A stretch of 55,580 bases of DNA from contig DXAL01000046.1 of the NCBI GenBank assembly GCA_019117125.1, forward strand, positions 1 to 55,580, written 5' to 3'. How positions within the stretch are numbered: position 1 is the first letter of the stretch; the number at the start of each line of letters is the position of its first letter. The DNA comes from Candidatus Mediterraneibacter merdipullorum. GTDB taxonomy: Bacteria > Bacillota > Clostridia > Lachnospirales > Lachnospiraceae. Below are positions 1-55,580 of the stretch, in pieces. Position numbers and translations under genes: made by a program. The notes beneath the pieces were generated by a model. That model saw only the letters and a program-made list of their open reading frames with translations, did no database searches and was not told the origin of the DNA.

Positions 1-2
1 GC

Positions 3-275
3 ATTTACCGCAAAGAACTGATTTATTCTATGTATGCTCAGGAACAATGGGGCAGAGATGAAGAAATCTATGATTTCCTGATTAAGAAGGAAATCACGGA
101 TCATCCGCAGAAAGAAGCCGTTGTCATTGGAAATATACTTGGAAATCATCCGGGCGGAGTAAGAGACTGGTGGTATGCGAAGCGGATCGATGTGATGATT
201 GAATATGGTTATATAAAAGTAGATGAGGAATCTGAGAATAAATATGCAAGGATGATATCAAGGAGAAAGCAATAA
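3..275 (+). CDS. 3' end of an unknown protein (possibly DUF1835/DUF3658-like)
   Basis: The reading frame is open from the left edge of the window, so the gene is cut and its true start lies outside. An ATG at 30 may be internal. The visible 90 residues are charged and soluble, with a GNILGNHPGGVRDWW stretch and a C-terminal IDVMIEYGYIKV segment. This looks like the small C-terminal helical domain of DUF1835/DUF3658 proteins, but the match is from memory and weak. The stop overlaps the start of the next gene (TAATGG), so the two are probably cotranscribed. No function can be given. Confidence 0.6.
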   Translation: MYRKELIYSMYAQEQWGRDEEIYDFLIKKEITDHPQKEAVVIGNILGNHPGGVRDWWYAKRIDVMIEYGYIKVDEESENKYARMISRRKQ

Positions 276-874
276 TGGACCTGACAAAATTTAACTGGAC
301 AAGACAGCCGGAGCGTTTCCGAATCACAGACGGCACAGTGGAGATCGTCACAAAACCACACACGGACCTGTGGCAGCGCACGTATTATCATTTCCGCAAT
401 GACAACGCACCGGTCTTTCAGATGGAGACGGAGGAACAGTATTTCAGCTTTGTCGTGAAAACGGAGTTTGCAGACAGCCATCACCGTTTCGACCAGTGCG
501 GGATCGTGATGTATCTGGACAGCGAGAACTGGCTGAAAGGTTCCATCGAGTATGAGAATGACGAGTATCAGCATCTGGGCAGCGTGGTTACGAACGAGGG
601 CTGGTCGGACTGGGCGACAACGGTCATACCGGCGGACGTGAAGTCCATGTGGTACCGGTTCAGCCGGCGGGAGGACGATTATTGTATCGAGTGCTCTGAG
701 GATGGAGAGCATTTCCGGCAGATGCGTATCTGCCATATGCATAAAGGGAACGGAAAAATCCGGTTCGGCATCTATGCCTGTTCGCCGGAAGAATCGTCAT
801 TTAAAGCGGTATTCTCGCATATGGAACTGACGGAGTGCCGGTGGATGGCACACGACGGGCAGCAGCCGGACTGA
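275..874 (+). CDS. DUF1349 family protein (concanavalin-like fold)
   Basis: This soluble 199-residue protein has the layout of the DUF1349 family: an N-terminal FNWTRQPERF strand, a central WQRTYYHFRNDNAP segment, FDQCGIVMYLDSENWLKGSIEY, and a C-terminal IRFGIYACSPEESSFKAVF. Family members adopt a concanavalin A-like beta sandwich; the yeast relative REE1 affects enolase regulation, but no bacterial activity is established. There is no signal peptide. It starts directly at the stop of the preceding ORF, implying an operon. Length is normal for the family. Confidence 0.85.
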   Translation: MDLTKFNWTRQPERFRITDGTVEIVTKPHTDLWQRTYYHFRNDNAPVFQMETEEQYFSFVVKTEFADSHHRFDQCGIVMYLDSENWLKGSIEYENDEYQHLGSVVTNEGWSDWATTVIPADVKSMWYRFSRREDDYCIECSEDGEHFRQMRICHMHKGNGKIRFGIYACSPEESSFKAVFSHMELTECRWMAHDGQQPD

Positions 875-892
875 CGGATCGGAGAGCAAAAA

Positions 893-1507
893 GTGAAGAA
901 AAGTGATAAAAAGAGCAGACATATCATTTTGAAAATCCTGCTGGTCCTGGTAATCCTGGCAGCAGTTTACATCGGGAAGAATGTATATGACATCTGTGCG
1001 TTCAGTACGGTGGACGAAGCGCGCCGGGCGGACACCGCGATCATTCTCGGGGCTGCGGTGTACGGGGATGAGCCGTCGCCTGTTTACAGGGAGCGGATCA
1101 ATCACGGGATTACCCTGTATCAGGAGGGATATGTAGATTATCTTATTGTCACCGGCGGTTCGCCGGATGCGTCGGAGAAGACAGAGGCGGCAGTGGCAAA
1201 AGATTATCTGCTCTCACAGGGAATCCCGGATGAAGACATTCTGACGGAAGACCAGTCTTCGATTACGCAGGAAAATCTGGAAAACGCCAAGGTGATCATG
1301 GATGCATACCACTTGGAGACGGCAATCATCGTCAGCGACCCGCTGCATATGAAACGCGCGATGCTGCTGGCAGAGGATGCGGGGATTACGGCGTACAGTT
1401 CACCGACGCCCACCACGCGGTATATCAGTATGAGGACAAAGATTCCGTTTCTGGCAAGAGAGACATTTTATTATATCGGATATCAGTGGTACCGGCTGTT
1501 CGTTTAA
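893..1507 (+). CDS. YdcF/SanA-like DUF218 membrane-anchored protein
   Basis: This 204-residue protein has an N-terminal membrane anchor (about residues 10-28, LKILLVLVILAAVYIG) followed by a DUF218 domain. Family hallmarks are AIILGAAVYGDEPSPVYRERI, IVTGGSPDASEKTEA and the VSDPLHMKRAM segment. DUF218 proteins such as SanA and YdcF affect envelope barrier function, and some bind nucleotides, but the reaction is not settled. The anchor places the domain outside the membrane. It begins 18 bp after the DUF1349 gene and probably shares its transcript. Confidence 0.88.
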   Translation: MKKSDKKSRHIILKILLVLVILAAVYIGKNVYDICAFSTVDEARRADTAIILGAAVYGDEPSPVYRERINHGITLYQEGYVDYLIVTGGSPDASEKTEAAVAKDYLLSQGIPDEDILTEDQSSITQENLENAKVIMDAYHLETAIIVSDPLHMKRAMLLAEDAGITAYSSPTPTTRYISMRTKIPFLARETFYYIGYQWYRLFV

Positions 1508-1518
1508 AGGGGGCATTT

Positions 1519-2072
1519 ATGAAACTTCACTATATGGGGAAATACAACCTTGATCCGGATTCCCTGCCGCACGGGGAACATATGCCCGGAGCCGTACATT
1601 TATAGAAGCAGGGAGTTCAGGGGAACTCGGACTGATGGTCAATGTGCTGGGTATTGTGATTATGGTCATACTTGTGGCCCTTTCATTGATATGTGGGCGG
1701 TTTGATTTCAGCTTTCAGAGTGAGGGGTGGAAAATACCGGGGGCATGTCTGCTTGTCCTGCTCACACTTTTCCCGCACGAACTGCTCCATGCAGTCTGTT
1801 TCAGACGGGACGTCTATCTGTATACAAATCTGATGCAGGGGATGCTGTTTGTTGTCGGACCGGAGACGATGAGCAAAAGCAGATTTATCTTTATGTCTCT
1901 GCTTCCGAATCTAGTGTTTGGTCTGCTTCCATATCTGGCAGGAATGATTTTTCCGAATCGGATGATGCTTTTGATGGCTGGCATCCTCGGGCTCGGGTCA
2001 GGAGCCGGAGACTATTATAATGTTTTCAATGCAGTTACGCAGATGCCGCACGGTGCCAGGACATATCTGTAG
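1519..2072 (+). pseudogene. DUF3267-type membrane metalloprotease-like protein, frameshifted
   Basis: An ATG at 1519 behind AAAGGGGG opens a frame (MKLHYMGKYNLDPDSLPHGE) that stops at 1605. The matching continuation, FIEAGSSGELGLMVNVLG, lies in another frame from about 1599 to 2072. Restoring one base near 1597 joins the parts into about 185 residues. The downstream part has several hydrophobic helices and an HELLH motif (HExxH) in LFPHELLHAVCF, as in DUF3267 proteins, which are distantly related to membrane zinc peptidases. Either this is a genuine broken gene or a one-base sequencing error. An ATG at 1635 could reinitiate and keep HExxH, but would lose the N-terminus. Confidence 0.75.
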
Positions 2073-2242
2073 AAGTTTCATTCATACTGGTATATGCCGG
2101 AGGACGGAAAGGATTAGAATCTGCTTACGACCACCCCATCTGTGAAGGTGGCAAACAGCTCGTGGATATGATATATTTACAGAAGCACCTGTGACTCTCT
2201 GTACCGGAGGGCACAGCGCAGAAAAGGAAAAAGGAGAGACAG
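2073..2242 (+). other. 170-bp gap, nothing firm
   Basis: No ORF with coding character and no convincing terminator or promoter was seen here. The only clear element is the ribosome binding site AAAAAGGAGAGAC just before the ATG at 2243. Confidence 0.5.
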
Positions 2243-3010
2243 ATGATGAACGAAATGCGGAACCAGAATGAGTTGGATGCAGGCACTCCCGGCGGGACGG
2301 CGCCGGAAGAAATGATGTCGGAAAAAATGAGGCCGGAAGGGGCACCGGATGGGGCGACGGTCAGGACGCCGGCGGGAACGATGCCGGACATGGGGCAGGG
2401 AAGACCGGAGCCCTCTGTCAATGTGGCGCTGCTGGCAAAATGGCTGGGCATCCTGTTCTGGGTGCTTATCGTATCGGAGATTTCGGCAGTCCTGGCAGAC
2501 GGCGATGTGACGAAGTCAGTGCCCGGACTGAGCGTGGCCGGGCAGGTCGTGCAGACAGCAGCAGTCATCATGTACGGCGTCATCCTGCTGAAGATATCAT
2601 CGGAGAGCGCCCGGTACCGCGGCGCCGCCATCTGCAATTTCCTCACCGTTGCCCTCAGCATCCTGATGCTGCCTGTTGCGGCAAGCGCGGATAATCCCCT
2701 TGCAGTCGGCGGTTCGCTTCTCGCCGTGATTTTCGGTATGGTGGGCGGATATTACGAGTTTATGGGACACTCGGATGTGCTGGGGGATGTGGACAGCAGG
2801 CGGTCTGAGAAATGGCGCAGGCTGTGGAAGTGGTATCTCGCTGCATTCCTCGGCATCTTCGTGGGCACTGTCCTCGCGGTATTTATTCCTATTCTCGGGA
2901 TGCTCGTCATGCTCGCATGTACGATTGGGATGGTCGTCACATGCGTGCTGAAGATTGTCTATGTCTTTCAGTCGGCGAAAGCATTCCGGACATACGGGAA
3001 AACGGTATGA
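2243..3010 (+). CDS. Unknown integral membrane protein with acidic/proline N-terminal tail
   Basis: I do not recognise this 255-residue protein. Residues 1-57 are a low-complexity, Met/Pro/Gly/Glu-rich tail with repeated PEG/MPEG-like pieces. About five hydrophobic segments follow (starting near residues 62, 92, 124, 150 and 200), the last being long: FLGIFVGTVLAVFIPILGML. The C-terminus is basic and probably cytoplasmic. The start is supported by AAAAGGAGAGACAG upstream, and the second Met at 2246 is equally possible. The gene stands apart from its upstream neighbour by 170 bp and is followed 17 bp later by tag. Confidence 0.75.
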   Translation: MMNEMRNQNELDAGTPGGTAPEEMMSEKMRPEGAPDGATVRTPAGTMPDMGQGRPEPSVNVALLAKWLGILFWVLIVSEISAVLADGDVTKSVPGLSVAGQVVQTAAVIMYGVILLKISSESARYRGAAICNFLTVALSILMLPVAASADNPLAVGGSLLAVIFGMVGGYYEFMGHSDVLGDVDSRRSEKWRRLWKWYLAAFLGIFVGTVLAVFIPILGMLVMLACTIGMVVTCVLKIVYVFQSAKAFRTYGKTV

Positions 3011-3027
3011 GCAGGAGGGGAGGCTTT

Positions 3028-3645
3028 ATGATGCAGGAACCGCTGGAACGCTGCCCATGGTGTATGTGTAATGAAAAGATGATGCGCTACCACGACGAGG
3101 AGTGGGGCGTGCCGGTGCATGACGACCGAAAGCAGTTAGAATTCCTGATGATGGAAGTCATGCAGTGCGGGCTCAACTGGAACATGATGATACAGAAGCG
3201 GGAAATCTTCCGGAAGTGCTTTGACGATTTTGATTTCGACAAAGTGGCAGGCTATGGGGAGGCGGACATCCTGCGCATCCTGGATACGGAAGGGATGATA
3301 CGCTCCCGGAGAAAGATTGAGGCTGTCATACACAATGCCCGCTGCTTTCAGAAGATACGGGATGAGTTCGGCTCGTTCAGCGATTACATCTGGAGCTTTA
3401 CAAACGGGAAGACCGTCCTTTATACCGGGCACCAGAAAGGGGAGATACCGGCGAAAAACGGACTGTCGGACCGCGTCAGCGGGGACCTGAAAAAACGGGG
3501 CTTAAAATACATGGGTTCCATCACGGTCTACTCCCACCTGCAGGCGTGCGGCGTCATCAACGACCACAATGAAACCTGCTTCCGGTACCGGGAACTTCTG
3601 GATGAGACGGACCCGGTCCGGAAAAGAAGAGAGAAAGAAGCCTAG
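3028..3645 (+). CDS. tag: DNA-3-methyladenine glycosylase I
   Basis: The enzyme excises 3-methyladenine from alkylated DNA, starting base-excision repair. The start at 3028 follows AGGAGGGGAGG and gives 205 residues, close to the usual 185-195. Family motifs are CPWC near the N-terminus, MMRYHDEEWGVPVHDD, QCGLNWNMMIQKRE (E. coli Tag has GLSWITVLKKRE here), and the C-terminal DHNETC. The N-terminal Cys and His together with the C-terminal His and Cys form the Tag zinc snap. An in-frame extension upstream to 2812 overlaps the preceding gene and lacks family similarity. Confidence 0.95.
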   Translation: MMQEPLERCPWCMCNEKMMRYHDEEWGVPVHDDRKQLEFLMMEVMQCGLNWNMMIQKREIFRKCFDDFDFDKVAGYGEADILRILDTEGMIRSRRKIEAVIHNARCFQKIRDEFGSFSDYIWSFTNGKTVLYTGHQKGEIPAKNGLSDRVSGDLKKRGLKYMGSITVYSHLQACGVINDHNETCFRYRELLDETDPVRKRREKEA

Positions 3646-3707
3646 AGATAGAGAAACAGGAAACAGCAGAAAGAGAAAGCTGTGGATGCAGACAGGAGGG
3701 GGAAAAC

Positions 3708-5135
3708 ATGAAAGTACGTTTTATCGAACCGGGGAACCGTCCATACAGACCGTCTCTGTTAAACTACGTGGTCTATGACCGGTATATCCGGACGCCGTCT
3801 GTGGGTCTGAACACGCTGGCGACTATTGTGAAGCGGGAAGTAGATGATACGCTGATGTACAGCGAATCGATTTCCCGCATCCCGCTGAAAGACCTGTTGG
3901 ATGCAGATGTGATATGTATCGGCATCTTCACCTTTGCCGCCGTGCGGGGGTATCAGCTGGCGCGGTATCTGAAGAAGCGCAGCCGTGCGGTCATCGTGAT
4001 GGGAGGACTCCACGCGTCGATGAACTATGAGGAAGCCGTTCGATACTGCGATTATGTGCTGCTGGGGGAAGGCGATGAGACGATCCTGACGTTCCTGCAT
4101 GCACTGGAGCAGGGAAAGCCGATGGATTTCCCGGGGCTTGCGTACCGAAGAGACGGGAAGACAATCTGCACAGGCTATCCGGAGCCGCCGCAGGATATCG
4201 GGACGATTCCGGACCGGAACCTTGTCTGGCGCTATCAGAAAATGGCAGGGCACAATACCATCTGGCCCCAGGTCCACGCATCGAGAGGCTGTCCCCACAA
4301 CTGCGACTACTGCGCCCTTGTCCGGCATTTCGGGCACAAGGTGCGCACCCGTTCACCGGAAAATGTGGTGGAAGACATCCGTCAGTCCATTGCATTTTTT
4401 GACCGAAAGCATTTCCGCCCGGTCAAAGATTTGTGGATTACGGATGATAATTTTTTTGCGGACCGGGAATGGGCGGTGTCCGTGCTCAACGCCATCATCG
4501 ACAGCGGCATTCGCTACCGGTTCAATGTGCAGGCGAGATATGAAGTCGGCTTTGACGACGAGATGCTGGAGCTGCTGAAAAAAGCGGGCTTTTTTGAACT
4601 GGATATGGGCATTGAATTTATCGACGATGAGTCCTTCCGGACTTATCACAAGAAGAGCACGAAAGAGGATATCGTGCGCTCCATCCGGAATATCCAAAAG
4701 CACGGACTCAGCGTGCGGGGGCTCTTTATCCTCGGTTCGGATGACCAGGAGAAAGGCGTGGGGGACCAGCTTGCGGATTTCGTGATTGAGAATCACATCC
4801 AGGGCGTGCTCATCCAGTCCATGTATTTCGTGCCGGGGACGCCGGTCTACGAGACGCATCAGGATAAGCTCCTTCACAAAAACTGGGCGCTCTACAACGG
4901 GAATGTGGTACACCTCCCGAAGAATATGACGCCTTATGAACTGCAGCTGGAGCACATCCGCGCCAGCAGGAAGATTTATTCGGTCAGGAGGCTGATACAT
5001 GCGCTGATTTTTGAGGATTATGTGCACAAATTTCTTTTTGCGGGGGAATTCCTGTGGCACATGAGCGTGCGCTCGGACCTGAAAAAGCAGCTCCCGTATC
5101 TGAAGAAGGTTTCGGAAGAGCGGTACGGATTTTAG
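3708..5135 (+). CDS. B12-binding-domain radical SAM protein
   Basis: This 475-residue protein has an N-terminal cobalamin-binding Rossmann-like domain (about 1-160; VICIGIFTFAAVRGYQLARY, IVMGGLHASM, YVLLGEGDETI) followed by a radical SAM core. The cluster motif is CPHNCDYC within ASRGCPHNCDYCAL (about residue 195-202). The C-terminal part (about 375-475) matches no family I recognise. Such proteins catalyse methylations or ring rearrangements; the substrate cannot be predicted here. The start follows GGAGGGGGAAAAC. No maturase or peptide precursor gene lies beside it, so a RiPP role is not indicated. A 21-bp gap separates it from feoA. Confidence 0.9.
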   Translation: MKVRFIEPGNRPYRPSLLNYVVYDRYIRTPSVGLNTLATIVKREVDDTLMYSESISRIPLKDLLDADVICIGIFTFAAVRGYQLARYLKKRSRAVIVMGGLHASMNYEEAVRYCDYVLLGEGDETILTFLHALEQGKPMDFPGLAYRRDGKTICTGYPEPPQDIGTIPDRNLVWRYQKMAGHNTIWPQVHASRGCPHNCDYCALVRHFGHKVRTRSPENVVEDIRQSIAFFDRKHFRPVKDLWITDDNFFADREWAVSVLNAIIDSGIRYRFNVQARYEVGFDDEMLELLKKAGFFELDMGIEFIDDESFRTYHKKSTKEDIVRSIRNIQKHGLSVRGLFILGSDDQEKGVGDQLADFVIENHIQGVLIQSMYFVPGTPVYETHQDKLLHKNWALYNGNVVHLPKNMTPYELQLEHIRASRKIYSVRRLIHALIFEDYVHKFLFAGEFLWHMSVRSDLKKQLPYLKKVSEERYGF

Positions 5136-5156
5136 ACAGGAGAGGAAGAGACAGAA

Positions 5157-5384
5157 ATGACGTTAAAAGAGGGAAAGAACAATCATACATATGTAGTCGG
5201 GAAAATTGAGATTGAGCTGAACCTGGAGCGGCGCCTGGAAGCGCTCGGACTTACCGAAGGTTCCCGGATTACGGTTCTGAATAATGATAAAAAGGGCGCG
5301 ATGACCGTGAAATTCCGCGGGACAAGGTTCGCTCTGGGAAGGCGCATTGCCGACAATATCTCCGTGAGGGAGGATGCGGTATGA
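5157..5384 (+). CDS. feoA: Ferrous iron transport accessory protein FeoA
   Basis: This is a 75-residue SH3-like protein of the FeoA family, normal in length. Typical features are the LERRLEALGLTEGSRITVL block and the C-terminal MTVKFRGTRFALGRRIADNI, equivalent to the conserved GxRxALGxxxAxxI of FeoA. FeoA is a cytosolic partner that supports FeoB-driven Fe(II) uptake, important in anaerobes. The gene overlaps feoB by 4 bp (ATGA), indicating translational coupling. The ribosome binding site is AGGAGAGGAAG. Confidence 0.95.
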   Translation: MTLKEGKNNHTYVVGKIEIELNLERRLEALGLTEGSRITVLNNDKKGAMTVKFRGTRFALGRRIADNISVREDAV

Positions 5385-7426
5385 GCAAAAAAGTAATCAA
5401 CGTAGGATTTATCGGAAATCCGAACTGCGGCAAGACAACGTTGTTCAATGCATATACCGGCGCGAACCTGAAAGTGGCGAACTGGCCCGGCGTCACGGTG
5501 GAGAAAAAGGAAGGGCGCACGACATACAAAGGGCAGGAATTTAAGCTGATCGACCTGCCGGGCATCTACAGCCTGACTTCTTACACGATGGAGGAAAAGG
5601 TGTCCCGGGAGTGCATCATGAGCGATGAGGTGGATGTCATCGTCGATGTGGCGGATGCGTCCTGTCTGGAGCGCAATCTTTACCTGACGCTGCAGCTCAT
5701 CGAGCTGGGCAAGCCGGTGGTGCTGGCGCTCAATATGATGGATGTAGTGGAAGAGCGGGGGATGGAGATTGACCTGCACCGCCTTCCGGAGATGCTCGGC
5801 ATCCCTGCCATCCCGGTATCGGCGCGCAAAAGGAGCGGGCTGGAAATTCTGATGCATGCGGTGGCGCATCACAAAGAATACGCAAAGCCCGGACCGTTCA
5901 TCCATCATCACCCGGATAAGACCGGGCATGTGCATGACCATCACAGCGAATATGCCATGGTGTACGACGACCGGCTCGAGGACAAGATTGACGCCATCAT
6001 CGAGCAGTTCCGGGAGAAATATCCCGGGATGGATAATATGCGCTGGCATGCCATCAAGACGCTGGAGCAGGATGCATCCGTGATGCAGAAGTATCCTGTT
6101 GATTTGACGGGAATTGCCGAACGCAGCTATGAGAAGGATATCATTAATGAGAAATATGATTTCATCGAGGAAGTGATCGAGGAAACCCTTGTCAATAAGA
6201 ACGAAAAAGCGGAGCAGACGGACCGGGTGGACCGGTATATGACGGGAAAATGGCTGGGGCTCCCGATATTCCTGCTCATCATGGCGCTCGTGTTTTTCCT
6301 GACATTTGCGGTGGGTGACTGGCTGAAAGGCTATTTTGAGACCGGGCTGGACTGGCTCACCGGAGCGGTGGGCGCAGGGCTGGAGGCTGCCGGGACTTCT
6401 CCCATGCTCAATTCGCTCCTTGTGGACGGCATTATTTCCGGTGTGGGCGGCATCCTTACCTTCCTGCCGAATATCTTCATCCTGTTCCTGGCGCTGGCGT
6501 TCCTTGAGGACAGCGGCTATATGGCGAGGGTGGCGTTCGTGATGGACGACATCATGAGCCGGCTCGGTCTTTCCGGCAGGGCGTTCCTCCCGATGCTGCT
6601 CGGGTTCGGATGTTCTGTTCCGGCGATCATGGCGTCCCGTGCGCTGGAGCACAGGAAGGACCGGCTGAAGACGATACTTGTGACGCCGTTTATGTCGTGC
6701 AGCGCGAGGCTTCCAATCTATGTGCTCTTTTCGTCGATGTTTTTCGGGGAAAATGCCATGCTCGCGTGCTATTCCATGTACCTGCTGGGAATCGTGGTGG
6801 CAATCCTGACGGCGTATGTGATTTCCAAAGTGGACGGAAGCAAGGCGGAGCACGCCCTGCTGATCGAGCTTCCGGAGTACAAGGCTCCGAATGCCAGGAC
6901 CATCGCGGTGTATGTGTGGGAAAAGGTGAAGGATTATCTGACAAAGGCAGGGACCGTCATCTTCCTTGCGTCTATCGTGATGTGGGCGCTTTTGAATTTC
7001 GGACCGGCGGGGTACGTGACGGATATCGCGGACAGTTTCGGCTCCATCGCGGGAAAGGCTGTGGTGCCTTTCTTCCGGCCGCTTGGGCTTGGCTACTGGC
7101 AGATCGTGGTGGCGCTCATATCGGGCATTGCTGCAAAAGAAGTGGTCGTCTCAAGCTGCAGCGTGCTCTTTGGCATCCAGAATATCACCACAGCCCACGG
7201 GATGGACGCTTTTGTGGCGACGCTGGGCGCCATGGGATTCGGCGCGGCAAATGCCTGTGCGCTGATGGTATTCTGCCTGCTGTATGTGCCCTGTACGGCG
7301 ACGATTGCGACGATACGCAGGGAAGTGGGAAGCGCGAAGCTGACTGCCGGCATCGTGCTCTTCCAGCTTGCAGTCGCATGGGTGATGGCGCTCATCACAT
7401 TCCATGTGACGGGGCTGTTCCTGTAG
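5381..7426 (+). CDS. feoB: Ferrous iron transporter FeoB
   Basis: FeoB imports Fe(II) across the cytoplasmic membrane. The N-terminal G domain shows GNPNCGKTT (residues 12-20), DLPG (58-61) and LNMMD, followed by the spacer domain and about 10 membrane helices with two Gate regions (FLEDSGYMARVAFVMD; GFGCSVPAIMASR). Length (681) is normal. A His-rich insertion near residue 172 (HHHPDKTGHVHDHH) sits between the G domain and the membrane part and may bind metal. It is coupled to feoA by overlap. Its 3' end lies only 18 bp from the convergent truA-like gene, so transcription must end inside the neighbour or be opposed by it. No separate feoC is visible. Confidence 0.97.
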   Translation: MSKKVINVGFIGNPNCGKTTLFNAYTGANLKVANWPGVTVEKKEGRTTYKGQEFKLIDLPGIYSLTSYTMEEKVSRECIMSDEVDVIVDVADASCLERNLYLTLQLIELGKPVVLALNMMDVVEERGMEIDLHRLPEMLGIPAIPVSARKRSGLEILMHAVAHHKEYAKPGPFIHHHPDKTGHVHDHHSEYAMVYDDRLEDKIDAIIEQFREKYPGMDNMRWHAIKTLEQDASVMQKYPVDLTGIAERSYEKDIINEKYDFIEEVIEETLVNKNEKAEQTDRVDRYMTGKWLGLPIFLLIMALVFFLTFAVGDWLKGYFETGLDWLTGAVGAGLEAAGTSPMLNSLLVDGIISGVGGILTFLPNIFILFLALAFLEDSGYMARVAFVMDDIMSRLGLSGRAFLPMLLGFGCSVPAIMASRALEHRKDRLKTILVTPFMSCSARLPIYVLFSSMFFGENAMLACYSMYLLGIVVAILTAYVISKVDGSKAEHALLIELPEYKAPNARTIAVYVWEKVKDYLTKAGTVIFLASIVMWALLNFGPAGYVTDIADSFGSIAGKAVVPFFRPLGLGYWQIVVALISGIAAKEVVVSSCSVLFGIQNITTAHGMDAFVATLGAMGFGAANACALMVFCLLYVPCTATIATIRREVGSAKLTAGIVLFQLAVAWVMALITFHVTGLFL

Positions 7427-7444
7427 GGGGTGCAGGGAAAGACG

Positions 7445-8233
7445 TTACACAGGCATCAGCGTCAGTGCATACGGACGCTGCACAGGATATTGGACTGAGT
7501 TCAGCAGGAGTCCTTTTGCATCGCAGGGGGCTCCTGCTTCTTCTGTGCCGTCCAGGATGGGGAGAATGCTTTCCGGAGTGCGCGCGCCGGTCCCCGCTTC
7601 CAGGAGCGTCCCGATGATGCGTGCGGGCATGCGGTAGAGAAAGCTGTCGGCGGTGACCGTGATTACGAGCATCTGCCGGTCCGTCCCTTCTGTGTGAAAT
7701 GTAATCTCCCGGATTTCTTTTTCCGTCCCTTTTTTCTTTCGGACGCCGGAAAAGGCGCGAAAGTCATGCCGCCCGGTCAGATGTGCAGCCGACTGCTCCA
7801 TGGCGCGGATGTCGGGGCATGGAAAGAGATGGGCTGCATAGGGAAATGAGAAGACATCATACACAGGAGCGGTACATGCCTGGTACCGGTAAGTGCAGGA
7901 GCGTGCGGCAAGGTCCGCCCGGAAACGGTCCGGCGCCGGCGCGCAGCTTAAGATGCGGATGTCTGCCGGCAGATACCGGTTGAGGTCCGAAAGAAGCGCA
8001 GCCCCTTCAGATGCCGGGATGCTGTCTGTGCAAAAGCTGGCAGTCTGTTCCAGGGCGTGGACGCCCGGCTCTGTCTTTGCGCCGGCGAAGAGGGTGACGG
8101 GCTCTTTGGTCAGCCGTTCCAGCACGGATGCCAGGCGGAAGGAGACAGTCTTTGCCTGACCGTCCTTTTCCGGGCGCTGCCATCCGAGATAGCGCGTCCC
8201 GTCATATTGGAGTGTGAGTCTGAAATTTGTCAT
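7445..8233 (-). CDS. TruA-family tRNA pseudouridine synthase paralog with altered active site
   Basis: The 262-residue protein has the TruA fold signature: FRLTLQYDGTRYLGWQ at the N-terminus, the two-domain layout, and the SFLYRMPARIIGTLLEAG motif near the C-terminus. TruA isomerises U38-40 in tRNA anticodon arms using an invariant Asp in GRTDAGVHA. Here that block reads AKTEPGVHA, with Glu55 in the Asp position and Lys for the preceding Arg. The codons (aag aca gag) are clear on the reverse strand, so this is not a frame artefact. It may be inactive, altered in substrate, or a second TruA. A canonical truA would be expected elsewhere in the genome. Confidence 0.85.
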   Translation of the reverse strand: MTNFRLTLQYDGTRYLGWQRPEKDGQAKTVSFRLASVLERLTKEPVTLFAGAKTEPGVHALEQTASFCTDSIPASEGAALLSDLNRYLPADIRILSCAPAPDRFRADLAARSCTYRYQACTAPVYDVFSFPYAAHLFPCPDIRAMEQSAAHLTGRHDFRAFSGVRKKKGTEKEIREITFHTEGTDRQMLVITVTADSFLYRMPARIIGTLLEAGTGARTPESILPILDGTEEAGAPCDAKGLLLNSVQYPVQRPYALTLMPV

Positions 8234-8279
8234 AGGTATCCTGCCTTTCTTTCCGGAGGGAAGTTCTCTGTTGGGTCTG

Positions 8280-8298
8280 GCGTCAGTGTTACTGACGC
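8280..8298. repeat. Perfect 8-bp inverted repeat, copy 1 of a dispersed motif
   Basis: GCGTCAGT (8280-8287) and ACTGACGC (8291-8298) form a perfect hairpin with a GTT loop. It lies in the 221-bp intergenic region between truA-like (reverse) and the thioesterase gene (forward). The half-site ACTGACGCTAT recurs at 18668 and 51281. No T-run follows, so it is not an intrinsic terminator. Confidence 0.7.
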
Positions 8299-8334
8299 TA
8301 TTGTAAAGGATGCGCCGCTGTTTCGCAAGTGGGC

Positions 8335-8363
8335 TTGCCTTTCCCGCCCGCAGTTGCTACAAT
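8335..8363 (+). promoter_or_regulatory. Sigma-A-type promoter of the thioesterase-methyltransferase-hslO group
   Basis: TTGCCT (8335-8340) is followed after 17 bp by TACAAT (8358-8363). A TGC triplet directly before the -10 makes it an extended -10 promoter. The predicted start is near 8370, leaving an 85-nt leader before the ATG at 8455. Confidence 0.65.
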
Positions 8364-8454
8364 AACAGAAGCGGCAGGTCTGTCGGAAAAGACCGCAGAG
8401 GCACCGCCGGGGAATGAGGCGGCGGATGGAGGAGAAAAGAACGGAGATGGGACG

Positions 8455-8931
8455 ATGACAGAAAAGAGAAAGGTATCGGAATCGATCGTAGAAGTCGTGC
8501 GGATGGTGAGACCCAACCATCTGAATGCTGCGGGAAGGCTTTTCGGAGGCATGCTCATGCAGTGGCTGGACGAGGCGGCAGGCATGGTGGCGATGCGCCA
8601 TACAAGGCGCAATGTGATAACTGCGTCCGTGGACAACCTGCGGTTCATCCACGGAGCGTACAACGGGGAACTGGTCGTTATCATCGGAAAAGTGACTTAT
8701 GTGGGGAATACTTCTCTGGAAGTGCGCCTGGACACTTACGTGGAGCATCTGGAGGACGGCATGCGCCGTCCCATCAACCGGGCGTATTTTACGATGGTTG
8801 CCCTCGATGAGGATGATAAGCCGACGCCTGTGCCGAAGCTGGTCCTTGAGACAGAGGCGGAGAAAGCCGAGTGGGAGGCGGCGCAGAAGCGGCGCGAGAT
8901 GCGGATGCGCAGAAAGGAAGAAGGATTCTGA
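8455..8931 (+). CDS. Acyl-CoA thioesterase (hotdog fold, YciA/ACOT-like)
   Basis: The 158-residue protein has the hotdog layout of the acyl-CoA hydrolase group: VRPNHLNAAGRLFGGMLMQWLDEAAG, where Asn/Asp residues and the GG before the central helix are typical, then TASVDNLRFIHGAYNGELV and the final strand NRAYFTMVALDEDDKPTPVP. It hydrolyses acyl-CoA in the cytosol; chain-length preference cannot be told from sequence. The ATG at 8455 was chosen over an upstream in-frame start at 8329 because the extra residues carry no family similarity and the promoter lies between them. The C-terminus is a charged helix. The next gene starts 1 bp after its stop. Confidence 0.9.
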   Translation: MTEKRKVSESIVEVVRMVRPNHLNAAGRLFGGMLMQWLDEAAGMVAMRHTRRNVITASVDNLRFIHGAYNGELVVIIGKVTYVGNTSLEVRLDTYVEHLEDGMRRPINRAYFTMVALDEDDKPTPVPKLVLETEAEKAEWEAAQKRREMRMRRKEEGF

Positions 8932-8932
8932 C

Positions 8933-9766
8933 ATGGATGCGTATACGAGTTTTGCATCGGTATATGATACGTTTATGGACAATGTCCCATATGCGGAATG
9001 GGCGGGATTTATACATCGCATGCTATGCAGATATGACGTGCGGGACGGCATTGTCCTGGACCTCGGATGCGGGACGGGGACGATGACAGAACTGCTCGCC
9101 GGCTGCGGGTATGATATGATTGGGGTGGATGATTCTGCGGATATGCTTGAGATTGCCATGGAGAAGAAAGAACGGTCCGGGCGGAATATCCTTTATCTCC
9201 AGCAGGATATGCGGGAGCTTGAATTGTACGGCACGGTCCGGGCAGTCGTGAGTGTGTGCGATTCCATCAACTATGTGACCGCGCCCGATGAGCTGGAGCA
9301 GGTGCTCCGTCTTGTGAATAATTACCTGGACCCGGATGGAGTCTTCCTGTTTGATTTTAATACGGTTCACAAGTACCGGGACGTGATGGGCGACTGCACC
9401 ATCGCGGAAGACCGGGGGGAGTGCAGTTTTATCTGGGACAACTATTATTATGAAGAAGAGTGCATCAATGAGTACGACCTGACGCTCTTTATCCGGGACA
9501 AAGAGGATTCCCGGGAAGCGCTGTACCGGAAGTACAAAGAGACGCACTTCCAGCGGGGATATACGCTGGATGAGATACAGCGGCTCCTGGACCGGGCGGG
9601 GCTCAGGTTTGTGAGCGCCTGGGATATGGATACAGAAGGAGCGCCTTCCGGACAGAGCGAGCGGATATGCGTCATCGCGCGGGAGTGCGAAAAAGGGAGC
9701 ATCCGCCAGGTGAGCGGAAACAGAAGCGAAGCAGGGGAAAAACAGGAAAGAAATCAGAAAGAATAA
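8933..9766 (+). CDS. Class I SAM-dependent methyltransferase
   Basis: The 277-residue protein starts MDAYTSFASVYDTFM, the usual opening of this clostridial methyltransferase group. It carries motif I VLDLGCGTGTMTELLA, GVDDSADMLEIA and the post-motif SVCDSINYV. The C-terminal 25 residues are a charged tail. The substrate is unknown; related proteins are annotated only as generic methyltransferases. It starts 1 bp after the thioesterase stop, so the two genes are translationally coupled, and hslO follows after 33 bp. The ATG at 8933 fits the SAM domain; longer upstream forms overlap the thioesterase. Confidence 0.9.
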   Translation: MDAYTSFASVYDTFMDNVPYAEWAGFIHRMLCRYDVRDGIVLDLGCGTGTMTELLAGCGYDMIGVDDSADMLEIAMEKKERSGRNILYLQQDMRELELYGTVRAVVSVCDSINYVTAPDELEQVLRLVNNYLDPDGVFLFDFNTVHKYRDVMGDCTIAEDRGECSFIWDNYYYEEECINEYDLTLFIRDKEDSREALYRKYKETHFQRGYTLDEIQRLLDRAGLRFVSAWDMDTEGAPSGQSERICVIARECEKGSIRQVSGNRSEAGEKQERNQKE

Positions 9767-9799
9767 AAGTAAGAAGTAAGAAGAAGGAGACAGCAGAAT

Positions 9800-10678
9800 A
9801 TGAGAGATTATCTTGTAAGGGCATCGGCGGCGAACACGCAGATACGCGCCTTCGCGGCTGTCACCACGGAGATGGTGGAGGAGGCGAGAAGCCGCCACAG
9901 GACGAGCCCGGTGGCGACGGCGGCTCTGGGAAGGCTCCTGACCGGCGCGGTGATGATGGGGAGCATGATGAAGAATCCGACGGACGTCCTGACGGTCCAG
10001 ATTAAGTGCTCCGGACCGATACAGGGGCTTACCGTGACCGCAGACAGCCAGGGCAGGGCGAAAGGATATGTATTCGACCCAGATGTGATGCTCCCGGCAA
10101 AGAACGGGAAGCTGGACGTGGGCGGCGCCCTGGGACAGGGCGTACTGACCGTGATAAAGGACATGGGATTAAAAGAGCCCTATTCCGGACAGACCATCCT
10201 GCAGACCGGAGAAATCGCGGAGGACCTGACGTATTATTTCGCCACGTCGGAGCAGGTCCCCTCTTCGGTGGGGCTGGGCGTGCTCATGGAAGGGGACAAT
10301 ACGGTGCGGTGCGCCGGCGGGTTCATCGTGCAGGTGATGCCCTTTATCGAGGATCAGGTCCTGGACAGGCTGGAGCAGAACATCCGCAGCATCTCGTCGG
10401 TCACCTCCATGCTGGATAACGGGCATACGCCGGAAGAGATGCTCTCCCAGGTGCTGGAAGGGCTGGATATGGAAGTCACGGATACGATGCCCGTACAGTT
10501 CTCCTGCAACTGCTCCAAAGAGCGCATCGAGAAAGCCATCGTCAGCATCGGGAAAAAGGAGATACAGGCGATGATAGACGACGGCAAAGACATCGAAGTC
10601 AAGTGCCATTTCTGTAATACGGCGTATCAGTATACAGTGGAAGAACTGAAGGCGCTGCTGAAAAAGGCACAGAACTGA
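9800..10678 (+). CDS. hslO: Redox-regulated chaperonin Hsp33
   Basis: Hsp33 is a cytosolic holdase activated by oxidation when zinc-bound cysteines form disulfides. The 292-residue protein keeps all four: Cys236 and Cys238 (SCNCSKER) and Cys269 and Cys272 (KCHFCN). The N-terminal chaperone domain begins YLVRASAANTQIRAFA. Length is normal. The ribosome binding site is GAAGGAGACAGCAG. It lies between the methyltransferase and nadE with short gaps, suggesting one transcript. In a strict anaerobe it would serve in surviving air or bleach-type oxidants. Confidence 0.96.
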   Translation: MRDYLVRASAANTQIRAFAAVTTEMVEEARSRHRTSPVATAALGRLLTGAVMMGSMMKNPTDVLTVQIKCSGPIQGLTVTADSQGRAKGYVFDPDVMLPAKNGKLDVGGALGQGVLTVIKDMGLKEPYSGQTILQTGEIAEDLTYYFATSEQVPSSVGLGVLMEGDNTVRCAGGFIVQVMPFIEDQVLDRLEQNIRSISSVTSMLDNGHTPEEMLSQVLEGLDMEVTDTMPVQFSCNCSKERIEKAIVSIGKKEIQAMIDDGKDIEVKCHFCNTAYQYTVEELKALLKKAQN

Positions 10679-10690
10679 AAAGGAGGAAAC

Positions 10691-12604
10691 ATGAGACACG
10701 GATTTGTAAAAGTTGCCGCAGCCACACCTGATATCCGGGTTGCGGACGTGGAGTTCAACACAGAGAAAATCTGCAGCGCCATTGATGAGGCGTGCGCGCA
10801 GAAAGCGAAGATTCTCGTATTTCCGGAGCTGTGCGTGACCGGATATACGTGCGGGGATTTGTTCACCCAGGATGCACTCCTCTTGGCGGCGGAAGACGCG
10901 CTGGTAAAAATAGCAGAATTTACGGCGGATAAGGATATCCTTGCCTTTGTGGGAGCGCCGCTGTGCGTGAGCGGAAAGCTCTACAACGTGGCGGCGGCAG
11001 TGAACCGGGGGAATATCATCGGTTTCACGACGAAGACATTTCTCCCAAACTACGGGGAGTTCTACGAGATGCGCCAGTTCACGCCGGGACCGGAAGCTGC
11101 GGGATACATCCGGTTCCGCGGGGAGGAGGTGCCGTTCGGACCTCAGATCCTGTTCCAGGATACAAAGATGAAAGACCTCATCGTGTCTGCGGAAATCTGC
11201 GAGGATGTCTGGTCCCCGGTGCCGCCGAGCATCGGAGCCGCCATCGGGGGCGCGACGGTCATCGTGAACTGCTCTGCCAGCGATGAGACAATCGGAAAGG
11301 ACAGATACCGCAGGGAGCTCATCGCCGGGCAGTCGGCGCGGCTCATCGCCGGATATGTCTACGCCAACGCGGGAGAGGGAGAGTCCACGACGGATGTGGT
11401 GTTCGGCGGACACAACATCATCGCGGAGAACGGGACCATCCTCCGGCAGGCAGAGCGTTACCACAATGAGCTTATCTGCTCGGAGCTGGACATCCACAGG
11501 CTCATCAGCGAGCGGAGGAAGAATACGACATTCCAGAGACCGGGAAAGCGCATCCCTCTCCAGGTTCCGTTCGAGATAGAACATGAGGATACGGTGCTTA
11601 CGAGGACGTTCCCGAGGAAGCCTTTCGTGCCGGAAGACGAGCAGACCCGCGCAGAGCGCTGTGAGGAAATCCTTACCATCCAGGCGATGGGACTGAAGAA
11701 ACGTCTGGCACACACCCACGCAAAGACTGCGGTCGTGGGTATCTCCGGCGGTCTGGATTCGACGCTGGCGCTGCTTGTGACGGCGCGGGCGTTCGACATG
11801 CTTGGAAGGGACAAGAAAGACATCATCGCAGTGACCATGCCCTGCTTTGGCACGACGGACCGGACCTATCACAATGCATGCGACATGGCGGAAAAAACAG
11901 GCGCAACGCTGATGGAAGTGCCCATTGCAGAAGCGGTGACGGTCCATTTCCGCGATATCGGACAGGACCCGGAGTCCCACGATGTGACGTACGAAAATTC
12001 CCAGGCGCGGGAGCGCACCCAGGTGCTCATGGACATTGCCAACCGCACGGGCGGCATGGTGACAGGCACCGGGGATATGTCCGAACTGGCGCTGGGATGG
12101 GCGACGTATAACGGGGACCATATGTCCATGTACGGTGTGAATGCATCCGTGCCGAAGACGCTGGTCCGTCATCTTGTAAAATATGCGGCGGATACGACGC
12201 CGGATGAAAAGCTTAAGGACGTGCTCTATGACGTGCTGGATACGCCGGTGAGCCCGGAGCTGCTCCCGCCGAAAGACGGCGATATCGCCCAGAAGACGGA
12301 AGACCTGGTAGGTCCTTACGAACTGCACGACTTCTTCTTATACTACATGCTCCGGTTCGGATATGAGCCGGGGAAGATATTCCGGCTGGCCAAGCAGACG
12401 TTTGCAGGCGTTTATGACAGGGAGACGATACTGAAATGGCTGAAGACGTTCTACCGGAGATTTTTCAGCCAGCAGTTCAAGCGATCCTGCCTGCCTGACG
12501 GACCGAAGATTGGTACCGTGGCGCTCTCCCCGAGAGGAGACTGGCGGATGCCGAGCGACGCATGCGCGGCGGTCTGGATGAAAGAACTGGAGGAGATCGG
12601 ATGA
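10691..12604 (+). CDS. nadE: Glutamine-dependent NAD+ synthetase
   Basis: This enzyme amidates nicotinic acid adenine dinucleotide to NAD+ with ATP and glutamine. The 637-residue protein has an N-terminal nitrilase-type glutaminase domain (about 1-290; FPELCVTGYTCGD with the catalytic Glu, and AEICEDVW with the nucleophilic Cys near 170) and a C-terminal synthetase domain with the PP-loop GISGGLDSTLAL near residue 350. Length fits the long, glutamine-dependent class. The start follows AAAGGAGGAAAC. The stop overlaps the next start by 4 bp (ATGA). Confidence 0.97.
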   Translation: MRHGFVKVAAATPDIRVADVEFNTEKICSAIDEACAQKAKILVFPELCVTGYTCGDLFTQDALLLAAEDALVKIAEFTADKDILAFVGAPLCVSGKLYNVAAAVNRGNIIGFTTKTFLPNYGEFYEMRQFTPGPEAAGYIRFRGEEVPFGPQILFQDTKMKDLIVSAEICEDVWSPVPPSIGAAIGGATVIVNCSASDETIGKDRYRRELIAGQSARLIAGYVYANAGEGESTTDVVFGGHNIIAENGTILRQAERYHNELICSELDIHRLISERRKNTTFQRPGKRIPLQVPFEIEHEDTVLTRTFPRKPFVPEDEQTRAERCEEILTIQAMGLKKRLAHTHAKTAVVGISGGLDSTLALLVTARAFDMLGRDKKDIIAVTMPCFGTTDRTYHNACDMAEKTGATLMEVPIAEAVTVHFRDIGQDPESHDVTYENSQARERTQVLMDIANRTGGMVTGTGDMSELALGWATYNGDHMSMYGVNASVPKTLVRHLVKYAADTTPDEKLKDVLYDVLDTPVSPELLPPKDGDIAQKTEDLVGPYELHDFFLYYMLRFGYEPGKIFRLAKQTFAGVYDRETILKWLKTFYRRFFSQQFKRSCLPDGPKIGTVALSPRGDWRMPSDACAAVWMKELEEIG

Positions 12605-13644
12605 AACTGATTAAGACGGAAGATGCCGTTGGAAGCGTGCTCTGCCACGATATCACCCAGATTATCCCGGGCATGGTAAAGGATGCGGTATTCCGGAAGG
12701 GACATGTGGTGACGCAGGAGGATATCCCGGTGCTCCTTTCGGTGGGGAAAGAGCATCTGTACGTGTGGGAGAAGCAGGAAGGCATGCTCCATGAAAATGA
12801 TGCGGCGGAAATACTCCGCCAGGTGTGTCAGGGAGACCGGGAAGGGAGCCGGATGAAAGACTCTGAGCCGAAGGAAGGCAAGATTGAACTGACGGCGCAG
12901 ACAGACGGGGTTTTGAAGATTGACCGGGAAAAACTGCAGAAAGTCAACGCCATGGGCGAGATGGTGCTGGCTTCCCGCCACGGGGATTTCCCGGTGAAAA
13001 AAGGAGACAAAGTCGCAGGGATGCGCGTCGTGCCCCTCGTCATCGAAGAGGCGAAGATGGAACGGGTGAAAGAAATCTGCGAAGGCGGACCGATATTTCG
13101 CATCCTGCCTTTCCGGAAGATGAAAGCCGGCATTGTGACAACGGGAAGTGAAGTCTTTCGCGGACGCATTGAAGACAGGTTTACTCCGGTGGTAAGAGCA
13201 AAGCTGGAAGAGTACGGCATAGAAGTGCTGGGCAATGTGCTCAGCGACGACCGTTCGGAGATGACGGAAAATGCCATCCGGGAATGGATAAAAAAAGGCG
13301 CGGACATGGTCGTCTGCACCGGCGGCATGAGCGTCGACCCGGATGACCGGACACCGCTTGCCATCCGCAATGCATCCGGCGAGGTCATCACCTACGGGGC
13401 GCCGGTGCTCCCGGGTGCGATGTTCATGCTGGCTTATCAGAAAAGGGAAAAGGGCGGGGACATCCCGGTCATGGGGCTTCCCGGCTGTGTGATGTATGCG
13501 AAACGCACGATTTTCGACCTGGTCCTGCCGCGCATCGCAGCAGGAGAGCGTCTCTGCGCGGAAGATTTCTATTCCCTCGGCGAGGGCGGGCTGTGCCTGA
13601 ACTGTGAGGTGTGCACCTATCCGAACTGCGGGTTCGGAAAATAA
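12601..13644 (+). CDS. Molybdopterin-binding (MoeA/MogA-domain) protein with Cys-rich C-terminus
   Basis: The 347-residue protein contains an MPT-binding domain from about residue 175 (GIVTTGSEVFRGRIEDRF; CTGGMSVDPDDRTP; PVLPGAMFMLAY; GLPGCVMYAKRTIFDLVLPR). Such domains bind molybdopterin during cofactor maturation or act as sensors. The N-terminal 170 residues resemble the MoeA-related part that opens with KTEDAVGSVLCHDIT. The last 16 residues hold four Cys (332, 335, 338, 343) in a CxxCxxCx4C pattern, which suggests a metal or Fe-S site. It overlaps nadE by 4 bp. No other Mo-cofactor gene is in the window, so the partner enzyme is unknown. The upstream in-frame ATG at 12562 would overlap nadE more and lacks a binding site. 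Confidence 0.85.
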   Translation: MKLIKTEDAVGSVLCHDITQIIPGMVKDAVFRKGHVVTQEDIPVLLSVGKEHLYVWEKQEGMLHENDAAEILRQVCQGDREGSRMKDSEPKEGKIELTAQTDGVLKIDREKLQKVNAMGEMVLASRHGDFPVKKGDKVAGMRVVPLVIEEAKMERVKEICEGGPIFRILPFRKMKAGIVTTGSEVFRGRIEDRFTPVVRAKLEEYGIEVLGNVLSDDRSEMTENAIREWIKKGADMVVCTGGMSVDPDDRTPLAIRNASGEVITYGAPVLPGAMFMLAYQKREKGGDIPVMGLPGCVMYAKRTIFDLVLPRIAAGERLCAEDFYSLGEGGLCLNCEVCTYPNCGFGK

Positions 13645-13650
13645 GGCTTT

Positions 13651-14532
13651 TCAGTCCGCTTTCCGGGCCTTGCCCGACGATATCCCGTATTTCCGCTTGA
13701 AGATGCGGTTGAAGTAGGACAGGTTTTCAAATCCGCTCTGCCCGGCAATCTCCAGGATGGAGCGGTCCGAAGTCCGGAGCAGGCGCTTTGCCATGGCAAG
13801 CCGGTAGTTGTTCAGGTAATCGGTGAAGCCGGTGCCCATGTGCTGCTTGAAGAACTTCATGAAATGGGACTTGCTGTAGTAAGTAAGTTCTGCCATGTCG
13901 TCGATGGTGATGCGCTCGGGATAATGGTCTTCCACATATTTTAAAATGGTCTTCATTTTTTCGAGAGACTTTGTCTGTGCTGCAGATGAAGTCTCTTTTT
14001 GTTCCTGCCGGTTGGAGATGAGCAGAAAGAAGAACCGGAAGAGCAGCCCTTTTACGCCGAGCTGATATCCTTCTGTGCGGGAATCGCAGAGCAGGTCTAT
14101 CTGCCGGATGCATTCCGCCGCGTCGCGGTAGTAGGGCAGTGCGGGCGTCAGAAATGTTTCGGATGCAATGTCGCCCTTCATAAACGGAAAAATCCAGCGC
14201 ACGGCGCACAGGTCGTTCTCCCCGGCGGCGAGCAGTTCCGGCTTCATGATGATATTTTCATACTCCATATCGTAATTCTGGTCCTGTTCGATGGAATGAA
14301 GCTGCCCCGGACGGATTAAAATAATATCACCGGATGCGACGTGCCGCTTTTCCAGGTCCGCGGAGACGATGCCCCGCCCTTTTTTGATGACAATCATTTC
14401 CAGCTCTGCGTGCCAGTGGAGGGGGACGGATGAAAAATCCCCGGGGATGGAACACAGATAAGTGTTGTACGGGAAATCAGCTGCTGTATGCGGTTTTGTC
14501 TCGCGGTAATTCTGGTATTCGTTCAGGTTCAT
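13651..14532 (-). CDS. AraC-family transcriptional regulator, cupin sensor domain
   Basis: The 293-residue protein has an N-terminal cupin domain (PLHWHAELEMIVIKKGRG; DIILIRPGQLHSIEQD) and a C-terminal pair of HTH motifs (ITIDDMAELTYYSKSHFMKFF; SILEIAGQSGFENLSYFNRIFK). The start at 14532 follows GAAGGGAGGCAG on the reverse strand; the open frame further upstream runs into the divergent promoter and glgP and is not used. The cupin probably binds a sugar or sugar derivative. Divergence from glgP-malQ suggests it controls glycogen/maltodextrin use. Its 3' end is 6 bp from the convergent molybdopterin gene. Confidence 0.92.
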   Translation of the reverse strand: MNLNEYQNYRETKPHTAADFPYNTYLCSIPGDFSSVPLHWHAELEMIVIKKGRGIVSADLEKRHVASGDIILIRPGQLHSIEQDQNYDMEYENIIMKPELLAAGENDLCAVRWIFPFMKGDIASETFLTPALPYYRDAAECIRQIDLLCDSRTEGYQLGVKGLLFRFFFLLISNRQEQKETSSAAQTKSLEKMKTILKYVEDHYPERITIDDMAELTYYSKSHFMKFFKQHMGTGFTDYLNNYRLAMAKRLLRTSDRSILEIAGQSGFENLSYFNRIFKRKYGISSGKARKAD

Positions 14533-14579
14533 GTGTTTCTGCCTCCCTTCGTGTGCATGGGCTGAACTGGGATGATAGG

Positions 14580-14609
14580 ATTGTACAATAAAAGGGAAGT
14601 ATATTGCAA
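14580..14609 (-). promoter_or_regulatory. Promoter of the araC-type gene
   Basis: On the reverse strand TTGCAA (14609-14604) is followed after 18 bp by TACAAT (14585-14580). The -35 hexamer TTGCAA is its own reverse complement, so it can also serve the divergent glgP promoter. Confidence 0.6.
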
Positions 14610-14636
14610 GAATTATCATGCAAAGCGTATTATAAT
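14604..14636 (+). promoter_or_regulatory. Promoter of glgP-malQ with weak -35 placement
   Basis: A perfect TATAAT lies at 14631-14636. The nearest -35-like hexamer, TTGCAA at 14604-14609, is 21 bp away, too far for good sigma-A contact. Such promoters usually need an activator, which fits the divergent AraC-type regulator. Confidence 0.55.
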
Positions 14637-14685
14637 GCGAATAAAAGGTTACAGTTGTGATTTTTTTGAAAGGAGTACTACTACC

Positions 14686-16938
14686 ATGAATATTCAGGAA
14701 AGAGTAGAAGCGTATCTCAAAAAACCGGTCGCTCAGGCTTCCGACAGGGAGATTTACGACAGCCTGCTCGCCCTCGTCCAGGAGATGGCGGCAGGGAAAG
14801 AGCGTACAGACGGCGGGAAGAAGCTCTACTATATTTCGGCGGAGTTCCTCATCGGGAAGCTGCTCTCCAATAACATGATAAACCTTGGCATCTATCAGGA
14901 AGTAAAGGAGATGCTTGAGAAGAACGGGAAAGACATCTGCGCAATCGAGGAAGTGGAGCCGGAGCCGTCCCTCGGAAACGGCGGGCTGGGACGTCTGGCT
15001 GCATGTTTTCTTGATTCCATCGCCACGCTCGGGCTTGCCGGCGACGGCATCGGACTGAACTACCACCTGGGTCTGTTTAAACAGGAGTTTGAGGACCATC
15101 TGCAGAAGGAGACGCCGAACCCGTGGCTTGAGGAAAAGTCCTGGCTGAAAAAGACGGATACGGTCTATCCGGTACAGTTCAGAGGACTCACTGTCCATGC
15201 GAGGATGTATGACATTGAGGTGACAGGCTACAACAGTACGACCAATAAACTGCATCTTTTCGATATCGACTCCGTAGATGAGTCAATCGTGGAGGACGGC
15301 ATCGCATTTGACAAAGAGGACATCCGGAAGAATCTGACGCTGTTCCTCTATCCGGACGACAGCGATGAGCAGGGCAGGCTTCTGCGCATCTACCAGCAGT
15401 ATTTCATGGTCAGCAGCGGCGCGCAGCTCATTCTCGACGAGTGCACGGCAAAGGGGAGCAATCTGTACGACCTGCCGGACTATGCCGTGATACAGATTAA
15501 CGACACCCATCCTACGATGGTCATCCCCGAACTCATCCGTCTGCTCATGGAGCGGGGAATGGAAATGGACGACGCCATTGATGTGGTCTCCAGGACCTGC
15601 GCCTACACGAACCACACGATACTTGCGGAAGCGCTGGAGAAATGGCCGGTCTATTATCTCAAAAAGGTAGTCCCGCAGCTCATGCCCATCATCGAGGTGC
15701 TGGATGACAAAGTAAGGAGAAAATATGCGGATGAGAGCGTTGCCATCATCGACCGCAATGAGACGGTCCACATGGCGCACATCGACATCCACTACGGATT
15801 CAGCGTAAACGGTGTGGCAGCCCTGCACACGGAAATCCTGAAAAACTCTGAGCTGAACAACTTCTACCGCATCTATCCGGAGAAGTTCAACAACAAGACG
15901 AACGGCATCACATTCCGCCGCTGGCTGCTCCACTGCAACCCGCGCCTGGCGGCATTCCTGGATGAGACCATCGGGGAAGGATACAAAAAAGACGCGGCAG
16001 AGCTGAAAAAGCTCATGGCGTACAAAGAGGATGAAAAGGTCCTTGACAGGCTGCTTGCCATCAAGCATCAGAACAAGGAAGACCTGTGCGCATACCTGAA
16101 GAAGACACAGGGACTGGAAGTGAGTCCGGATACCATCTTTGATATCCAGGTAAAACGCCTCCACGAGTACAAACGCCAGCAGCTCAACGCCCTGTATATC
16201 ATCGACAAATATCTGGAGATTAAGGCGGGCAGGATACCGGCGGCTCCGGTGACGGCGATATTCGGCGCGAAAGCGGCTCCGGCATACGTGATAGCCAAGG
16301 ATATCATCCACCTGATACTCTGCCTTCAGGAAATCATCAACAAGGACCCGGATGTGAACAAATATCTGCGCGTCATCATGGTTGAAAACTATAATGTGAC
16401 GAAAGCAGGAAAATTGATACCTGCGTGTGATATTTCCGAGCAGATTTCACTCGCGTCCAAAGAGGCGAGCGGAACCGGAAACATGAAGTTCATGCTCAAC
16501 GGAGCCGTGACGCTGGGGACGGAAGACGGTGCAAACGTAGAGATACACGAAGCGGTGGGTGACGACAATATCTTTGTATTCGGCGCTTCCAGCGACGAGG
16601 TCATCGGACATTATGCGAAAGCGGACTATGTGTCCAGGGATTACTATGAGCACAATGAAGCCATAAGAGCTGCAATCGACTTTATCACAAGTGAAGAGAT
16701 GTTAAAGGTCGGCTGCGGGGAAAACCTGAACCGTCTCAGGAACGAACTGATAAACAAAGACTGGTTCATGACGCTCCTTGATTTCGACTCCTACAAAGAG
16801 GCGAAGGAGAAAGCCCTCGTGGCATATGCAGACCGCAGGAAATGGGCGCAGATGGCGCTGGTCAACATCGCGAATGCCGGATTCTTCTCATCCGACCGCA
16901 CCATCGAAGAATACAACCGGGATATCTGGCATCTGTAA
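14686..16938 (+). CDS. glgP: Glycogen/maltodextrin phosphorylase
   Basis: The enzyme releases glucose-1-phosphate from alpha-1,4-glucans. The 750-residue protein shows [52 protein letters not shown] and the PLP-lysine motif [14 protein letters not shown] (Lys601). Length fits clostridial GlgP enzymes, slightly shorter than E. coli. The ATG at 14686 lies behind GAAAGGAG; the in-frame ATG at 14572 is upstream of the -10 box and is excluded. A hairpin separates it from malQ, which supplies longer chains for phosphorolysis. Confidence 0.96.
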
Positions 16939-16948
16939 GACACACAGA

Positions 16949-16989
16949 CATAAAGTCATGTGGTCCGCTTGGGACCGCATGGCTTTATG
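16949..16989 (+). promoter_or_regulatory. Strong intercistronic hairpin between glgP and malQ
   Basis: An 18-bp stem (16949-16966 with 16972-16989) with only G-T wobbles and a 5-nt loop lies 10 bp after glgP. No T-run follows, so full termination is unlikely. It may stabilise the glgP transcript 3' end or reduce malQ expression relative to glgP. Confidence 0.65.
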
Positions 16990-17073
16990 TGCCGTAAAAA
17001 GAAAATCCAGTATGAAATGCAGCCCATCCGGCAGCATGGAATAAAAAAAAGAGGAAAAAGAAAGGAATCAGAA

Positions 17074-18561
17074 ATGAAAAGAGCGAGCGGAATCTTATTA
17101 CCGGTGTTTTCCCTGCCGTCAAAATACGGGATCGGATGTTTTTCAAAGGAAGCCTATGAATTTGTAGATATGCTCAGAGAAGCCGGACAGAGCTACTGGC
17201 AGATATTACCGCTTGGACCGACCGGTTACGGCGATTCTCCCTATCAGTCGTTCTCTACATATGCGGGGAATCCGTATTTTATCGACCTTGAGACGCTCAT
17301 TGAAGAAGGGCTGCTCACGAGGGCCGAGTGCAGGCGATATGATTTCGGGAAATCGGACATCATTGAATACGAGAAGATATACCGGTCCAGGTTCAAAGTC
17401 CTCCGCAAAGCCTATGACCGCTTCCGCGAGAGCGGTCAGGAATCCGGCGGGGAATATCAGGCGTTTGTGTCGGAACAGGCATACTGGCTGGAGGATTACA
17501 GCCTCTACATGGCAATCAAGGATTCCTGCAATGGAGTGAGCTGGAGCGAGTGGGACGAGCCGCTGAAAAACAGGGACTGGAACGCGCTCAATGAGGCGAG
17601 GGAACGATTTGCAGGGGAGATTGGATTCTACAAGTTCCAGCAGTACGAGTTTGACAGACAGTGGAAGAGGCTGCATGCCTACGCCAATGAAAAGGGCATC
17701 CGGATTATCGGGGATATCCCCATCTATGTGGCGTTTGACAGTGCGGATACCTGGGCGGCGCCCCAGATGTTCCAGTTCAACGAGAAGAATGAACCGACCG
17801 GAGTGGCAGGCTGCCCGCCGGATGCATTTTCCGCCACCGGACAGCTCTGGGGCAATCCGCTCTACAACTGGGAATACCACAGACAGACCGGCTATGACTG
17901 GTGGATACGCAGGATTGAGTACTGCTTCAAGCTCTACGACGTAGTCCGCATCGACCATTTCCGCGGATTCGACGAGTACTACTGCATCCCTTACGGAGAC
18001 AAAACGGCGGAGAACGGCAGATGGCTGCCGGGACCGGGGATGGATTTGTTCCGCGCCATAGAAGCAAGGCTTGGAAGACCGGCTATCATCGCGGAAGACC
18101 TTGGATTTTTAACGCCGGGCGTACTCAGACTGCTGAGCGACAGCGGCTTCCCGGGCATGAAAGTGCTGCAGTTCGCATTTGACGCGCGGGAGTCCTCGAA
18201 CTATCTGCCCCACACCTATCCGACCAACTGCGTGGTCTACACCGGCACCCATGACAACGATACTGTGAGGGGATGGTATCATGAAGTGGGAAAAGAGGCG
18301 AGAGATTTTGCCAAAGAATACATGTGCAAGGAAAGGCTGGATGAAGACAGCCTTGCAAAAGACTTTATCGCCCTGGCGATGAGCAGCGTGGCAGACCTGT
18401 GCGTCATCCCCATGCAGGATTACCTGAACCTGGGAAGCGAGGCGCGCATCAATATCCCGTCCACGCTGGGCGGCAACTGGGACTGGCGGATGAAGAAAGG
18501 TCAGTTCGACAGAGAGGTCGTAAGAGAAATCGCAAGAGTGACGAGACTCTACGGAAGATAA
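17074..18561 (+). CDS. malQ: 4-alpha-glucanotransferase (amylomaltase)
   Basis: A GH77 enzyme that transfers alpha-1,4-glucan segments and releases glucose. The 495-residue protein has the family N-terminus (GILLPVFSLPSKYGIG), SYWQILPLGPTGYGDSPYQS, the nucleophile in DVVRIDHFRGF (Asp294), IIAEDLG with the acid/base Glu, and GTHDNDTVRGWY. The ATG at 17074 follows GAAAGGAATC; in-frame sequence further upstream overlaps the intercistronic hairpin and is unlike the family. Together with glgP it forms a glucan degradation operon. Confidence 0.96.
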   Translation: MKRASGILLPVFSLPSKYGIGCFSKEAYEFVDMLREAGQSYWQILPLGPTGYGDSPYQSFSTYAGNPYFIDLETLIEEGLLTRAECRRYDFGKSDIIEYEKIYRSRFKVLRKAYDRFRESGQESGGEYQAFVSEQAYWLEDYSLYMAIKDSCNGVSWSEWDEPLKNRDWNALNEARERFAGEIGFYKFQQYEFDRQWKRLHAYANEKGIRIIGDIPIYVAFDSADTWAAPQMFQFNEKNEPTGVAGCPPDAFSATGQLWGNPLYNWEYHRQTGYDWWIRRIEYCFKLYDVVRIDHFRGFDEYYCIPYGDKTAENGRWLPGPGMDLFRAIEARLGRPAIIAEDLGFLTPGVLRLLSDSGFPGMKVLQFAFDARESSNYLPHTYPTNCVVYTGTHDNDTVRGWYHEVGKEARDFAKEYMCKERLDEDSLAKDFIALAMSSVADLCVIPMQDYLNLGSEARINIPSTLGGNWDWRMKKGQFDREVVREIARVTRLYGR

Positions 18562-18575
18562 ACGGGCATCACCAT

Positions 18576-18600
18576 CAGGGCGGCATCCTCTGCCGCCCTG
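18576..18600 (+). terminator. Hairpin after malQ
   Basis: A perfect 10-bp stem, CAGGGCGGCA (18576-18585) with TGCCGCCCTG (18591-18600), and a 5-nt loop lie 15 bp after malQ. The following sequence is only mildly T-rich, so termination may be partial. Confidence 0.55.
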
Positions 18601-18629
18601 TGTACTTCGTGCTTTCTCCGGACAGATGC

Positions 18630-18677
18630 TAGCGTCAGTGTACAACGACCGTATTGCCCCTTTGTACACTGACGCTA
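18630..18677. repeat. 16-bp perfect inverted repeat, copy 2 of the dispersed motif
   Basis: TAGCGTCAGTGTACAA (18630-18645) and its exact reverse complement (18662-18677) flank a 16-nt spacer. It lies between the convergent malQ and the reverse-strand unknown genes, 3 bp past the latter's stop codon. It shares ACTGACGCTAT with copies at 8291 and 51281. There is no T-run on either strand. Confidence 0.75.
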
Positions 18678-18680
18678 TCC

Positions 18681-18974
18681 CTACTTCTGATATTTCTGAA
18701 AGATGGAACTTGTCATCTGCATCATCCGGTCGATCTGACTCTGTTCTTTTTTGTTTTTCCCTTTTTTCAGAATTTCCAGTATGAGTGTGACTTCGTCCGG
18801 TGTGAACCGGATTCCCTGTCTGTTCGCGCCGGTGATGAGCGCCAGCATGACGGGCGCCAGGTCTTTTCCGGACTTTCCGGCGGTCTGTTCAGCCGCCATC
18901 CGTATCAGTTCCACCTTCGCCGGGTCCATATTTTTCATTGCCGGATTGTTCATCCATTCGCTGTCCATTTCCAT
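18681..18974 (-). CDS. Unknown small soluble protein
   Basis: I do not recognise this 97-residue protein. It is helical and Met/Lys-rich, with VELIRMAAEQTAGKSGKDLA and FTPDEVTLILEILKKGKNKK, and has no membrane segment. The start has AAAGGAG 5 bp upstream on the reverse strand. It overlaps the end of the upstream gene by 86 bp in another frame. Translational coupling with that gene is likely, and the pair may form one complex. Confidence 0.65.
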   Translation of the reverse strand: MEMDSEWMNNPAMKNMDPAKVELIRMAAEQTAGKSGKDLAPVMLALITGANRQGIRFTPDEVTLILEILKKGKNKKEQSQIDRMMQMTSSIFQKYQK

Positions 18975-19470
18975 CTGCTCCTTTCTCTTCTCCGTCCGGA
19001 GACGGAGAAAACATCTCGCTGTACATCCGGAACATCTCCTGCTGTTCAGGTGAGAACATCCCGCTTAAGATATCCGCAGGTTCCGGCATGCTGCCTTTTC
19101 CGTCCGGGCCATCCTGAAACGCTTCCATGACGGACATCATTTCCCGGACCGAGAGTATCTGGTCCAGCGCCGCGGCGTCTTCGGGTCTGAGATAAGGGCG
19201 GAAGCTCTCCAGCATCCGGAAGACGGGAGGGGAAGCGCCTTCCTCTGTCCCCTGGGCCGCTATCCCTGCACCCATGTGCTCCAGGGCGCAGAACCCGCCG
19301 TTCTGAAAGAGCAGGATAGTCCTTTTGAGTTCCAGGAATTTGACGCAGGATGCGATTGCCTGCCTGCCGGCGGACGGCGCGAAAGGAAGGATGAGCTTTA
19401 ACATCTGCAGTTCCGGCGTGGTGACAAGTTCGTCAAAGGGCGTCATCGGTCCGGGCATCTCCGTCTTCAT
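18889..19470 (-). CDS. Unknown protein with hydrophilic Gly/Glu-rich tail
   Basis: I do not recognise this 193-residue protein. The first 120 residues look folded and helical (MLKLILPFAPSAGRQAIASC; LDQILSVREMMSVMEAFQ). The last 40 residues are polar and low in complexity, and this tail is the part that overlaps the downstream gene, so its composition may be shaped by the other frame. The ribosome binding site GGGAGTCCAGGGAA precedes the start. No signal peptide or membrane helix is seen. Confidence 0.65.
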   Translation of the reverse strand: MKTEMPGPMTPFDELVTTPELQMLKLILPFAPSAGRQAIASCVKFLELKRTILLFQNGGFCALEHMGAGIAAQGTEEGASPPVFRMLESFRPYLRPEDAAALDQILSVREMMSVMEAFQDGPDGKGSMPEPADILSGMFSPEQQEMFRMYSEMFSPSPDGEEKGADGNGQRMDEQSGNEKYGPGEGGTDTDGG

Positions 19471-19632
19471 TTCCCTGGACTCCCTGCATACAGCGTTATC
19501 TGATATATATGAAAGCCCCGGGAAAGATATGAATCCCAGGGGCGGCGCATAAGATGGATTTTTTGCGGGAATGCTGAGTTTTGGCAGAAAGGAGCAGGCT
19601 TCATAAAATAATAATGGAACAAAGAGAAAGGA

Positions 19633-19812
19633 ATGAAAAAGGCTGTGTCAAGAAAACTGATTATTGACGGAAACGCTGTTTACGAGATCGACGAGGAATG
19701 CATGCTGAAGAAACGTCTGGATGTGGAAAAGAAGGAAAAGCAGAACGCAGGCGAAGGAAGCCTCCGGGAAAATACAGAGAGACAGAGAAGAGACGGAGAA
19801 AATTACAGGTAA
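19633..19812 (+). CDS. Unknown 59-residue basic protein
   Basis: A short ORF with a good ribosome binding site (GAGAAAGGA, very close to the ATG) encodes 59 residues. It begins KKAVSRKLIIDGNAVYEIDE, which looks like a small structured beta-hairpin domain, and ends in a Lys/Glu/Arg-rich helix. It is followed directly by a two-way terminator, which supports a real transcription unit. I recognise no family. Confidence 0.5.
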   Translation: MKKAVSRKLIIDGNAVYEIDEECMLKKRLDVEKKEKQNAGEGSLRENTERQRRDGENYR

Positions 19813-19816
19813 TCAT

Positions 19817-19851
19817 AAAACACCTGCCCCAAAGCAGAGGGCAGGTGTTTT
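19817..19851. terminator. Bidirectional intrinsic terminator
   Basis: A 13-bp perfect stem, AAAACACCTGCCC (19817-19829) with its complement (19839-19851), ends in T-runs on both strands. It serves the 59-residue ORF on the plus strand and the Cys-rich gene on the minus strand. Confidence 0.85.
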
Positions 19852-19908
19852 TCGGCTCGAAAGGCATCCCCCGGACGCACGCCCCAGGGGCCGGATATGG
19901 TCCGGATA

Positions 19909-20118
19909 TCAGCAGCCGCAGCCGTTGCCGCCGAAACCGCCGCAGCAGCAGAGGAGCAGGATGATCCAGAGGCAGTTGTCGTTGCCGCATCCGCCGCCGA
20001 ATCCGCTTCCGCCGCATCCGCCGCAGCAGCACAGAAGAATGATGAGCCACAGGCAGGAAGACATTCCGTTCCCGTTGTCACATCCGCATCCACAGTTTGT
20101 CGCAGTTAAATCACTCAT
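19909..20118 (-). CDS. Cys/Gly-rich mini-protein, resembling the 'chorion class high-cysteine' group
   Basis: The 69-residue protein is about a quarter Cys and rich in Gly. It consists of two similar halves, each with a hydrophobic core LWLIILLCCCGG or LWIILLLCCCGG followed by Gly/Cys turns (GCGG, GFGGNGCGC). The N-terminus is MSDLTATNCGCGC. Clostridial genomes carry such proteins under the name chorion class high-cysteine protein; the role is unproven, and a spore-coat or crust function is my inference. The start follows GGAGGATTAAAC, and a sigma-K-like promoter lies upstream. The alanine-rich frame opposite is a shadow. Confidence 0.75.
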   Translation of the reverse strand: MSDLTATNCGCGCDNGNGMSSCLWLIILLCCCGGCGGSGFGGGCGNDNCLWIILLLCCCGGFGGNGCGC

Positions 20119-20150
20119 GTTTAATCCTCCAGTTGGGTTATTTACAGTTC

Positions 20151-20178
20151 TATATTATGCAGGGGACGGGAAAGTGTG
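20151..20178 (-). promoter_or_regulatory. Sigma-K-like promoter of the Cys-rich gene
   Basis: Reading the reverse strand, CATAATATA (20159-20151) fits the CATAnnnTA -10 of mother-cell sigma-K promoters exactly. CACA lies 15 bp upstream (20178-20175) against the mACm -35. The start would fall about 25 nt before the ATG codon. The motif is short, so chance is possible. Confidence 0.45.
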
Positions 20179-20245
20179 CCGGAGGTACAAAGAAGACCTG
20201 CAGTGAATATCCTGATTAATAAAGGAAGAGGAAAAGAGCAGCATC

Positions 20246-21154
20246 ATGAAATGGGTGAAGCAGTCGGTCGGATACTGGTGTGAAGATATGATAATGAAGA
20301 AATACACAGGAAAGGGGGTCTGCGCCGCGCTCCTGGATACGGGCATTGCGGAACATCCGGACCTGCGGGGGCGCATCGCTTTGTTCCGGGACTTTACCGG
20401 AGAAGAGAGAAGCACCCGGGATGACAGCGGGCATGGCACTCATGTCGCCGGCATCCTGGGAGGGGACGGGAGAGCGTCCCGGGGAGTCTATGCGGGAATG
20501 GCGCCGGAGGTCCTGCTGGTGGCTGGAAAGGTCCTGGACCGGGAGGGAAACGGAAATGTGGAACATGTACTCCGGGGAATCCGGTGGCTTCTGGATATCC
20601 GAAAGAGGTATGACATCCGGATTGTCAATATTTCCGTAGGGACGCAGCCCGGTCTGTCTGGGGAACAGAAACAGCGGTTCCTTGACGCGGTGGAGGAGAT
20701 GTGGGACAGCGGGCTTGTGGTGGTCGTCTCTGCGGGAAACTACGGTCCCGGGGAAGGGACCGTGGCGGTGCCGGGCAACAGCAGGAAAGTCATCACAGTG
20801 GGCGTTCCGGATACGGAGATACCGCCGGGGTACCGGCGGAAAAATCACGTGAATTACTCCGGGCGGGGTCCCACCGCTTCCTGCGTCGTCAAGCCGGATG
20901 TGTTCGCTCCGGGAACAGGCATCATCAGCTGCAATGCGCGGTACGGGAAACCGGGAGAACATCCCTATATCATGAAGACAGGCACTTCGATGGCGACTCC
21001 GGTCATATCCGGGGCGGTCGCGTGCCTGCTCTCCAGATATCCGGATATGACGAATGTGGAAGTGAAGTTAAAACTGCGGGAATCCTGCGTGCCGGGACCG
21101 GGGACGGAAGCCGGATGGGGGATGCTGGACATGGGGAAGCTGATGCATGCCTGA
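20246..21154 (+). CDS. Intracellular-type subtilisin-like serine protease (S8)
   Basis: The 302-residue protein has the full S8 triad: Asp31 in LLDTGIAEHPDL, His63 in SGHGTHVAG and Ser248 in GTSMATPVISGA, with the oxyanion Asn in VVSAGNYGPG. There is no signal peptide and no long pro-domain, so it resembles intracellular subtilisins that process cytosolic proteins, often during sporulation. The first 18 residues could be a short inhibitory N-terminal stretch. The ribosome binding site is AAAGGAAGAGG. The gene stands alone between the Cys-rich gene and the ylxM promoter. Confidence 0.92.
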   Translation: MKWVKQSVGYWCEDMIMKKYTGKGVCAALLDTGIAEHPDLRGRIALFRDFTGEERSTRDDSGHGTHVAGILGGDGRASRGVYAGMAPEVLLVAGKVLDREGNGNVEHVLRGIRWLLDIRKRYDIRIVNISVGTQPGLSGEQKQRFLDAVEEMWDSGLVVVVSAGNYGPGEGTVAVPGNSRKVITVGVPDTEIPPGYRRKNHVNYSGRGPTASCVVKPDVFAPGTGIISCNARYGKPGEHPYIMKTGTSMATPVISGAVACLLSRYPDMTNVEVKLKLRESCVPGPGTEAGWGMLDMGKLMHA

Positions 21155-21173
21155 AACTGTCAAGAAAAAATAC

Positions 21174-21202
21174 TTGACAGCAAAATTCCTTTCGTGTATG
21201 AT
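21174..21202 (+). promoter_or_regulatory. Promoter of ylxM-ffh operon
   Basis: TTGACA (21174-21179), 17 bp, TATGAT (21197-21202): a near-consensus sigma-A promoter. The predicted start near 21209 leaves a leader of only about 10 nt before the ATG at 21219. This rules out longer ylxM forms starting upstream. Confidence 0.85.
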
Positions 21203-21218
21203 AGCAAAGGTGACTGTG

Positions 21219-21569
21219 ATGAACAAGATTTTAGAGCAGGCTTTACTATATGATTTTTACGGGGAACTCCTTACGCCCCATCAGAAAGAGGTCTATGAGC
21301 AGTTTATCCTCGACGACCTGTCCCTGAGTGAGATTGCGGAGAGTGCGGGCATCAGCCGCCAGGGCGTGCATGACCTGATACGCCGCTGTCAGAAAGCGCT
21401 GGAGGGCTATGAAGAGAAGCTCCATCTGGTGGAGCGGTTCCTCTCGGTAAAGGAGAAGGTCAGGGAGATAGACGGCATCCTGGATGAATGGGAGCAGCGG
21501 GAGCAGGACCCGGAAGCGATACGGAAGAAACTCCGGGAAATCTCGGACGGCATCATACAGGAATTGTAG
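21219..21569 (+). CDS. ylxM: YlxM/p13-like HTH protein of the SRP operon
   Basis: The 116-residue protein matches YlxM: LEQALLYDFYGELLTPHQKEVYE, then an HTH (LSLSEIAESAGISRQGVHDLI) resembling sigma region 4, and a C-terminal coiled helix. In Firmicutes YlxM is encoded directly before ffh and modulates SRP function in streptococci. The ATG at 21219 is fixed by the promoter just upstream; a GTG at 21216 is a possible alternative. ffh starts 54 bp downstream. Confidence 0.93.
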   Translation: MNKILEQALLYDFYGELLTPHQKEVYEQFILDDLSLSEIAESAGISRQGVHDLIRRCQKALEGYEEKLHLVERFLSVKEKVREIDGILDEWEQREQDPEAIRKKLREISDGIIQEL

Positions 21570-21623
21570 CAGAAGGTCCCGGAATGCGGCGGGGACCGTG
21601 AGAATGGCAGAGGGAAGATATCG

Positions 21624-22985
21624 ATGGCATTTGACAGTTTAACTGAGAAATTACAGAATGTATTCCGCAATCTGCGCAGCAAGGGAAGGCTGACGGAAGA
21701 CGATGTGAAGGCGGCGCTTAAGGAAGTCCGGATGGCGCTCCTTGAGGCGGACGTCAACTTCAGGGTCGTCAAAGGATTTATCAAAGACGTGCAGGAGCGC
21801 GCCGTCGGGCAGGACGTGATGAACGGACTGAACCCGGGGCAGATGGTGATAAAAATCGTCAACGAAGAGCTGGTAAAGCTCATGGGTTCCGAGACGACGG
21901 AAATCCGGCTTCAGCCCGGGAGCGCCATGACGGTCATCATGATGGCAGGCCTCCAGGGCGCAGGTAAGACTACGACCACGGCGAAGCTGGCGGGCAAGTT
22001 CAAGTTAAAGGGCAAGAAGCCCCTTCTCGTGGCATGCGACGTCTACCGTCCCGCGGCAATCAAACAGCTGCAGATAAACGGGGAGAAGCAGGGCGTGGAA
22101 GTATTTTCCATGGGAGATAAGAACCGCCCGGCGGATATCGCCAGGGCAGCCGTGCAGCACGCGGCGAAGAACGGCAACAACATTGTGATACTCGATACAG
22201 CCGGACGTCTCCACATCGATGAGGACATGATGGCGGAGTTACAGGAAATCAAAGAGGCGGTCGACGTCCATCAGACCATCCTCGTGGTGGACGCCATGAC
22301 CGGTCAGGACGCGGTCAATGTGGCCGGTTCTTTCAATGAAAAGATTGGCATCGACGGCGTCATCGTCACAAAGCTGGACGGCGACACCAGGGGCGGCGCC
22401 GCGCTTTCCATCAAAGCGGTGACCGGCAGGCCCATCCTGTATGTGGGCATGGGAGAGAAGCTCTCCGACCTGGAGCAGTTCTATCCGGACCGGATGGCGT
22501 CCCGCATCCTCGGCATGGGAGACGTGCTCAGCCTCATCGAGAAGGCGGGGGCGGAACTGGACCAGGAGAAAGCCATGAAGATGGCGGACAAGATGAAGAA
22601 AGCCCAGTTCGACTTCGACGATTATCTGGACAGCATGGAACAGATGCGCAAGATGGGCGGTCTGTCCAGCATCATGAGCATGATGCCCGGGATGGGCGGG
22701 CTCGGCGGCAGAGGAAAGATGCCGGATTTCGACTCCGAGGAAAATGAAAAGCGGATGGCGCGGATGGAGGCGATGATACACTCCATGACGCCGGAAGAAC
22801 GCCGGGACCCGGATATCCTCAATCCCTCGCGGAAGCACCGCATCGCGCGGGGCGCGGGGGTCGATATCGCAGAGGTGAACCGGATGGTCAAACAGTTCAA
22901 CGAATCCCGGAAGATGATGAAGAAGCTCCCCGGGATGATGGGCGGAAAAGGTGGCAAGAGGGGCAGGTTCAGATTCCCCTTTTAA
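21624..22985 (+). CDS. ffh: Signal recognition particle GTPase Ffh
   Basis: Ffh binds signal sequences of nascent membrane proteins and delivers them with FtsY. The 453-residue protein has the N domain (MAFDSLTEKLQNVFRNL), the G domain with GLQGAGKTTTTAKLA (from about 111), DTAGRLHID, TKLDGDTRGGAALS, and the Met-rich M domain from about residue 300 (MSMMPGMGGLGG, RMARMEAMIHSMTPEER). Length is normal. It is followed by rpsP after 97 bp. Confidence 0.98.
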   Translation: MAFDSLTEKLQNVFRNLRSKGRLTEDDVKAALKEVRMALLEADVNFRVVKGFIKDVQERAVGQDVMNGLNPGQMVIKIVNEELVKLMGSETTEIRLQPGSAMTVIMMAGLQGAGKTTTTAKLAGKFKLKGKKPLLVACDVYRPAAIKQLQINGEKQGVEVFSMGDKNRPADIARAAVQHAAKNGNNIVILDTAGRLHIDEDMMAELQEIKEAVDVHQTILVVDAMTGQDAVNVAGSFNEKIGIDGVIVTKLDGDTRGGAALSIKAVTGRPILYVGMGEKLSDLEQFYPDRMASRILGMGDVLSLIEKAGAELDQEKAMKMADKMKKAQFDFDDYLDSMEQMRKMGGLSSIMSMMPGMGGLGGRGKMPDFDSEENEKRMARMEAMIHSMTPEERRDPDILNPSRKHRIARGAGVDIAEVNRMVKQFNESRKMMKKLPGMMGGKGGKRGRFRFPF

Positions 22986-23082
22986 CACATAGAACATGCC
23001 GGAGGCTGCCGGCTGCATGTGCGGCGGAGCCAACGGCAGGAGAAACAAAACAAAGAGAAAAAATTTTAAGAGGTGACAGAAA

Positions 23083-23328
23083 ATGGCAGTAAAAATCAGA
23101 TTAAGAAGAATGGGACAGAAGAAAGCACCGTTTTACAGGATTGTCGTAGCGGATTCCAGGTCTCCGAGAGACGGAAGGTTCATCGAGGAAATCGGAACAT
23201 ACGACCCGAACTGTGAGCCGAGCGCGATCAAAGTTGACGAAGAGGCGGCGAAGAAGTGGCTGAGCAACGGCGCGCAGCCGACAGAAGTAGTCGGAAAAAT
23301 CTTCAAGGCAGCAGGTATCGAGAAATAG
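23083..23328 (+). CDS. rpsP: 30S ribosomal protein S16
   Basis: The 81-residue protein has the S16 signature [20 protein letters not shown] and [20 protein letters not shown]. It binds 16S rRNA early in small-subunit assembly. The ribosome binding site is AAGAGGTGACAG. The order S16, KH protein, RimM, TrmD, L19 is conserved in Firmicutes. Confidence 0.98.
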
Positions 23329-23354
23329 GCAGACTCCGCGGAGGTGCGCATAAG

Positions 23355-23582
23355 ATGAAAGAATTAGTAGAAGTTATCGCAAAAGCGCTTGTCGACCACC
23401 CGGACGAAGTCTCTGTCAATGAGAAACAGGAAGGGCGCACGACCGTGCTCGAACTCCATGTGGCAGAAGGCGATATGGGGAAGGTGATAGGCAAGCAGGG
23501 ACGCATCGCAAAAGCGATCCGTTCGGTTGTGAAAGCGGCAGCGGCAAAGGAAGATAAGAGAGTCGTCGTCGATATTGTATAG
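23355..23582 (+). CDS. khpA: KH-domain RNA-binding protein KhpA
   Basis: The 75-residue protein is a single KH domain with the [16 protein letters not shown] loop (GxxG). KhpA works with KhpB (Jag/EloR) in RNA binding and control of cell elongation in streptococci. The start at 23355 gives the full family length; a longer in-frame form overlaps rpsP and has no family match. It is encoded 26 bp after rpsP in the conserved order. Confidence 0.95.
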
Positions 23583-23673
23583 CAGATATGGATGCGAAGA
23601 GAAAGAGGGACAGTTTTCCGGGTGCGGAGAGCCTGCCCCTTTCTTTTTCCGCACAGCAGAAAGGAGAAAGCCC

Positions 23674-24177
23674 ATGGAACAGTTCCTTCAGGTGGGGGTC
23701 ATCTCTTCCACACACGGGATACGGGGCGAGGTGAAAGTCTTTCCCACGACGGACGATGCGCTCCGTTTCAAAAAACTGAAAAAGGTGCTCCTGGATACCG
23801 GCCGCGAACGGCTGGAACTGGAAGTCCAGTCGGTGAAGTTCTTTAAGCAGTTCGTGATTGTGAAGTTCAGGGGCATCGATAACATCAATGACATCGAGCA
23901 GTATAAGGGAAGCGCGCTTCTTGTCTCCCGGGAGGACGCGGTGGCGCTGGGAGAAAATGAGTACTACATCGCGGACCTCATCGGGATGGACGTGGAAACG
24001 GACGGGGAGCATTTCGGCGTGCTGAGAGATGTCATGGAGACCGGCGCCAATGAAGTCTATGTCATCGATACAGACAGCCACGGGGAAGTGCTCGTGCCCG
24101 CCATCCGGGACTGTATCCTGGATGTGGATGTGGAGGCGCGGAAGATGAAGATACGCCTTCTTGAGGGACTTTTATAA
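23674..24177 (+). CDS. rimM: 16S rRNA processing protein RimM
   Basis: RimM assists maturation of the 30S head and binds S19. The 167-residue protein has the N-terminal barrel ([20 protein letters not shown]) and the C-terminal PRC-barrel ([42 protein letters not shown]). The ATG at 23674 follows AAAGGAGAAAG. A 91-bp gap with a T-rich stretch and a GTGCGGA/TCCGCAC inverted repeat precedes it and may slow read-through. Confidence 0.96.
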
Positions 24178-24230
24178 GAGAGGCAGTGGTCTGCCTGTAC
24201 AGGCGGAAAATCAGCAAGGAGCGACAGAGG

Positions 24231-24971
24231 ATGAATTTTCATATACTTACCTTATTCCCTGAGATGGTGCGGGACGGGCTCAATACGAGCATCATCGGAC
24301 GGGCGGTCAGCGCGGGGCTCTTATCCATTGAGGCAGTCAACATCCGCGATTATGCATTTAACAAACACCAGAGCGTGGACGATTATCCCTACGGCGGCGG
24401 AGCCGGGATGCTGATGCAGGCGGAACCGGTCTATCTGGCGCATCAGGCTGTGGCGGAGAAGACGGGCGGACGTCCACGCACGGTCTATCTCTCCCCGCAG
24501 GGGCACGTATTTGACCAGAAGATGGCGGAGGAGCTTGCACAGGAGGAAGACCTGATACTGCTCTGCGGTCATTATGAGGGAATCGATGAGCGCGTGCTCG
24601 AAGAAATCGTGACAGATTATGTCTCCATCGGGGACTATGTGCTCACCGGCGGGGAGCTTCCAGCCATGGTCATGGTGGACGCCATATCCCGGCTGGTCCC
24701 GGGCGTCCTTCACAATGATGTGTCCGCGGAATTTGAGTCTTTCCAGGACAATCTGCTGGAGTACCCTCAGTACTCCCGCCCTGAGGAGTGGCACGGGAAG
24801 AAAGTCCCGCCCGTACTCCTGTCCGGGCATCACGCCAATATCGAGAAATGGCGCAGGGAACAGTCCATCATCCGGACCTATGAGCGCAGACCGGACCTGC
24901 TGGAACGATGCGAACTGACAGAGAAGGAACAGAAATGGCTCCGGCAGTGGATAGAAGAACACGAAGATTAG
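24231..24971 (+). CDS. trmD: tRNA (guanine-N1)-methyltransferase
   Basis: TrmD forms m1G37 in tRNA with SAM. The 246-residue protein has the SPOUT trefoil-knot motifs YLSPQGHVFDQ, LLCGHYEGIDERVLE and IGDYVLTGGELPAMV, plus the C-terminal domain YSRPEEWHGKKVPPVLLSG. The ATG at 24231 follows AAGGAGCGACAGAGG. It is separated from rplS by a promoter, so rplS can be expressed independently. Confidence 0.98.
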   Translation: MNFHILTLFPEMVRDGLNTSIIGRAVSAGLLSIEAVNIRDYAFNKHQSVDDYPYGGGAGMLMQAEPVYLAHQAVAEKTGGRPRTVYLSPQGHVFDQKMAEELAQEEDLILLCGHYEGIDERVLEEIVTDYVSIGDYVLTGGELPAMVMVDAISRLVPGVLHNDVSAEFESFQDNLLEYPQYSRPEEWHGKKVPPVLLSGHHANIEKWRREQSIIRTYERRPDLLERCELTEKEQKWLRQWIEEHED

Positions 24972-24974
24972 GGC

Positions 24975-25003
24975 TTGCAAATCCCGGGAAAGTATGGTAA
25001 ACT
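24975..25003 (+). promoter_or_regulatory. Promoter of rplS
   Basis: TTGCAA (24975-24980), 17 bp, TAAACT (24998-25003), with a TGG triplet directly before the -10 (extended -10). The leader of about 77 nt before rplS contains small inverted repeats (ACAACAGTTGT; CACAGATGTG). It could hold an L19 autoregulatory leader, but I cannot confirm this. Confidence 0.7.
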
Positions 25004-25087
25004 ACAACAGTTGTGAAAAGAAGAGCGATGGTCCTCTGGCACACAGATGTGTTAAGAACGTCAAATATGAAGGAGGTCACACAAAAA

Positions 25088-25435
25088 ATGAACGAGATTA
25101 TCAGAAAGATTGAAGCAGAGCAGTTAAAAGAGAACGTACCGGAGTTCAATGTCGGCGATACCGTAAGGGTACACGCGAAAATCAAAGAGGGAAACCGCGA
25201 GAGAATCCAGGTATTTGAGGGAACCGTCCTCAAGAAACAGGGCGGCGGCGCAAGAGCTACATTCACAGTGAGAAAGACGTCCAACGGAATCGGCGTTGAG
25301 AAGACATGGCCGCTCCACTCTCCGCACGTAGAAAAAGTAGAGGTTGTCCGCAGAGGTAAAGTAAGAAGAGCGAAACTGAACTACCTGAGAAAACGTGTCG
25401 GAAAAGCTGCAAAGGTAAAAGAATTAGTAAAATAG
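25088..25435 (+). CDS. rplS: 50S ribosomal protein L19
   Basis: The 115-residue protein has the L19 blocks [39 protein letters not shown] and [20 protein letters not shown]. The ATG at 25088 follows a perfect AAGGAGG; longer in-frame starts from 25013 precede this site and are not family-like. L19 sits at the subunit interface. A strong terminator follows. Confidence 0.98.
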
Positions 25436-25443
25436 TAACTATG

Positions 25444-25483
25444 AGAGGGACAATTACAAAGTTGTATATTGTCCCTCTTTTCT
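25444..25483 (+). terminator. Intrinsic terminator after rplS
   Basis: An 11-bp perfect stem, AGAGGGACAAT (25444-25454) with ATTGTCCCTCT (25468-25478), is followed by TTTTCT. It ends the SRP/ribosomal operon. Confidence 0.93.
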
Positions 25484-25527
25484 AAAACAGGAAAACTGCC
25501 GGGCAGCTTTTGTAAATTGGAGGAAGT

Positions 25528-26217
25528 ATGCAGGATTTGGATTTCCGCAGGAAAAAAAAGAGGCGGGGCGGAAGCGGAAAGACCGGGAGGAGAAGAGCAA
25601 AGAGCCGGACCCGCAGGGAGCTTCATTTGAAAGATGTGAAAGCGCCCCTTTCTTCTGCCCGTGAAAAGATATACCGGAACAGGAGCGGGCTTGCGGGATG
25701 GTTCAGGGAACTCGCAGTGTGGGGCGCAGAGCTGCTCATCGTCTGCATGCTGGCAGTCTTTCTCGTCGCCGCATTCGGGCAGCGGGTGAGCATGGCCGGA
25801 GATTCCATGTCCCCGGCGCTGGAGAACGGCGATGTGGTGATGATAAACCGGCTCATCTATCAGTTCAAAGGTCCGGGCAGAGGGGACGTGGTGGCGTTCC
25901 GCAAGGAGGATAAGGGACATTACTCCCTGAAGCGCGTTGTGGGGCTGCCGGGAGAGTCGGTCCGGATTGAGGACGGGAAGCTCCTGATAAACGGGGAAGA
26001 ACTGACAGAGGACATCTATGTGTCGGACCTTTCCTATGCAGGGATTGCCGAAGAAACGGTGACTGTAGGGGAAGACGAGTATTTTGTGATAGGGGACAAT
26101 GCTTCTGCCAGCGACGACAGCAGGCTTTCAAACATCGGCGCGGTCGGCAGGGATGAGATATACGGACAGGCATGGTTCATCGTCAGTCCGAAGGAAGACC
26201 GGGGGCTGGTCAGATAA
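25528..26217 (+). CDS. lepB: Signal peptidase I with long basic N-terminal extension
   Basis: A type I signal peptidase that cleaves signal peptides outside the membrane. The 229-residue protein has Ser93 in GDSMSPAL and Lys135 in YSLKRVVGLPGE, plus the GDN box VIGDNASASDDSR. One membrane helix spans about residues 65-84. Residues 1-60 form an unusual, highly basic cytoplasmic tail (KKKRRGG, GRRRAKSRTRRE). This is the first of two lepB genes flanking rbgA; the tail distinguishes it from the second and suggests a different partner or location. Confidence 0.95.
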   Translation: MQDLDFRRKKKRRGGSGKTGRRRAKSRTRRELHLKDVKAPLSSAREKIYRNRSGLAGWFRELAVWGAELLIVCMLAVFLVAAFGQRVSMAGDSMSPALENGDVVMINRLIYQFKGPGRGDVVAFRKEDKGHYSLKRVVGLPGESVRIEDGKLLINGEELTEDIYVSDLSYAGIAEETVTVGEDEYFVIGDNASASDDSRLSNIGAVGRDEIYGQAWFIVSPKEDRGLVR

Positions 26218-26261
26218 ACTTCTGCCCGGAGAGCGCGCAGGTCCCCCAAAGGAGGAACAAT

Positions 26262-27191
26262 ATGCATTTTCAGTGGTATCCGGGGCACATGACAAAAGCC
26301 CGGAGGATGATGCAGGAAAATATCAGGCTCATCGACCTTATCATCGAGCTTGTGGATGCCCGTATCCCGGCATCCAGCAGAAATCCGGACATCGATGAAC
26401 TCGGGAAGGGGAAAGCGCGGCTGGTGCTGCTCAATAAGGCGGACCTGGCGGACGATTGCTCCAACGATGTCTGGGTGGAATATTTCCGTGACAGGGGATA
26501 CACTGCCGTGAAGGTAAATTCCAGGAAAGGCGGCGGCATCAAATCCATCCAGTCCGCTATCCAGGAAGCGTGCCGGGAGAAGACGGAGCGGGACCGGAAG
26601 AGGGGGATACTCAACCGTCCGGTGCGCGCCATGGTGGTCGGCATCCCGAATGTGGGTAAATCCACATTTATCAATGCGCTTGCAGGCAAGGCGTGCGCAA
26701 AGACAGGGAACCGTCCGGGCGTTACGAAGGGCAAGCAGTGGATACGCCTGAATAAAAATGTGGAACTTCTCGACACGCCGGGCATCCTCTGGCCGAAGTT
26801 TGAGGACCAGGAAGTGGGATTAAAACTTGCCTTTATCGGTTCGATAAAGGATGAGATACTGCAGACGGAAGAGCTTGCGGCAGAATTGATAAAATATCTG
26901 GACCTGTGCTGTCCGGGCGCGGTCGCCCGGAAGTATGCCATCCCGGATGCCGGCGACCCGTACGGATGCCTCCGGGAGATTGCGAAGAGCCGTCACTGCC
27001 TGGTGCGGGGCAGCGAACTGGATACGGAGAAAGCAGCGTCCATACTGCTGGATGATTTCCGGGACGGAAGACTCGGGCGCATCACGCTGGAGATGCCGGA
27101 CGGACCCGGGGAAAACATGCCGGGGGCACCTGCAGGAAAAACGCCGGATGCATCTTCAGACGGACCGGCACAGGAAGGACAGAGAAAATGA
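26262..27191 (+). CDS. rbgA: Ribosome biogenesis GTPase RbgA (YlqF)
   Basis: A circularly permuted GTPase for late 50S assembly. The 309-residue protein starts MHFQWYPGHMTKARRMM and shows the G motifs in permuted order: NKAD (about 58), GIPNVGKST (about 127), DTPG (about 171). The ATG at 26262 follows AAAGGAGGAAC. The final 35 residues are a Pro/Gly/Asp-rich tail not found in the core family. The stop overlaps the second lepB by 4 bp. Confidence 0.97.
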   Translation: MHFQWYPGHMTKARRMMQENIRLIDLIIELVDARIPASSRNPDIDELGKGKARLVLLNKADLADDCSNDVWVEYFRDRGYTAVKVNSRKGGGIKSIQSAIQEACREKTERDRKRGILNRPVRAMVVGIPNVGKSTFINALAGKACAKTGNRPGVTKGKQWIRLNKNVELLDTPGILWPKFEDQEVGLKLAFIGSIKDEILQTEELAAELIKYLDLCCPGAVARKYAIPDAGDPYGCLREIAKSRHCLVRGSELDTEKAASILLDDFRDGRLGRITLEMPDGPGENMPGAPAGKTPDASSDGPAQEGQRK

Positions 27192-27724
27192 AAGGCATTG
27201 TAAAAGAACTTCTGGGCTGGATTGCAGTCATCATCCTCGCTGTGTGCGCCGCCTGGCTTGTCGTCACATTTGTGGGGCAGAGGACGGAAGTGAGCGGAGA
27301 GTCCATGGCGACCACGCTCTCCAGCGGCGACCAGCTCATCGTAGATAAGATATCCTACCGGTTCCGCGAACCAAAACGCTACGACATCGTCGTATTCCCA
27401 TACCGGTATGAAAAGGGTACCTACTATATCAAGCGCATCATCGGGCTGCCGGGAGAGACCATCCAGATTATCGACGGGATGGTCTATATCGACGGACAGC
27501 CGCTGCATGAGCATTACGGAAATGAAGTCATCAATAATCCGGGGATGGCGGAAGAACCCCTCACGCTCGGAGAGGATGAGTACTTCGTCATGGGGGACAA
27601 CCGGAATAACAGCACGGACAGCCGGAATTCCAATGTGGGACCGATACACCGGGACGAACTCCTGGGACGTGCGTGGGTGCGGATATGGCCTCTTTCGGAT
27701 TTTGGAGTGATAAAGCATGAGTAA
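27188..27724 (+). CDS. lepB: Signal peptidase I (second copy, standard form)
   Basis: The 178-residue protein is a normal-length Gram-positive signal peptidase: one N-terminal helix (WIAVIILAVCAAWLVV), Ser39 in GESMATTL, Lys82 in YIKRIIGLPGE, and the MGDNRNNSTDSR box. It overlaps rbgA by 4 bp and rnhB by 8 bp, so the three genes are tightly coupled. It shares little sequence with the upstream copy outside the catalytic boxes, arguing against recent duplication. Confidence 0.96.
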   Translation: MKGIVKELLGWIAVIILAVCAAWLVVTFVGQRTEVSGESMATTLSSGDQLIVDKISYRFREPKRYDIVVFPYRYEKGTYYIKRIIGLPGETIQIIDGMVYIDGQPLHEHYGNEVINNPGMAEEPLTLGEDEYFVMGDNRNNSTDSRNSNVGPIHRDELLGRAWVRIWPLSDFGVIKHE

Positions 27725-28478
27725 GGCAATCGCGCAGATCAAAGAAGAATTCGGACAGGCGGATGAGAGGCAGAGGAAAGACCTGTACGAGAGATACGCG
27801 CAGGATACCCGCGCAGGCGTGCAGGCGCTCATCCAAAAGTACCGCAGGCAGGAGGAAGCCCTGAAAAAGGAGCGGGAGCGTCTGGCGCTCATGCGGACCT
27901 ATGAGGAACAGCACAGGGACTGCCGGTACATCTGCGGCATTGACGAGGCGGGCAGAGGACCCCTTGCCGGTCCGGTCGTGGCAGGCGCTGTCATCCTGCC
28001 GGCAGACTGCGAGATACTCTGGCTCAATGACTCGAAGAAGCTCTCGGCTGCAAAGCGGGAACTTCTGTACGATGAGATTATGGAGAAGGCGGAAGCAGTG
28101 GGCATAGGGATGGCATCCCCTGCCCGCATCGATGAGATAAACATCCTTCAGGCAACCTATGAGGCTATGCGGCAGGCAGTGGAGAAGCTGGGCGTAACGC
28201 CCGACCTTCTGCTCAACGACGCCGTGACCATCCCGGGGCTTGACATCCCCCAGGTCCCCATCATCAAAGGAGATGCAAAGAGCGTGTCCATCGCGGCGGC
28301 GAGCATCATCGCAAAGGTGACCAGGGACCGGCTGATGGTGCAGTATGAGGAAGTGCTGCCGGGATACGGGTTCGCACAGCACAAGGGATACGGCTCGCGG
28401 GAACACATCGAGGCGCTGAAAAAACTGGGCGCCACGCCTATCCACAGAAAGACATTTATCGGGAATTTTATCGAATGA
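27717..28478 (+). CDS. rnhB: Ribonuclease HII
   Basis: RNase HII nicks RNA-DNA hybrids and removes single ribonucleotides from DNA. The catalytic DEAGRGPLAGPVVAGAV motif begins at Asp76, preceded by a 70-residue, Lys/Glu/Arg-rich helical extension typical of clostridial forms. Other blocks are NDSKKLSAAKRE, IIKGDAKSVSIAAASIIAKV and YGFAQHKGYGSREH. Length is 253. It overlaps lepB upstream and yraN downstream (ATGA). Confidence 0.97.
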   Translation: MSKAIAQIKEEFGQADERQRKDLYERYAQDTRAGVQALIQKYRRQEEALKKERERLALMRTYEEQHRDCRYICGIDEAGRGPLAGPVVAGAVILPADCEILWLNDSKKLSAAKRELLYDEIMEKAEAVGIGMASPARIDEINILQATYEAMRQAVEKLGVTPDLLLNDAVTIPGLDIPQVPIIKGDAKSVSIAAASIIAKVTRDRLMVQYEEVLPGYGFAQHKGYGSREHIEALKKLGATPIHRKTFIGNFIE

Positions 28479-28864
28479 ACGAGCGGGAGAACCGAACAGG
28501 AAATACAGCCGGGCGCCGGATGAACCGGCGGAAGACGGGCGCGTATTATGAAAAGCAGGCGGGCGCCTGCCTGGAGAGAATGGGATATCAGATACTGGAC
28601 TATAATTACCGCTGCCGGTACGGAGAAATCGACATCATCGCAAAGGACGGGAGATATCTGGTGTTCTGTGAAGTAAAATACCGGTCGGACGGAAGGAAGG
28701 GAAGCCCGCTGGAAGCGGTGGACGCCGCCAAACAGGCGGTCATCTTCCGGTGCGCCATGCATTATCTGAAAGAGCACGGCATCGGAGACGTGCCCTGCAG
28801 GTTCGATGTGGTCGGGATAGAAGGAGAGAAGCTGACGCATATCCCAAATGCGTTCGGCGGGTGA
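28475..28864 (+). CDS. yraN: YraN/UPF0102 endonuclease-fold protein
   Basis: The 129-residue protein has the UPF0102 features TGAYYEKQAGACLERMGYQI, YRCRYGEIDIIAKDGRYLVF and EVKYRS, matching the D-ExK-type core of Holliday-junction-resolvase-like folds. Its biochemical role is not firmly known. It is regularly found beside rnhB. The first 24 residues are a basic extension. It overlaps rnhB by 4 bp. Confidence 0.94.
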   Translation: MNERENRTGNTAGRRMNRRKTGAYYEKQAGACLERMGYQILDYNYRCRYGEIDIIAKDGRYLVFCEVKYRSDGRKGSPLEAVDAAKQAVIFRCAMHYLKEHGIGDVPCRFDVVGIEGEKLTHIPNAFGG

Positions 28865-28869
28865 ACGAA

Positions 28870-29718
28870 ATGAGTCTTGGTCTGAACTACAAAAATGAGG
28901 AACCGGTTTTCCACGAGACAGAAGGGGAGACGCCGTGTCTCTCCTACCGGCTTTTCGATGAGACCGGTCTGGTCCGGCACGGATTTTCCACGAGGCTTGG
29001 CGGCGTGAGCAAAGGCTGCTATGCCTCCCTGAACTTGAGCTTTGACCGCGGGGACGAGCGGGAGGCGGTACAGGAGAATTTCCGCCGCATCGGCAGGACC
29101 CTGGGCGTGCGCTGCGAAGATATGGTGCTCTCAAAGCAGACCCACACCACAAATGTGAGAGTTGTGACAGAGGAAGACCGGGGAAAGGGCATCGTCCGGG
29201 AGCGGGATTACACCGATGTGGACGGACTGGTGACCAACGTGCCGGGACTCTGCCTTGTGACATCCTATGCGGACTGTGTTCCCCTGTTCTTTGTGGACCC
29301 GGTCCGGAAGGTCATCGGGCTGAGCCATTCCGGATGGCGCGGCACAGTCGGGAAGATTGGCAGAAAGACCGTGGAACTGATGGGGCGGCAGTACGGCTCC
29401 AGACCGGAGGACATCCTTGCGGCTGTGGGACCGTCCATCTGCATGGACTGCTATGAGGTGAGCGAGGATGTCGCAGAGCAGTTCCGGGAAAACTTTGACC
29501 GGCAATGGTGGCAGGAATTGTTTTATCAGAAGCCGGACGGAAAATACCAGCTCAATCTGTGGAAGGCGAACGAACGGATTTTCCTTGAGGCGGGAATCCG
29601 CAGGGAACACATCGCGGTGACGAATGTGTGCACCCGGTGCAACAGCCGCATTCTCTATTCCCACAGAGCCATGGGAGACCGGCGGGGGAATCTGTGCGCG
29701 TTCCTCGCACTGAAATAA
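28870..29718 (+). CDS. pgeF: Peptidoglycan editing factor PgeF (YlmD/laccase-domain)
   Basis: The 282-residue protein is a multicopper-polyphenol-oxidase-family (DUF152) protein. Family members are now linked to purine nucleoside cleavage and to correction of L-Ser misincorporation in peptidoglycan. Metal-site motifs are SKQTHTTNVRVV, TSYADCVPLFF and LSHSGWRGTVGK, then GPSICMDCYEV. The ATG at 28870 is preferred; a GTG at 28861 overlapping the yraN stop is possible. The C-terminus ends with CTRCNSRILYSHRAMGDRRG, typical of the family. Confidence 0.93.
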   Translation: MSLGLNYKNEEPVFHETEGETPCLSYRLFDETGLVRHGFSTRLGGVSKGCYASLNLSFDRGDEREAVQENFRRIGRTLGVRCEDMVLSKQTHTTNVRVVTEEDRGKGIVRERDYTDVDGLVTNVPGLCLVTSYADCVPLFFVDPVRKVIGLSHSGWRGTVGKIGRKTVELMGRQYGSRPEDILAAVGPSICMDCYEVSEDVAEQFRENFDRQWWQELFYQKPDGKYQLNLWKANERIFLEAGIRREHIAVTNVCTRCNSRILYSHRAMGDRRGNLCAFLALK

Positions 29719-29749
29719 AGAAGGAAAAGCAGGACAGGAGGTTCGGAAG

Positions 29750-30667
29750 ATGATTCAGGATGTGATACAGCCGGATGCAGCCGGCGACGCGGCGCAGGAC
29801 GTGAACCAGCTTTTTCAGCTCATCCAGGACAATATCCCGAATATCGCGGGCTTCGGGATGCGTGTGCTCCTGGCGCTCGTCTTTTTCTTTATCGGCGGGA
29901 AGGTCATCAAGTGGATACGGAAGATTGTCCGTCGCTCTTTTGAGCGGACCAGTGTGGATGCAGGCGTGATGCAGTTCGTGGATTCCATGCTCAAATTCGG
30001 GCTGTATGCGCTCCTTGTCTTTATGATTGCGTCCAACTTCGGCATCGAATCCTCCTCTATCGCAGCACTCATCGCATCTGCGGGCGTGGCGCTCGGTCTG
30101 GCGCTCCAGGGGAGCCTGTCGAACTTCGCCGGGGGAATCCTTATCCTGCTGCTGAAGCCCTTCGCAGTGGGCGACTATATCATCGTTCCCCAGGAAGAAA
30201 TCGAGGGAACGGTAAAGGAAATCCAGATATTCTACACCAGGATGGCGACAGTGGACAACCAGACCGTGGTCGTGCCCAACAGCATCCTGACGGAGAACAG
30301 CCTGACCAATGTGACCGCGAGACCGGAGCGGCAGCTGGACCTGAAGGTAGGCATCGACTACGGCGCGGACCTGAAGAAGGCAAAGAAGCTGATAGAGGAT
30401 ATGCTCTGCCAGGACCCCGGCATCATACAGGAGGAAGAGATGCGGGTGTTCGTAGACTCTCTGGGCGAGAGCGCCGTAGTCCTGGGACTGCGGGCGTGGG
30501 TGAAGACGGAGGAATACTGGGCTGTCCGCTGGCGTCTGATGGAGCAGATAAAGCTCACGTTTGATGAAGAAGGAATCGAGATACCGTATAATCATATCAC
30601 CGTGCATATGAAACCGGCGGAAAACTCCGAAAGCTCCGAACGTGGAAATTGCGAAAAAAACAGTTGA
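29750..30667 (+). CDS. mscS: Small-conductance mechanosensitive channel MscS
   Basis: The 305-residue protein has three membrane helices. The pore helix is rich in Ala/Gly (IAALIASAGVALGLALQGSL), followed by the MscS signature FAGGILILLLKPFAVGDYI. The beta domain shows VPNSILTENSLTN. It opens under membrane tension to protect against osmotic downshock. The ribosome binding site is GGACAGGAGG. It is the last gene before the tRNA promoter; no terminator is obvious between them. Confidence 0.95.
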   Translation: MIQDVIQPDAAGDAAQDVNQLFQLIQDNIPNIAGFGMRVLLALVFFFIGGKVIKWIRKIVRRSFERTSVDAGVMQFVDSMLKFGLYALLVFMIASNFGIESSSIAALIASAGVALGLALQGSLSNFAGGILILLLKPFAVGDYIIVPQEEIEGTVKEIQIFYTRMATVDNQTVVVPNSILTENSLTNVTARPERQLDLKVGIDYGADLKKAKKLIEDMLCQDPGIIQEEEMRVFVDSLGESAVVLGLRAWVKTEEYWAVRWRLMEQIKLTFDEEGIEIPYNHITVHMKPAENSESSERGNCEKNS

Positions 30668-30692
30668 AATTTATCCGAAAAAGAGATATAAT
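30664..30692 (+). promoter_or_regulatory. Promoter of tRNA-Thr
   Basis: TTGAAA (30664-30669), 17 bp, TATAAT (30687-30692). It overlaps the mscS stop and places the start about 25 nt before the tRNA. Confidence 0.85.
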
Positions 30693-30723
30693 AGCTAAGG
30701 CTCGTCAAAAGGACGGGCGATAA

Positions 30724-30796
30724 GCCGGAATAGCTCAGTCGGTAGAGCACTTCACTCGTAATGAAGGGGTCGTCAGTTCAAGTCTGATTTCCGGCT
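30724..30796 (+). tRNA. tRNA-Thr (anticodon CGT)
   Basis: A full cloverleaf is visible: acceptor GCCGGAA/TTCCGGC, D arm GCTC/GAGC, anticodon stem CTTCA/TGAAG with the loop CTCGTAA (anticodon CGT at 30757-30759), and T arm GTCAG-TTCAAGT-CTGAT. The discriminator is T, and CCA is not encoded. It has its own promoter and terminator. Confidence 0.96.
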
Positions 30797-30808
30797 TTTG
30801 TATATGGG

Positions 30809-30844
30809 ACGCAACTCCAGGATTTTCAGGGGAGTTGCGTTTTT
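30809..30844 (+). terminator. Intrinsic terminator after tRNA-Thr
   Basis: A 10-bp stem, ACGCAACTCC (30809-30818) with GGAGTTGCGT (30831-30840), is followed by TTTT. Confidence 0.93.
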
Positions 30845-30909
30845 CATTGCAGGTGACAAGTGGAGGTTTTGTATACTGTTTTCGTTGAAAAATTGGAGGT
30901 GATGATGTC

Positions 30910-31311
30910 ATGAAACCATCGGAAGAGACCATCCGTCTGTTCCAGAACGACAGGTTCGCGACAGAGAACGGAGCGGTCATCGAAGAGGTGGACGACCACT
31001 ATGCAAAGTGCAGCCTGAAGGTTGAGGACCGCCACAGGAATGCCATGGGCGCGGTGATGGGAGGCGTGTATTTCACACTTGCCGACTTTGCCCTCGCAGT
31101 GGCAGCCAACTGGCAGGAGCTCGGGACCGTGTCGCTCAATTCCGAGATTACCTATCTGACGCCGGCAAAGGGAGATATCCTGACGGCGGAAGCGGTGTGT
31201 GTGAAAAACGGAAAGACGACCGGATATTACCGCATCGATGTGAAGGATGAGTCCGGAAGCCTGGCGGCGGCTGTGACAGCTACGACTTACTGTGTGGCAA
31301 AAAGGAAATAA
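30910..31311 (+). CDS. PaaI-type hotdog thioesterase
   Basis: The 133-residue protein has the PaaI/YbgC-like hotdog pattern: CSLKVEDRHRNAMGAVMGGVYFTLADFA with the Asn and the GG-turn, and LNSEITYLTPAKGD in the dimer strand. It probably hydrolyses small acyl- or aryl-CoA esters. The ATG follows GGAGGTGATGATGTC. A possible promoter, TTGCAG (30847) and TATACT (30872), has 19-bp spacing. It is followed by the DUF362 gene after 15 bp. Confidence 0.9.
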   Translation: MKPSEETIRLFQNDRFATENGAVIEEVDDHYAKCSLKVEDRHRNAMGAVMGGVYFTLADFALAVAANWQELGTVSLNSEITYLTPAKGDILTAEAVCVKNGKTTGYYRIDVKDESGSLAAAVTATTYCVAKRK

Positions 31312-31326
31312 AGGAGGAAGAGACTG

Positions 31327-32451
31327 ATGGGAATATCAAAAGTATATTTTACAGACATGAGAGCTCTTCCGGGGACGAATCTCCCGGAAAAATTAAAGAA
31401 GCTCATCCGCAAAGCCGGAATCGGAGATATCGACTTTGAGAAAAAATACACTGCCATAAAGATGCATTTCGGCGAGCCGGGCAATCTTTCCTTCCTGCGC
31501 CCGAACTATGCGAAGGCTGTTGCCGATGTGGTGAAAGAACTGGGCGGACGCCCCTTCCTCACAGACTGCAACACCCTGTATACCGGGCGGAGAAAAGACG
31601 CCCTGGAGCATCTGGGTTCGGCTTATGAGAACGGGTTCAGTCTCCTTTCGACAGGCTGCCATGTCATCATCGGCGACGGGTTGAAGGGAACGGATGACGT
31701 CAGCGTCCCGGTGGAGGGCGGAGAGCTCGTCAAAGAGGCAAAGATTGGACGCGCCATCATGGATGCCGATGTGTTTATCAGCCTCAGCCATTTTAAAGGG
31801 CATGAGCTTACCGGGTTCGGCGGATGCTTTAAAAACATCGGTATGGGATGCGGGAGCCGCGCCGGAAAGATGGAGCAGCACAACAGCGGAAAACCGACCG
31901 TGGACCAGTCTGCATGCCGGGGATGCCGGGTCTGTGCGAAGAACTGTGCCCACGACGCGATTTCCTTCCCGGATAAGAAGGCGGTCATTGACCACGAAAA
32001 ATGCGTGGGATGCGGGCGGTGCCTGGGCTCCTGTAATTTCGATGCCATCTACAATGAGAATTCCTCTGCCGTGCGCGACCTGAACATGAAGATGGCAGAG
32101 TATACCAAAGCAGTGGTTGACGGACGTCCCGCATTTCACATCAACCTGGTAATCGATGTGTCCCCGTACTGCGACTGCCATCCGGAAAACGATGCGCCAA
32201 TCCTGCCGGATGTGGGGATGTTCGCCAGCTTTGACCCGGTGGCGCTGGACCAGGCGTGCGCCGATGCATGCAATGCACAGCAGCCCATGCGCGGAAGCCT
32301 GCTGGACGACCATATCCATGCGGAGGGATTCTGCGACCATCATGACCATTTCATCAACACGACGCCGGAGAGCGAGTGGGAGACCTGCTTAAGCCATGCG
32401 GAGAAGATTGGACTTGGGAGCAGGAAGTACGAACTGGTCGAGGTAAAATAG
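31327..32451 (+). CDS. DUF362 protein with two [4Fe-4S] ferredoxin motifs
   Basis: The 374-residue protein combines a DUF362 domain (KIHFGEPGN-type block KMHFGEPGNLSFLRP; ISLSHFKGHELTGFGG; NIGMGCGSRAGK) with a bacterial ferredoxin insert carrying CRGCRVCAKNCAHDAI and CVGCGRCLGSCNFDAI, two complete CxxCxxCxxxC motifs. It is soluble and likely transfers electrons, but no reaction is established for this family. Length is normal. It begins 15 bp after the PaaI-type gene and ends 21 bp before an SNF transporter remnant. Confidence 0.92.
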   Translation: MGISKVYFTDMRALPGTNLPEKLKKLIRKAGIGDIDFEKKYTAIKMHFGEPGNLSFLRPNYAKAVADVVKELGGRPFLTDCNTLYTGRRKDALEHLGSAYENGFSLLSTGCHVIIGDGLKGTDDVSVPVEGGELVKEAKIGRAIMDADVFISLSHFKGHELTGFGGCFKNIGMGCGSRAGKMEQHNSGKPTVDQSACRGCRVCAKNCAHDAISFPDKKAVIDHEKCVGCGRCLGSCNFDAIYNENSSAVRDLNMKMAEYTKAVVDGRPAFHINLVIDVSPYCDCHPENDAPILPDVGMFASFDPVALDQACADACNAQQPMRGSLLDDHIHAEGFCDHHDHFINTTPESEWETCLSHAEKIGLGSRKYELVEVK

Positions 32452-32472
32452 AAGAAAAGAGGAAAGCAACAG

Positions 32473-32685
32473 ATGAAACGAGAAAAATTCGGTTCCCGCA
32501 TCGGCTTCATCCTGATATCGGCAGGGTGTGCAATCGGGCTTGGAAACGTGTGGCGTTTCCCTTACATAACAGGGCAGTACGGCGGAGCTGCGTTCGTGCT
32601 CATCTACCTGTGCTGTCTGGTACTGCTCGGATTTCCCATCATGGTGATGGAATTTTCCGTGGGACGCGCTGCAGGCTGCGAGTGA
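32473..32685 (+). pseudogene. N-terminal remnant of an SNF-family sodium-dependent transporter
   Basis: The 70 residues match the start of neurotransmitter:sodium symporters: REKFGSRIGFILISAGCAIG, GLGNVWRFPYITGQYGGAAF and FPIMVMEFSVGRAAG, covering TM1 and TM2 with the Na+-site residues. Full-length members have about 440-500 residues. The frame ends at TGA 32683-32685, and the following sequence is unrelated, so the rest was deleted or replaced. The ribosome binding site is intact (AAAAGAGGAAAGC). It marks the left edge of the riboflavin/copper block. Confidence 0.85.
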
Positions 32686-32695
32686 GATGAAGCAC

Positions 32696-32715
32696 TTCCG
32701 AAATAGTTCCGAAAT
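32696..32715 (+). promoter_or_regulatory. Tandem 9-bp direct repeat with 11-bp period (candidate OmpR-type operator)
   Basis: TTCCGAAAT occurs at 32696-32704 and again at 32707-32715, one helical turn apart. OmpR/PhoB winged helices bind such 11-bp direct repeats. The site lies 12 bp upstream of the -35 of the ribU-like promoter, a usual activator position. The gene two ORFs downstream encodes an OmpR-type DNA-binding domain. Confidence 0.6.
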
Positions 32716-32718
32716 CGC

Positions 32719-32732
32719 TGCAATAGATTGCA
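32719..32732. promoter_or_regulatory. Perfect palindrome overlapping the -35 (candidate operator)
   Basis: TGCAAT-AG-ATTGCA at 32719-32732 is a perfect inverted repeat that overlaps the -35 hexamer of the downstream promoter. It could bind a dimeric repressor. Confidence 0.45.
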
Positions 32733-32756
32733 TTCATTCTGTGCAGAGAGTATTCT
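32728..32756 (+). promoter_or_regulatory. Promoter of ribU-like/riboflavin kinase-regulator operon
   Basis: TTGCAT (32728-32733), 17 bp, TATTCT (32751-32756). The start would be near 32763, leaving about 28 nt before the proposed ATG at 32791. There is no room for an FMN riboswitch, whose aptamer needs over 100 nt. Confidence 0.65.
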
Positions 32757-32790
32757 TAAACTGCACATCAGGATGGAAGCGGGGATGGAT

Positions 32791-33435
32791 ATGAGCAGCA
32801 AAACAAAAAGAATCACAACGGTCTCTGTGCTTTGTGCCATTACTTATGTAGTGATGGCAGCGGGCAGGGTTCCCGTCGTCTTATTTTTGAAGTACGACCC
32901 GTCAGATGTTATCGTCACGTTAGGCGGTCTGATATGGGGACCAATGACTGCATGTGTCGTGTCTGTCACAGTTGCCGTTGTGGAAATGATGACCGTAAGC
33001 GACACCGGGTTTACAGGCTGCATCATGAATATCGTGCAGACCCTCTCCTTCGCGTGTACAGCAGCGCTCATCTACAGGAAGAAGCATACACTGTCCGGCG
33101 CGGTCGCCGGGCTTGCGGCAGGCTGTATGACAAGCGTTATCGTGATGACATTGTGGAATTATCTTGTGACTCCGATTTATATGGGGTATCCAAGAGAAGC
33201 GGTCGCCGAACTGCTGCTTCCCGTGTTCCTGCCCTTTAATCTGTTAAAAGGCGGGCTGAATGCTTCGCTTACCTTTCTGCTCTATAAGCCCGTGGTCAGG
33301 GCGCTGAGAAAGAGCGGACATGTCCCCGCACCGGAAAAAGAAACACAGCAAAGACATGCAGGATTACGCATCTTCGCAGCATTGCTCCTTGTCACCTGCA
33401 TCCTGCTCATTTTATCATTGAATGAAATCATATGA
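32791..33435 (+). CDS. ribU: ECF transporter S component, riboflavin (RibU)-like
   Basis: The 214-residue protein has about six membrane helices and the S-component layout: an N-terminal basic cap (SSKTKRITTVSVLCAITYV), VPVVLFLKYDPSDVIVTLGG and GPMTACVVSVTVAVVEMM. The LKYDPSD segment in loop 1 matches riboflavin-type S components of Clostridia. It would deliver riboflavin with a shared EcfAAT module encoded elsewhere. The next gene encodes a riboflavin kinase domain and overlaps by 4 bp, which supports the flavin assignment. Starts at 32773 and 32785 are possible; 32791 has GGGG 8 bp upstream. Confidence 0.8.
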   Translation: MSSKTKRITTVSVLCAITYVVMAAGRVPVVLFLKYDPSDVIVTLGGLIWGPMTACVVSVTVAVVEMMTVSDTGFTGCIMNIVQTLSFACTAALIYRKKHTLSGAVAGLAAGCMTSVIVMTLWNYLVTPIYMGYPREAVAELLLPVFLPFNLLKGGLNASLTFLLYKPVVRALRKSGHVPAPEKETQQRHAGLRIFAALLLVTCILLILSLNEII

Positions 33436-34139
33436 GAACAGAAATGAAAGAATCCTCACATTTACAGCCTCTCAGCACAGTGACCGGAATGGTAGTGCAC
33501 GGGCGCGGAATCGGGAAATGCGTTGGCACGCCTACGGCAAACCTGGAAACGGGCAGAAATACTGTTCTGCCGGAAACAGGAGTATATGTGGCGGAAATCC
33601 TGTTAAACAGCCGGATATATTACGGCGTGACCCACGTGGGGCTGCGACCCACGCTTGATGAGGAGTCTGCCGTATCCGTAGAAACTCATATTTTTAATTT
33701 TGACAGGGAAATATACGGACAGACCATGACAGTCAGGCTGTATAAGAAACTGAGGGAAGTGAAAAAATTTAATGAGTTATCTCTTCTGATAGAACAGGTG
33801 GAAGCGGACAGACTCCAGGCGCGGAAATTCTGGGGGATGGAGCAAGCAGAACATGCTTTCTCCATTGATGTCAAAAGACATTGTGTGATGATAGACGGTC
33901 GGGAAGTGTATCTGTCGGCAACCGAATTTAAACTGCTCCATCTGCTGTATCTTTCGCCGGATGTGACATTTACGAAGAAACAGATTTATGAAACGGTATG
34001 GAGGGAACCTGCAAACGACCATCTGCATGCTGTGGAAAACACAGTTTTTCAAATACGCAAACGATTAAGACCATATTGCAAAGAGCATGAATATATCAAA
34101 ACAGTGACCGGTTACGGCTACCGGTTCCAACCGGACTGA
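33432..34139 (+). CDS. Riboflavin kinase domain fused to OmpR/PhoB-type winged-helix DNA-binding domain
   Basis: The 235-residue protein has two parts. Residues about 15-137 form a bacterial-type riboflavin kinase domain: TVTGMVVHGRGIGKCVGTPTANLE with the TPTANL nucleotide/flavin motif, then ETGVYVAEI, YYGVTHVGLRPTLDEES with the GxRPT motif, ETHIFNFDREIYGQ and LREVKKFNEL. The FAD synthetase half of normal RibF is absent. Residues about 142-234 form a C-terminal OmpR/PhoB winged helix: YLSATEFKLLHLLYLSPD, FTKKQIYETVW, HAVENTVFQIRKRL, YIKTVTGYGYRF. There is no receiver domain. Its start overlaps the ribU-like stop (ATGA). I infer a flavin-responsive regulator that also makes FMN. Archaeal RbkR is an analogous fusion with an unrelated kinase fold. 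Confidence 0.88.
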   Translation: MRTEMKESSHLQPLSTVTGMVVHGRGIGKCVGTPTANLETGRNTVLPETGVYVAEILLNSRIYYGVTHVGLRPTLDEESAVSVETHIFNFDREIYGQTMTVRLYKKLREVKKFNELSLLIEQVEADRLQARKFWGMEQAEHAFSIDVKRHCVMIDGREVYLSATEFKLLHLLYLSPDVTFTKKQIYETVWREPANDHLHAVENTVFQIRKRLRPYCKEHEYIKTVTGYGYRFQPD

Positions 34140-34142
34140 AAA

Positions 34143-34171
34143 TTGACTTTTGTTCTTAAAACCTCTATAAT
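34143..34171 (+). promoter_or_regulatory. Promoter of csoR
   Basis: TTGACT (34143-34148), 17 bp, TATAAT (34166-34171), starting 4 bp after the previous stop. No copy of the CsoR operator found upstream of the ATPase is seen here. Confidence 0.8.
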
Positions 34172-34202
34172 ACAGATACTCTTGATGGGATGGAGGACAG
34201 AT

Positions 34203-34478
34203 ATGAAACAGTGTATGGATTCTGCGAATCTGCACCGCAGATTCGCAAAGATTATCGGACAGGTTCAGGCAATCGACCGGATGATTGACGAAGATATCCC
34301 CTGCGAGGATGTGCTTTCTCAGATAAATGCCGCCAAGTCAGCTCTGAACAAAGCGGGTCAGGTTGTTCTGGAAGGTCATATCAAGCATTGTGTCAAAGAT
34401 GCGATTGAACACGGCGATGCGGATGAGACCATTGAAAAATTCACAAAAGCGGTGGAGCGCTTTGCCAATATGCAGTAA
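34203..34478 (+). CDS. csoR: Copper-sensing repressor of the CsoR/DUF156 family
   Basis: The 91-residue all-helical protein matches CsoR: LHRRFAKIIGQVQAIDRMID, PCEDVLSQINAAKSALNKAG, GHIKHCVKDA. The Cu(I) ligand set Cys34, His59 and Cys63 has exactly the spacing (25 and 4) of mycobacterial CsoR. Without copper it binds DNA; with Cu(I) it releases. The start at 34203 follows ATGGAGGACAG and its own promoter. Two 16-bp operators lie upstream of the next gene. Confidence 0.92.
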   Translation: MKQCMDSANLHRRFAKIIGQVQAIDRMIDEDIPCEDVLSQINAAKSALNKAGQVVLEGHIKHCVKDAIEHGDADETIEKFTKAVERFANMQ

Positions 34479-34493
34479 AGAGAAAGCCATGGA

Positions 34494-34522
34494 GGTGCCG
34501 GCAGATTGCGGCGCCTTTTTTT
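34494..34522 (+). terminator. Intrinsic terminator after csoR
   Basis: GGTGCCG (34494-34500) pairs with CGGCGCC (34509-34515) with one G-T wobble, followed by seven T. Confidence 0.88.
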
Positions 34523-34579
34523 ATTGATGGCGGCATAAGTACGGACTGCATAGCGGCGGCAGAAGTTCCATGGATTGTC

Positions 34580-34608
34580 TTGACTGCCGATACCCACAGG
34601 GGTATAAT
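34580..34608 (+). promoter_or_regulatory. Promoter of the metal ATPase gene
   Basis: TTGACT (34580-34585), 17 bp, TATAAT (34603-34608). The -10 overlaps the first CsoR-type operator, so bound repressor would block RNA polymerase. Confidence 0.85.
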
Positions 34609-34630
34609 ATGGGCATACCCCTATGGGTAT
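34590..34630. promoter_or_regulatory. Two tandem CsoR-type operators
   Basis: ATACCCACAGGGGTAT (34590-34605) and ATACCCCTATGGGTAT (34615-34630) are both perfect ATACCC-N4-GGGTAT palindromes with centres 25 bp apart. This is the GC-rich core shape recognised by CsoR proteins. One covers the spacer and -10, the other the start site region. Confidence 0.82.
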
Positions 34631-34646
34631 AGAAAAGAGGTCCGGA

Positions 34647-36509
34647 ATGAAAAAGGTAATTGAGAAAATGGAAGATTTTCTGGAAATCGGCGGCATCAAA
34701 AAAGATGTTGCATTTCTTGTGTTCGGCGGCTGCTCCCTTGCGGTCAGCATTTTTGACATCATCCCCCTGCCTTTTGACGCGGCGTGGATTGCCATCATCC
34801 TCTGCGGCGTGCCAATCCTCATGGAGGCATTCATCGGTCTTGTTACCGCGTTTGACATCAAAGCCGATGTGCTTGTATCTCTGGCGCTCATCGCCTCAGT
34901 CTGTATCGGAGAGTATTTTGCCGCAGGAGAGGTCGCGTTTATCATGCAGCTGGGTGCGCTGCTCGAAGACAGGACGGTTGCCAGAGCAAGAGCAGGCATC
35001 GAGAAGCTCGTACATCTGACGCCCCAGACTGCGAGAGTCATCACAGACGGTACAGAAAAAATCATTCCTGCGGCTCAGGTGAAAATCGGAGACATCATCC
35101 GCGTACTGCCCGGTGAGACGGTTGCCGTGGACGGCGTCATCCTTTCGGGACAGACTTCTGTCAATCAGGCGGTCATGACAGGGGAATCCCTGCCTGTCGA
35201 TAAAGCGGCGGGCGACGAAGTGTCTTCGGGAACCGTCAATCAGTTTGGAGCCTTTGAGATGAAGGCGGTCCGGGTTGGCGAGGACAGTTCGCTCCAGCGC
35301 ATGATACGGCTCGTTCAATCTGCCGACGCAGGCAAGGCAAAGATTGTAGGCATTGCAGACAGATGGGCAACCTGGATTGTCATAATCGCTCTTACTGCCG
35401 CCGGACTGACCTGGGCGTTTACAGGCGAGATTATCCGTGCGGTCACCATCCTGGTCGTATTCTGTCCCTGCGCGCTGGTGCTTGCAACACCGACCGCTAT
35501 CATGGCGGCAATCGGAAATGCGACAAAGCACGGGTTCCTCGTCCGCGAGGGCGACGCCCTGGAAAGGCTGGCAAAGGTATCAAAGATTATGTTTGATAAA
35601 ACGGGAACCCTTACTTACGGCACACCGGAAGTCACCGATGTCAGGTCTATTTCGGATTATACGAAAGAGGATATCTATGCTTTCGCCGCTGCGGCGGAGC
35701 AGATGAGCGAGCACCCGCTTGGGAAAGCCATTGTCCGGTGCTACGGGAAGAAGCCTGCCGGCTGTACGGATTTCAGGATGCGACCCGGCGAGGGAGTGAC
35801 GGCTGTTGTAAACGGGAAAAATATCAAAGCGGGCAGCCTGAAACTGCTGAAGGATATCCGCATATCCGCACAGCTGGCGCATGGCGCGGGGAAATATCTC
35901 AATGAAGGCAGTACGGTCATCTATGTCGCTGTGGATGACATTCTGGCGGGATATCTTGTCCTGTCCGACACGGTAAGGGAAGAGAGCAGGGATATGATTG
36001 CCGCACTGGGGCATATCGGCGTTCATCCCGTCCTGCTCACGGGAGATAATAAAAATGCCGCCGGCACGATTGCGGCTCAGGTTGGCATCAGCGAGCTGCA
36101 TGCCAACTGCCTGCCTGAAGATAAGCTGGATTATATAGGCGGATATCAGGAACGTGGAAATGCCGTCTGTATGATTGGGGACGGCATCAACGATGCACCT
36201 GCGCTCAGAAAAGCAGATGTGGGCATCGCGATGGGCGGCGTGGGAAGCGATATCGCGGTAGATGCGGCGGATATTGCCCTCGTTGATGACGAGATAAAGG
36301 AACTTCCCCATCTGCTCTCCCTTTCCAGAAGAATGATGGCTGTCATCAAGATAAATCTTACATTTTCCATGGGGCTGAATTTCCTGGCAATCGCACTTGC
36401 CATAACCGGGCTCCTCGGTCCTGTGATTGGAGCGCTTGTACATAATGCGGGTTCGGTCCTTGTCATTATCAATTCGGCATTGCTGCTGAACTGGAAAAGG
36501 GGGACCTGA
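34647..36509 (+). CDS. P1B-type heavy-metal ATPase, no N-terminal metal-binding domain
   Basis: The 620-residue pump has TGESLPVD in the actuator domain, CPCALVLATPTA in the metal-site helix, the phosphorylation motif DKTGTLT, SEHPLGKAI in the nucleotide domain and GDGINDAP. It starts nearly at the first membrane helix and lacks an HMA domain. CsoR control suggests Cu(I) export. However, the last helix reads HNAGSVLVIINSALLL, and I do not see the NxxYN and MxxSS residues typical of Cu(I) pumps, so another soft metal cannot be excluded. The ATG at 34647 follows AAAGAGG; an ATG at 34623 lies inside an operator. Confidence 0.9.
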   Translation: MKKVIEKMEDFLEIGGIKKDVAFLVFGGCSLAVSIFDIIPLPFDAAWIAIILCGVPILMEAFIGLVTAFDIKADVLVSLALIASVCIGEYFAAGEVAFIMQLGALLEDRTVARARAGIEKLVHLTPQTARVITDGTEKIIPAAQVKIGDIIRVLPGETVAVDGVILSGQTSVNQAVMTGESLPVDKAAGDEVSSGTVNQFGAFEMKAVRVGEDSSLQRMIRLVQSADAGKAKIVGIADRWATWIVIIALTAAGLTWAFTGEIIRAVTILVVFCPCALVLATPTAIMAAIGNATKHGFLVREGDALERLAKVSKIMFDKTGTLTYGTPEVTDVRSISDYTKEDIYAFAAAAEQMSEHPLGKAIVRCYGKKPAGCTDFRMRPGEGVTAVVNGKNIKAGSLKLLKDIRISAQLAHGAGKYLNEGSTVIYVAVDDILAGYLVLSDTVREESRDMIAALGHIGVHPVLLTGDNKNAAGTIAAQVGISELHANCLPEDKLDYIGGYQERGNAVCMIGDGINDAPALRKADVGIAMGGVGSDIAVDAADIALVDDEIKELPHLLSLSRRMMAVIKINLTFSMGLNFLAIALAITGLLGPVIGALVHNAGSVLVIINSALLLNWKRGT

Positions 36510-36540
36510 AAAGAGTGTGTGACACTGCAGGCATTGAAAA

Positions 36541-36571
36541 TCCCCGGACAAAAGCACTGTCCGGGGGTTTT
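36541..36571 (+). terminator. Intrinsic terminator after the metal ATPase
   Basis: CCCCGGACA (36542-36550) pairs with TGTCCGGGG (36558-36566), followed by GTTTT. A second TGTCCGGGG follows at 36574. Confidence 0.85.
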
Positions 36572-36592
36572 CCTGTCCGGGGAGCGGCAAAT

Positions 36593-37453
36593 CTAAAATC
36601 GTTTCCGATATATTTTCTCTACCACCCCAATCACCGCATACAGTCCCATCGCCATGATGCACAGCAGCACGATGGACATGAGCAGCCAATCCATCTTGAA
36701 CACCTGGCTGGAATAGATGATGAGATACCCCAGCCCGCTCCTTGCTGCCAGGAACTCTCCGATGACGACGCCTACAAGGCACAGCCCGATATTGACCTTC
36801 ATATTGCTGATGACAGCGGGCACCGAGCCGGGGAGCACGACCTTGAAGAGGGCGTGCCTGCGGTTCCCGTGGAGGGTGAAGATGAGTTTCAGTTTCTCTT
36901 TGTCCACTGCCGCAAAGCTGGTATACAGGTTCATGATGCTCCCGAAGATCGCCACAGACATGCCCGCCACGATGATGGTGGTCGGCGTGGCGCCCAGCCA
37001 CACGATGAGAAGCGGGGCAAGGGCGGATTTTGGCAGGCTGTTCAGTACGACCAGATAGGGTTCCAGTACCTCTGAGAGACCCCGGCTGCACCAGAGCAGC
37101 ACGGCGGCGAAGATGCCGCACACGGTCACGAGCAGGAAGCTGACGACCGTCTCGTACAGCGTGACGCCGATGTGCAGGAAGATGGAGCGGTCCGCCACCA
37201 TATCCCGGAAGCACAGCGCAATCCGGGAGGGGCTGCAGAAGATGAAGGAATCGATGATTCCGCGGCGGGCGCATCCTTCCCAGAGGATGAGGAAAAGGAC
37301 CAGAATGAGCACCCGGGCGCACTGTACGGCGTACCGGTGTCTGCGCAGTTTTTTCAGGAACTGTGTCTGAGAGTCGCTCTGATGGAAGTCAGGGCTCTTT
37401 TTGCCGGGCAGAGCCCGGTTTTTATTTTGTCCGTTCGGGACCTGTCGGTTCAT
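36593..37453 (-). CDS. ABC importer permease, SsuC/TauC type
   Basis: The 286-residue protein has six membrane helices and the coupling-helix EAA-type motif of BPD transporters (HALFKVVLPGSVPAVISNMKVNIG). It resembles the nitrate/sulfonate/taurine/thiamine-precursor subfamily: SRIALCFRDM near the first periplasmic loop, LNSLPKSALAPLLIVWLG. The N-terminal 40 residues are a polar tail, longer than usual. It overlaps the ATPase gene by 32 bp. No substrate-binding protein is encoded nearby, so the ligand is unknown. Confidence 0.9.
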   Translation of the reverse strand: MNRQVPNGQNKNRALPGKKSPDFHQSDSQTQFLKKLRRHRYAVQCARVLILVLFLILWEGCARRGIIDSFIFCSPSRIALCFRDMVADRSIFLHIGVTLYETVVSFLLVTVCGIFAAVLLWCSRGLSEVLEPYLVVLNSLPKSALAPLLIVWLGATPTTIIVAGMSVAIFGSIMNLYTSFAAVDKEKLKLIFTLHGNRRHALFKVVLPGSVPAVISNMKVNIGLCLVGVVIGEFLAARSGLGYLIIYSSQVFKMDWLLMSIVLLCIMAMGLYAVIGVVEKIYRKRF

Positions 37454-38213
37454 CGCGGTTCAGCTCCTTCCATATTTCATTAAAATAAGTCTTGAATTCA
37501 GGCGCGTTCCTCCGGGCAAGAGGCGTATCCTCTTCCAGGTCAAAAGAGATTGGCAGGATGCGCGCCACGCTTGCCGGGCGTCTGGTGAGGATGACGACCC
37601 GGTCCGCCAGGCTGACGGCCTCCGACAGGTCGTGCGTGACGAGCAGGGCGGTCTTGCCCGAGCGGCGGATAATCTGACCGATGTCATCGCTCACGGTCAG
37701 GCGCGTCTGGTAGTCCAGGGCGGAGAAGGGCTCATCGAGGAGCAAAAGCTCCGGCTCCAGCAGGAGGGTGCGGATGAGCGCCGCCCGCTGGCGCATGCCG
37801 CCGGAGAGTTCCGAGGGTCTTGAGCGGGCAAACTGCTTCAGACCGTACTGTTCGAGCATCTCTTTTGCCCGGCGCTTCGTCTCGGGGGTCAGCTTCCGGC
37901 TGATTTCCGCGCCGAGGAGGACGTTGCGGTAGATGCTGCGCCATTCAAAGAGATGGTCGTGCTGGAGCATATATCCGATGCGGTCCGAGTTCTCGGTGAG
38001 AGGGCTGCCGTTCAGCAGGAGCGTGCCTTTATCCGGCTTCATGAGTCCGTCGATGAGGGAGAGCAGCGTGGACTTGCCGCAGCCGGAAGGACCGACGACA
38101 GATACGAACTCTCCCTTTGTGAGGCAGAATGAAATATCTGACAGTGCCTTTGTCTCTCCGTCCGGTGTGTGATAGGAATAATCGATATGCTTTAATTCCA
38201 GTATTGGAGTCAT
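37422..38213 (-). CDS. ABC importer ATP-binding subunit, SsuB/TauB type
   Basis: The 263-residue ATPase has Walker A VGPSGCGKSTLL, signature LSGGMRQRAALIRTL, Walker B LLLLDEPFSALD and the switch His in LLVTHDLSEAV. These features group it with SsuB/TauB/ThiZ-like importers. It is the first gene of a two-gene operon with the permease. The missing binding protein means the system either borrows one from elsewhere or is a remnant. Confidence 0.92.
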   Translation of the reverse strand: MTPILELKHIDYSYHTPDGETKALSDISFCLTKGEFVSVVGPSGCGKSTLLSLIDGLMKPDKGTLLLNGSPLTENSDRIGYMLQHDHLFEWRSIYRNVLLGAEISRKLTPETKRRAKEMLEQYGLKQFARSRPSELSGGMRQRAALIRTLLLEPELLLLDEPFSALDYQTRLTVSDDIGQIIRRSGKTALLVTHDLSEAVSLADRVVILTRRPASVARILPISFDLEEDTPLARRNAPEFKTYFNEIWKELNRDEPTGPERTK

Positions 38214-38285
38214 AAGGTCACTTCCATCTGTGCAGGATATCTATAACCAGTGTATGGGGAAAGCGGGGAAAAGTGCGAAATCACG

Positions 38286-38314
38286 TTGTCTGTTTGGAAA
38301 AAGGGAGTTATAAT
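38286..38314 (+). promoter_or_regulatory. Promoter of queH
   Basis: TTGTCT (38286-38291), 17 bp, TATAAT (38309-38314). It excludes starts of queH upstream of about 38321. Confidence 0.72.
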
Positions 38315-38384
38315 AGGGGCAGCAGCCGCAATGCAGCCGCGGGCGGCGGATACACGGGACAGAATGTATGAGGTTTCGGATGCG

Positions 38385-39011
38385 ATGAATGTACAGAAGG
38401 TAAATTACCAGAAAGAACTGGACAGGATATTAAAGCAGCTTGAGAAAGAGCATGAGACGCCGTCTCTTCTGCTCCACAGCTGCTGTGCGCCGTGCAGCAG
38501 TTATGTGCTCGAGTACCTGTCGGAATATTTCCGTATCACGGTGTTCTATTACAATCCCAATATCTATCCGGAAAGCGAGTATACAAAGCGCATCCTGGAA
38601 CAGCAGAATCTGATTCGGGATATGAAGCTGCGCAGTCCGGTCTCATTCCTTGCGGGGAAATATGACAAAGAGCGGTTCTACGCCATGGCGGAGGGAATGG
38701 AAGACTTAAAAGAGGGCGGCGCACGCTGTATGAAGTGCTATGAGCTCCGGCTCCGGGAGACTGCCGCGCAGGCGGCGGCAGGCGGATTTGATTACTTTAC
38801 CACGACTCTGAGCATCAGCCCCCTGAAAAACGCGCAGAAGCTCAATGAGATTGGGACCCGCCTCGGGGAAGAATACGGAGTGGAGTATCTGCTCTCTGAT
38901 TTCAAGAAAAAGAACGGATACAAGCGCTCCATCGAACTGTCGAAGGAGTACGGGCTGTACCGGCAGGATTACTGCGGGTGCGAATTTTCCATGCGGGAAC
39001 GGAAGATTTGA
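38385..39011 (+). CDS. queH: Epoxyqueuosine reductase QueH
   Basis: QueH carries out the last step of queuosine synthesis in tRNA, reducing epoxyqueuosine; it replaces QueG in many bacteria. The 208-residue protein has the N-terminal LLLHSCCAPCSSYVLEYL, YYNPNIYPESEY, GARCMKCYELRL and C-terminal YCGCEFS, the Cys sets that hold the Fe-S cluster and second metal. The ATG at 38385 gives MNVQKVNYQKELDRIL, like other family N-termini; 38364 is an alternative. No other que gene is in the window. Confidence 0.93.
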   Translation: MNVQKVNYQKELDRILKQLEKEHETPSLLLHSCCAPCSSYVLEYLSEYFRITVFYYNPNIYPESEYTKRILEQQNLIRDMKLRSPVSFLAGKYDKERFYAMAEGMEDLKEGGARCMKCYELRLRETAAQAAAGGFDYFTTTLSISPLKNAQKLNEIGTRLGEEYGVEYLLSDFKKKNGYKRSIELSKEYGLYRQDYCGCEFSMRERKI

Positions 39012-39058
39012 GGTAGACATACAGCGCTTTAATGTGTTAAACTTAGTCGATAACAGAG

Positions 39059-39089
39059 TACAGTCTGGAATATGCGGACTGTATTTTCT
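39059..39089 (+). terminator. Intrinsic terminator after queH
   Basis: TACAGTC (39059-39065) pairs with GACTGTA (39077-39083), followed by TTTTCTTT. Confidence 0.7.
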
Positions 39090-39138
39090 TTCCGCCTTTG
39101 CGCGGAAGTGATACAGGAGACAGAAAAGAGGAAGAGAA

Positions 39139-40521
39139 ATGGCACAGTTATGGGGCGGACGTTTCACGAAAGAGACGGACAAACTGGTATATGATTTCAA
39201 TGCGTCGATTTCCTTTGACCGGCGGTTCTGGAAGCAGGATATCCGGGGCAGCATCGCCCATGTGACGATGCTGGCAAAGCAGGGGATACTGACCGGGGAA
39301 GAGAAAGAACAGATTATAAAGGGACTGGAGGGCATCCGGGCGGATGTGGAGAACGGGACCCTTGAGATTACCGGAGAATACGAAGATATCCACAGCTTCG
39401 TGGAGGCAAACCTGATCGACCGGATCGGGGATGCGGGCAAGAAGCTGCACACCGGGCGCAGCCGCAACGACCAGGTGGCGCTGGATATGAAGCTGTATAC
39501 GCGGGATGAGACAGAGGAGCTGGACGGGCTCTTAAAAGAGCTTCTGGAAGTCCTTTTAAGGCTCATGAAGGAGAACCTGGAAGTCTATATGCCGGGATTC
39601 ACCCATCTGCAGAAGGCGCAGCCCATCACGCTGGCACATCATCTGGGAGCGTATTTCGAGATGTTCAAGCGGGACCGCCAGCGCATGAAGGATATTTATA
39701 AACGGATGAACCTCTGCCCGCTGGGTTCCGGCGCCCTGGCAGGGACGACGTACCCCCTGGACCGGGAATACACGGCGCAGCTTCTGGATTTTGACGGACC
39801 GACGCTGAACAGCATGGATTCGGTATCGGACCGGGACTACCTGATTGAGCTGCTCTCCGCCATGTCCACGGTGATGATGCATCTGAGCCGGTTTTCCGAG
39901 GAGGTCATCATCTGGAATACGAATGAGTACAAGTTCGTGGAGATTGACGATGCGTACAGCACGGGCAGCAGCATCATGCCTCAGAAGAAGAATCCGGATA
40001 TCGCGGAGCTGGTAAGAGGAAAGACGGGAAGGGTGTACGGGGCGCTGATGTCGCTCCTTACCACGATGAAAGGGCTTCCCCTTGCGTACAATAAAGACAT
40101 GCAGGAGGACAAGGAGCTCGTCTTTGACGCCATCGATACGACCAAGGGCTGCCTGGCGCTCTTTACGGGGATGATAAAGACCATGAAGTTCAATGCGCCC
40201 CGCATGGAGGAGAGCGCGAAGCACGGATTTACCAATGCCACGGACGCGGCGGACTATCTGGTCAATCACGGCGTGCCTTTCCGCGACGCCCACGGCATCG
40301 TCGGCAGGCTCGTCCTCTACTGCATTGACAAAGGCATCGCGCTGGACGATATGAGCCTGGAAGAATTCCGGGCGGTCTCGCCGGTATTTGAGGAAGATAT
40401 CTACGATGCCATCAGCATGAAGACGTGTGTGGAGCAGAGAAATACCATCGGCGCGCCGGGGAAGGCTGCGATGGAGGAGGTCATCCGGCAGGAAGAGGCT
40501 TATCTGCAGCTGGAAGACTAA
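39139..40521 (+). CDS. argH: Argininosuccinate lyase
   Basis: Cleaves argininosuccinate to arginine and fumarate, the last step of arginine synthesis. The 460-residue protein has [52 protein letters not shown] and the superfamily signature [12 protein letters not shown] with the catalytic Ser in the flexible loop. Length is normal. argG is not in the window. The ribosome binding site is AAAAGAGGAAGAG. A purine-rich tandem repeat follows the stop codon. Confidence 0.98.
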
Positions 40522-40529
40522 GAGATGGC

Positions 40530-40575
40530 AGATTAAGAGACAGAAGATTAAGAGATGTAAGATAAGATTAAGAGA
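40530..40575. repeat. Short tandem repeats after argH
   Basis: AGATTAAGAGA occurs three times (40530-40540, 40545-40555, 40565-40575), with looser copies on either side. The unit contains TAAGAGA, which also overlaps the argH stop. This looks like local slippage duplication. Confidence 0.75.
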
Positions 40576-40621
40576 TGCAGGATTAAGATAGAGAAAGAGG
40601 AAAGAAAGGAAGGACAGGAAC

Positions 40622-41707
40622 ATGGAGCAGAAATTGAGAGTAGGCATACTGGGAGCGACAGGAATGGTGGGACAGAGATTCATTTCTCTGCTCGAGAATC
40701 ATCCGTGGTTTGAAGTGGTGACGGTGGCAGCGAGTCCCCGCTCTGCCGGAAAGACGTATGAGGAGGCGGTAGGCGGCCGCTGGAAGATGGATACGCCGAT
40801 GCCGGAAGCAGTGAAAAAACTCGTGGTGCTCAACGTAAACGATGTGGAGCATGTGGCGTCCACCGTTGATTTCGTGTTCAGCGCCGTTGACATGAGCAAA
40901 GAAGAAATCAAAGCCATCGAGGAGGCTTATGCAAAGACGGAGACTCCCGTGGTATCCAACAACAGCGCGCACCGCTGGACGCCGGACGTTCCGATGGTCG
41001 TTCCGGAAATCAATGCGGCGCATTTTGATGTGATACCGGACCAGAAGAAGCGCCTCGGCACGACCCGCGGATTTATCGCGGTGAAGCCGAACTGCTCTAT
41101 CCAGAGCTACGCGCCCTGCCTTGCGGCGTGGAAGGAATTCGGACCGAAGGAAGTGGTGGTAACGACCTACCAGGCAATCTCCGGAGCCGGTAAGACATTC
41201 AAAGACTGGCCGGAGATGGTCGGCAATATCATCCCCTTTATCGGCGGGGAGGAAGAAAAAAGCGAGCAGGAGCCCCTGCGCGTCCTCGGCAGAGTGGAGA
41301 ACGGACAGATTGTCAAGGCGGAGCTTCCGAAAATCACCTGCCAGTGCGTGAGAGTCCCGGTCCTCAACGGACATACGGCGGCTGTATTCATCAATTTTGA
41401 GAAGAAGCCGACGAAAGAGCAGCTCATTGAGAAGCTGGTGAACTTCAAAGGATTCCCTCAGGAGGCAGGACTTCCCAGCGCGCCGGCGCAGTTCATCCGG
41501 TACCTGGAGGAAGACGACCGTCCGCAGGTGACTCAGGATGTGGACTACGAGAACGGCATGGGCGTATCCATCGGCCGGCTGAGAGAAGACAGCATGTACG
41601 ACTTCAAGTTCATCGGTCTGTCCCACAATACGGTAAGAGGTGCGGCAGGCGGAGCAGTCCTCTGCGCGGAGGCGCTCACAGCGAAAGGATATATCGAAAA
41701 GAAATAG
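40622..41707 (+). CDS. asd: Aspartate-semialdehyde dehydrogenase (archaeal/fungal type)
   Basis: Makes aspartate semialdehyde for threonine, methionine, lysine and DAP synthesis. The 361-residue protein has the NADP-binding GILGATGMVGQRF, the catalytic Cys in KPNCSIQSYAP (about residue 158), and the catalytic His in NGHTAAVF. The length and the LLENHPWFEV opening place it with the longer archaeal/fungal-type enzymes. It begins an amino-acid gene run with leuCD and thrC. No lysine riboswitch is seen upstream. Confidence 0.96.
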   Translation: MEQKLRVGILGATGMVGQRFISLLENHPWFEVVTVAASPRSAGKTYEEAVGGRWKMDTPMPEAVKKLVVLNVNDVEHVASTVDFVFSAVDMSKEEIKAIEEAYAKTETPVVSNNSAHRWTPDVPMVVPEINAAHFDVIPDQKKRLGTTRGFIAVKPNCSIQSYAPCLAAWKEFGPKEVVVTTYQAISGAGKTFKDWPEMVGNIIPFIGGEEEKSEQEPLRVLGRVENGQIVKAELPKITCQCVRVPVLNGHTAAVFINFEKKPTKEQLIEKLVNFKGFPQEAGLPSAPAQFIRYLEEDDRPQVTQDVDYENGMGVSIGRLREDSMYDFKFIGLSHNTVRGAAGGAVLCAEALTAKGYIEKK

Positions 41708-41737
41708 AAGATTTCCACAGAAGGAGGCTGTATCGAG

Positions 41738-43012
41738 ATGGGAATGACAATGACACAGAAGATACTGGCAGCCCACGCCGGACTGGATTCGGTCGAGGCG
41801 GGACAGCTCATCGAGGCGAAGCTGGACATCGTGATGGCAAACGACATTACGGGTCCCATGGCGCTGCCCATCATCCGGCAGATGTCCGACCATGTATTTG
41901 ACAAAGACAAAGTCGTGTTCGTCCCGGACCATTTCACACCGAATAAAGATATCAAATCTGCGGAGAACTCCAAGGCAATCCGCGAGTATGCGAAGGAACA
42001 GGGGCTGACCTGGTACTTTGAGCAGGGGAAATCCGGAGTGGAGCATGCCATCCTGCCGGAGGCGGGGGTGGTGACTGCCGGAGAGTGCATCATCGGCGCG
42101 GACTCCCACACCTGTACATACGGCGCGCTCGGCGCATTTTCCACCGGTATGGGGACAACGGACATTGCCACCGGCATGGCGACCGGTGAAATCTGGTTCA
42201 AGGTGCCCTCGGCAATCAAGTTCGTGCTGACTGGCAAACCGTCAAAGTACGTCAGCGGCAAGGACATCATCATCCACATCATCGGCAGGATCGGTGTGGA
42301 CGGGGCGCTCTATAAATCCATGGAATTTACCGGGGACGGCATCGCGGAGCTGTCCATGGACGACCGCTTTACGATGGCGAACATGGCGATCGAAGCGGGG
42401 GCAAAAAACGGCATCTTCCCGGTGGACGAGAAGGCGCTCGCATATATCCGGGAACATGCAAAGAAACCGTATACCATCTATGAGGCGGACGAGGACGCAC
42501 CGTACGACGACGTCATCACCGTGGACCTCTCAGAAGTCCGCCCGACCGTGGCGTTTCCCCATCTTCCGGGAAATGCGAAGACCATCGATGAAGTCGAGGC
42601 GATGGAGCCCATCCGGATTGACCAGGTGGTCATCGGCTCCTGCACCAACGGGCGCATGGAGGATATGCGCAGAGCCGCTGCCATCCTCAAAGGACACACG
42701 GTGCATCCGGATGTGCGCGTCATGGTCGTACCAGCTACCCAGAAGATTTACAGGCAGTGTATCGAAGAAGGACTGCTGGAGATATTTGTGGATGCGGGCT
42801 GCGCGGTGAACACGCCCAGCTGCGGACCGTGCATGGGCGGCCATATGGGCGTCATGGCGGCGGGAGAGAAATGTGTCTCCACGACGAACCGCAACTTTGT
42901 GGGACGTATGGGACATGTGGATTCCCTCATCTATCTGGCGTCCCCGGAAGTGGCGGCAGCCAGCGCCATCGCCGGATATATCGCGAATCCTGAGAAAGTG
43001 GGTGACATGTAA
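41738..43012 (+). CDS. leuC: 3-isopropylmalate dehydratase large subunit
   Basis: With LeuD it isomerises 2- to 3-isopropylmalate in leucine synthesis. The 424-residue protein matches the short, archaeal/clostridial LeuC type. It has [28 protein letters not shown] and [14 protein letters not shown], supplying the three Cys of the [4Fe-4S] cluster. The ribosome binding site is AGAAGGAGGCTG. leuD starts immediately after its stop. A homoaconitase/citraconate hydratase is possible but less likely in this context. Confidence 0.95.
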
Positions 43013-43507
43013 ATGAGAGCAAAAGGACATGTTTTTAAATACGGAGACAATGTAGATACCGACGTCATCATCCCGGCAAGATATCTGAATTCTTTTGACG
43101 CGCAGGAGCTTGCGAGCCACGCCATGGTGGATATCGACCCGGAGTTCGCGAAGAAGGTGCAGCCGGGCGACCTCATCGTCGCCAACAAAAATTTCGGCTG
43201 CGGTTCTTCCAGGGAACACGCGCCCCTCTGCCTGAAGACGGCTGGGGTCAGCTGCATCATCGCGGAGACATTTGCGCGCATCTTCTACCGGAACGCCATC
43301 AACATCGGACTTCCCATCATTGAATGTCCGGAGGCGGCGAAAGCCATCGAAGCGGGCGACGAGGTGGAAGTGGATTTTGACAGCGGCAGGATATATGACC
43401 GCACGAAAGGTACCGAGTACCAGGGACAGGCGTTCCCGGAATTTATGCAGCGCCTCATCGCGGCAGGCGGTCTTGTCAATTATACCAATCAGAAGAAAAA
43501 AGACTGA
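43013..43507 (+). CDS. leuD: 3-isopropylmalate dehydratase small subunit
   Basis: The 164-residue swivel-domain partner of LeuC shows [34 protein letters not shown] and [14 protein letters not shown]. It starts at the base after the leuC stop, indicating coupled translation. leuA and leuB are not in the window. Confidence 0.96.
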
Positions 43508-43650
43508 CGGGACGGCGGGGCTCGCCCGATGGCAGAGCCGCGCCCGCGCCCGGCGGAGAAAAGGAAACAGGAGAAAAGGGATGCCGGATGCGGAGATGGC
43601 TTACATGGTCCGCGGGGCACCCCTTTTGTCACATGGAAAGGGAAGAGATT

Positions 43651-44976
43651 ATGGAGAATCAGGACAATCAGAAACAGGACAATCAGGCGCAGGACATTCT
43701 GACGCCGGAGGACAGGAGGGGAAGGCTTTCGGCGCTCCTGCCCATCGGCGTGTTCCTCGTCATCTTCCTGGGCGCGGGCATCGTGTTCCGGGACTTCTAT
43801 GCGATGCCTGCCATTGTGGCGTTCTTAATCGCACTGTTCGTGGCGTTTCTGCAGAACGGGAAGAAGAGCTTTGATGAGAAAGTCCGCATCATCGCCCAGG
43901 GTGTGGGTGAAGAAAATATCATCACCATGAGCCTGATCTTTCTCTGCGCCGGCGCCTTTTCCGGCGCGGTGACGGCGGCGGGCGGTGTGGAGAGCACGGT
44001 CAACCTCGGGCTTTCCCTGATACCGGGACACTTTATCATCGCAGGTCTGTTCCTCATCAGCTGCTTTATCTCCGTCTCCATGGGAACGTCCATGGGAACC
44101 ATCGCGGCGCTCGCCCCCATCGCGGTGGGCATCAGCGAGGGGACGGACTTTCCGATGGCGGTCTGCATCGCGGCGGTGGTCTGCGGAGCCATGTTCGGCG
44201 ACAATCTGTCCATGATATCGGATACGACCATTGCGGCAGTCAAAACCCAGGGGTGCGAGATGAAGGACAAGTTCAAGGCGAACTTCCTCATCGTACTCCC
44301 GGCGGCTGTCCTGACAGTCGTCTATTTCTGGTTCATCACGAGGGGCATGAGCTTTTCCGTTCAGAGCGGAGCCTACGACCTGCTCCAGGTCATTCCGTAC
44401 CTGGTGGTCCTTGTGGGCGCGCTGGCGGGCATCAATGTCTTCCTTGTCCTCATCGCGGGGACCGTCCTTTCCCTTGCAGTGGGTGTCGGGACAGGGACCA
44501 TCGCCCTGTCGGAAATGTTTACAGTCGTGGGGGACGGCGTGACTTCCATGTACGATATCACCGTCATCTCCATCATCGTGGCGTGCATCGTCTCCCTCGT
44601 GCGGGCGAACGGCGGCATCCAGTTCATCCTGGACCTTATCAAAAGCCGCATCCGCGGCAAGCGGGGCGCTCAGGCGGGCATTGCGGCGCTTGCCCTTCTG
44701 GTGGACCTGTGTACGGCGAACAATACGGTGGCAATCGTCATGTCCGGACCCATCGCTAAGGAAATCAGCACCGAGTTCGGGGTGGATGCGAAGCGTTCCG
44801 CCTCCCTTCTGGATATGTTCACTTCCGTGGGACAGGGTCTCATCCCCTACGGAGCCCAGCTCCTTTCGGCGGCGACCCTCACCGGGCTGACTCCCTTTGA
44901 CATGCTCCCGTACCTGGTCTATCCGGTCCTGATGGCGGTGTGCGGAATCGGAGCAATCATCATCACGAAGAAATAA
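43651..44976 (+). CDS. NhaC-family Na+/H+ antiporter-like transporter
   Basis: The 441-residue membrane protein has about 10-11 helices and the NhaC/ion-transporter pattern: CFISVSMGTSMGTIAALAPI, CGAMFGDNLSMISDTTIA with conserved Asp residues, and LLDMFTSVGQGLIPYGAQLL. Members exchange Na+ for H+ or for organic acids and amino acids; substrate is uncertain. The N-terminus is a Gln/Asn/Asp-rich tail (ENQDNQKQDNQAQD). The ATG at 43651 has AAGGGAAGAG upstream; 43633 and 43588 are other in-frame starts. Confidence 0.9.
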   Translation: MENQDNQKQDNQAQDILTPEDRRGRLSALLPIGVFLVIFLGAGIVFRDFYAMPAIVAFLIALFVAFLQNGKKSFDEKVRIIAQGVGEENIITMSLIFLCAGAFSGAVTAAGGVESTVNLGLSLIPGHFIIAGLFLISCFISVSMGTSMGTIAALAPIAVGISEGTDFPMAVCIAAVVCGAMFGDNLSMISDTTIAAVKTQGCEMKDKFKANFLIVLPAAVLTVVYFWFITRGMSFSVQSGAYDLLQVIPYLVVLVGALAGINVFLVLIAGTVLSLAVGVGTGTIALSEMFTVVGDGVTSMYDITVISIIVACIVSLVRANGGIQFILDLIKSRIRGKRGAQAGIAALALLVDLCTANNTVAIVMSGPIAKEISTEFGVDAKRSASLLDMFTSVGQGLIPYGAQLLSAATLTGLTPFDMLPYLVYPVLMAVCGIGAIIITKK

Positions 44977-45013
44977 CAGATGAAGAAATAGCAGATGAAA
45001 GAAATAGCAGATG
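44968..45013. repeat. Three tandem 15-bp repeats at the end of the NhaC-like gene
   Basis: AAGAAATARCAGATG occurs at 44968-44982, 44983-44997 and 44999-45013. The first copy contains the last Lys codons and the stop codon. The array resembles the one after argH in position and purine bias. Confidence 0.8.
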
Positions 45014-45017
45014 AAAA

Positions 45018-45047
45018 TGGACATTGCAGGCGCTCCTGTGCTATAAT
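45018..45047 (+). promoter_or_regulatory. Promoter of thrC
   Basis: TGGACA (45018-45023), 18 bp, TATAAT (45042-45047), with TGC just before the -10 (extended -10). The leader to thrC is about 35 nt, so no T-box or other long leader fits. Confidence 0.7.
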
Positions 45048-45088
45048 CTTGTGCAGCAGCAGGAAGAAAAGAAAACGAGGTTAAAACA

Positions 45089-46576
45089 ATGAATCTGTTC
45101 TATAAAAGTACGAGAAATTCCGGCAGGACCGTGACCGCCTCCGAGGCGATCCTCAAAGGGCTTGCCGATGACGGCGGACTGTTCGTCCCGGAGTATATCC
45201 CGAAGCTGGATGTCTCCATGGAAGAACTTAAGGCGATGACTTATCAGCAGACCGCCTATGCGGTGATGAAGCAGTTCCTCACGGATTTTACGGAAGAAGA
45301 GCTGAAAGAATGCATCGACAGAGCCTATGACGCCAAGTTTGATACCGAGGTCATCGCGCCTCTTGTCAAGGTGGAGGACACCTATCATCTGGAGCTGTTC
45401 CACGGGGCGACCATCGCCTTTAAAGACATGGCGCTCTCCATTCTGCCCCATCTTTTGACGACGGCGGCGCGGAAGAACCATGTGACAAATGATATCGTGA
45501 TACTGACCGCAACGTCCGGAGACACGGGGAAAGCGGCTCTGGCAGGATTTGCGGATGTGCCCGGGACAAAGATTATCGTATTCTACCCGAAGGGCGGCGT
45601 CAGCCGGGTACAGGAACTGCAGATGGTGACCCAGAAAGGGGAGAACACCTCCGTCGTCGCCATCCACGGGAATTTTGACAATGCCCAGAGCGGTGTGAAA
45701 GCGCTCTTTGAGGACAGGGAGCTTGAGAAAGAACTGGCTGCTTCCGGCTATCAGTTCTCTTCTGCCAATTCCATCAATATCGGGCGTCTCGTGCCGCAGG
45801 TGGTCTACTATGTATATGCCTACGCAAAGCTGCTGGAAAATGAAGAAATCGCGCCCGGCGAGAAGATAAACGTGACTGTGCCGACCGGAAACTTCGGGAA
45901 CATCCTTGCGGCGTATTATGCGAAGGAGATGGGCGTGCCCATTGCAAAACTCATCTGCGCGTCCAACGAGAACAAAGTCCTCTTTGACTTCTTCCGGACC
46001 GGCGTGTACGACAGGAACCGGGAGTTCATCCTGACGTCCTCCCCGTCCATGGATATCCTGATTTCCAGCAATCTGGAGCGCCTGATCTATGCCATATCCG
46101 GACAGGACGCCCAGAAGGATTCCGCGCTGATGGAGCAGTTGAAAGAAGAGGGCTCCTATGAGATTACACCGGAGATGAAAGCCCGGCTCTCGGATTTTGC
46201 CGGGGGATTTGCCACGGAGGAAGAGACGAAAGAGGCGATACGCACCACGTACGAGAAGACCGGCTACGTGATGGATACGCATACAGCCGTGGCGGCGCAT
46301 GTGTGCGCGCAGTATAAAAAAGAGAGCGGCGATGACACGAAATGCCTTGTGGCGTCCACGGCAAGCCCGTATAAGTTCATCCACAGCGTGATGACGGCAA
46401 TCGACGGGAAATATGCAGACACAGATGAATTTGAACTGGTGGACGAACTGAGCAGGCTCTCAGGGACAGACGTGCCGCCGGCGATCGAAGAGATACGGAA
46501 TGCGGAAATCCGCCATACAAAAGAGTGCGGCGCCGGAGAGATGAAACAGACGGTAAAAGAGATTCTTGGAGTGTAA
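45089..46576 (+). CDS. threonine synthase (thrC): Threonine synthase
   Basis: A PLP enzyme that converts O-phosphohomoserine to threonine. The 495-residue protein is of the long class (fungal/clostridial type): FYKSTRNSGRTVTASEAILK, the PLP lysine in HGATIAFKDMAL, TATSGDTGKAALAG, and VPTGNFGNILAAYYAK for phosphate binding. The ribosome binding site is weak (AACGAGG). It is followed after 13 bp by an unknown membrane protein gene. Confidence 0.96.
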   Translation: MNLFYKSTRNSGRTVTASEAILKGLADDGGLFVPEYIPKLDVSMEELKAMTYQQTAYAVMKQFLTDFTEEELKECIDRAYDAKFDTEVIAPLVKVEDTYHLELFHGATIAFKDMALSILPHLLTTAARKNHVTNDIVILTATSGDTGKAALAGFADVPGTKIIVFYPKGGVSRVQELQMVTQKGENTSVVAIHGNFDNAQSGVKALFEDRELEKELAASGYQFSSANSINIGRLVPQVVYYVYAYAKLLENEEIAPGEKINVTVPTGNFGNILAAYYAKEMGVPIAKLICASNENKVLFDFFRTGVYDRNREFILTSSPSMDILISSNLERLIYAISGQDAQKDSALMEQLKEEGSYEITPEMKARLSDFAGGFATEEETKEAIRTTYEKTGYVMDTHTAVAAHVCAQYKKESGDDTKCLVASTASPYKFIHSVMTAIDGKYADTDEFELVDELSRLSGTDVPPAIEEIRNAEIRHTKECGAGEMKQTVKEILGV

Positions 46577-46589
46577 GGAGTAAAAGACG

Positions 46590-46943
46590 ATGGAAAATAT
46601 GGACAGTATCTGGGGATTTATCGGCATCATCGTATTTGCCTGCGGCGTTTACGCCATCTATTCCTTCATTAAGATGAAATCCACCGGTGAGATAAACGCC
46701 TCCCTTCTCCTCGGGAAAGACTACATGTACAAAACATGCAAAAACAAAGAGGAGTACATAAAGAAAGCAGGCCCCGCCCTCCTGATATTCGGGCTCGTAT
46801 CATTTGCATACGGCATCATCGACGTCATTCACTGCTATATGCATCCGATGGCGGCAGTCGATACGGCGGGCATGGTCATCTTCTTCATCGTGCTGGTCCT
46901 CTTCGCAGTCTACACCGCACGATTAAAGAGGGAATACTTCTAA
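46590..46943 (+). CDS. Unknown small membrane protein
   Basis: I do not recognise this 117-residue protein. It has three hydrophobic segments (IWGFIGIIVFACGVYAIYSF; PALLIFGLVSFAYGIIDVI; AGMVIFFIVLVLFAVYTARL) and a loop with LLGKDYMYKTCKNKEEYIKK between the first two. The start follows AAGGAG, 13 bp after thrC, so it is probably cotranscribed. It resembles small clostridial inner-membrane proteins of unknown function. Confidence 0.75.
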   Translation: MENMDSIWGFIGIIVFACGVYAIYSFIKMKSTGEINASLLLGKDYMYKTCKNKEEYIKKAGPALLIFGLVSFAYGIIDVIHCYMHPMAAVDTAGMVIFFIVLVLFAVYTARLKREYF

Positions 46944-46975
46944 CACCAGTTCAGCCCATGGCGCGTGCAGGAGCG

Positions 46976-46997
46976 AAAACCATGCTTGCATGGTTTT
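46976..46997. repeat. 22-bp perfect palindrome before cdd
   Basis: AAAACCATGC-TT-GCATGGTTTT is a perfect hairpin with a 2-nt centre, flanked by CCATGG on both sides (46957 and 47012). The T-run at its end gives weak terminator character. It may separate thrC and the membrane gene from cdd. Confidence 0.6.
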
Positions 46998-47038
46998 GCG
47001 AAGGCATGAAGCCATGGAGTGAGCGGAAAGGAAGAGAC

Positions 47039-47425
47039 ATGGAGCGGAAAGAACTGATTGCACATGCCCTGAAAGCCAGGACTCTTTCATACAGCCCCTA
47101 TTCCCATTTCCGCGTGGGAGCGGCGCTGCTGTGCACAGACGGAACAGTGTACACCGGCTGCAATATCGAAAACCGGGCGTACGGTCCCACCAACTGCGCG
47201 GAGCGGACCGCCATTTTCAAAGCAGTGTCAGAGGGCAGGCGGGAGTTCGCCGCCATTGCCATCACCGGGGGCGGGGACGAGACTGTCTGGTGCTATCCCT
47301 GCGGCGTGTGCCGCCAGGTCATGGCAGAGTTCTGCGACCCGGACGCTTTTGAAATCATCTGTGCGAAATCGGAGGAAGAGTACAAAGTCTTTACGCTCAG
47401 AGAGCTTCTGCCGGAGATGTTCTGA
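47039..47425 (+). CDS. cdd: Cytidine deaminase
   Basis: Deaminates cytidine and deoxycytidine in pyrimidine salvage. The 128-residue protein has SYSPYSHFRVGAALL, TGCNIENRAYGPTNCAERTA with the Cys and catalytic Glu, and CYPCGVCRQVMAEF with the other two zinc Cys. The ATG at 47039 follows AAAGGAAGAG; longer in-frame starts overlap the previous gene. The tetrameric, short class. Confidence 0.96.
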   Translation: MERKELIAHALKARTLSYSPYSHFRVGAALLCTDGTVYTGCNIENRAYGPTNCAERTAIFKAVSEGRREFAAIAITGGGDETVWCYPCGVCRQVMAEFCDPDAFEIICAKSEEEYKVFTLRELLPEMF

Positions 47426-47485
47426 GCCATATCCGGGCGCAGATGCATCCGGACTTTGTTAAAAAAATATTTATTAAATCTTAAG

Positions 47486-47518
47486 ATGCAGGATTAAAAA
47501 TGAAATCCTGCATTTTTT
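47486..47518 (+). terminator. Intrinsic terminator after cdd
   Basis: ATGCAGGATT (47486-47495) pairs with AATCCTGCAT (47504-47513), followed by a run of six T. Confidence 0.93.
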
Positions 47519-47616
47519 GCACGATACAATCGCATGTTTCGGTGGTAATGCAATGATAAATGAATTGTGAAATTGGAAAACTTTCATAAAAAAGTGTAAA
47601 TAATATAAGATTGTTA

Positions 47617-47645
47617 TTGATTTTTCAATCAGGATTTTGTATAAT
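47617..47645 (+). promoter_or_regulatory. Promoter of pckA
   Basis: TTGATT (47617-47622), 17 bp, TATAAT (47640-47645), inside an AT-rich stretch that starts near 47560, unlike the rest of the window. The leader is about 64 nt. Confidence 0.78.
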
Positions 47646-47715
47646 GGGAGCGTATTGGGGCTCAGGATGGAGATACCCATGGAGAATATTTCAGAAAGAG
47701 AGAGGTAGAAGAGGT

Positions 47716-49320
47716 ATGGCAAATATTGATTTGACTCAGTATGGCATCACAGGAACTACGGAAATCGTTCACAATCCTTCTTACGAGATGTTATTCGAGG
47801 AAGAGACAAACCCGAGCCTGGAAGGTTTTGACAAAGGGCAGGTAAGCGAACTCGGCGCAGTTAATGTTATGACGGGTATCTACACCGGACGTTCTCCGAA
47901 AGACAAATACATCGTTATGGATGAGAACTCCAAGGACACCGTATGGTGGACATCTGACGAATACGCAAACGACAACCATCCGGCAACAAAAGAGGCATGG
48001 GATTCTGTAAAAGACCTTGCGCTCAAGACACTTTCCAACAAGAGGCTCTTCGTTGTGGATGCATTCTGCGGAGCAAACAAAGACACCCGCATGGCAATCC
48101 GCTTCATCATGGAAGTTGCATGGCAGGCACACTTTGTGACGAACATGTTCATCCGCCCGACAGCAGAAGAGCTGGAGGAGTTTGTACCGGATTTCGTTGT
48201 ATACAACGCTTCCAAGGCGAAAGTTGACAACTACAAAGAGCTCGGCTTAAGGTCTGAGACAGCGGTTATGTTCAATATCACAAGCCGCGAGCAGGTAATC
48301 GCGAACACATGGTACGGCGGAGAGATGAAGAAGGGTATGTTCTCCATGATGAACTACTATCTGCCGCTCAAGGGCATCGCTTCCATGCACTGCTCTGCAA
48401 ACACAGATATGAACGGCGAGAATACGGCAATCTTCTTCGGACTTTCCGGAACAGGAAAGACAACGCTTTCCACAGACCCGAAGAGACTTCTCATCGGTGA
48501 TGACGAGCACGGCTGGGATGACAACGGCATCTTCAACTTTGAGGGCGGATGCTACGCGAAAGTCATCGACCTTGACAAAGAGTCCGAGCCGGATATCTAC
48601 AATGCAATCAAGAGAAACGCGCTTCTTGAGAACGTGACGCTCGACGCAGAGGGACACATTGATTTCCACGACAAGAGCGTGACAGAGAATACACGTGTAT
48701 CCTACCCGATTGACCACATCGAGAAGATTGTACGCCCGGTATCCGCAGCGCCGGCAGCGAAGAATGTCATCTTCCTGTCCGCTGATGCATTCGGCGTACT
48801 TCCGCCGGTATCCGTACTCACACCGGAGCAGACAGAGTACTACTTCCTGTCAGGCTTCACAGCAAAACTTGCAGGTACAGAGCGCGGCATCACAGAGCCG
48901 ACACCGACCTTCTCCGCATGCTTCGGACAGGCATTCCTTGAGCTGCACCCGACAAAATATGCGGAAGAGCTCGTGAAGAGAATGAAAGAGAGCGGAGCAA
49001 AGGCATACCTCGTAAATACAGGATGGAACGGAACAGGAAAACGTATCTCCATCAAAGATACACGCGGTATCATCGATGCAATCTTAAGCGGAGCAATCCT
49101 TGATGCACCGACAAAGACGATTCCGCACTTCAACTTCGAGGTTCCGACAGAACTTCCGGGAGTTGATCCGGCAATCCTCGACCCGCGCGACACATATGCG
49201 GACGCTTCCGAGTGGGAGGCAAAAGCAAAAGACCTTGCTGCAAGATTCGTTAAGAACTTTAAGAAATACGAGAGCAACGAGCTCGGAAAAGAACTTGTGG
49301 CAGCAGGACCGCAGGCATAA
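47716..49320 (+). CDS. pckA: Phosphoenolpyruvate carboxykinase (ATP)
   Basis: Interconverts oxaloacetate and PEP with ATP/ADP; in fermenting gut bacteria it often fixes CO2 from PEP. The 534-residue protein has [12 protein letters not shown], the kinase-1a P-loop [11 protein letters not shown] (from residue 242), [19 protein letters not shown] with the metal-site Asp, and [11 protein letters not shown]. The ATG at 47716 was chosen because the in-frame upstream ATG codons precede the ribosome binding site. Its codon choice is more biased than that of neighbours (ACA, GCA, CCG), suggesting high expression. The 210-bp palindrome lies 55 bp downstream. Confidence 0.97.
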
Positions 49321-49375
49321 TAAGATACAGACGTATCAGAAAATCAGACGGATACAGCAGATTGACTCACGTATC

Positions 49376-49585
49376 CGGAACAGGCGGGAGTGTAATGCTT
49401 CCGCCTCCGGTTACAGGGCATAAGAGATAATAACAAGCCTGTGATACGGCTAAATACAGTCAGGAAAAGGAAGAACTCGTTTCACTCAGACAACTTCCTT
49501 TTCCTGACTGACGCCGTATCGCAGGCTTGAACTATCTCTAATCCCCCTGCACAGTCGCCGTCCGCATTACATCCCGCCTGTTCCG
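49376..49585. repeat. 210-bp imperfect palindrome (MITE-like or giant hairpin)
   Basis: Four nested inverted segments share one centre near 49483: CGGAACAGGCGGGA-G-TGTAATGC (49376-49398) with its complement at 49564-49585 (one base missing); a looser AGAGAT/ATCTCT zone; AAGCCTG-T-GATACGGC (49435-49450) with 49512-49527; and AGTCAGGAAAAGGAAG (49458-49473) with an exact complement at 49494-49509. The central loop is 20 nt. It has no coding capacity. The symmetric layout resembles a miniature inverted-repeat element, but I found no clear target-site duplication. It fills most of the 334-bp gap between pckA and sigK and could terminate both. Confidence 0.8.
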
Positions 49586-49654
49586 AAAGGTGCATCAAAG
49601 TGGCAGTATCCTCTTTTTCTGCTACAGCGGCATCTATTAAACAAACACGAATTT

Positions 49655-50281
49655 TCATTCTTCTTCAAAATGCTCTCTCAGTTTCTCGACTGCGCTCTTC
49701 TCAATCCTGGAGACATAAGAGCGGGAAATCCCAATCTGTCTGGCAATTTCCCGCTGTGTATATTCTTCTCCGTGATACAGCCCATACCGCATTTTTAAAA
49801 CGAGCTTTTCTCTCGGGGAAAGCTCGTTTTCGACTTTTTCATAGAGTTTCTGTATATTTTCTTTCAGATAGATTTTTTCGGGGATATCCATCTCATCTGT
49901 CTCGATGATGTCGTAGAGCTTTATCTCATTTCCTTCCCGGTCTGTTCCGATGGGCTCGTAGAGCGAGATTTCTTTTGCGGCTTTCTTCTTTGACCGGAGA
50001 TGCATCAGGATTTCATTTTCCACACACCTGGAGGCGTAGGTCGCGAGACGGGTCCCCTTATCCGGGTCAAATGTGACGACCGCTTTTATCAGCCCGATGG
50101 TCCCGATGGAGATAAGGTCTTCGGGGTCTTCCTCCAGGTTCTGATATTTCTTGATGACATGCGCCACGAGACGCAGATTCCGCTCGATAAGGATGTGTTT
50201 TGCCTCGAGGTCTCCCTCTGTATATTTCCGGATGTAGTATTTCTCTTCTGAGGGGGTGAGAGGACTTGGAAATGATTTCAC
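49655..50281 (-). CDS. sigK: Sporulation sigma factor of the sigma-K type
   Basis: The 208-residue protein has sigma region 2 (RNLRLVAHVIKKYQ; EDLISIGTIGLIKAV; GTRLATYASRCVENEILMHL) and region 4 with an HTH (REIARQIGISRSYVSRIEK). The block EPIGTDREGNEIKLYDI and the opening SFPSPLTPSEEK match sigma-K, the late mother-cell factor. A GTG at 50281 preceded by AAGAGGTG is the best start; a GTG at 50299 lacks one. The 20-residue pro-sequence of Bacillus sigma-K is absent, so proteolytic activation is not expected. The gene is not split by a skin element. Confidence 0.88.
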   Translation of the reverse strand: MKSFPSPLTPSEEKYYIRKYTEGDLEAKHILIERNLRLVAHVIKKYQNLEEDPEDLISIGTIGLIKAVVTFDPDKGTRLATYASRCVENEILMHLRSKKKAAKEISLYEPIGTDREGNEIKLYDIIETDEMDIPEKIYLKENIQKLYEKVENELSPREKLVLKMRYGLYHGEEYTQREIARQIGISRSYVSRIEKSAVEKLREHFEEE

Positions 50282-50344
50282 GACGGCACCTCTTAGCACA
50301 TTTGATATAGTTTATGAGAAACAGGGAAGGATTGTGCTTTTCCA

Positions 50345-50386
50345 CCGGAAATCCGGACAGCCTCCCCGGGGGTTGGAAAATCCGGA
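50345..50386. repeat. Two direct copies of a 15-bp motif upstream of the zinc-ribbon gene
   Basis: AAATCCGGACAGCCT occurs near 50348 and again near 50378. Both lie between the sigK start and the next promoter. A third partial copy (AAATCCGG) overlaps the spacer of the promoter at 50404. Confidence 0.6.
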
Positions 50387-50403
50387 CAGCCTTTCGGGTT
50401 GCA

Positions 50404-50433
50404 TTGACAAATCCGGCGGGATTGCGCTAAAAT
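50404..50433 (+). promoter_or_regulatory. Promoter of the zinc-ribbon membrane protein gene
   Basis: TTGACA (50404-50409), 18 bp, TAAAAT (50428-50433). The leader is about 45 nt. Confidence 0.7.
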
Positions 50434-50484
50434 GTGACAAGAAGAACCGAATCATCAGAAAAGAATGAGCAGGAGGGAAAGAAG

Positions 50485-51009
50485 ATGGGAAATTTTTGTA
50501 AGTACTGCGGCAGACCGCTTCAGGAAGGAGAAGTATGCCACTGCAGGGACAACAGCGGAGCAGAGGCACAGACGCAGACACAGCAGAACGAATACTATGA
50601 TGCGCAGAATGCGAACCCGACGGGACAGCAGTATCAGTATACCGCACAGCAGGACCAGTATACCGCCCGGCAGAATCAGTATACCGCACAGCAGAATCCG
50701 TATCATGCGCAGCAGAATCAGTATCACCCGCAGCCGAAACAGTATCTTCCGTCATACGGAGTCAATGTATTTGCGGTAATGTCGCTGGTCCTCGGCATTC
50801 TTTCTGTCTGCATGACAGGTGGCGTCGTACCGGGAGTAATCGCAATCATATTCTCCATGATGGCAAAGAAACGGATGAAACAGGAAGACCTGCTGGGATG
50901 GAAATTTGCAAAAGCCGCTTTGATACTGGGCATCATCGGGTGCGCGGTCTGGGTATTTAATGTCCTGCTGGGGCTTCTTGGAGTCGTGACATTAGGGATG
51001 ATGTTTTAA
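50485..51009 (+). CDS. Zinc-ribbon protein with Gln/Tyr repeats and DUF4190-like membrane domain
   Basis: The 174-residue protein has three parts: an N-terminal zinc ribbon (FCKYCGRPLQEGEVCHC), a Gln/Tyr/Asn-rich linker of about 60 residues with 7-residue units such as QYTAQQN, and two membrane helices (VFAVMSLVLGILSVCMTGG; AALILGIIGCAVWVFNVLLG) with a cytoplasmic loop AKKRMKQEDLLGWKFA between them. The last part is typical of DUF4190. No enzymatic function is predicted. The start follows AGGAGGGAAAG. The linker could be prone to copy-number change. Confidence 0.85.
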   Translation: MGNFCKYCGRPLQEGEVCHCRDNSGAEAQTQTQQNEYYDAQNANPTGQQYQYTAQQDQYTARQNQYTAQQNPYHAQQNQYHPQPKQYLPSYGVNVFAVMSLVLGILSVCMTGGVVPGVIAIIFSMMAKKRMKQEDLLGWKFAKAALILGIIGCAVWVFNVLLGLLGVVTLGMMF

Positions 51010-51072
51010 TGCATGAGAGGTCGGGACAAGCCTCGTCTACCGGGAAGAAACATATTACTGAGCAGCATACAG

Positions 51073-51100
51073 GGCAGCCACTTTCGATGGCTGCCTTTTT
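51073..51100 (+). terminator. Intrinsic terminator after the zinc-ribbon gene
   Basis: GGCAGCCA (51073-51080) pairs with TGGCTGCC (51088-51095), followed by TTTTT. Outer bases GCATAC/GTATGC extend the pairing. Confidence 0.92.
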
Positions 51101-51104
51101 GTAT

Positions 51105-51136
51105 GCATAAAAATTGCCGGGCATAAAAATTGCCGG
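51105..51136. repeat. Exact 16-bp tandem duplication
   Basis: GCATAAAAATTGCCGG is present twice in direct succession (51105-51120, 51121-51136), ending exactly at the -35 of the comM promoter. Confidence 0.9.
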
Positions 51137-51165
51137 TTGACACAGCGTACCGGCTGCGCTATCAT
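51137..51165 (+). promoter_or_regulatory. Promoter of comM-dprA-topA
   Basis: TTGACA (51137-51142), 17 bp, TATCAT (51160-51165). The start near 51172 gives an unusually long leader of about 148 nt before comM. Confidence 0.78.
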
Positions 51166-51186
51166 AGACCTACATTCCCAAATTAT

Positions 51187-51266
51187 CCACAATATAATCC
51201 TGCCCCGATGGTGGGGCATCTGACCGGTTCGGTCAGGAATCCAGCTTATTTATTTTGATTCTGTGG
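51187..51266 (+). ncRNA. Candidate structured 5' leader of comM (three-stem junction)
   Basis: Within the comM leader, CCACA (51187) pairs with TGTGG (51262-51266), extended by AATC/GATT. Inside lie two compact hairpins: TGCCCC/GGGGCA (51201-51218) and TGACCG/CGGTCA (51221-51235). The pattern looks like a junction RNA, but I cannot match it to a known riboswitch or leader family. The inner hairpins are clear; the closing stem is weak. Confidence 0.4.
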
Positions 51267-51272
51267 TGTTAT

Positions 51273-51290
51273 TAGCGTACACTGACGCTA
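51273..51290. repeat. Inverted repeat, copy 3 of the dispersed motif
   Basis: TAGCGT-ACACTG-ACGCTA. Its right 14 bases, GTACACTGACGCTA, equal the right arm of the repeat at 18630-18677. It lies in the comM leader, 29 bp before the start codon. Confidence 0.7.
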
Positions 51291-51319
51291 TGGAACAGGA
51301 GACTCAGAAAGGAGTACGG

Positions 51320-52879
51320 ATGAGTTTCAGCACGATTTTGTCTGCGTCCCTGGAGGGACTCCGGGCAGAATTTGTCCACGTAGAGGCAGACCTGTCGAAC
51401 GGACTGCCTGTTTTTCACATGGTCGGATATCTGGCTTCCGAGGTCAGAGAGGCGGGAGAGCGTGTCCGTACCGCCATCCGGAATTCCGGATTTGAATATC
51501 CGCCAAAGCGCACGATTATCAATCTGTCCCCGGCGACGCTCAGGAAGCGGGGGGCGTCTTTCGACCTGCCCATCGCTGCGGCAATCCTGGCATCCCTCGG
51601 GCAGATACCGCCGGGCAGCGCGGAGAACTGTCTGGTGATAGGCGAGCTCAGTCTGAGCGGCGGTGTGAAAAAAGTGCCGGGAATCCTGCCCATCGTGATG
51701 AAAGCGATGGAACAGGGGATACAGGCGTGCATTGTCCCGGGAGAGAATGCGCCGGAGGCGCGTCTCGTATCCGGCATGCAGGTCATCGGTGTGAAGAGCC
51801 TGCGCCAGGCTGCGGAGTATCTCCGCACCGGACAGGCGCCGGAGGGCGCGGCACAGAAAGAGGATGAGAGTTTTCAGAAAGAAGGAGGCGGAGCGGACTG
51901 CTCCAAAGAGGAGGACATTCTGGATTTTTCCGAGCTATGCGGACAGGAAAATGTCCGGCGGGCGGCGGAGATTGCCGTATCGGGCGGACACAATCTACTG
52001 ATGATAGGACCGCCGGGGAGCGGCAAATCCATGACCGCAAAGTGCATCGCGGGAATCCTGCCGCCGCTGGATATCCGAGAGAGCCTGGAGATAACGAAGA
52101 TATACAGTGTGCTCGGGCTGGTGGATGAGGAGCGTCCGCTGATACAGAAGCGTCCGTTCCGGGAAGTCCATCACACTGCGACGCGGGCGGCGCTCCTGGG
52201 CGGCGGGACGGTCCCTCATCCGGGGGAAGTCAGTCTGGCGCACGGCGGCGTGCTCTTTCTGGATGAGCTGCCGGAGTTTCGGAAAAGTGTGCTGGAAGTG
52301 CTGCGCCAGCCGCTGGAAGAGCGCAGCGTGCAGATATCGAGGGCATACGGGAATTATCGCTTCCCGGCAGACTTCATGCTTGTGGCGGCAATGAATCCGT
52401 GTCCGTGCGGGTGTTATCCGGATTTGAGGAAGTGTACCTGCACGCCGGCTCAGATACAGGCATATCTTGGCAGGATAAGCCGTCCGTTCCTGGACCGCAT
52501 CGACCTCTGCACGGAAGTGTCCAAAGCGGCTTACAGCGAGCTGACGGATAAGAGGAAAGGGGAGAGCTCCGCGCAGATACGCGAGCGGGTGTGCCGGGCA
52601 AGGGAAATCCAGGCGAAACGCTACCAGGGGACGGACATTACAAACAATGCCGCTTTAAAGAGCAGCGACCTGAAGACATACTGCAGGCTGAAAGATGCGG
52701 AGAACCGGCTGATGGAAAAAGCCTTCGAGGTGATGGACCTGACCGCGCGGGGATTTCACAGGGTGATAAAGACGGCGCGCACGATTGCGGATATGGACGG
52801 TCAGGAAGAGATTTCCGAACGGCATCTGAAAGAAGCGCTCAGCTACCGGATGGCAGACGGGAGATACTGGAGAAAATAG
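51320..52879 (+). CDS. comM: ComM/YifB Mg-chelatase-like AAA+ ATPase
   Basis: ComM is a hexameric helicase that promotes branch migration during natural transformation. The 519-residue protein has the N-terminal Lon-like domain (LEGLRAEFVHVEADLSNGLP; GELSLSGGVKKVPGILP), Walker A GPPGSGKSM near 231, Walker B VLFLDELPEF, MNPCPCGCYPD and the C-terminal chelatase domain. The ATG at 51320 follows AAAGGAG; an in-frame ATG at 51290 overlaps the inverted repeat. It precedes dprA, another transformation gene. Confidence 0.95.
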   Translation: MSFSTILSASLEGLRAEFVHVEADLSNGLPVFHMVGYLASEVREAGERVRTAIRNSGFEYPPKRTIINLSPATLRKRGASFDLPIAAAILASLGQIPPGSAENCLVIGELSLSGGVKKVPGILPIVMKAMEQGIQACIVPGENAPEARLVSGMQVIGVKSLRQAAEYLRTGQAPEGAAQKEDESFQKEGGGADCSKEEDILDFSELCGQENVRRAAEIAVSGGHNLLMIGPPGSGKSMTAKCIAGILPPLDIRESLEITKIYSVLGLVDEERPLIQKRPFREVHHTATRAALLGGGTVPHPGEVSLAHGGVLFLDELPEFRKSVLEVLRQPLEERSVQISRAYGNYRFPADFMLVAAMNPCPCGCYPDLRKCTCTPAQIQAYLGRISRPFLDRIDLCTEVSKAAYSELTDKRKGESSAQIRERVCRAREIQAKRYQGTDITNNAALKSSDLKTYCRLKDAENRLMEKAFEVMDLTARGFHRVIKTARTIADMDGQEEISERHLKEALSYRMADGRYWRK

Positions 52880-52944
52880 CAGGACAAAGGAAACAGAAGG
52901 ACAATGAAACAGAAGAATACAGGAAATACGAAAGGAAAGTGCAG

Positions 52945-54054
52945 ATGGAATATGAATACTGGCTGGCATGCATCCGGGGAATCGGCGGCCAGAAGAAGGT
53001 GCGGCTTAGGGAATGCATGAAAACGGCGCAGGCGGTTTATTATATAGAAGAAACACGTTTGCGGAAATTGGAGTTCTTAAATGAGCAGGAGCAAAATAAG
53101 CTCATACAGGCAAAGCGCCAGAAAGGGTTTGCAGATGATTACCGGCGGATGTGCGAAAAAGGCATCCGCTTCATCCCGTGGTTTTCAAAAGATTACCCGG
53201 AGAGACTCAGGGAAATACCGGACTGTCCGTACGCCCTGTATGTAAAAGGCAGCCTGCCGGATATGGGAAAGAAGCGGGTTGCTGTGATTGGGGCGAGGCG
53301 GTGCACGCCCTATGGCGAGAAGTATGCGGTGGATTTTGCCCGGGCGCTGGCGAAGTGCGGCGTGGAAGTCATAAGCGGCATGGCGCGTGGCGTGGACGGC
53401 ATGGGACACCGCGGGGCGCTGATGGGCGGCGGAAAGACATTTGCAGTGCTCGGCTGCGGAGTGGATGTGTGTTACCCGAGAGAGCACATCGGGCTCTACG
53501 TCGATATTCTGGAGCAGGGCGGCGGGATACTGTCCGAACATCCGCCGGGCACTGCGCCCTTTGCGCAAAATTTCCCTGCGAGGAACCGCATCATAAGCGG
53601 GCTGTCGGACGCGGTGCTCGTCATGGAGGCGGGGAAGAAGAGCGGCTCCCTTATCACAGTGGACCTGGCGCTGGAACAGGGGCGGGATGTATATGCGCTG
53701 CCTGGTCCTGTCAACAGCGCCATGAGCGAAGGATGCAACCGGCTCATCCGCCAGGGGGCGGGCGTCCTCCTGTCTCCGGAAGAACTGCTCGGAGAATGGG
53801 AACTCCGGGAAGAAGCGCCTTTGGAGGACGGTGCAGGATGCGCCGGTAAAAACGGCTGCAAAAATGAAAAAATGCTTGAAAGTGCTGAAAAATTGGTGTA
53901 TAGTTGTGTCGGTCTGTATCCGAAGGACATCGACCAGATTATCCGGGAAACCCGCCTGCACGGCAGGGAAGTCCTGGAACATCTGGTATCACTGGAGCTC
54001 CGGGGGTATATAGAGGAAATCTCAAAGAATCATTATATCCTGTCGCGGAGCTGA
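52945..54054 (+). CDS. dprA: DNA-processing protein DprA
   Basis: DprA binds incoming single-stranded DNA and loads RecA. The 369-residue protein has an N-terminal helical domain, the Rossmann-like core (VAVIGARRCTPYGEKYA; VISGMARGVDGMGHRGAL; FAVLGCGVDVCYPREH; FPARNRIISGLSDAVLVMEA; SGSLITVDLALEQGRDVYA) and a C-terminal winged helix (YPKDIDQIIRETRLHGREVLEHL). The ATG at 52945 follows AAAGGAAAGTGCAG; longer in-frame starts overlap comM. comM-dprA-topA is a common Firmicute order. Confidence 0.96.
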   Translation: MEYEYWLACIRGIGGQKKVRLRECMKTAQAVYYIEETRLRKLEFLNEQEQNKLIQAKRQKGFADDYRRMCEKGIRFIPWFSKDYPERLREIPDCPYALYVKGSLPDMGKKRVAVIGARRCTPYGEKYAVDFARALAKCGVEVISGMARGVDGMGHRGALMGGGKTFAVLGCGVDVCYPREHIGLYVDILEQGGGILSEHPPGTAPFAQNFPARNRIISGLSDAVLVMEAGKKSGSLITVDLALEQGRDVYALPGPVNSAMSEGCNRLIRQGAGVLLSPEELLGEWELREEAPLEDGAGCAGKNGCKNEKMLESAEKLVYSCVGLYPKDIDQIIRETRLHGREVLEHLVSLELRGYIEEISKNHYILSRS

Positions 54055-54111
54055 AGAGCAGATGCCTCAGATACACATATTCGGGACAGCCATATGGAGG
54101 GAATCGGTGTA

Positions 54112-55580
54112 ATGGCACATTATCTTGTAATCGTGGAGTCACCGGCGAAGGTGAAGACCATCAAAAAGTTTTTGGGGAGTAACTATACGGTAGCGGCATC
54201 GCAGGGACATGTGCGGGACCTGCCGAAAAGTTCGCTCGGCATTGATATCGAACATGATTACGAACCAAAGTATATTACAATCCGCGGGAAAGGCGACATC
54301 CTCGCGGCGCTCCGGAAAGAAGTGAAGAAATCAGACAGAGTCTATCTGGCAACCGACCCGGACCGTGAGGGAGAGGCGATATCATGGCACCTTGCGGCAG
54401 CGCTGAAGCTGGATGAAAAGAAGATGCGCCGCATCACATTCAACGAGATTACCAGGAATGCGGTGAAGGCTTCGCTGAAAAATCCGCGGGACATCGACAT
54501 GAACCTTGTGGACGCGCAGCAGGCGCGCCGTGTGCTCGACCGCATGGTGGGATACCTCATCAGCCCGCTCCTCTGGGCAAAGGTCAAGAGAGGCCTGAGC
54601 GCAGGACGCGTGCAGTCGGTGGCGCTCCGGCTCGTGGCGGACAGGGAGGAAGAAATCAATGCATTCATCCCGGAAGAGTACTGGACGCTGGACGCCGTGC
54701 TCCGCATCAAAGGGGAGAGACGCCCTCTTGTGGCAAAGTTCTACGGAACAGATAAGAAGAAAATGACGATCCGCTCTGAAAAAGAACTTCAGGAAATCCT
54801 GAAGGAGACAGAGCATGCAGAATATAAGATAACCGATATCCGGACGGCAGAGCGCATCCGCAAAGCGCCCCTGCCCTTTACGACCAGCACCCTGCAGCAG
54901 GAGGCGGCGAAGGCGCTGAATTTCGGCACACAGAAAACGATGCGCATCGCCCAGCAGCTCTATGAGGGAATCGACATCAAAGGAAACGGCACGGTCGGCG
55001 TCATCACCTATCTGCGTACCGATTCTACGAGGGTCGCTGATGAGGCGGACGCTGCGGCGAGAGAATACATCGCTTCCAGCTATGGAAAAGAATATGCGGC
55101 GGCAGCCCATGCCGCGGCGAACAGCGGCAAGAATGTGCAGGACGCGCATGAAGCCATCCGCCCGACGGACATCACCAGGACGCCTGCATCACTGAAGGAT
55201 TCTCTGACAAGAGACCAGTTCCGGCTGTATCAGCTCATCTGGAAGCGCTTCACGGCGAGCCGCATGAACCCTGCGCGCTACGAAGCGACGTCGGTGAAGA
55301 TTGGAGCCGGAAAGTACTGCTTTACAGTATCCGCTTCCAAACTGCTCTTTGACGGATTCCGGTCGGTCTACACGGAGGCGGATGAAGAGAAAGAAGAGAG
55401 CAATGTGCTCGTCGGCGCCCTGACGATGGATTCGGTCCTGACGAAGGAAGAGCTGGAGACAAAGCAGCATTTCACCCAGCCCCCGGCGCATTATACCGAG
55501 GCAAGCCTCGTAAAAGCGCTGGAAGAACTGGGCATCGGGCGTCCCAGCACCTATGCGCCCACCATCTCCATCATCCTGGG
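54112..55580 (+). CDS. topA: DNA topoisomerase I, 3' end outside window
   Basis: TopA relaxes negative supercoils through a 5'-phosphotyrosine. The visible 489 residues contain the Toprim domain (YLVIVESPAKVKTIKKFLG; YLATDPDREGEAISWHL), AGRVQSVALRLV and the active-site Tyr300 in VITYLRTDSTR. The frame is open to the window edge. The C-terminal zinc-finger part is not seen. The start follows GGAGGGAATCGG. It lies 57 bp after dprA. Confidence 0.97.
   Translation, partial: MAHYLVIVESPAKVKTIKKFLGSNYTVAASQGHVRDLPKSSLGIDIEHDYEPKYITIRGKGDILAALRKEVKKSDRVYLATDPDREGEAISWHLAAALKLDEKKMRRITFNEITRNAVKASLKNPRDIDMNLVDAQQARRVLDRMVGYLISPLLWAKVKRGLSAGRVQSVALRLVADREEEINAFIPEEYWTLDAVLRIKGERRPLVAKFYGTDKKKMTIRSEKELQEILKETEHAEYKITDIRTAERIRKAPLPFTTSTLQQEAAKALNFGTQKTMRIAQQLYEGIDIKGNGTVGVITYLRTDSTRVADEADAAAREYIASSYGKEYAAAAHAAANSGKNVQDAHEAIRPTDITRTPASLKDSLTRDQFRLYQLIWKRFTASRMNPARYEATSVKIGAGKYCFTVSASKLLFDGFRSVYTEADEEKEESNVLVGALTMDSVLTKEELETKQHFTQPPAHYTEASLVKALEELGIGRPSTYAPTISIIL

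Follow-up and report, generated by a model that had tools for sequence, protein, structure and literature searches.

Control of riboflavin uptake in bacteria has been described mostly through FMN riboswitches. The locus analysed here raises the question of whether such control may also lie with a protein, as its gene for a RibU-like ECF S component runs, through a shared ATGA, into a gene for a riboflavin kinase that carries an OmpR-type DNA-binding domain. The pair lies within positions 1-55,580 of contig DXAL01000046.1 (assembly GCA_019117125.1) of Candidatus Mediterraneibacter merdipullorum (Lachnospiraceae), and this whole stretch of DNA is referred to below as the window. A preliminary description made from the sequence had proposed that the fused protein sets transcription of the transporter gene, and had noted the 4-bp overlap of the two genes, which was confirmed at 33432-33435. 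The features of the module and its 5′ flank are collected in Table 1.

Table 1. Coordinates of the riboflavin module and its 5′ flank, counted from the first base of the window
Feature	Position	Strand	Basis
5′ fragment of an NSS (sodium:neurotransmitter symporter family) gene, 70 aa	32473-32685	+	PF00209, E 2.4e-19
Predicted operator, TTCCGAA-N4-TTCCGAA	32696-32713	+	Only exact match in the window and in its own genome
Predicted promoter, TTGCAT (32728-32733), 17 bp, TATTCT (32751-32756)	32728-32756	+	TTG spacing constant at 20 of 20 fused loci
RibU-like ECF S component	32785-33435	+	PF12822, E 4.2e-18; nearest solved sequences are RibU
Flavokinase-winged-helix fusion protein, 235 aa	33432-34139	+	PF01687 and PF00486 domain matches; fold matches of the predicted structure
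Riboflavin kinase domain (PTAN, GLRPT, SVETH)	33477-33830	+	PF01687, E 1.9e-35; alignments
OmpR/PhoB-type winged helix, recognition helix HAVENTVFQIRK	33897-34127	+	PF00486, E 4.5e-18; fold matches

The symporter fragment that precedes the module covers positions 1-63 of the 524 in the PF00209 profile, corresponding to the first 70 codons only, and ends 10 bp before the predicted operator. No remaining portion of this gene was found among the open reading frames typed between 32473 and 38213. The fragment perhaps remains from a gene that the module landed in, landed beside or replaced. Downstream of the module, genes for a CsoR-type metal repressor and then a P-type ATPase occupy window positions 34203-36509.

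Surveys with the S protein or the fusion protein yielded 20 distinct fused loci, each with an S gene and a fusion, and 60 unfused S loci. The unfused set comprises 44 loci from a first survey, with the cut locus L173 kept apart, and 16 added later; L181, with a kinase cut at the contig end, and L128, with a broken kinase, were scored as unfused. Duplicates were counted once (L124 is the window, L013 the contig of L006, and L090 the locus L130). Fusions without an S gene would have been visible only in the searches of the nearest sample, the order, the plasmid records and the contig listing.

The protein was first read as a flavokinase joined to an OmpR winged helix, with neither an FAD-synthetase half nor a receiver domain, and domain searches (PF01687 and PF00486) bear this reading out. 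The kinase domain spans residues 16-133 and scores 122.2 bits against a curated cut-off of 19.6, and the winged helix spans residues 156-232. With the FAD-synthetase domain absent, the kinase domain forms the start of the protein, and RibF models matched with their C-terminal part alone, far below their cut-offs. No Pfam match to a receiver domain was found at E≤1, its place being occupied by the kinase, and the C-terminal half belongs to Trans_reg_C by profile match as well as by fold. Structure prediction, proposed earlier as a check, matched both expected folds: in a model made with nine related sequences (mean pLDDT 74.4), residues 11-138 match riboflavin kinases and residues 141-234 match response-regulator DNA-binding domains.

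The fused relatives aligned over their full length are 45-67% identical to the window protein. The Glu of SVETH, which we take to be catalytic, is conserved at all 20 fused loci, and PTAN, taken here as the kinase motif, is kept at 19 of them (L006 has PTAD), as is RPT (L131 has QPT). The recognition helix, presumably placed correctly from what is known of the fold, reads HAVENT[VI][FY]Q[IV]RK at 20 of 20 loci; past it, the winged helix of L014 is divergent in a frameshift-like manner. Because the kinase residues and the recognition helix are conserved across the 20 loci, both halves look to be under selection. The kinase half is presumably catalytically active.

Winged helices of this type also occur without a kinase. 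Small orphan OmpR winged-helix proteins lie near the module at L007:3350-3862, L007:6867-7301 and L010:5431-5862, with Trans_reg_C as the sole domain of both L007 proteins, and these orphans are possible donors of the fused domain. In L091 (genome G404; 1495-1839, minus strand), a winged helix closely resembles that of the fusion and has an identical recognition helix; the 3.2 kb covered there contain neither a match to the kinase nor a TTCCGAA site (at one mismatch or fewer).

The S gene may start at 32785 or 32791, and its homologues align from the second ATG (32791). Its product has an ECF_trnsprt domain and RibU proteins as its nearest solved relatives, and its predicted structure is of low confidence (pLDDT 51). 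The relevance of this S component to riboflavin is supported by the similarity to RibU and by the FMN riboswitches that stand before the S genes of its relatives. The S proteins in the alignment have a common C-terminal extension with an extra hydrophobic stretch. L138 and L149, among others, lack it, their frames ending at 191-192 aa. At L123 (genome G670; 825-1511, minus strand), where the S gene is similar to that of the window and the operator is absent, a flavin-reductase-like protein (PF01613) sits at the usual position of the kinase-regulator.

The genome that holds the window is 94% complete and encodes a second flavokinase in a 319-aa open frame of RibF size, along with a second RibU-like S gene that is 31% identical to that of the window and preceded by an FMN riboswitch (99.8 bits). 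FMN supply therefore does not depend on the module alone. Lumazine synthase was not found in this 94% complete genome, and import of riboflavin is therefore probably needed; the enzyme is present in 2 of 12 fusion-bearing genomes. Riboflavin auxotrophy of the host is thus probable, and of its two RibU-type S components one is controlled by an RNA sensor while the other adjoins the fusion.

A candidate target of the winged helix lies just upstream of the S gene, where two half-sites (32696-32702 and 32707-32713) form a direct repeat with an 11-bp period. All 20 fused loci have the exact site upstream of the S gene, and none of the 59 related unfused S loci with upstream sequence has it, the latter count being one that leaves out L173 and L190, which are without such sequence, and keeps L145 (209 nt upstream) and L185 (~300 nt upstream). 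This tracking of the fusion by the site supports the earlier proposal that the fusion sets transcription of the transporter gene. The broken-kinase locus L128 has a decayed near-site with one mismatch, and G646 offers a contrast within one genome, with the site present at fused L127 and absent at L178, an S gene alone. Among 11 genomes or records searched, the nine with a fusion carry the exact site at the locus and the two without carry none; in the nine, no regulon past the own operon was found, and the one further exact match, in G417, lies elsewhere inside an open reading frame.

Across 397 family genomes, the exact pattern has 45 matches in 45 genomes. Twelve of these are fused loci, and all 12 family genomes in which a fusion was detected have the site there. 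The other 33 matches are near background, with ~25 in a backward control, and the one-mismatch pattern is likewise near background (30 matches vs 21 in the control). Of the 33, 21 were checked, and none had a kinase, winged helix or S gene of the module's family nearby or a TTG at the fixed spacing. Five of the 33 occur in unfused-S genomes (G443, G611, G654, G673 and G711), distant from the S gene, and three of these five lie among the 21 checked. The pattern alone is not diagnostic; the pattern together with its spacing to the predicted promoter is.

That spacing is fixed. At all 20 fused loci, the end of the second half-site is followed after 14 nt by TTG. Among 16 representatives, defined by pairwise identity below 75% over 130 nt, TTG is kept in 16 of 16, the gap length is constant and a TATAAT-like hexamer follows 16-18 bp past the -35 (poor in L134, TATCCC), whereas drift has changed the flanks and most positions within the gap; the invariance of the half-sites in this set follows from the selection of its rows. 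The three bases at the TTG position hold 6.0 bits of information; 2000 circular shifts gave no more than 2.2. With an assumed transcription start 7 bp past the -10, the centre of the site would lie at about -59. A site centred there and clear of the promoter fits an activator that touches RNA polymerase from upstream, and the fusion is probably an activator of its own operon. The broader reading, that the fusion is an autoregulator of its own operon acting at the tandem TTCCGAA site, is one we consider likely; two of the alternatives share its core, so that the odds of these readings overlap.

One of these two holds that the fusion represses the operon and is released under flavin scarcity. 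Vitamin uptake genes are often autorepressed, uptake would be expected to drop when flavin is plentiful, and the archaeal regulator RbkR is thought to be a repressor released at low flavin. Repression is nevertheless unlikely at a site that ends 14 bp before the -35 and overlaps the promoter at none of the 20 loci, which is the usual position of an activator.

The preliminary description had also noted that no FMN riboswitch fits upstream. This is true of the window, and the absence looks derived. An FMN riboswitch precedes the S gene at 13 of the 20 fused loci, at 39 of the 44 unfused loci of the first survey, with a further one cut by the contig end at L145, and at 13 of the remaining 16 unfused loci. 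Because most related S loci carry one, the riboswitch is probably the ancestral partner of the S gene. Of the two associations expected from a genome survey, the pairing of the fusion with a RibU-like gene was found at 20 loci, and the lack of a riboswitch at only 7 of these. Absence is commoner in fused (7/20) than in unfused loci (4/43, L145 left out), with a Fisher p of 0.03 that is unreliable because the loci share ancestry, which the test ignores; some S-only loci are also without a riboswitch. A yjdF (azaaromatic) riboswitch occurs near the module in L149 (589-709, minus strand).

The seven fused loci without a riboswitch at the gathering score are the window, L006, L089, L125, L129, L134 and L138, and several of them hold relics. 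L129 still has the aptamer's 5′ part along with a terminator-like hairpin, L006 the 5′ flank and such a hairpin, and L089 such a hairpin alone; the aptamer is gone from the latter two, and the end points differ among all three. L125 has a weak relic, a shared 11-nt piece (E 0.04). No relics were found at the window, L134 or L138, where the leaders on the assumed start are ~28 nt (from ~32763 to the codon at 32791), ~47 nt and ~28 nt, respectively. The hairpins retained without an aptamer in L006 and L089 are not explained by a simple activator model. The best reading of these loci is that the fusion may supplement, and sometimes replace, the riboswitch. A fuller history, in which a riboflavin kinase in Clostridia captured an OmpR domain to become a one-protein sensor, enzyme and regulator beside the riboswitch, and the riboswitch was then deleted several times independently with intermediates still visible, seems to us about evenly balanced between true and false.

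The other alternative that shares the core of the favoured reading is an autoactivator blind to flavin, in which the winged helix gives positive feedback, the kinase merely traps, and flavin control is left to the riboswitch where present. An FMN riboswitch does still stand at 13 of 20 fused loci, and the geometry of site and promoter requires no ligand. The account becomes improbable in view of the seven fused loci without a riboswitch, as the three relic-free ones, with the leaders given above, have no other visible flavin control, and it leaves the joining of a DNA-binding domain to a kinase unexplained.

Among known systems, the parallel drawn at the outset was with RbkR, whose kinase is CTP-dependent and of another family; in the fusion, Pfam gave no match to another kinase family at E≤1. 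Both proteins combine a riboflavin kinase with a transcription factor, predicted in the case of the fusion. RbkR is archaeal and has its HTH first, whereas the fusion is bacterial, adjoins an ECF S gene, and has the flavokinase (PF01687) first and the OmpR winged helix last. In a table of PMC8305020, RbkR is called 'bifunctional as gene regulator and enzyme', as a riboflavin kinase and transcription factor, and is given an N-terminal HTH by contrast with MJ0056.

No flavokinase-OmpR fusion was found described in the literature searched, most subscription papers being outside its reach. The earlier statement that no bacterial system of this design was known needs RibR of Bacillus subtilis beside it. 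According to PMC9863419, RibR has ~230 aa, with an N-terminal monofunctional flavokinase and a C-terminal regulatory half, and residues 121-230 are described as having no likeness to any protein of known function. RNA binding by RibR and interference with FMN riboswitches have been reported (PMC7693651), with its gene located in a sulfur operon. The two proteins are alike in length, in the N-terminal flavokinase and in having a C-terminal regulatory half, and differ, with RibR compared by description only, in that this half of the fusion is an OmpR domain with DNA as its predicted target. Binding and overriding of an FMN riboswitch leader by the fusion would suit this shared order, a flavokinase followed by a nucleic-acid-binding half, and the riboswitches at 13 fused loci. 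An RNA target of this kind was rejected on grounds of position, since the conserved site precedes the predicted promoter and should stay untranscribed; with an OmpR DNA-binding domain as the C-terminal half and seven fused loci without a riboswitch, RibR-like action is highly improbable.

The fusion has the winged-helix fold in common with OmpR/PhoB response regulators and carries a metabolic enzyme instead of their receiver. PhoB binds in tandem at 11-bp direct repeats. BirA and NadR are vitamin or cofactor enzymes that double as transcription factors, and differ from the fusion in vitamin, enzyme and DNA-binding domain. FMN riboswitch-ribU units, which prevail in this S subfamily, control the same kind of gene with RNA, not protein, as the sensor.

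The fusion is sparsely distributed. Two of 61 genomes in the nearest sample have it and, counting full-length matches, 2 of 392 genomes of the order, with the own genome included both times; the S gene led to it in 12 of 397 family genomes. The S subfamily itself occurs in 46 of 397 family and 27 of 391 class genomes. Among the 80 listed of 524 relatives in a contig scan, frame length indicated 6 fusions, 72 RibF-like proteins and 2 lone kinases. No relative was found in viral contigs. Plasmid records gave 165 matches, 20 of them listed, and one (OY725878) covers at least 80% of the query. Relatives among the matches listed belong to Lachnospiraceae, Parablautia and Pseudoflavonifractor (Oscillospiraceae).

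The module is taken to have moved horizontally. The S proteins of L009 and L010 are 97% identical across families, and some modules adjoin genes that, judged by eye, resemble those for relaxases, mobilisation proteins or recombinases. Just upstream of the module, L007:4004-5028 and L010:6004-7028 hold a nitroreductase-like gene and an HxlR-like regulator (names by eye). S genes with a stand-alone kinase occur at L016, L130 and L144, and these loci look like a stage preceding addition of the winged helix. Fused and unfused loci are interleaved in a quick tree of S proteins; two independent fused/unfused contrasts fall on well-supported branches, both in the expected direction and not significant, and the best S tree has eight contrasts when unsupported branches are counted. 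Near-identical cassettes in Lachnospiraceae and Pseudoflavonifractor, some beside the mobilisation- or recombinase-like genes judged by eye, could suggest a functionless repeat that co-occurs only by shared descent of a mobile cassette, which is scarcely credible when, in the 16 representatives, gap length and promoter stayed constant while flanks and gap bases drifted.

Under the favoured reading of the fusion as an autoregulator, the S component, presumably with the cell's shared ECF module, would import riboflavin, and the kinase half would turn it into FMN and so trap it. Two protomers would bind the tandem site head to tail via their C-terminal winged helices, and the bound fusion would activate the promoter from ~59 bp ahead of the start. 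Since the kinase occupies the receiver position, whether it is empty or bound to riboflavin/ATP or FMN/ADP would most likely decide dimer geometry and operator occupancy, and it is from this that we infer a flavin response of the fusion. Fused loci that bear a riboswitch would then have two layers of control, with the protein acting on initiation and FMN on the leader; the protein layer alone is visible in the window.

The operator, the promoter and the small protein make this proposal directly testable, and the fused loci offer natural intermediates for studying the replacement of a riboswitch by a protein. If the proposal is true, it would add to the riboswitches a regulator made of protein, with the enzyme that takes the first step in flavin use sensing its own substrate or product and adjusting import. 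One preprint (PMC12934955) gives 49% of the Lachnospiraceae sampled as predicted riboflavin auxotrophs, and reports that both ribU genes of C. scindens, each with a riboswitch, are higher at low riboflavin. Control of riboflavin import by such a protein would bear on vitamin competition in the gut.
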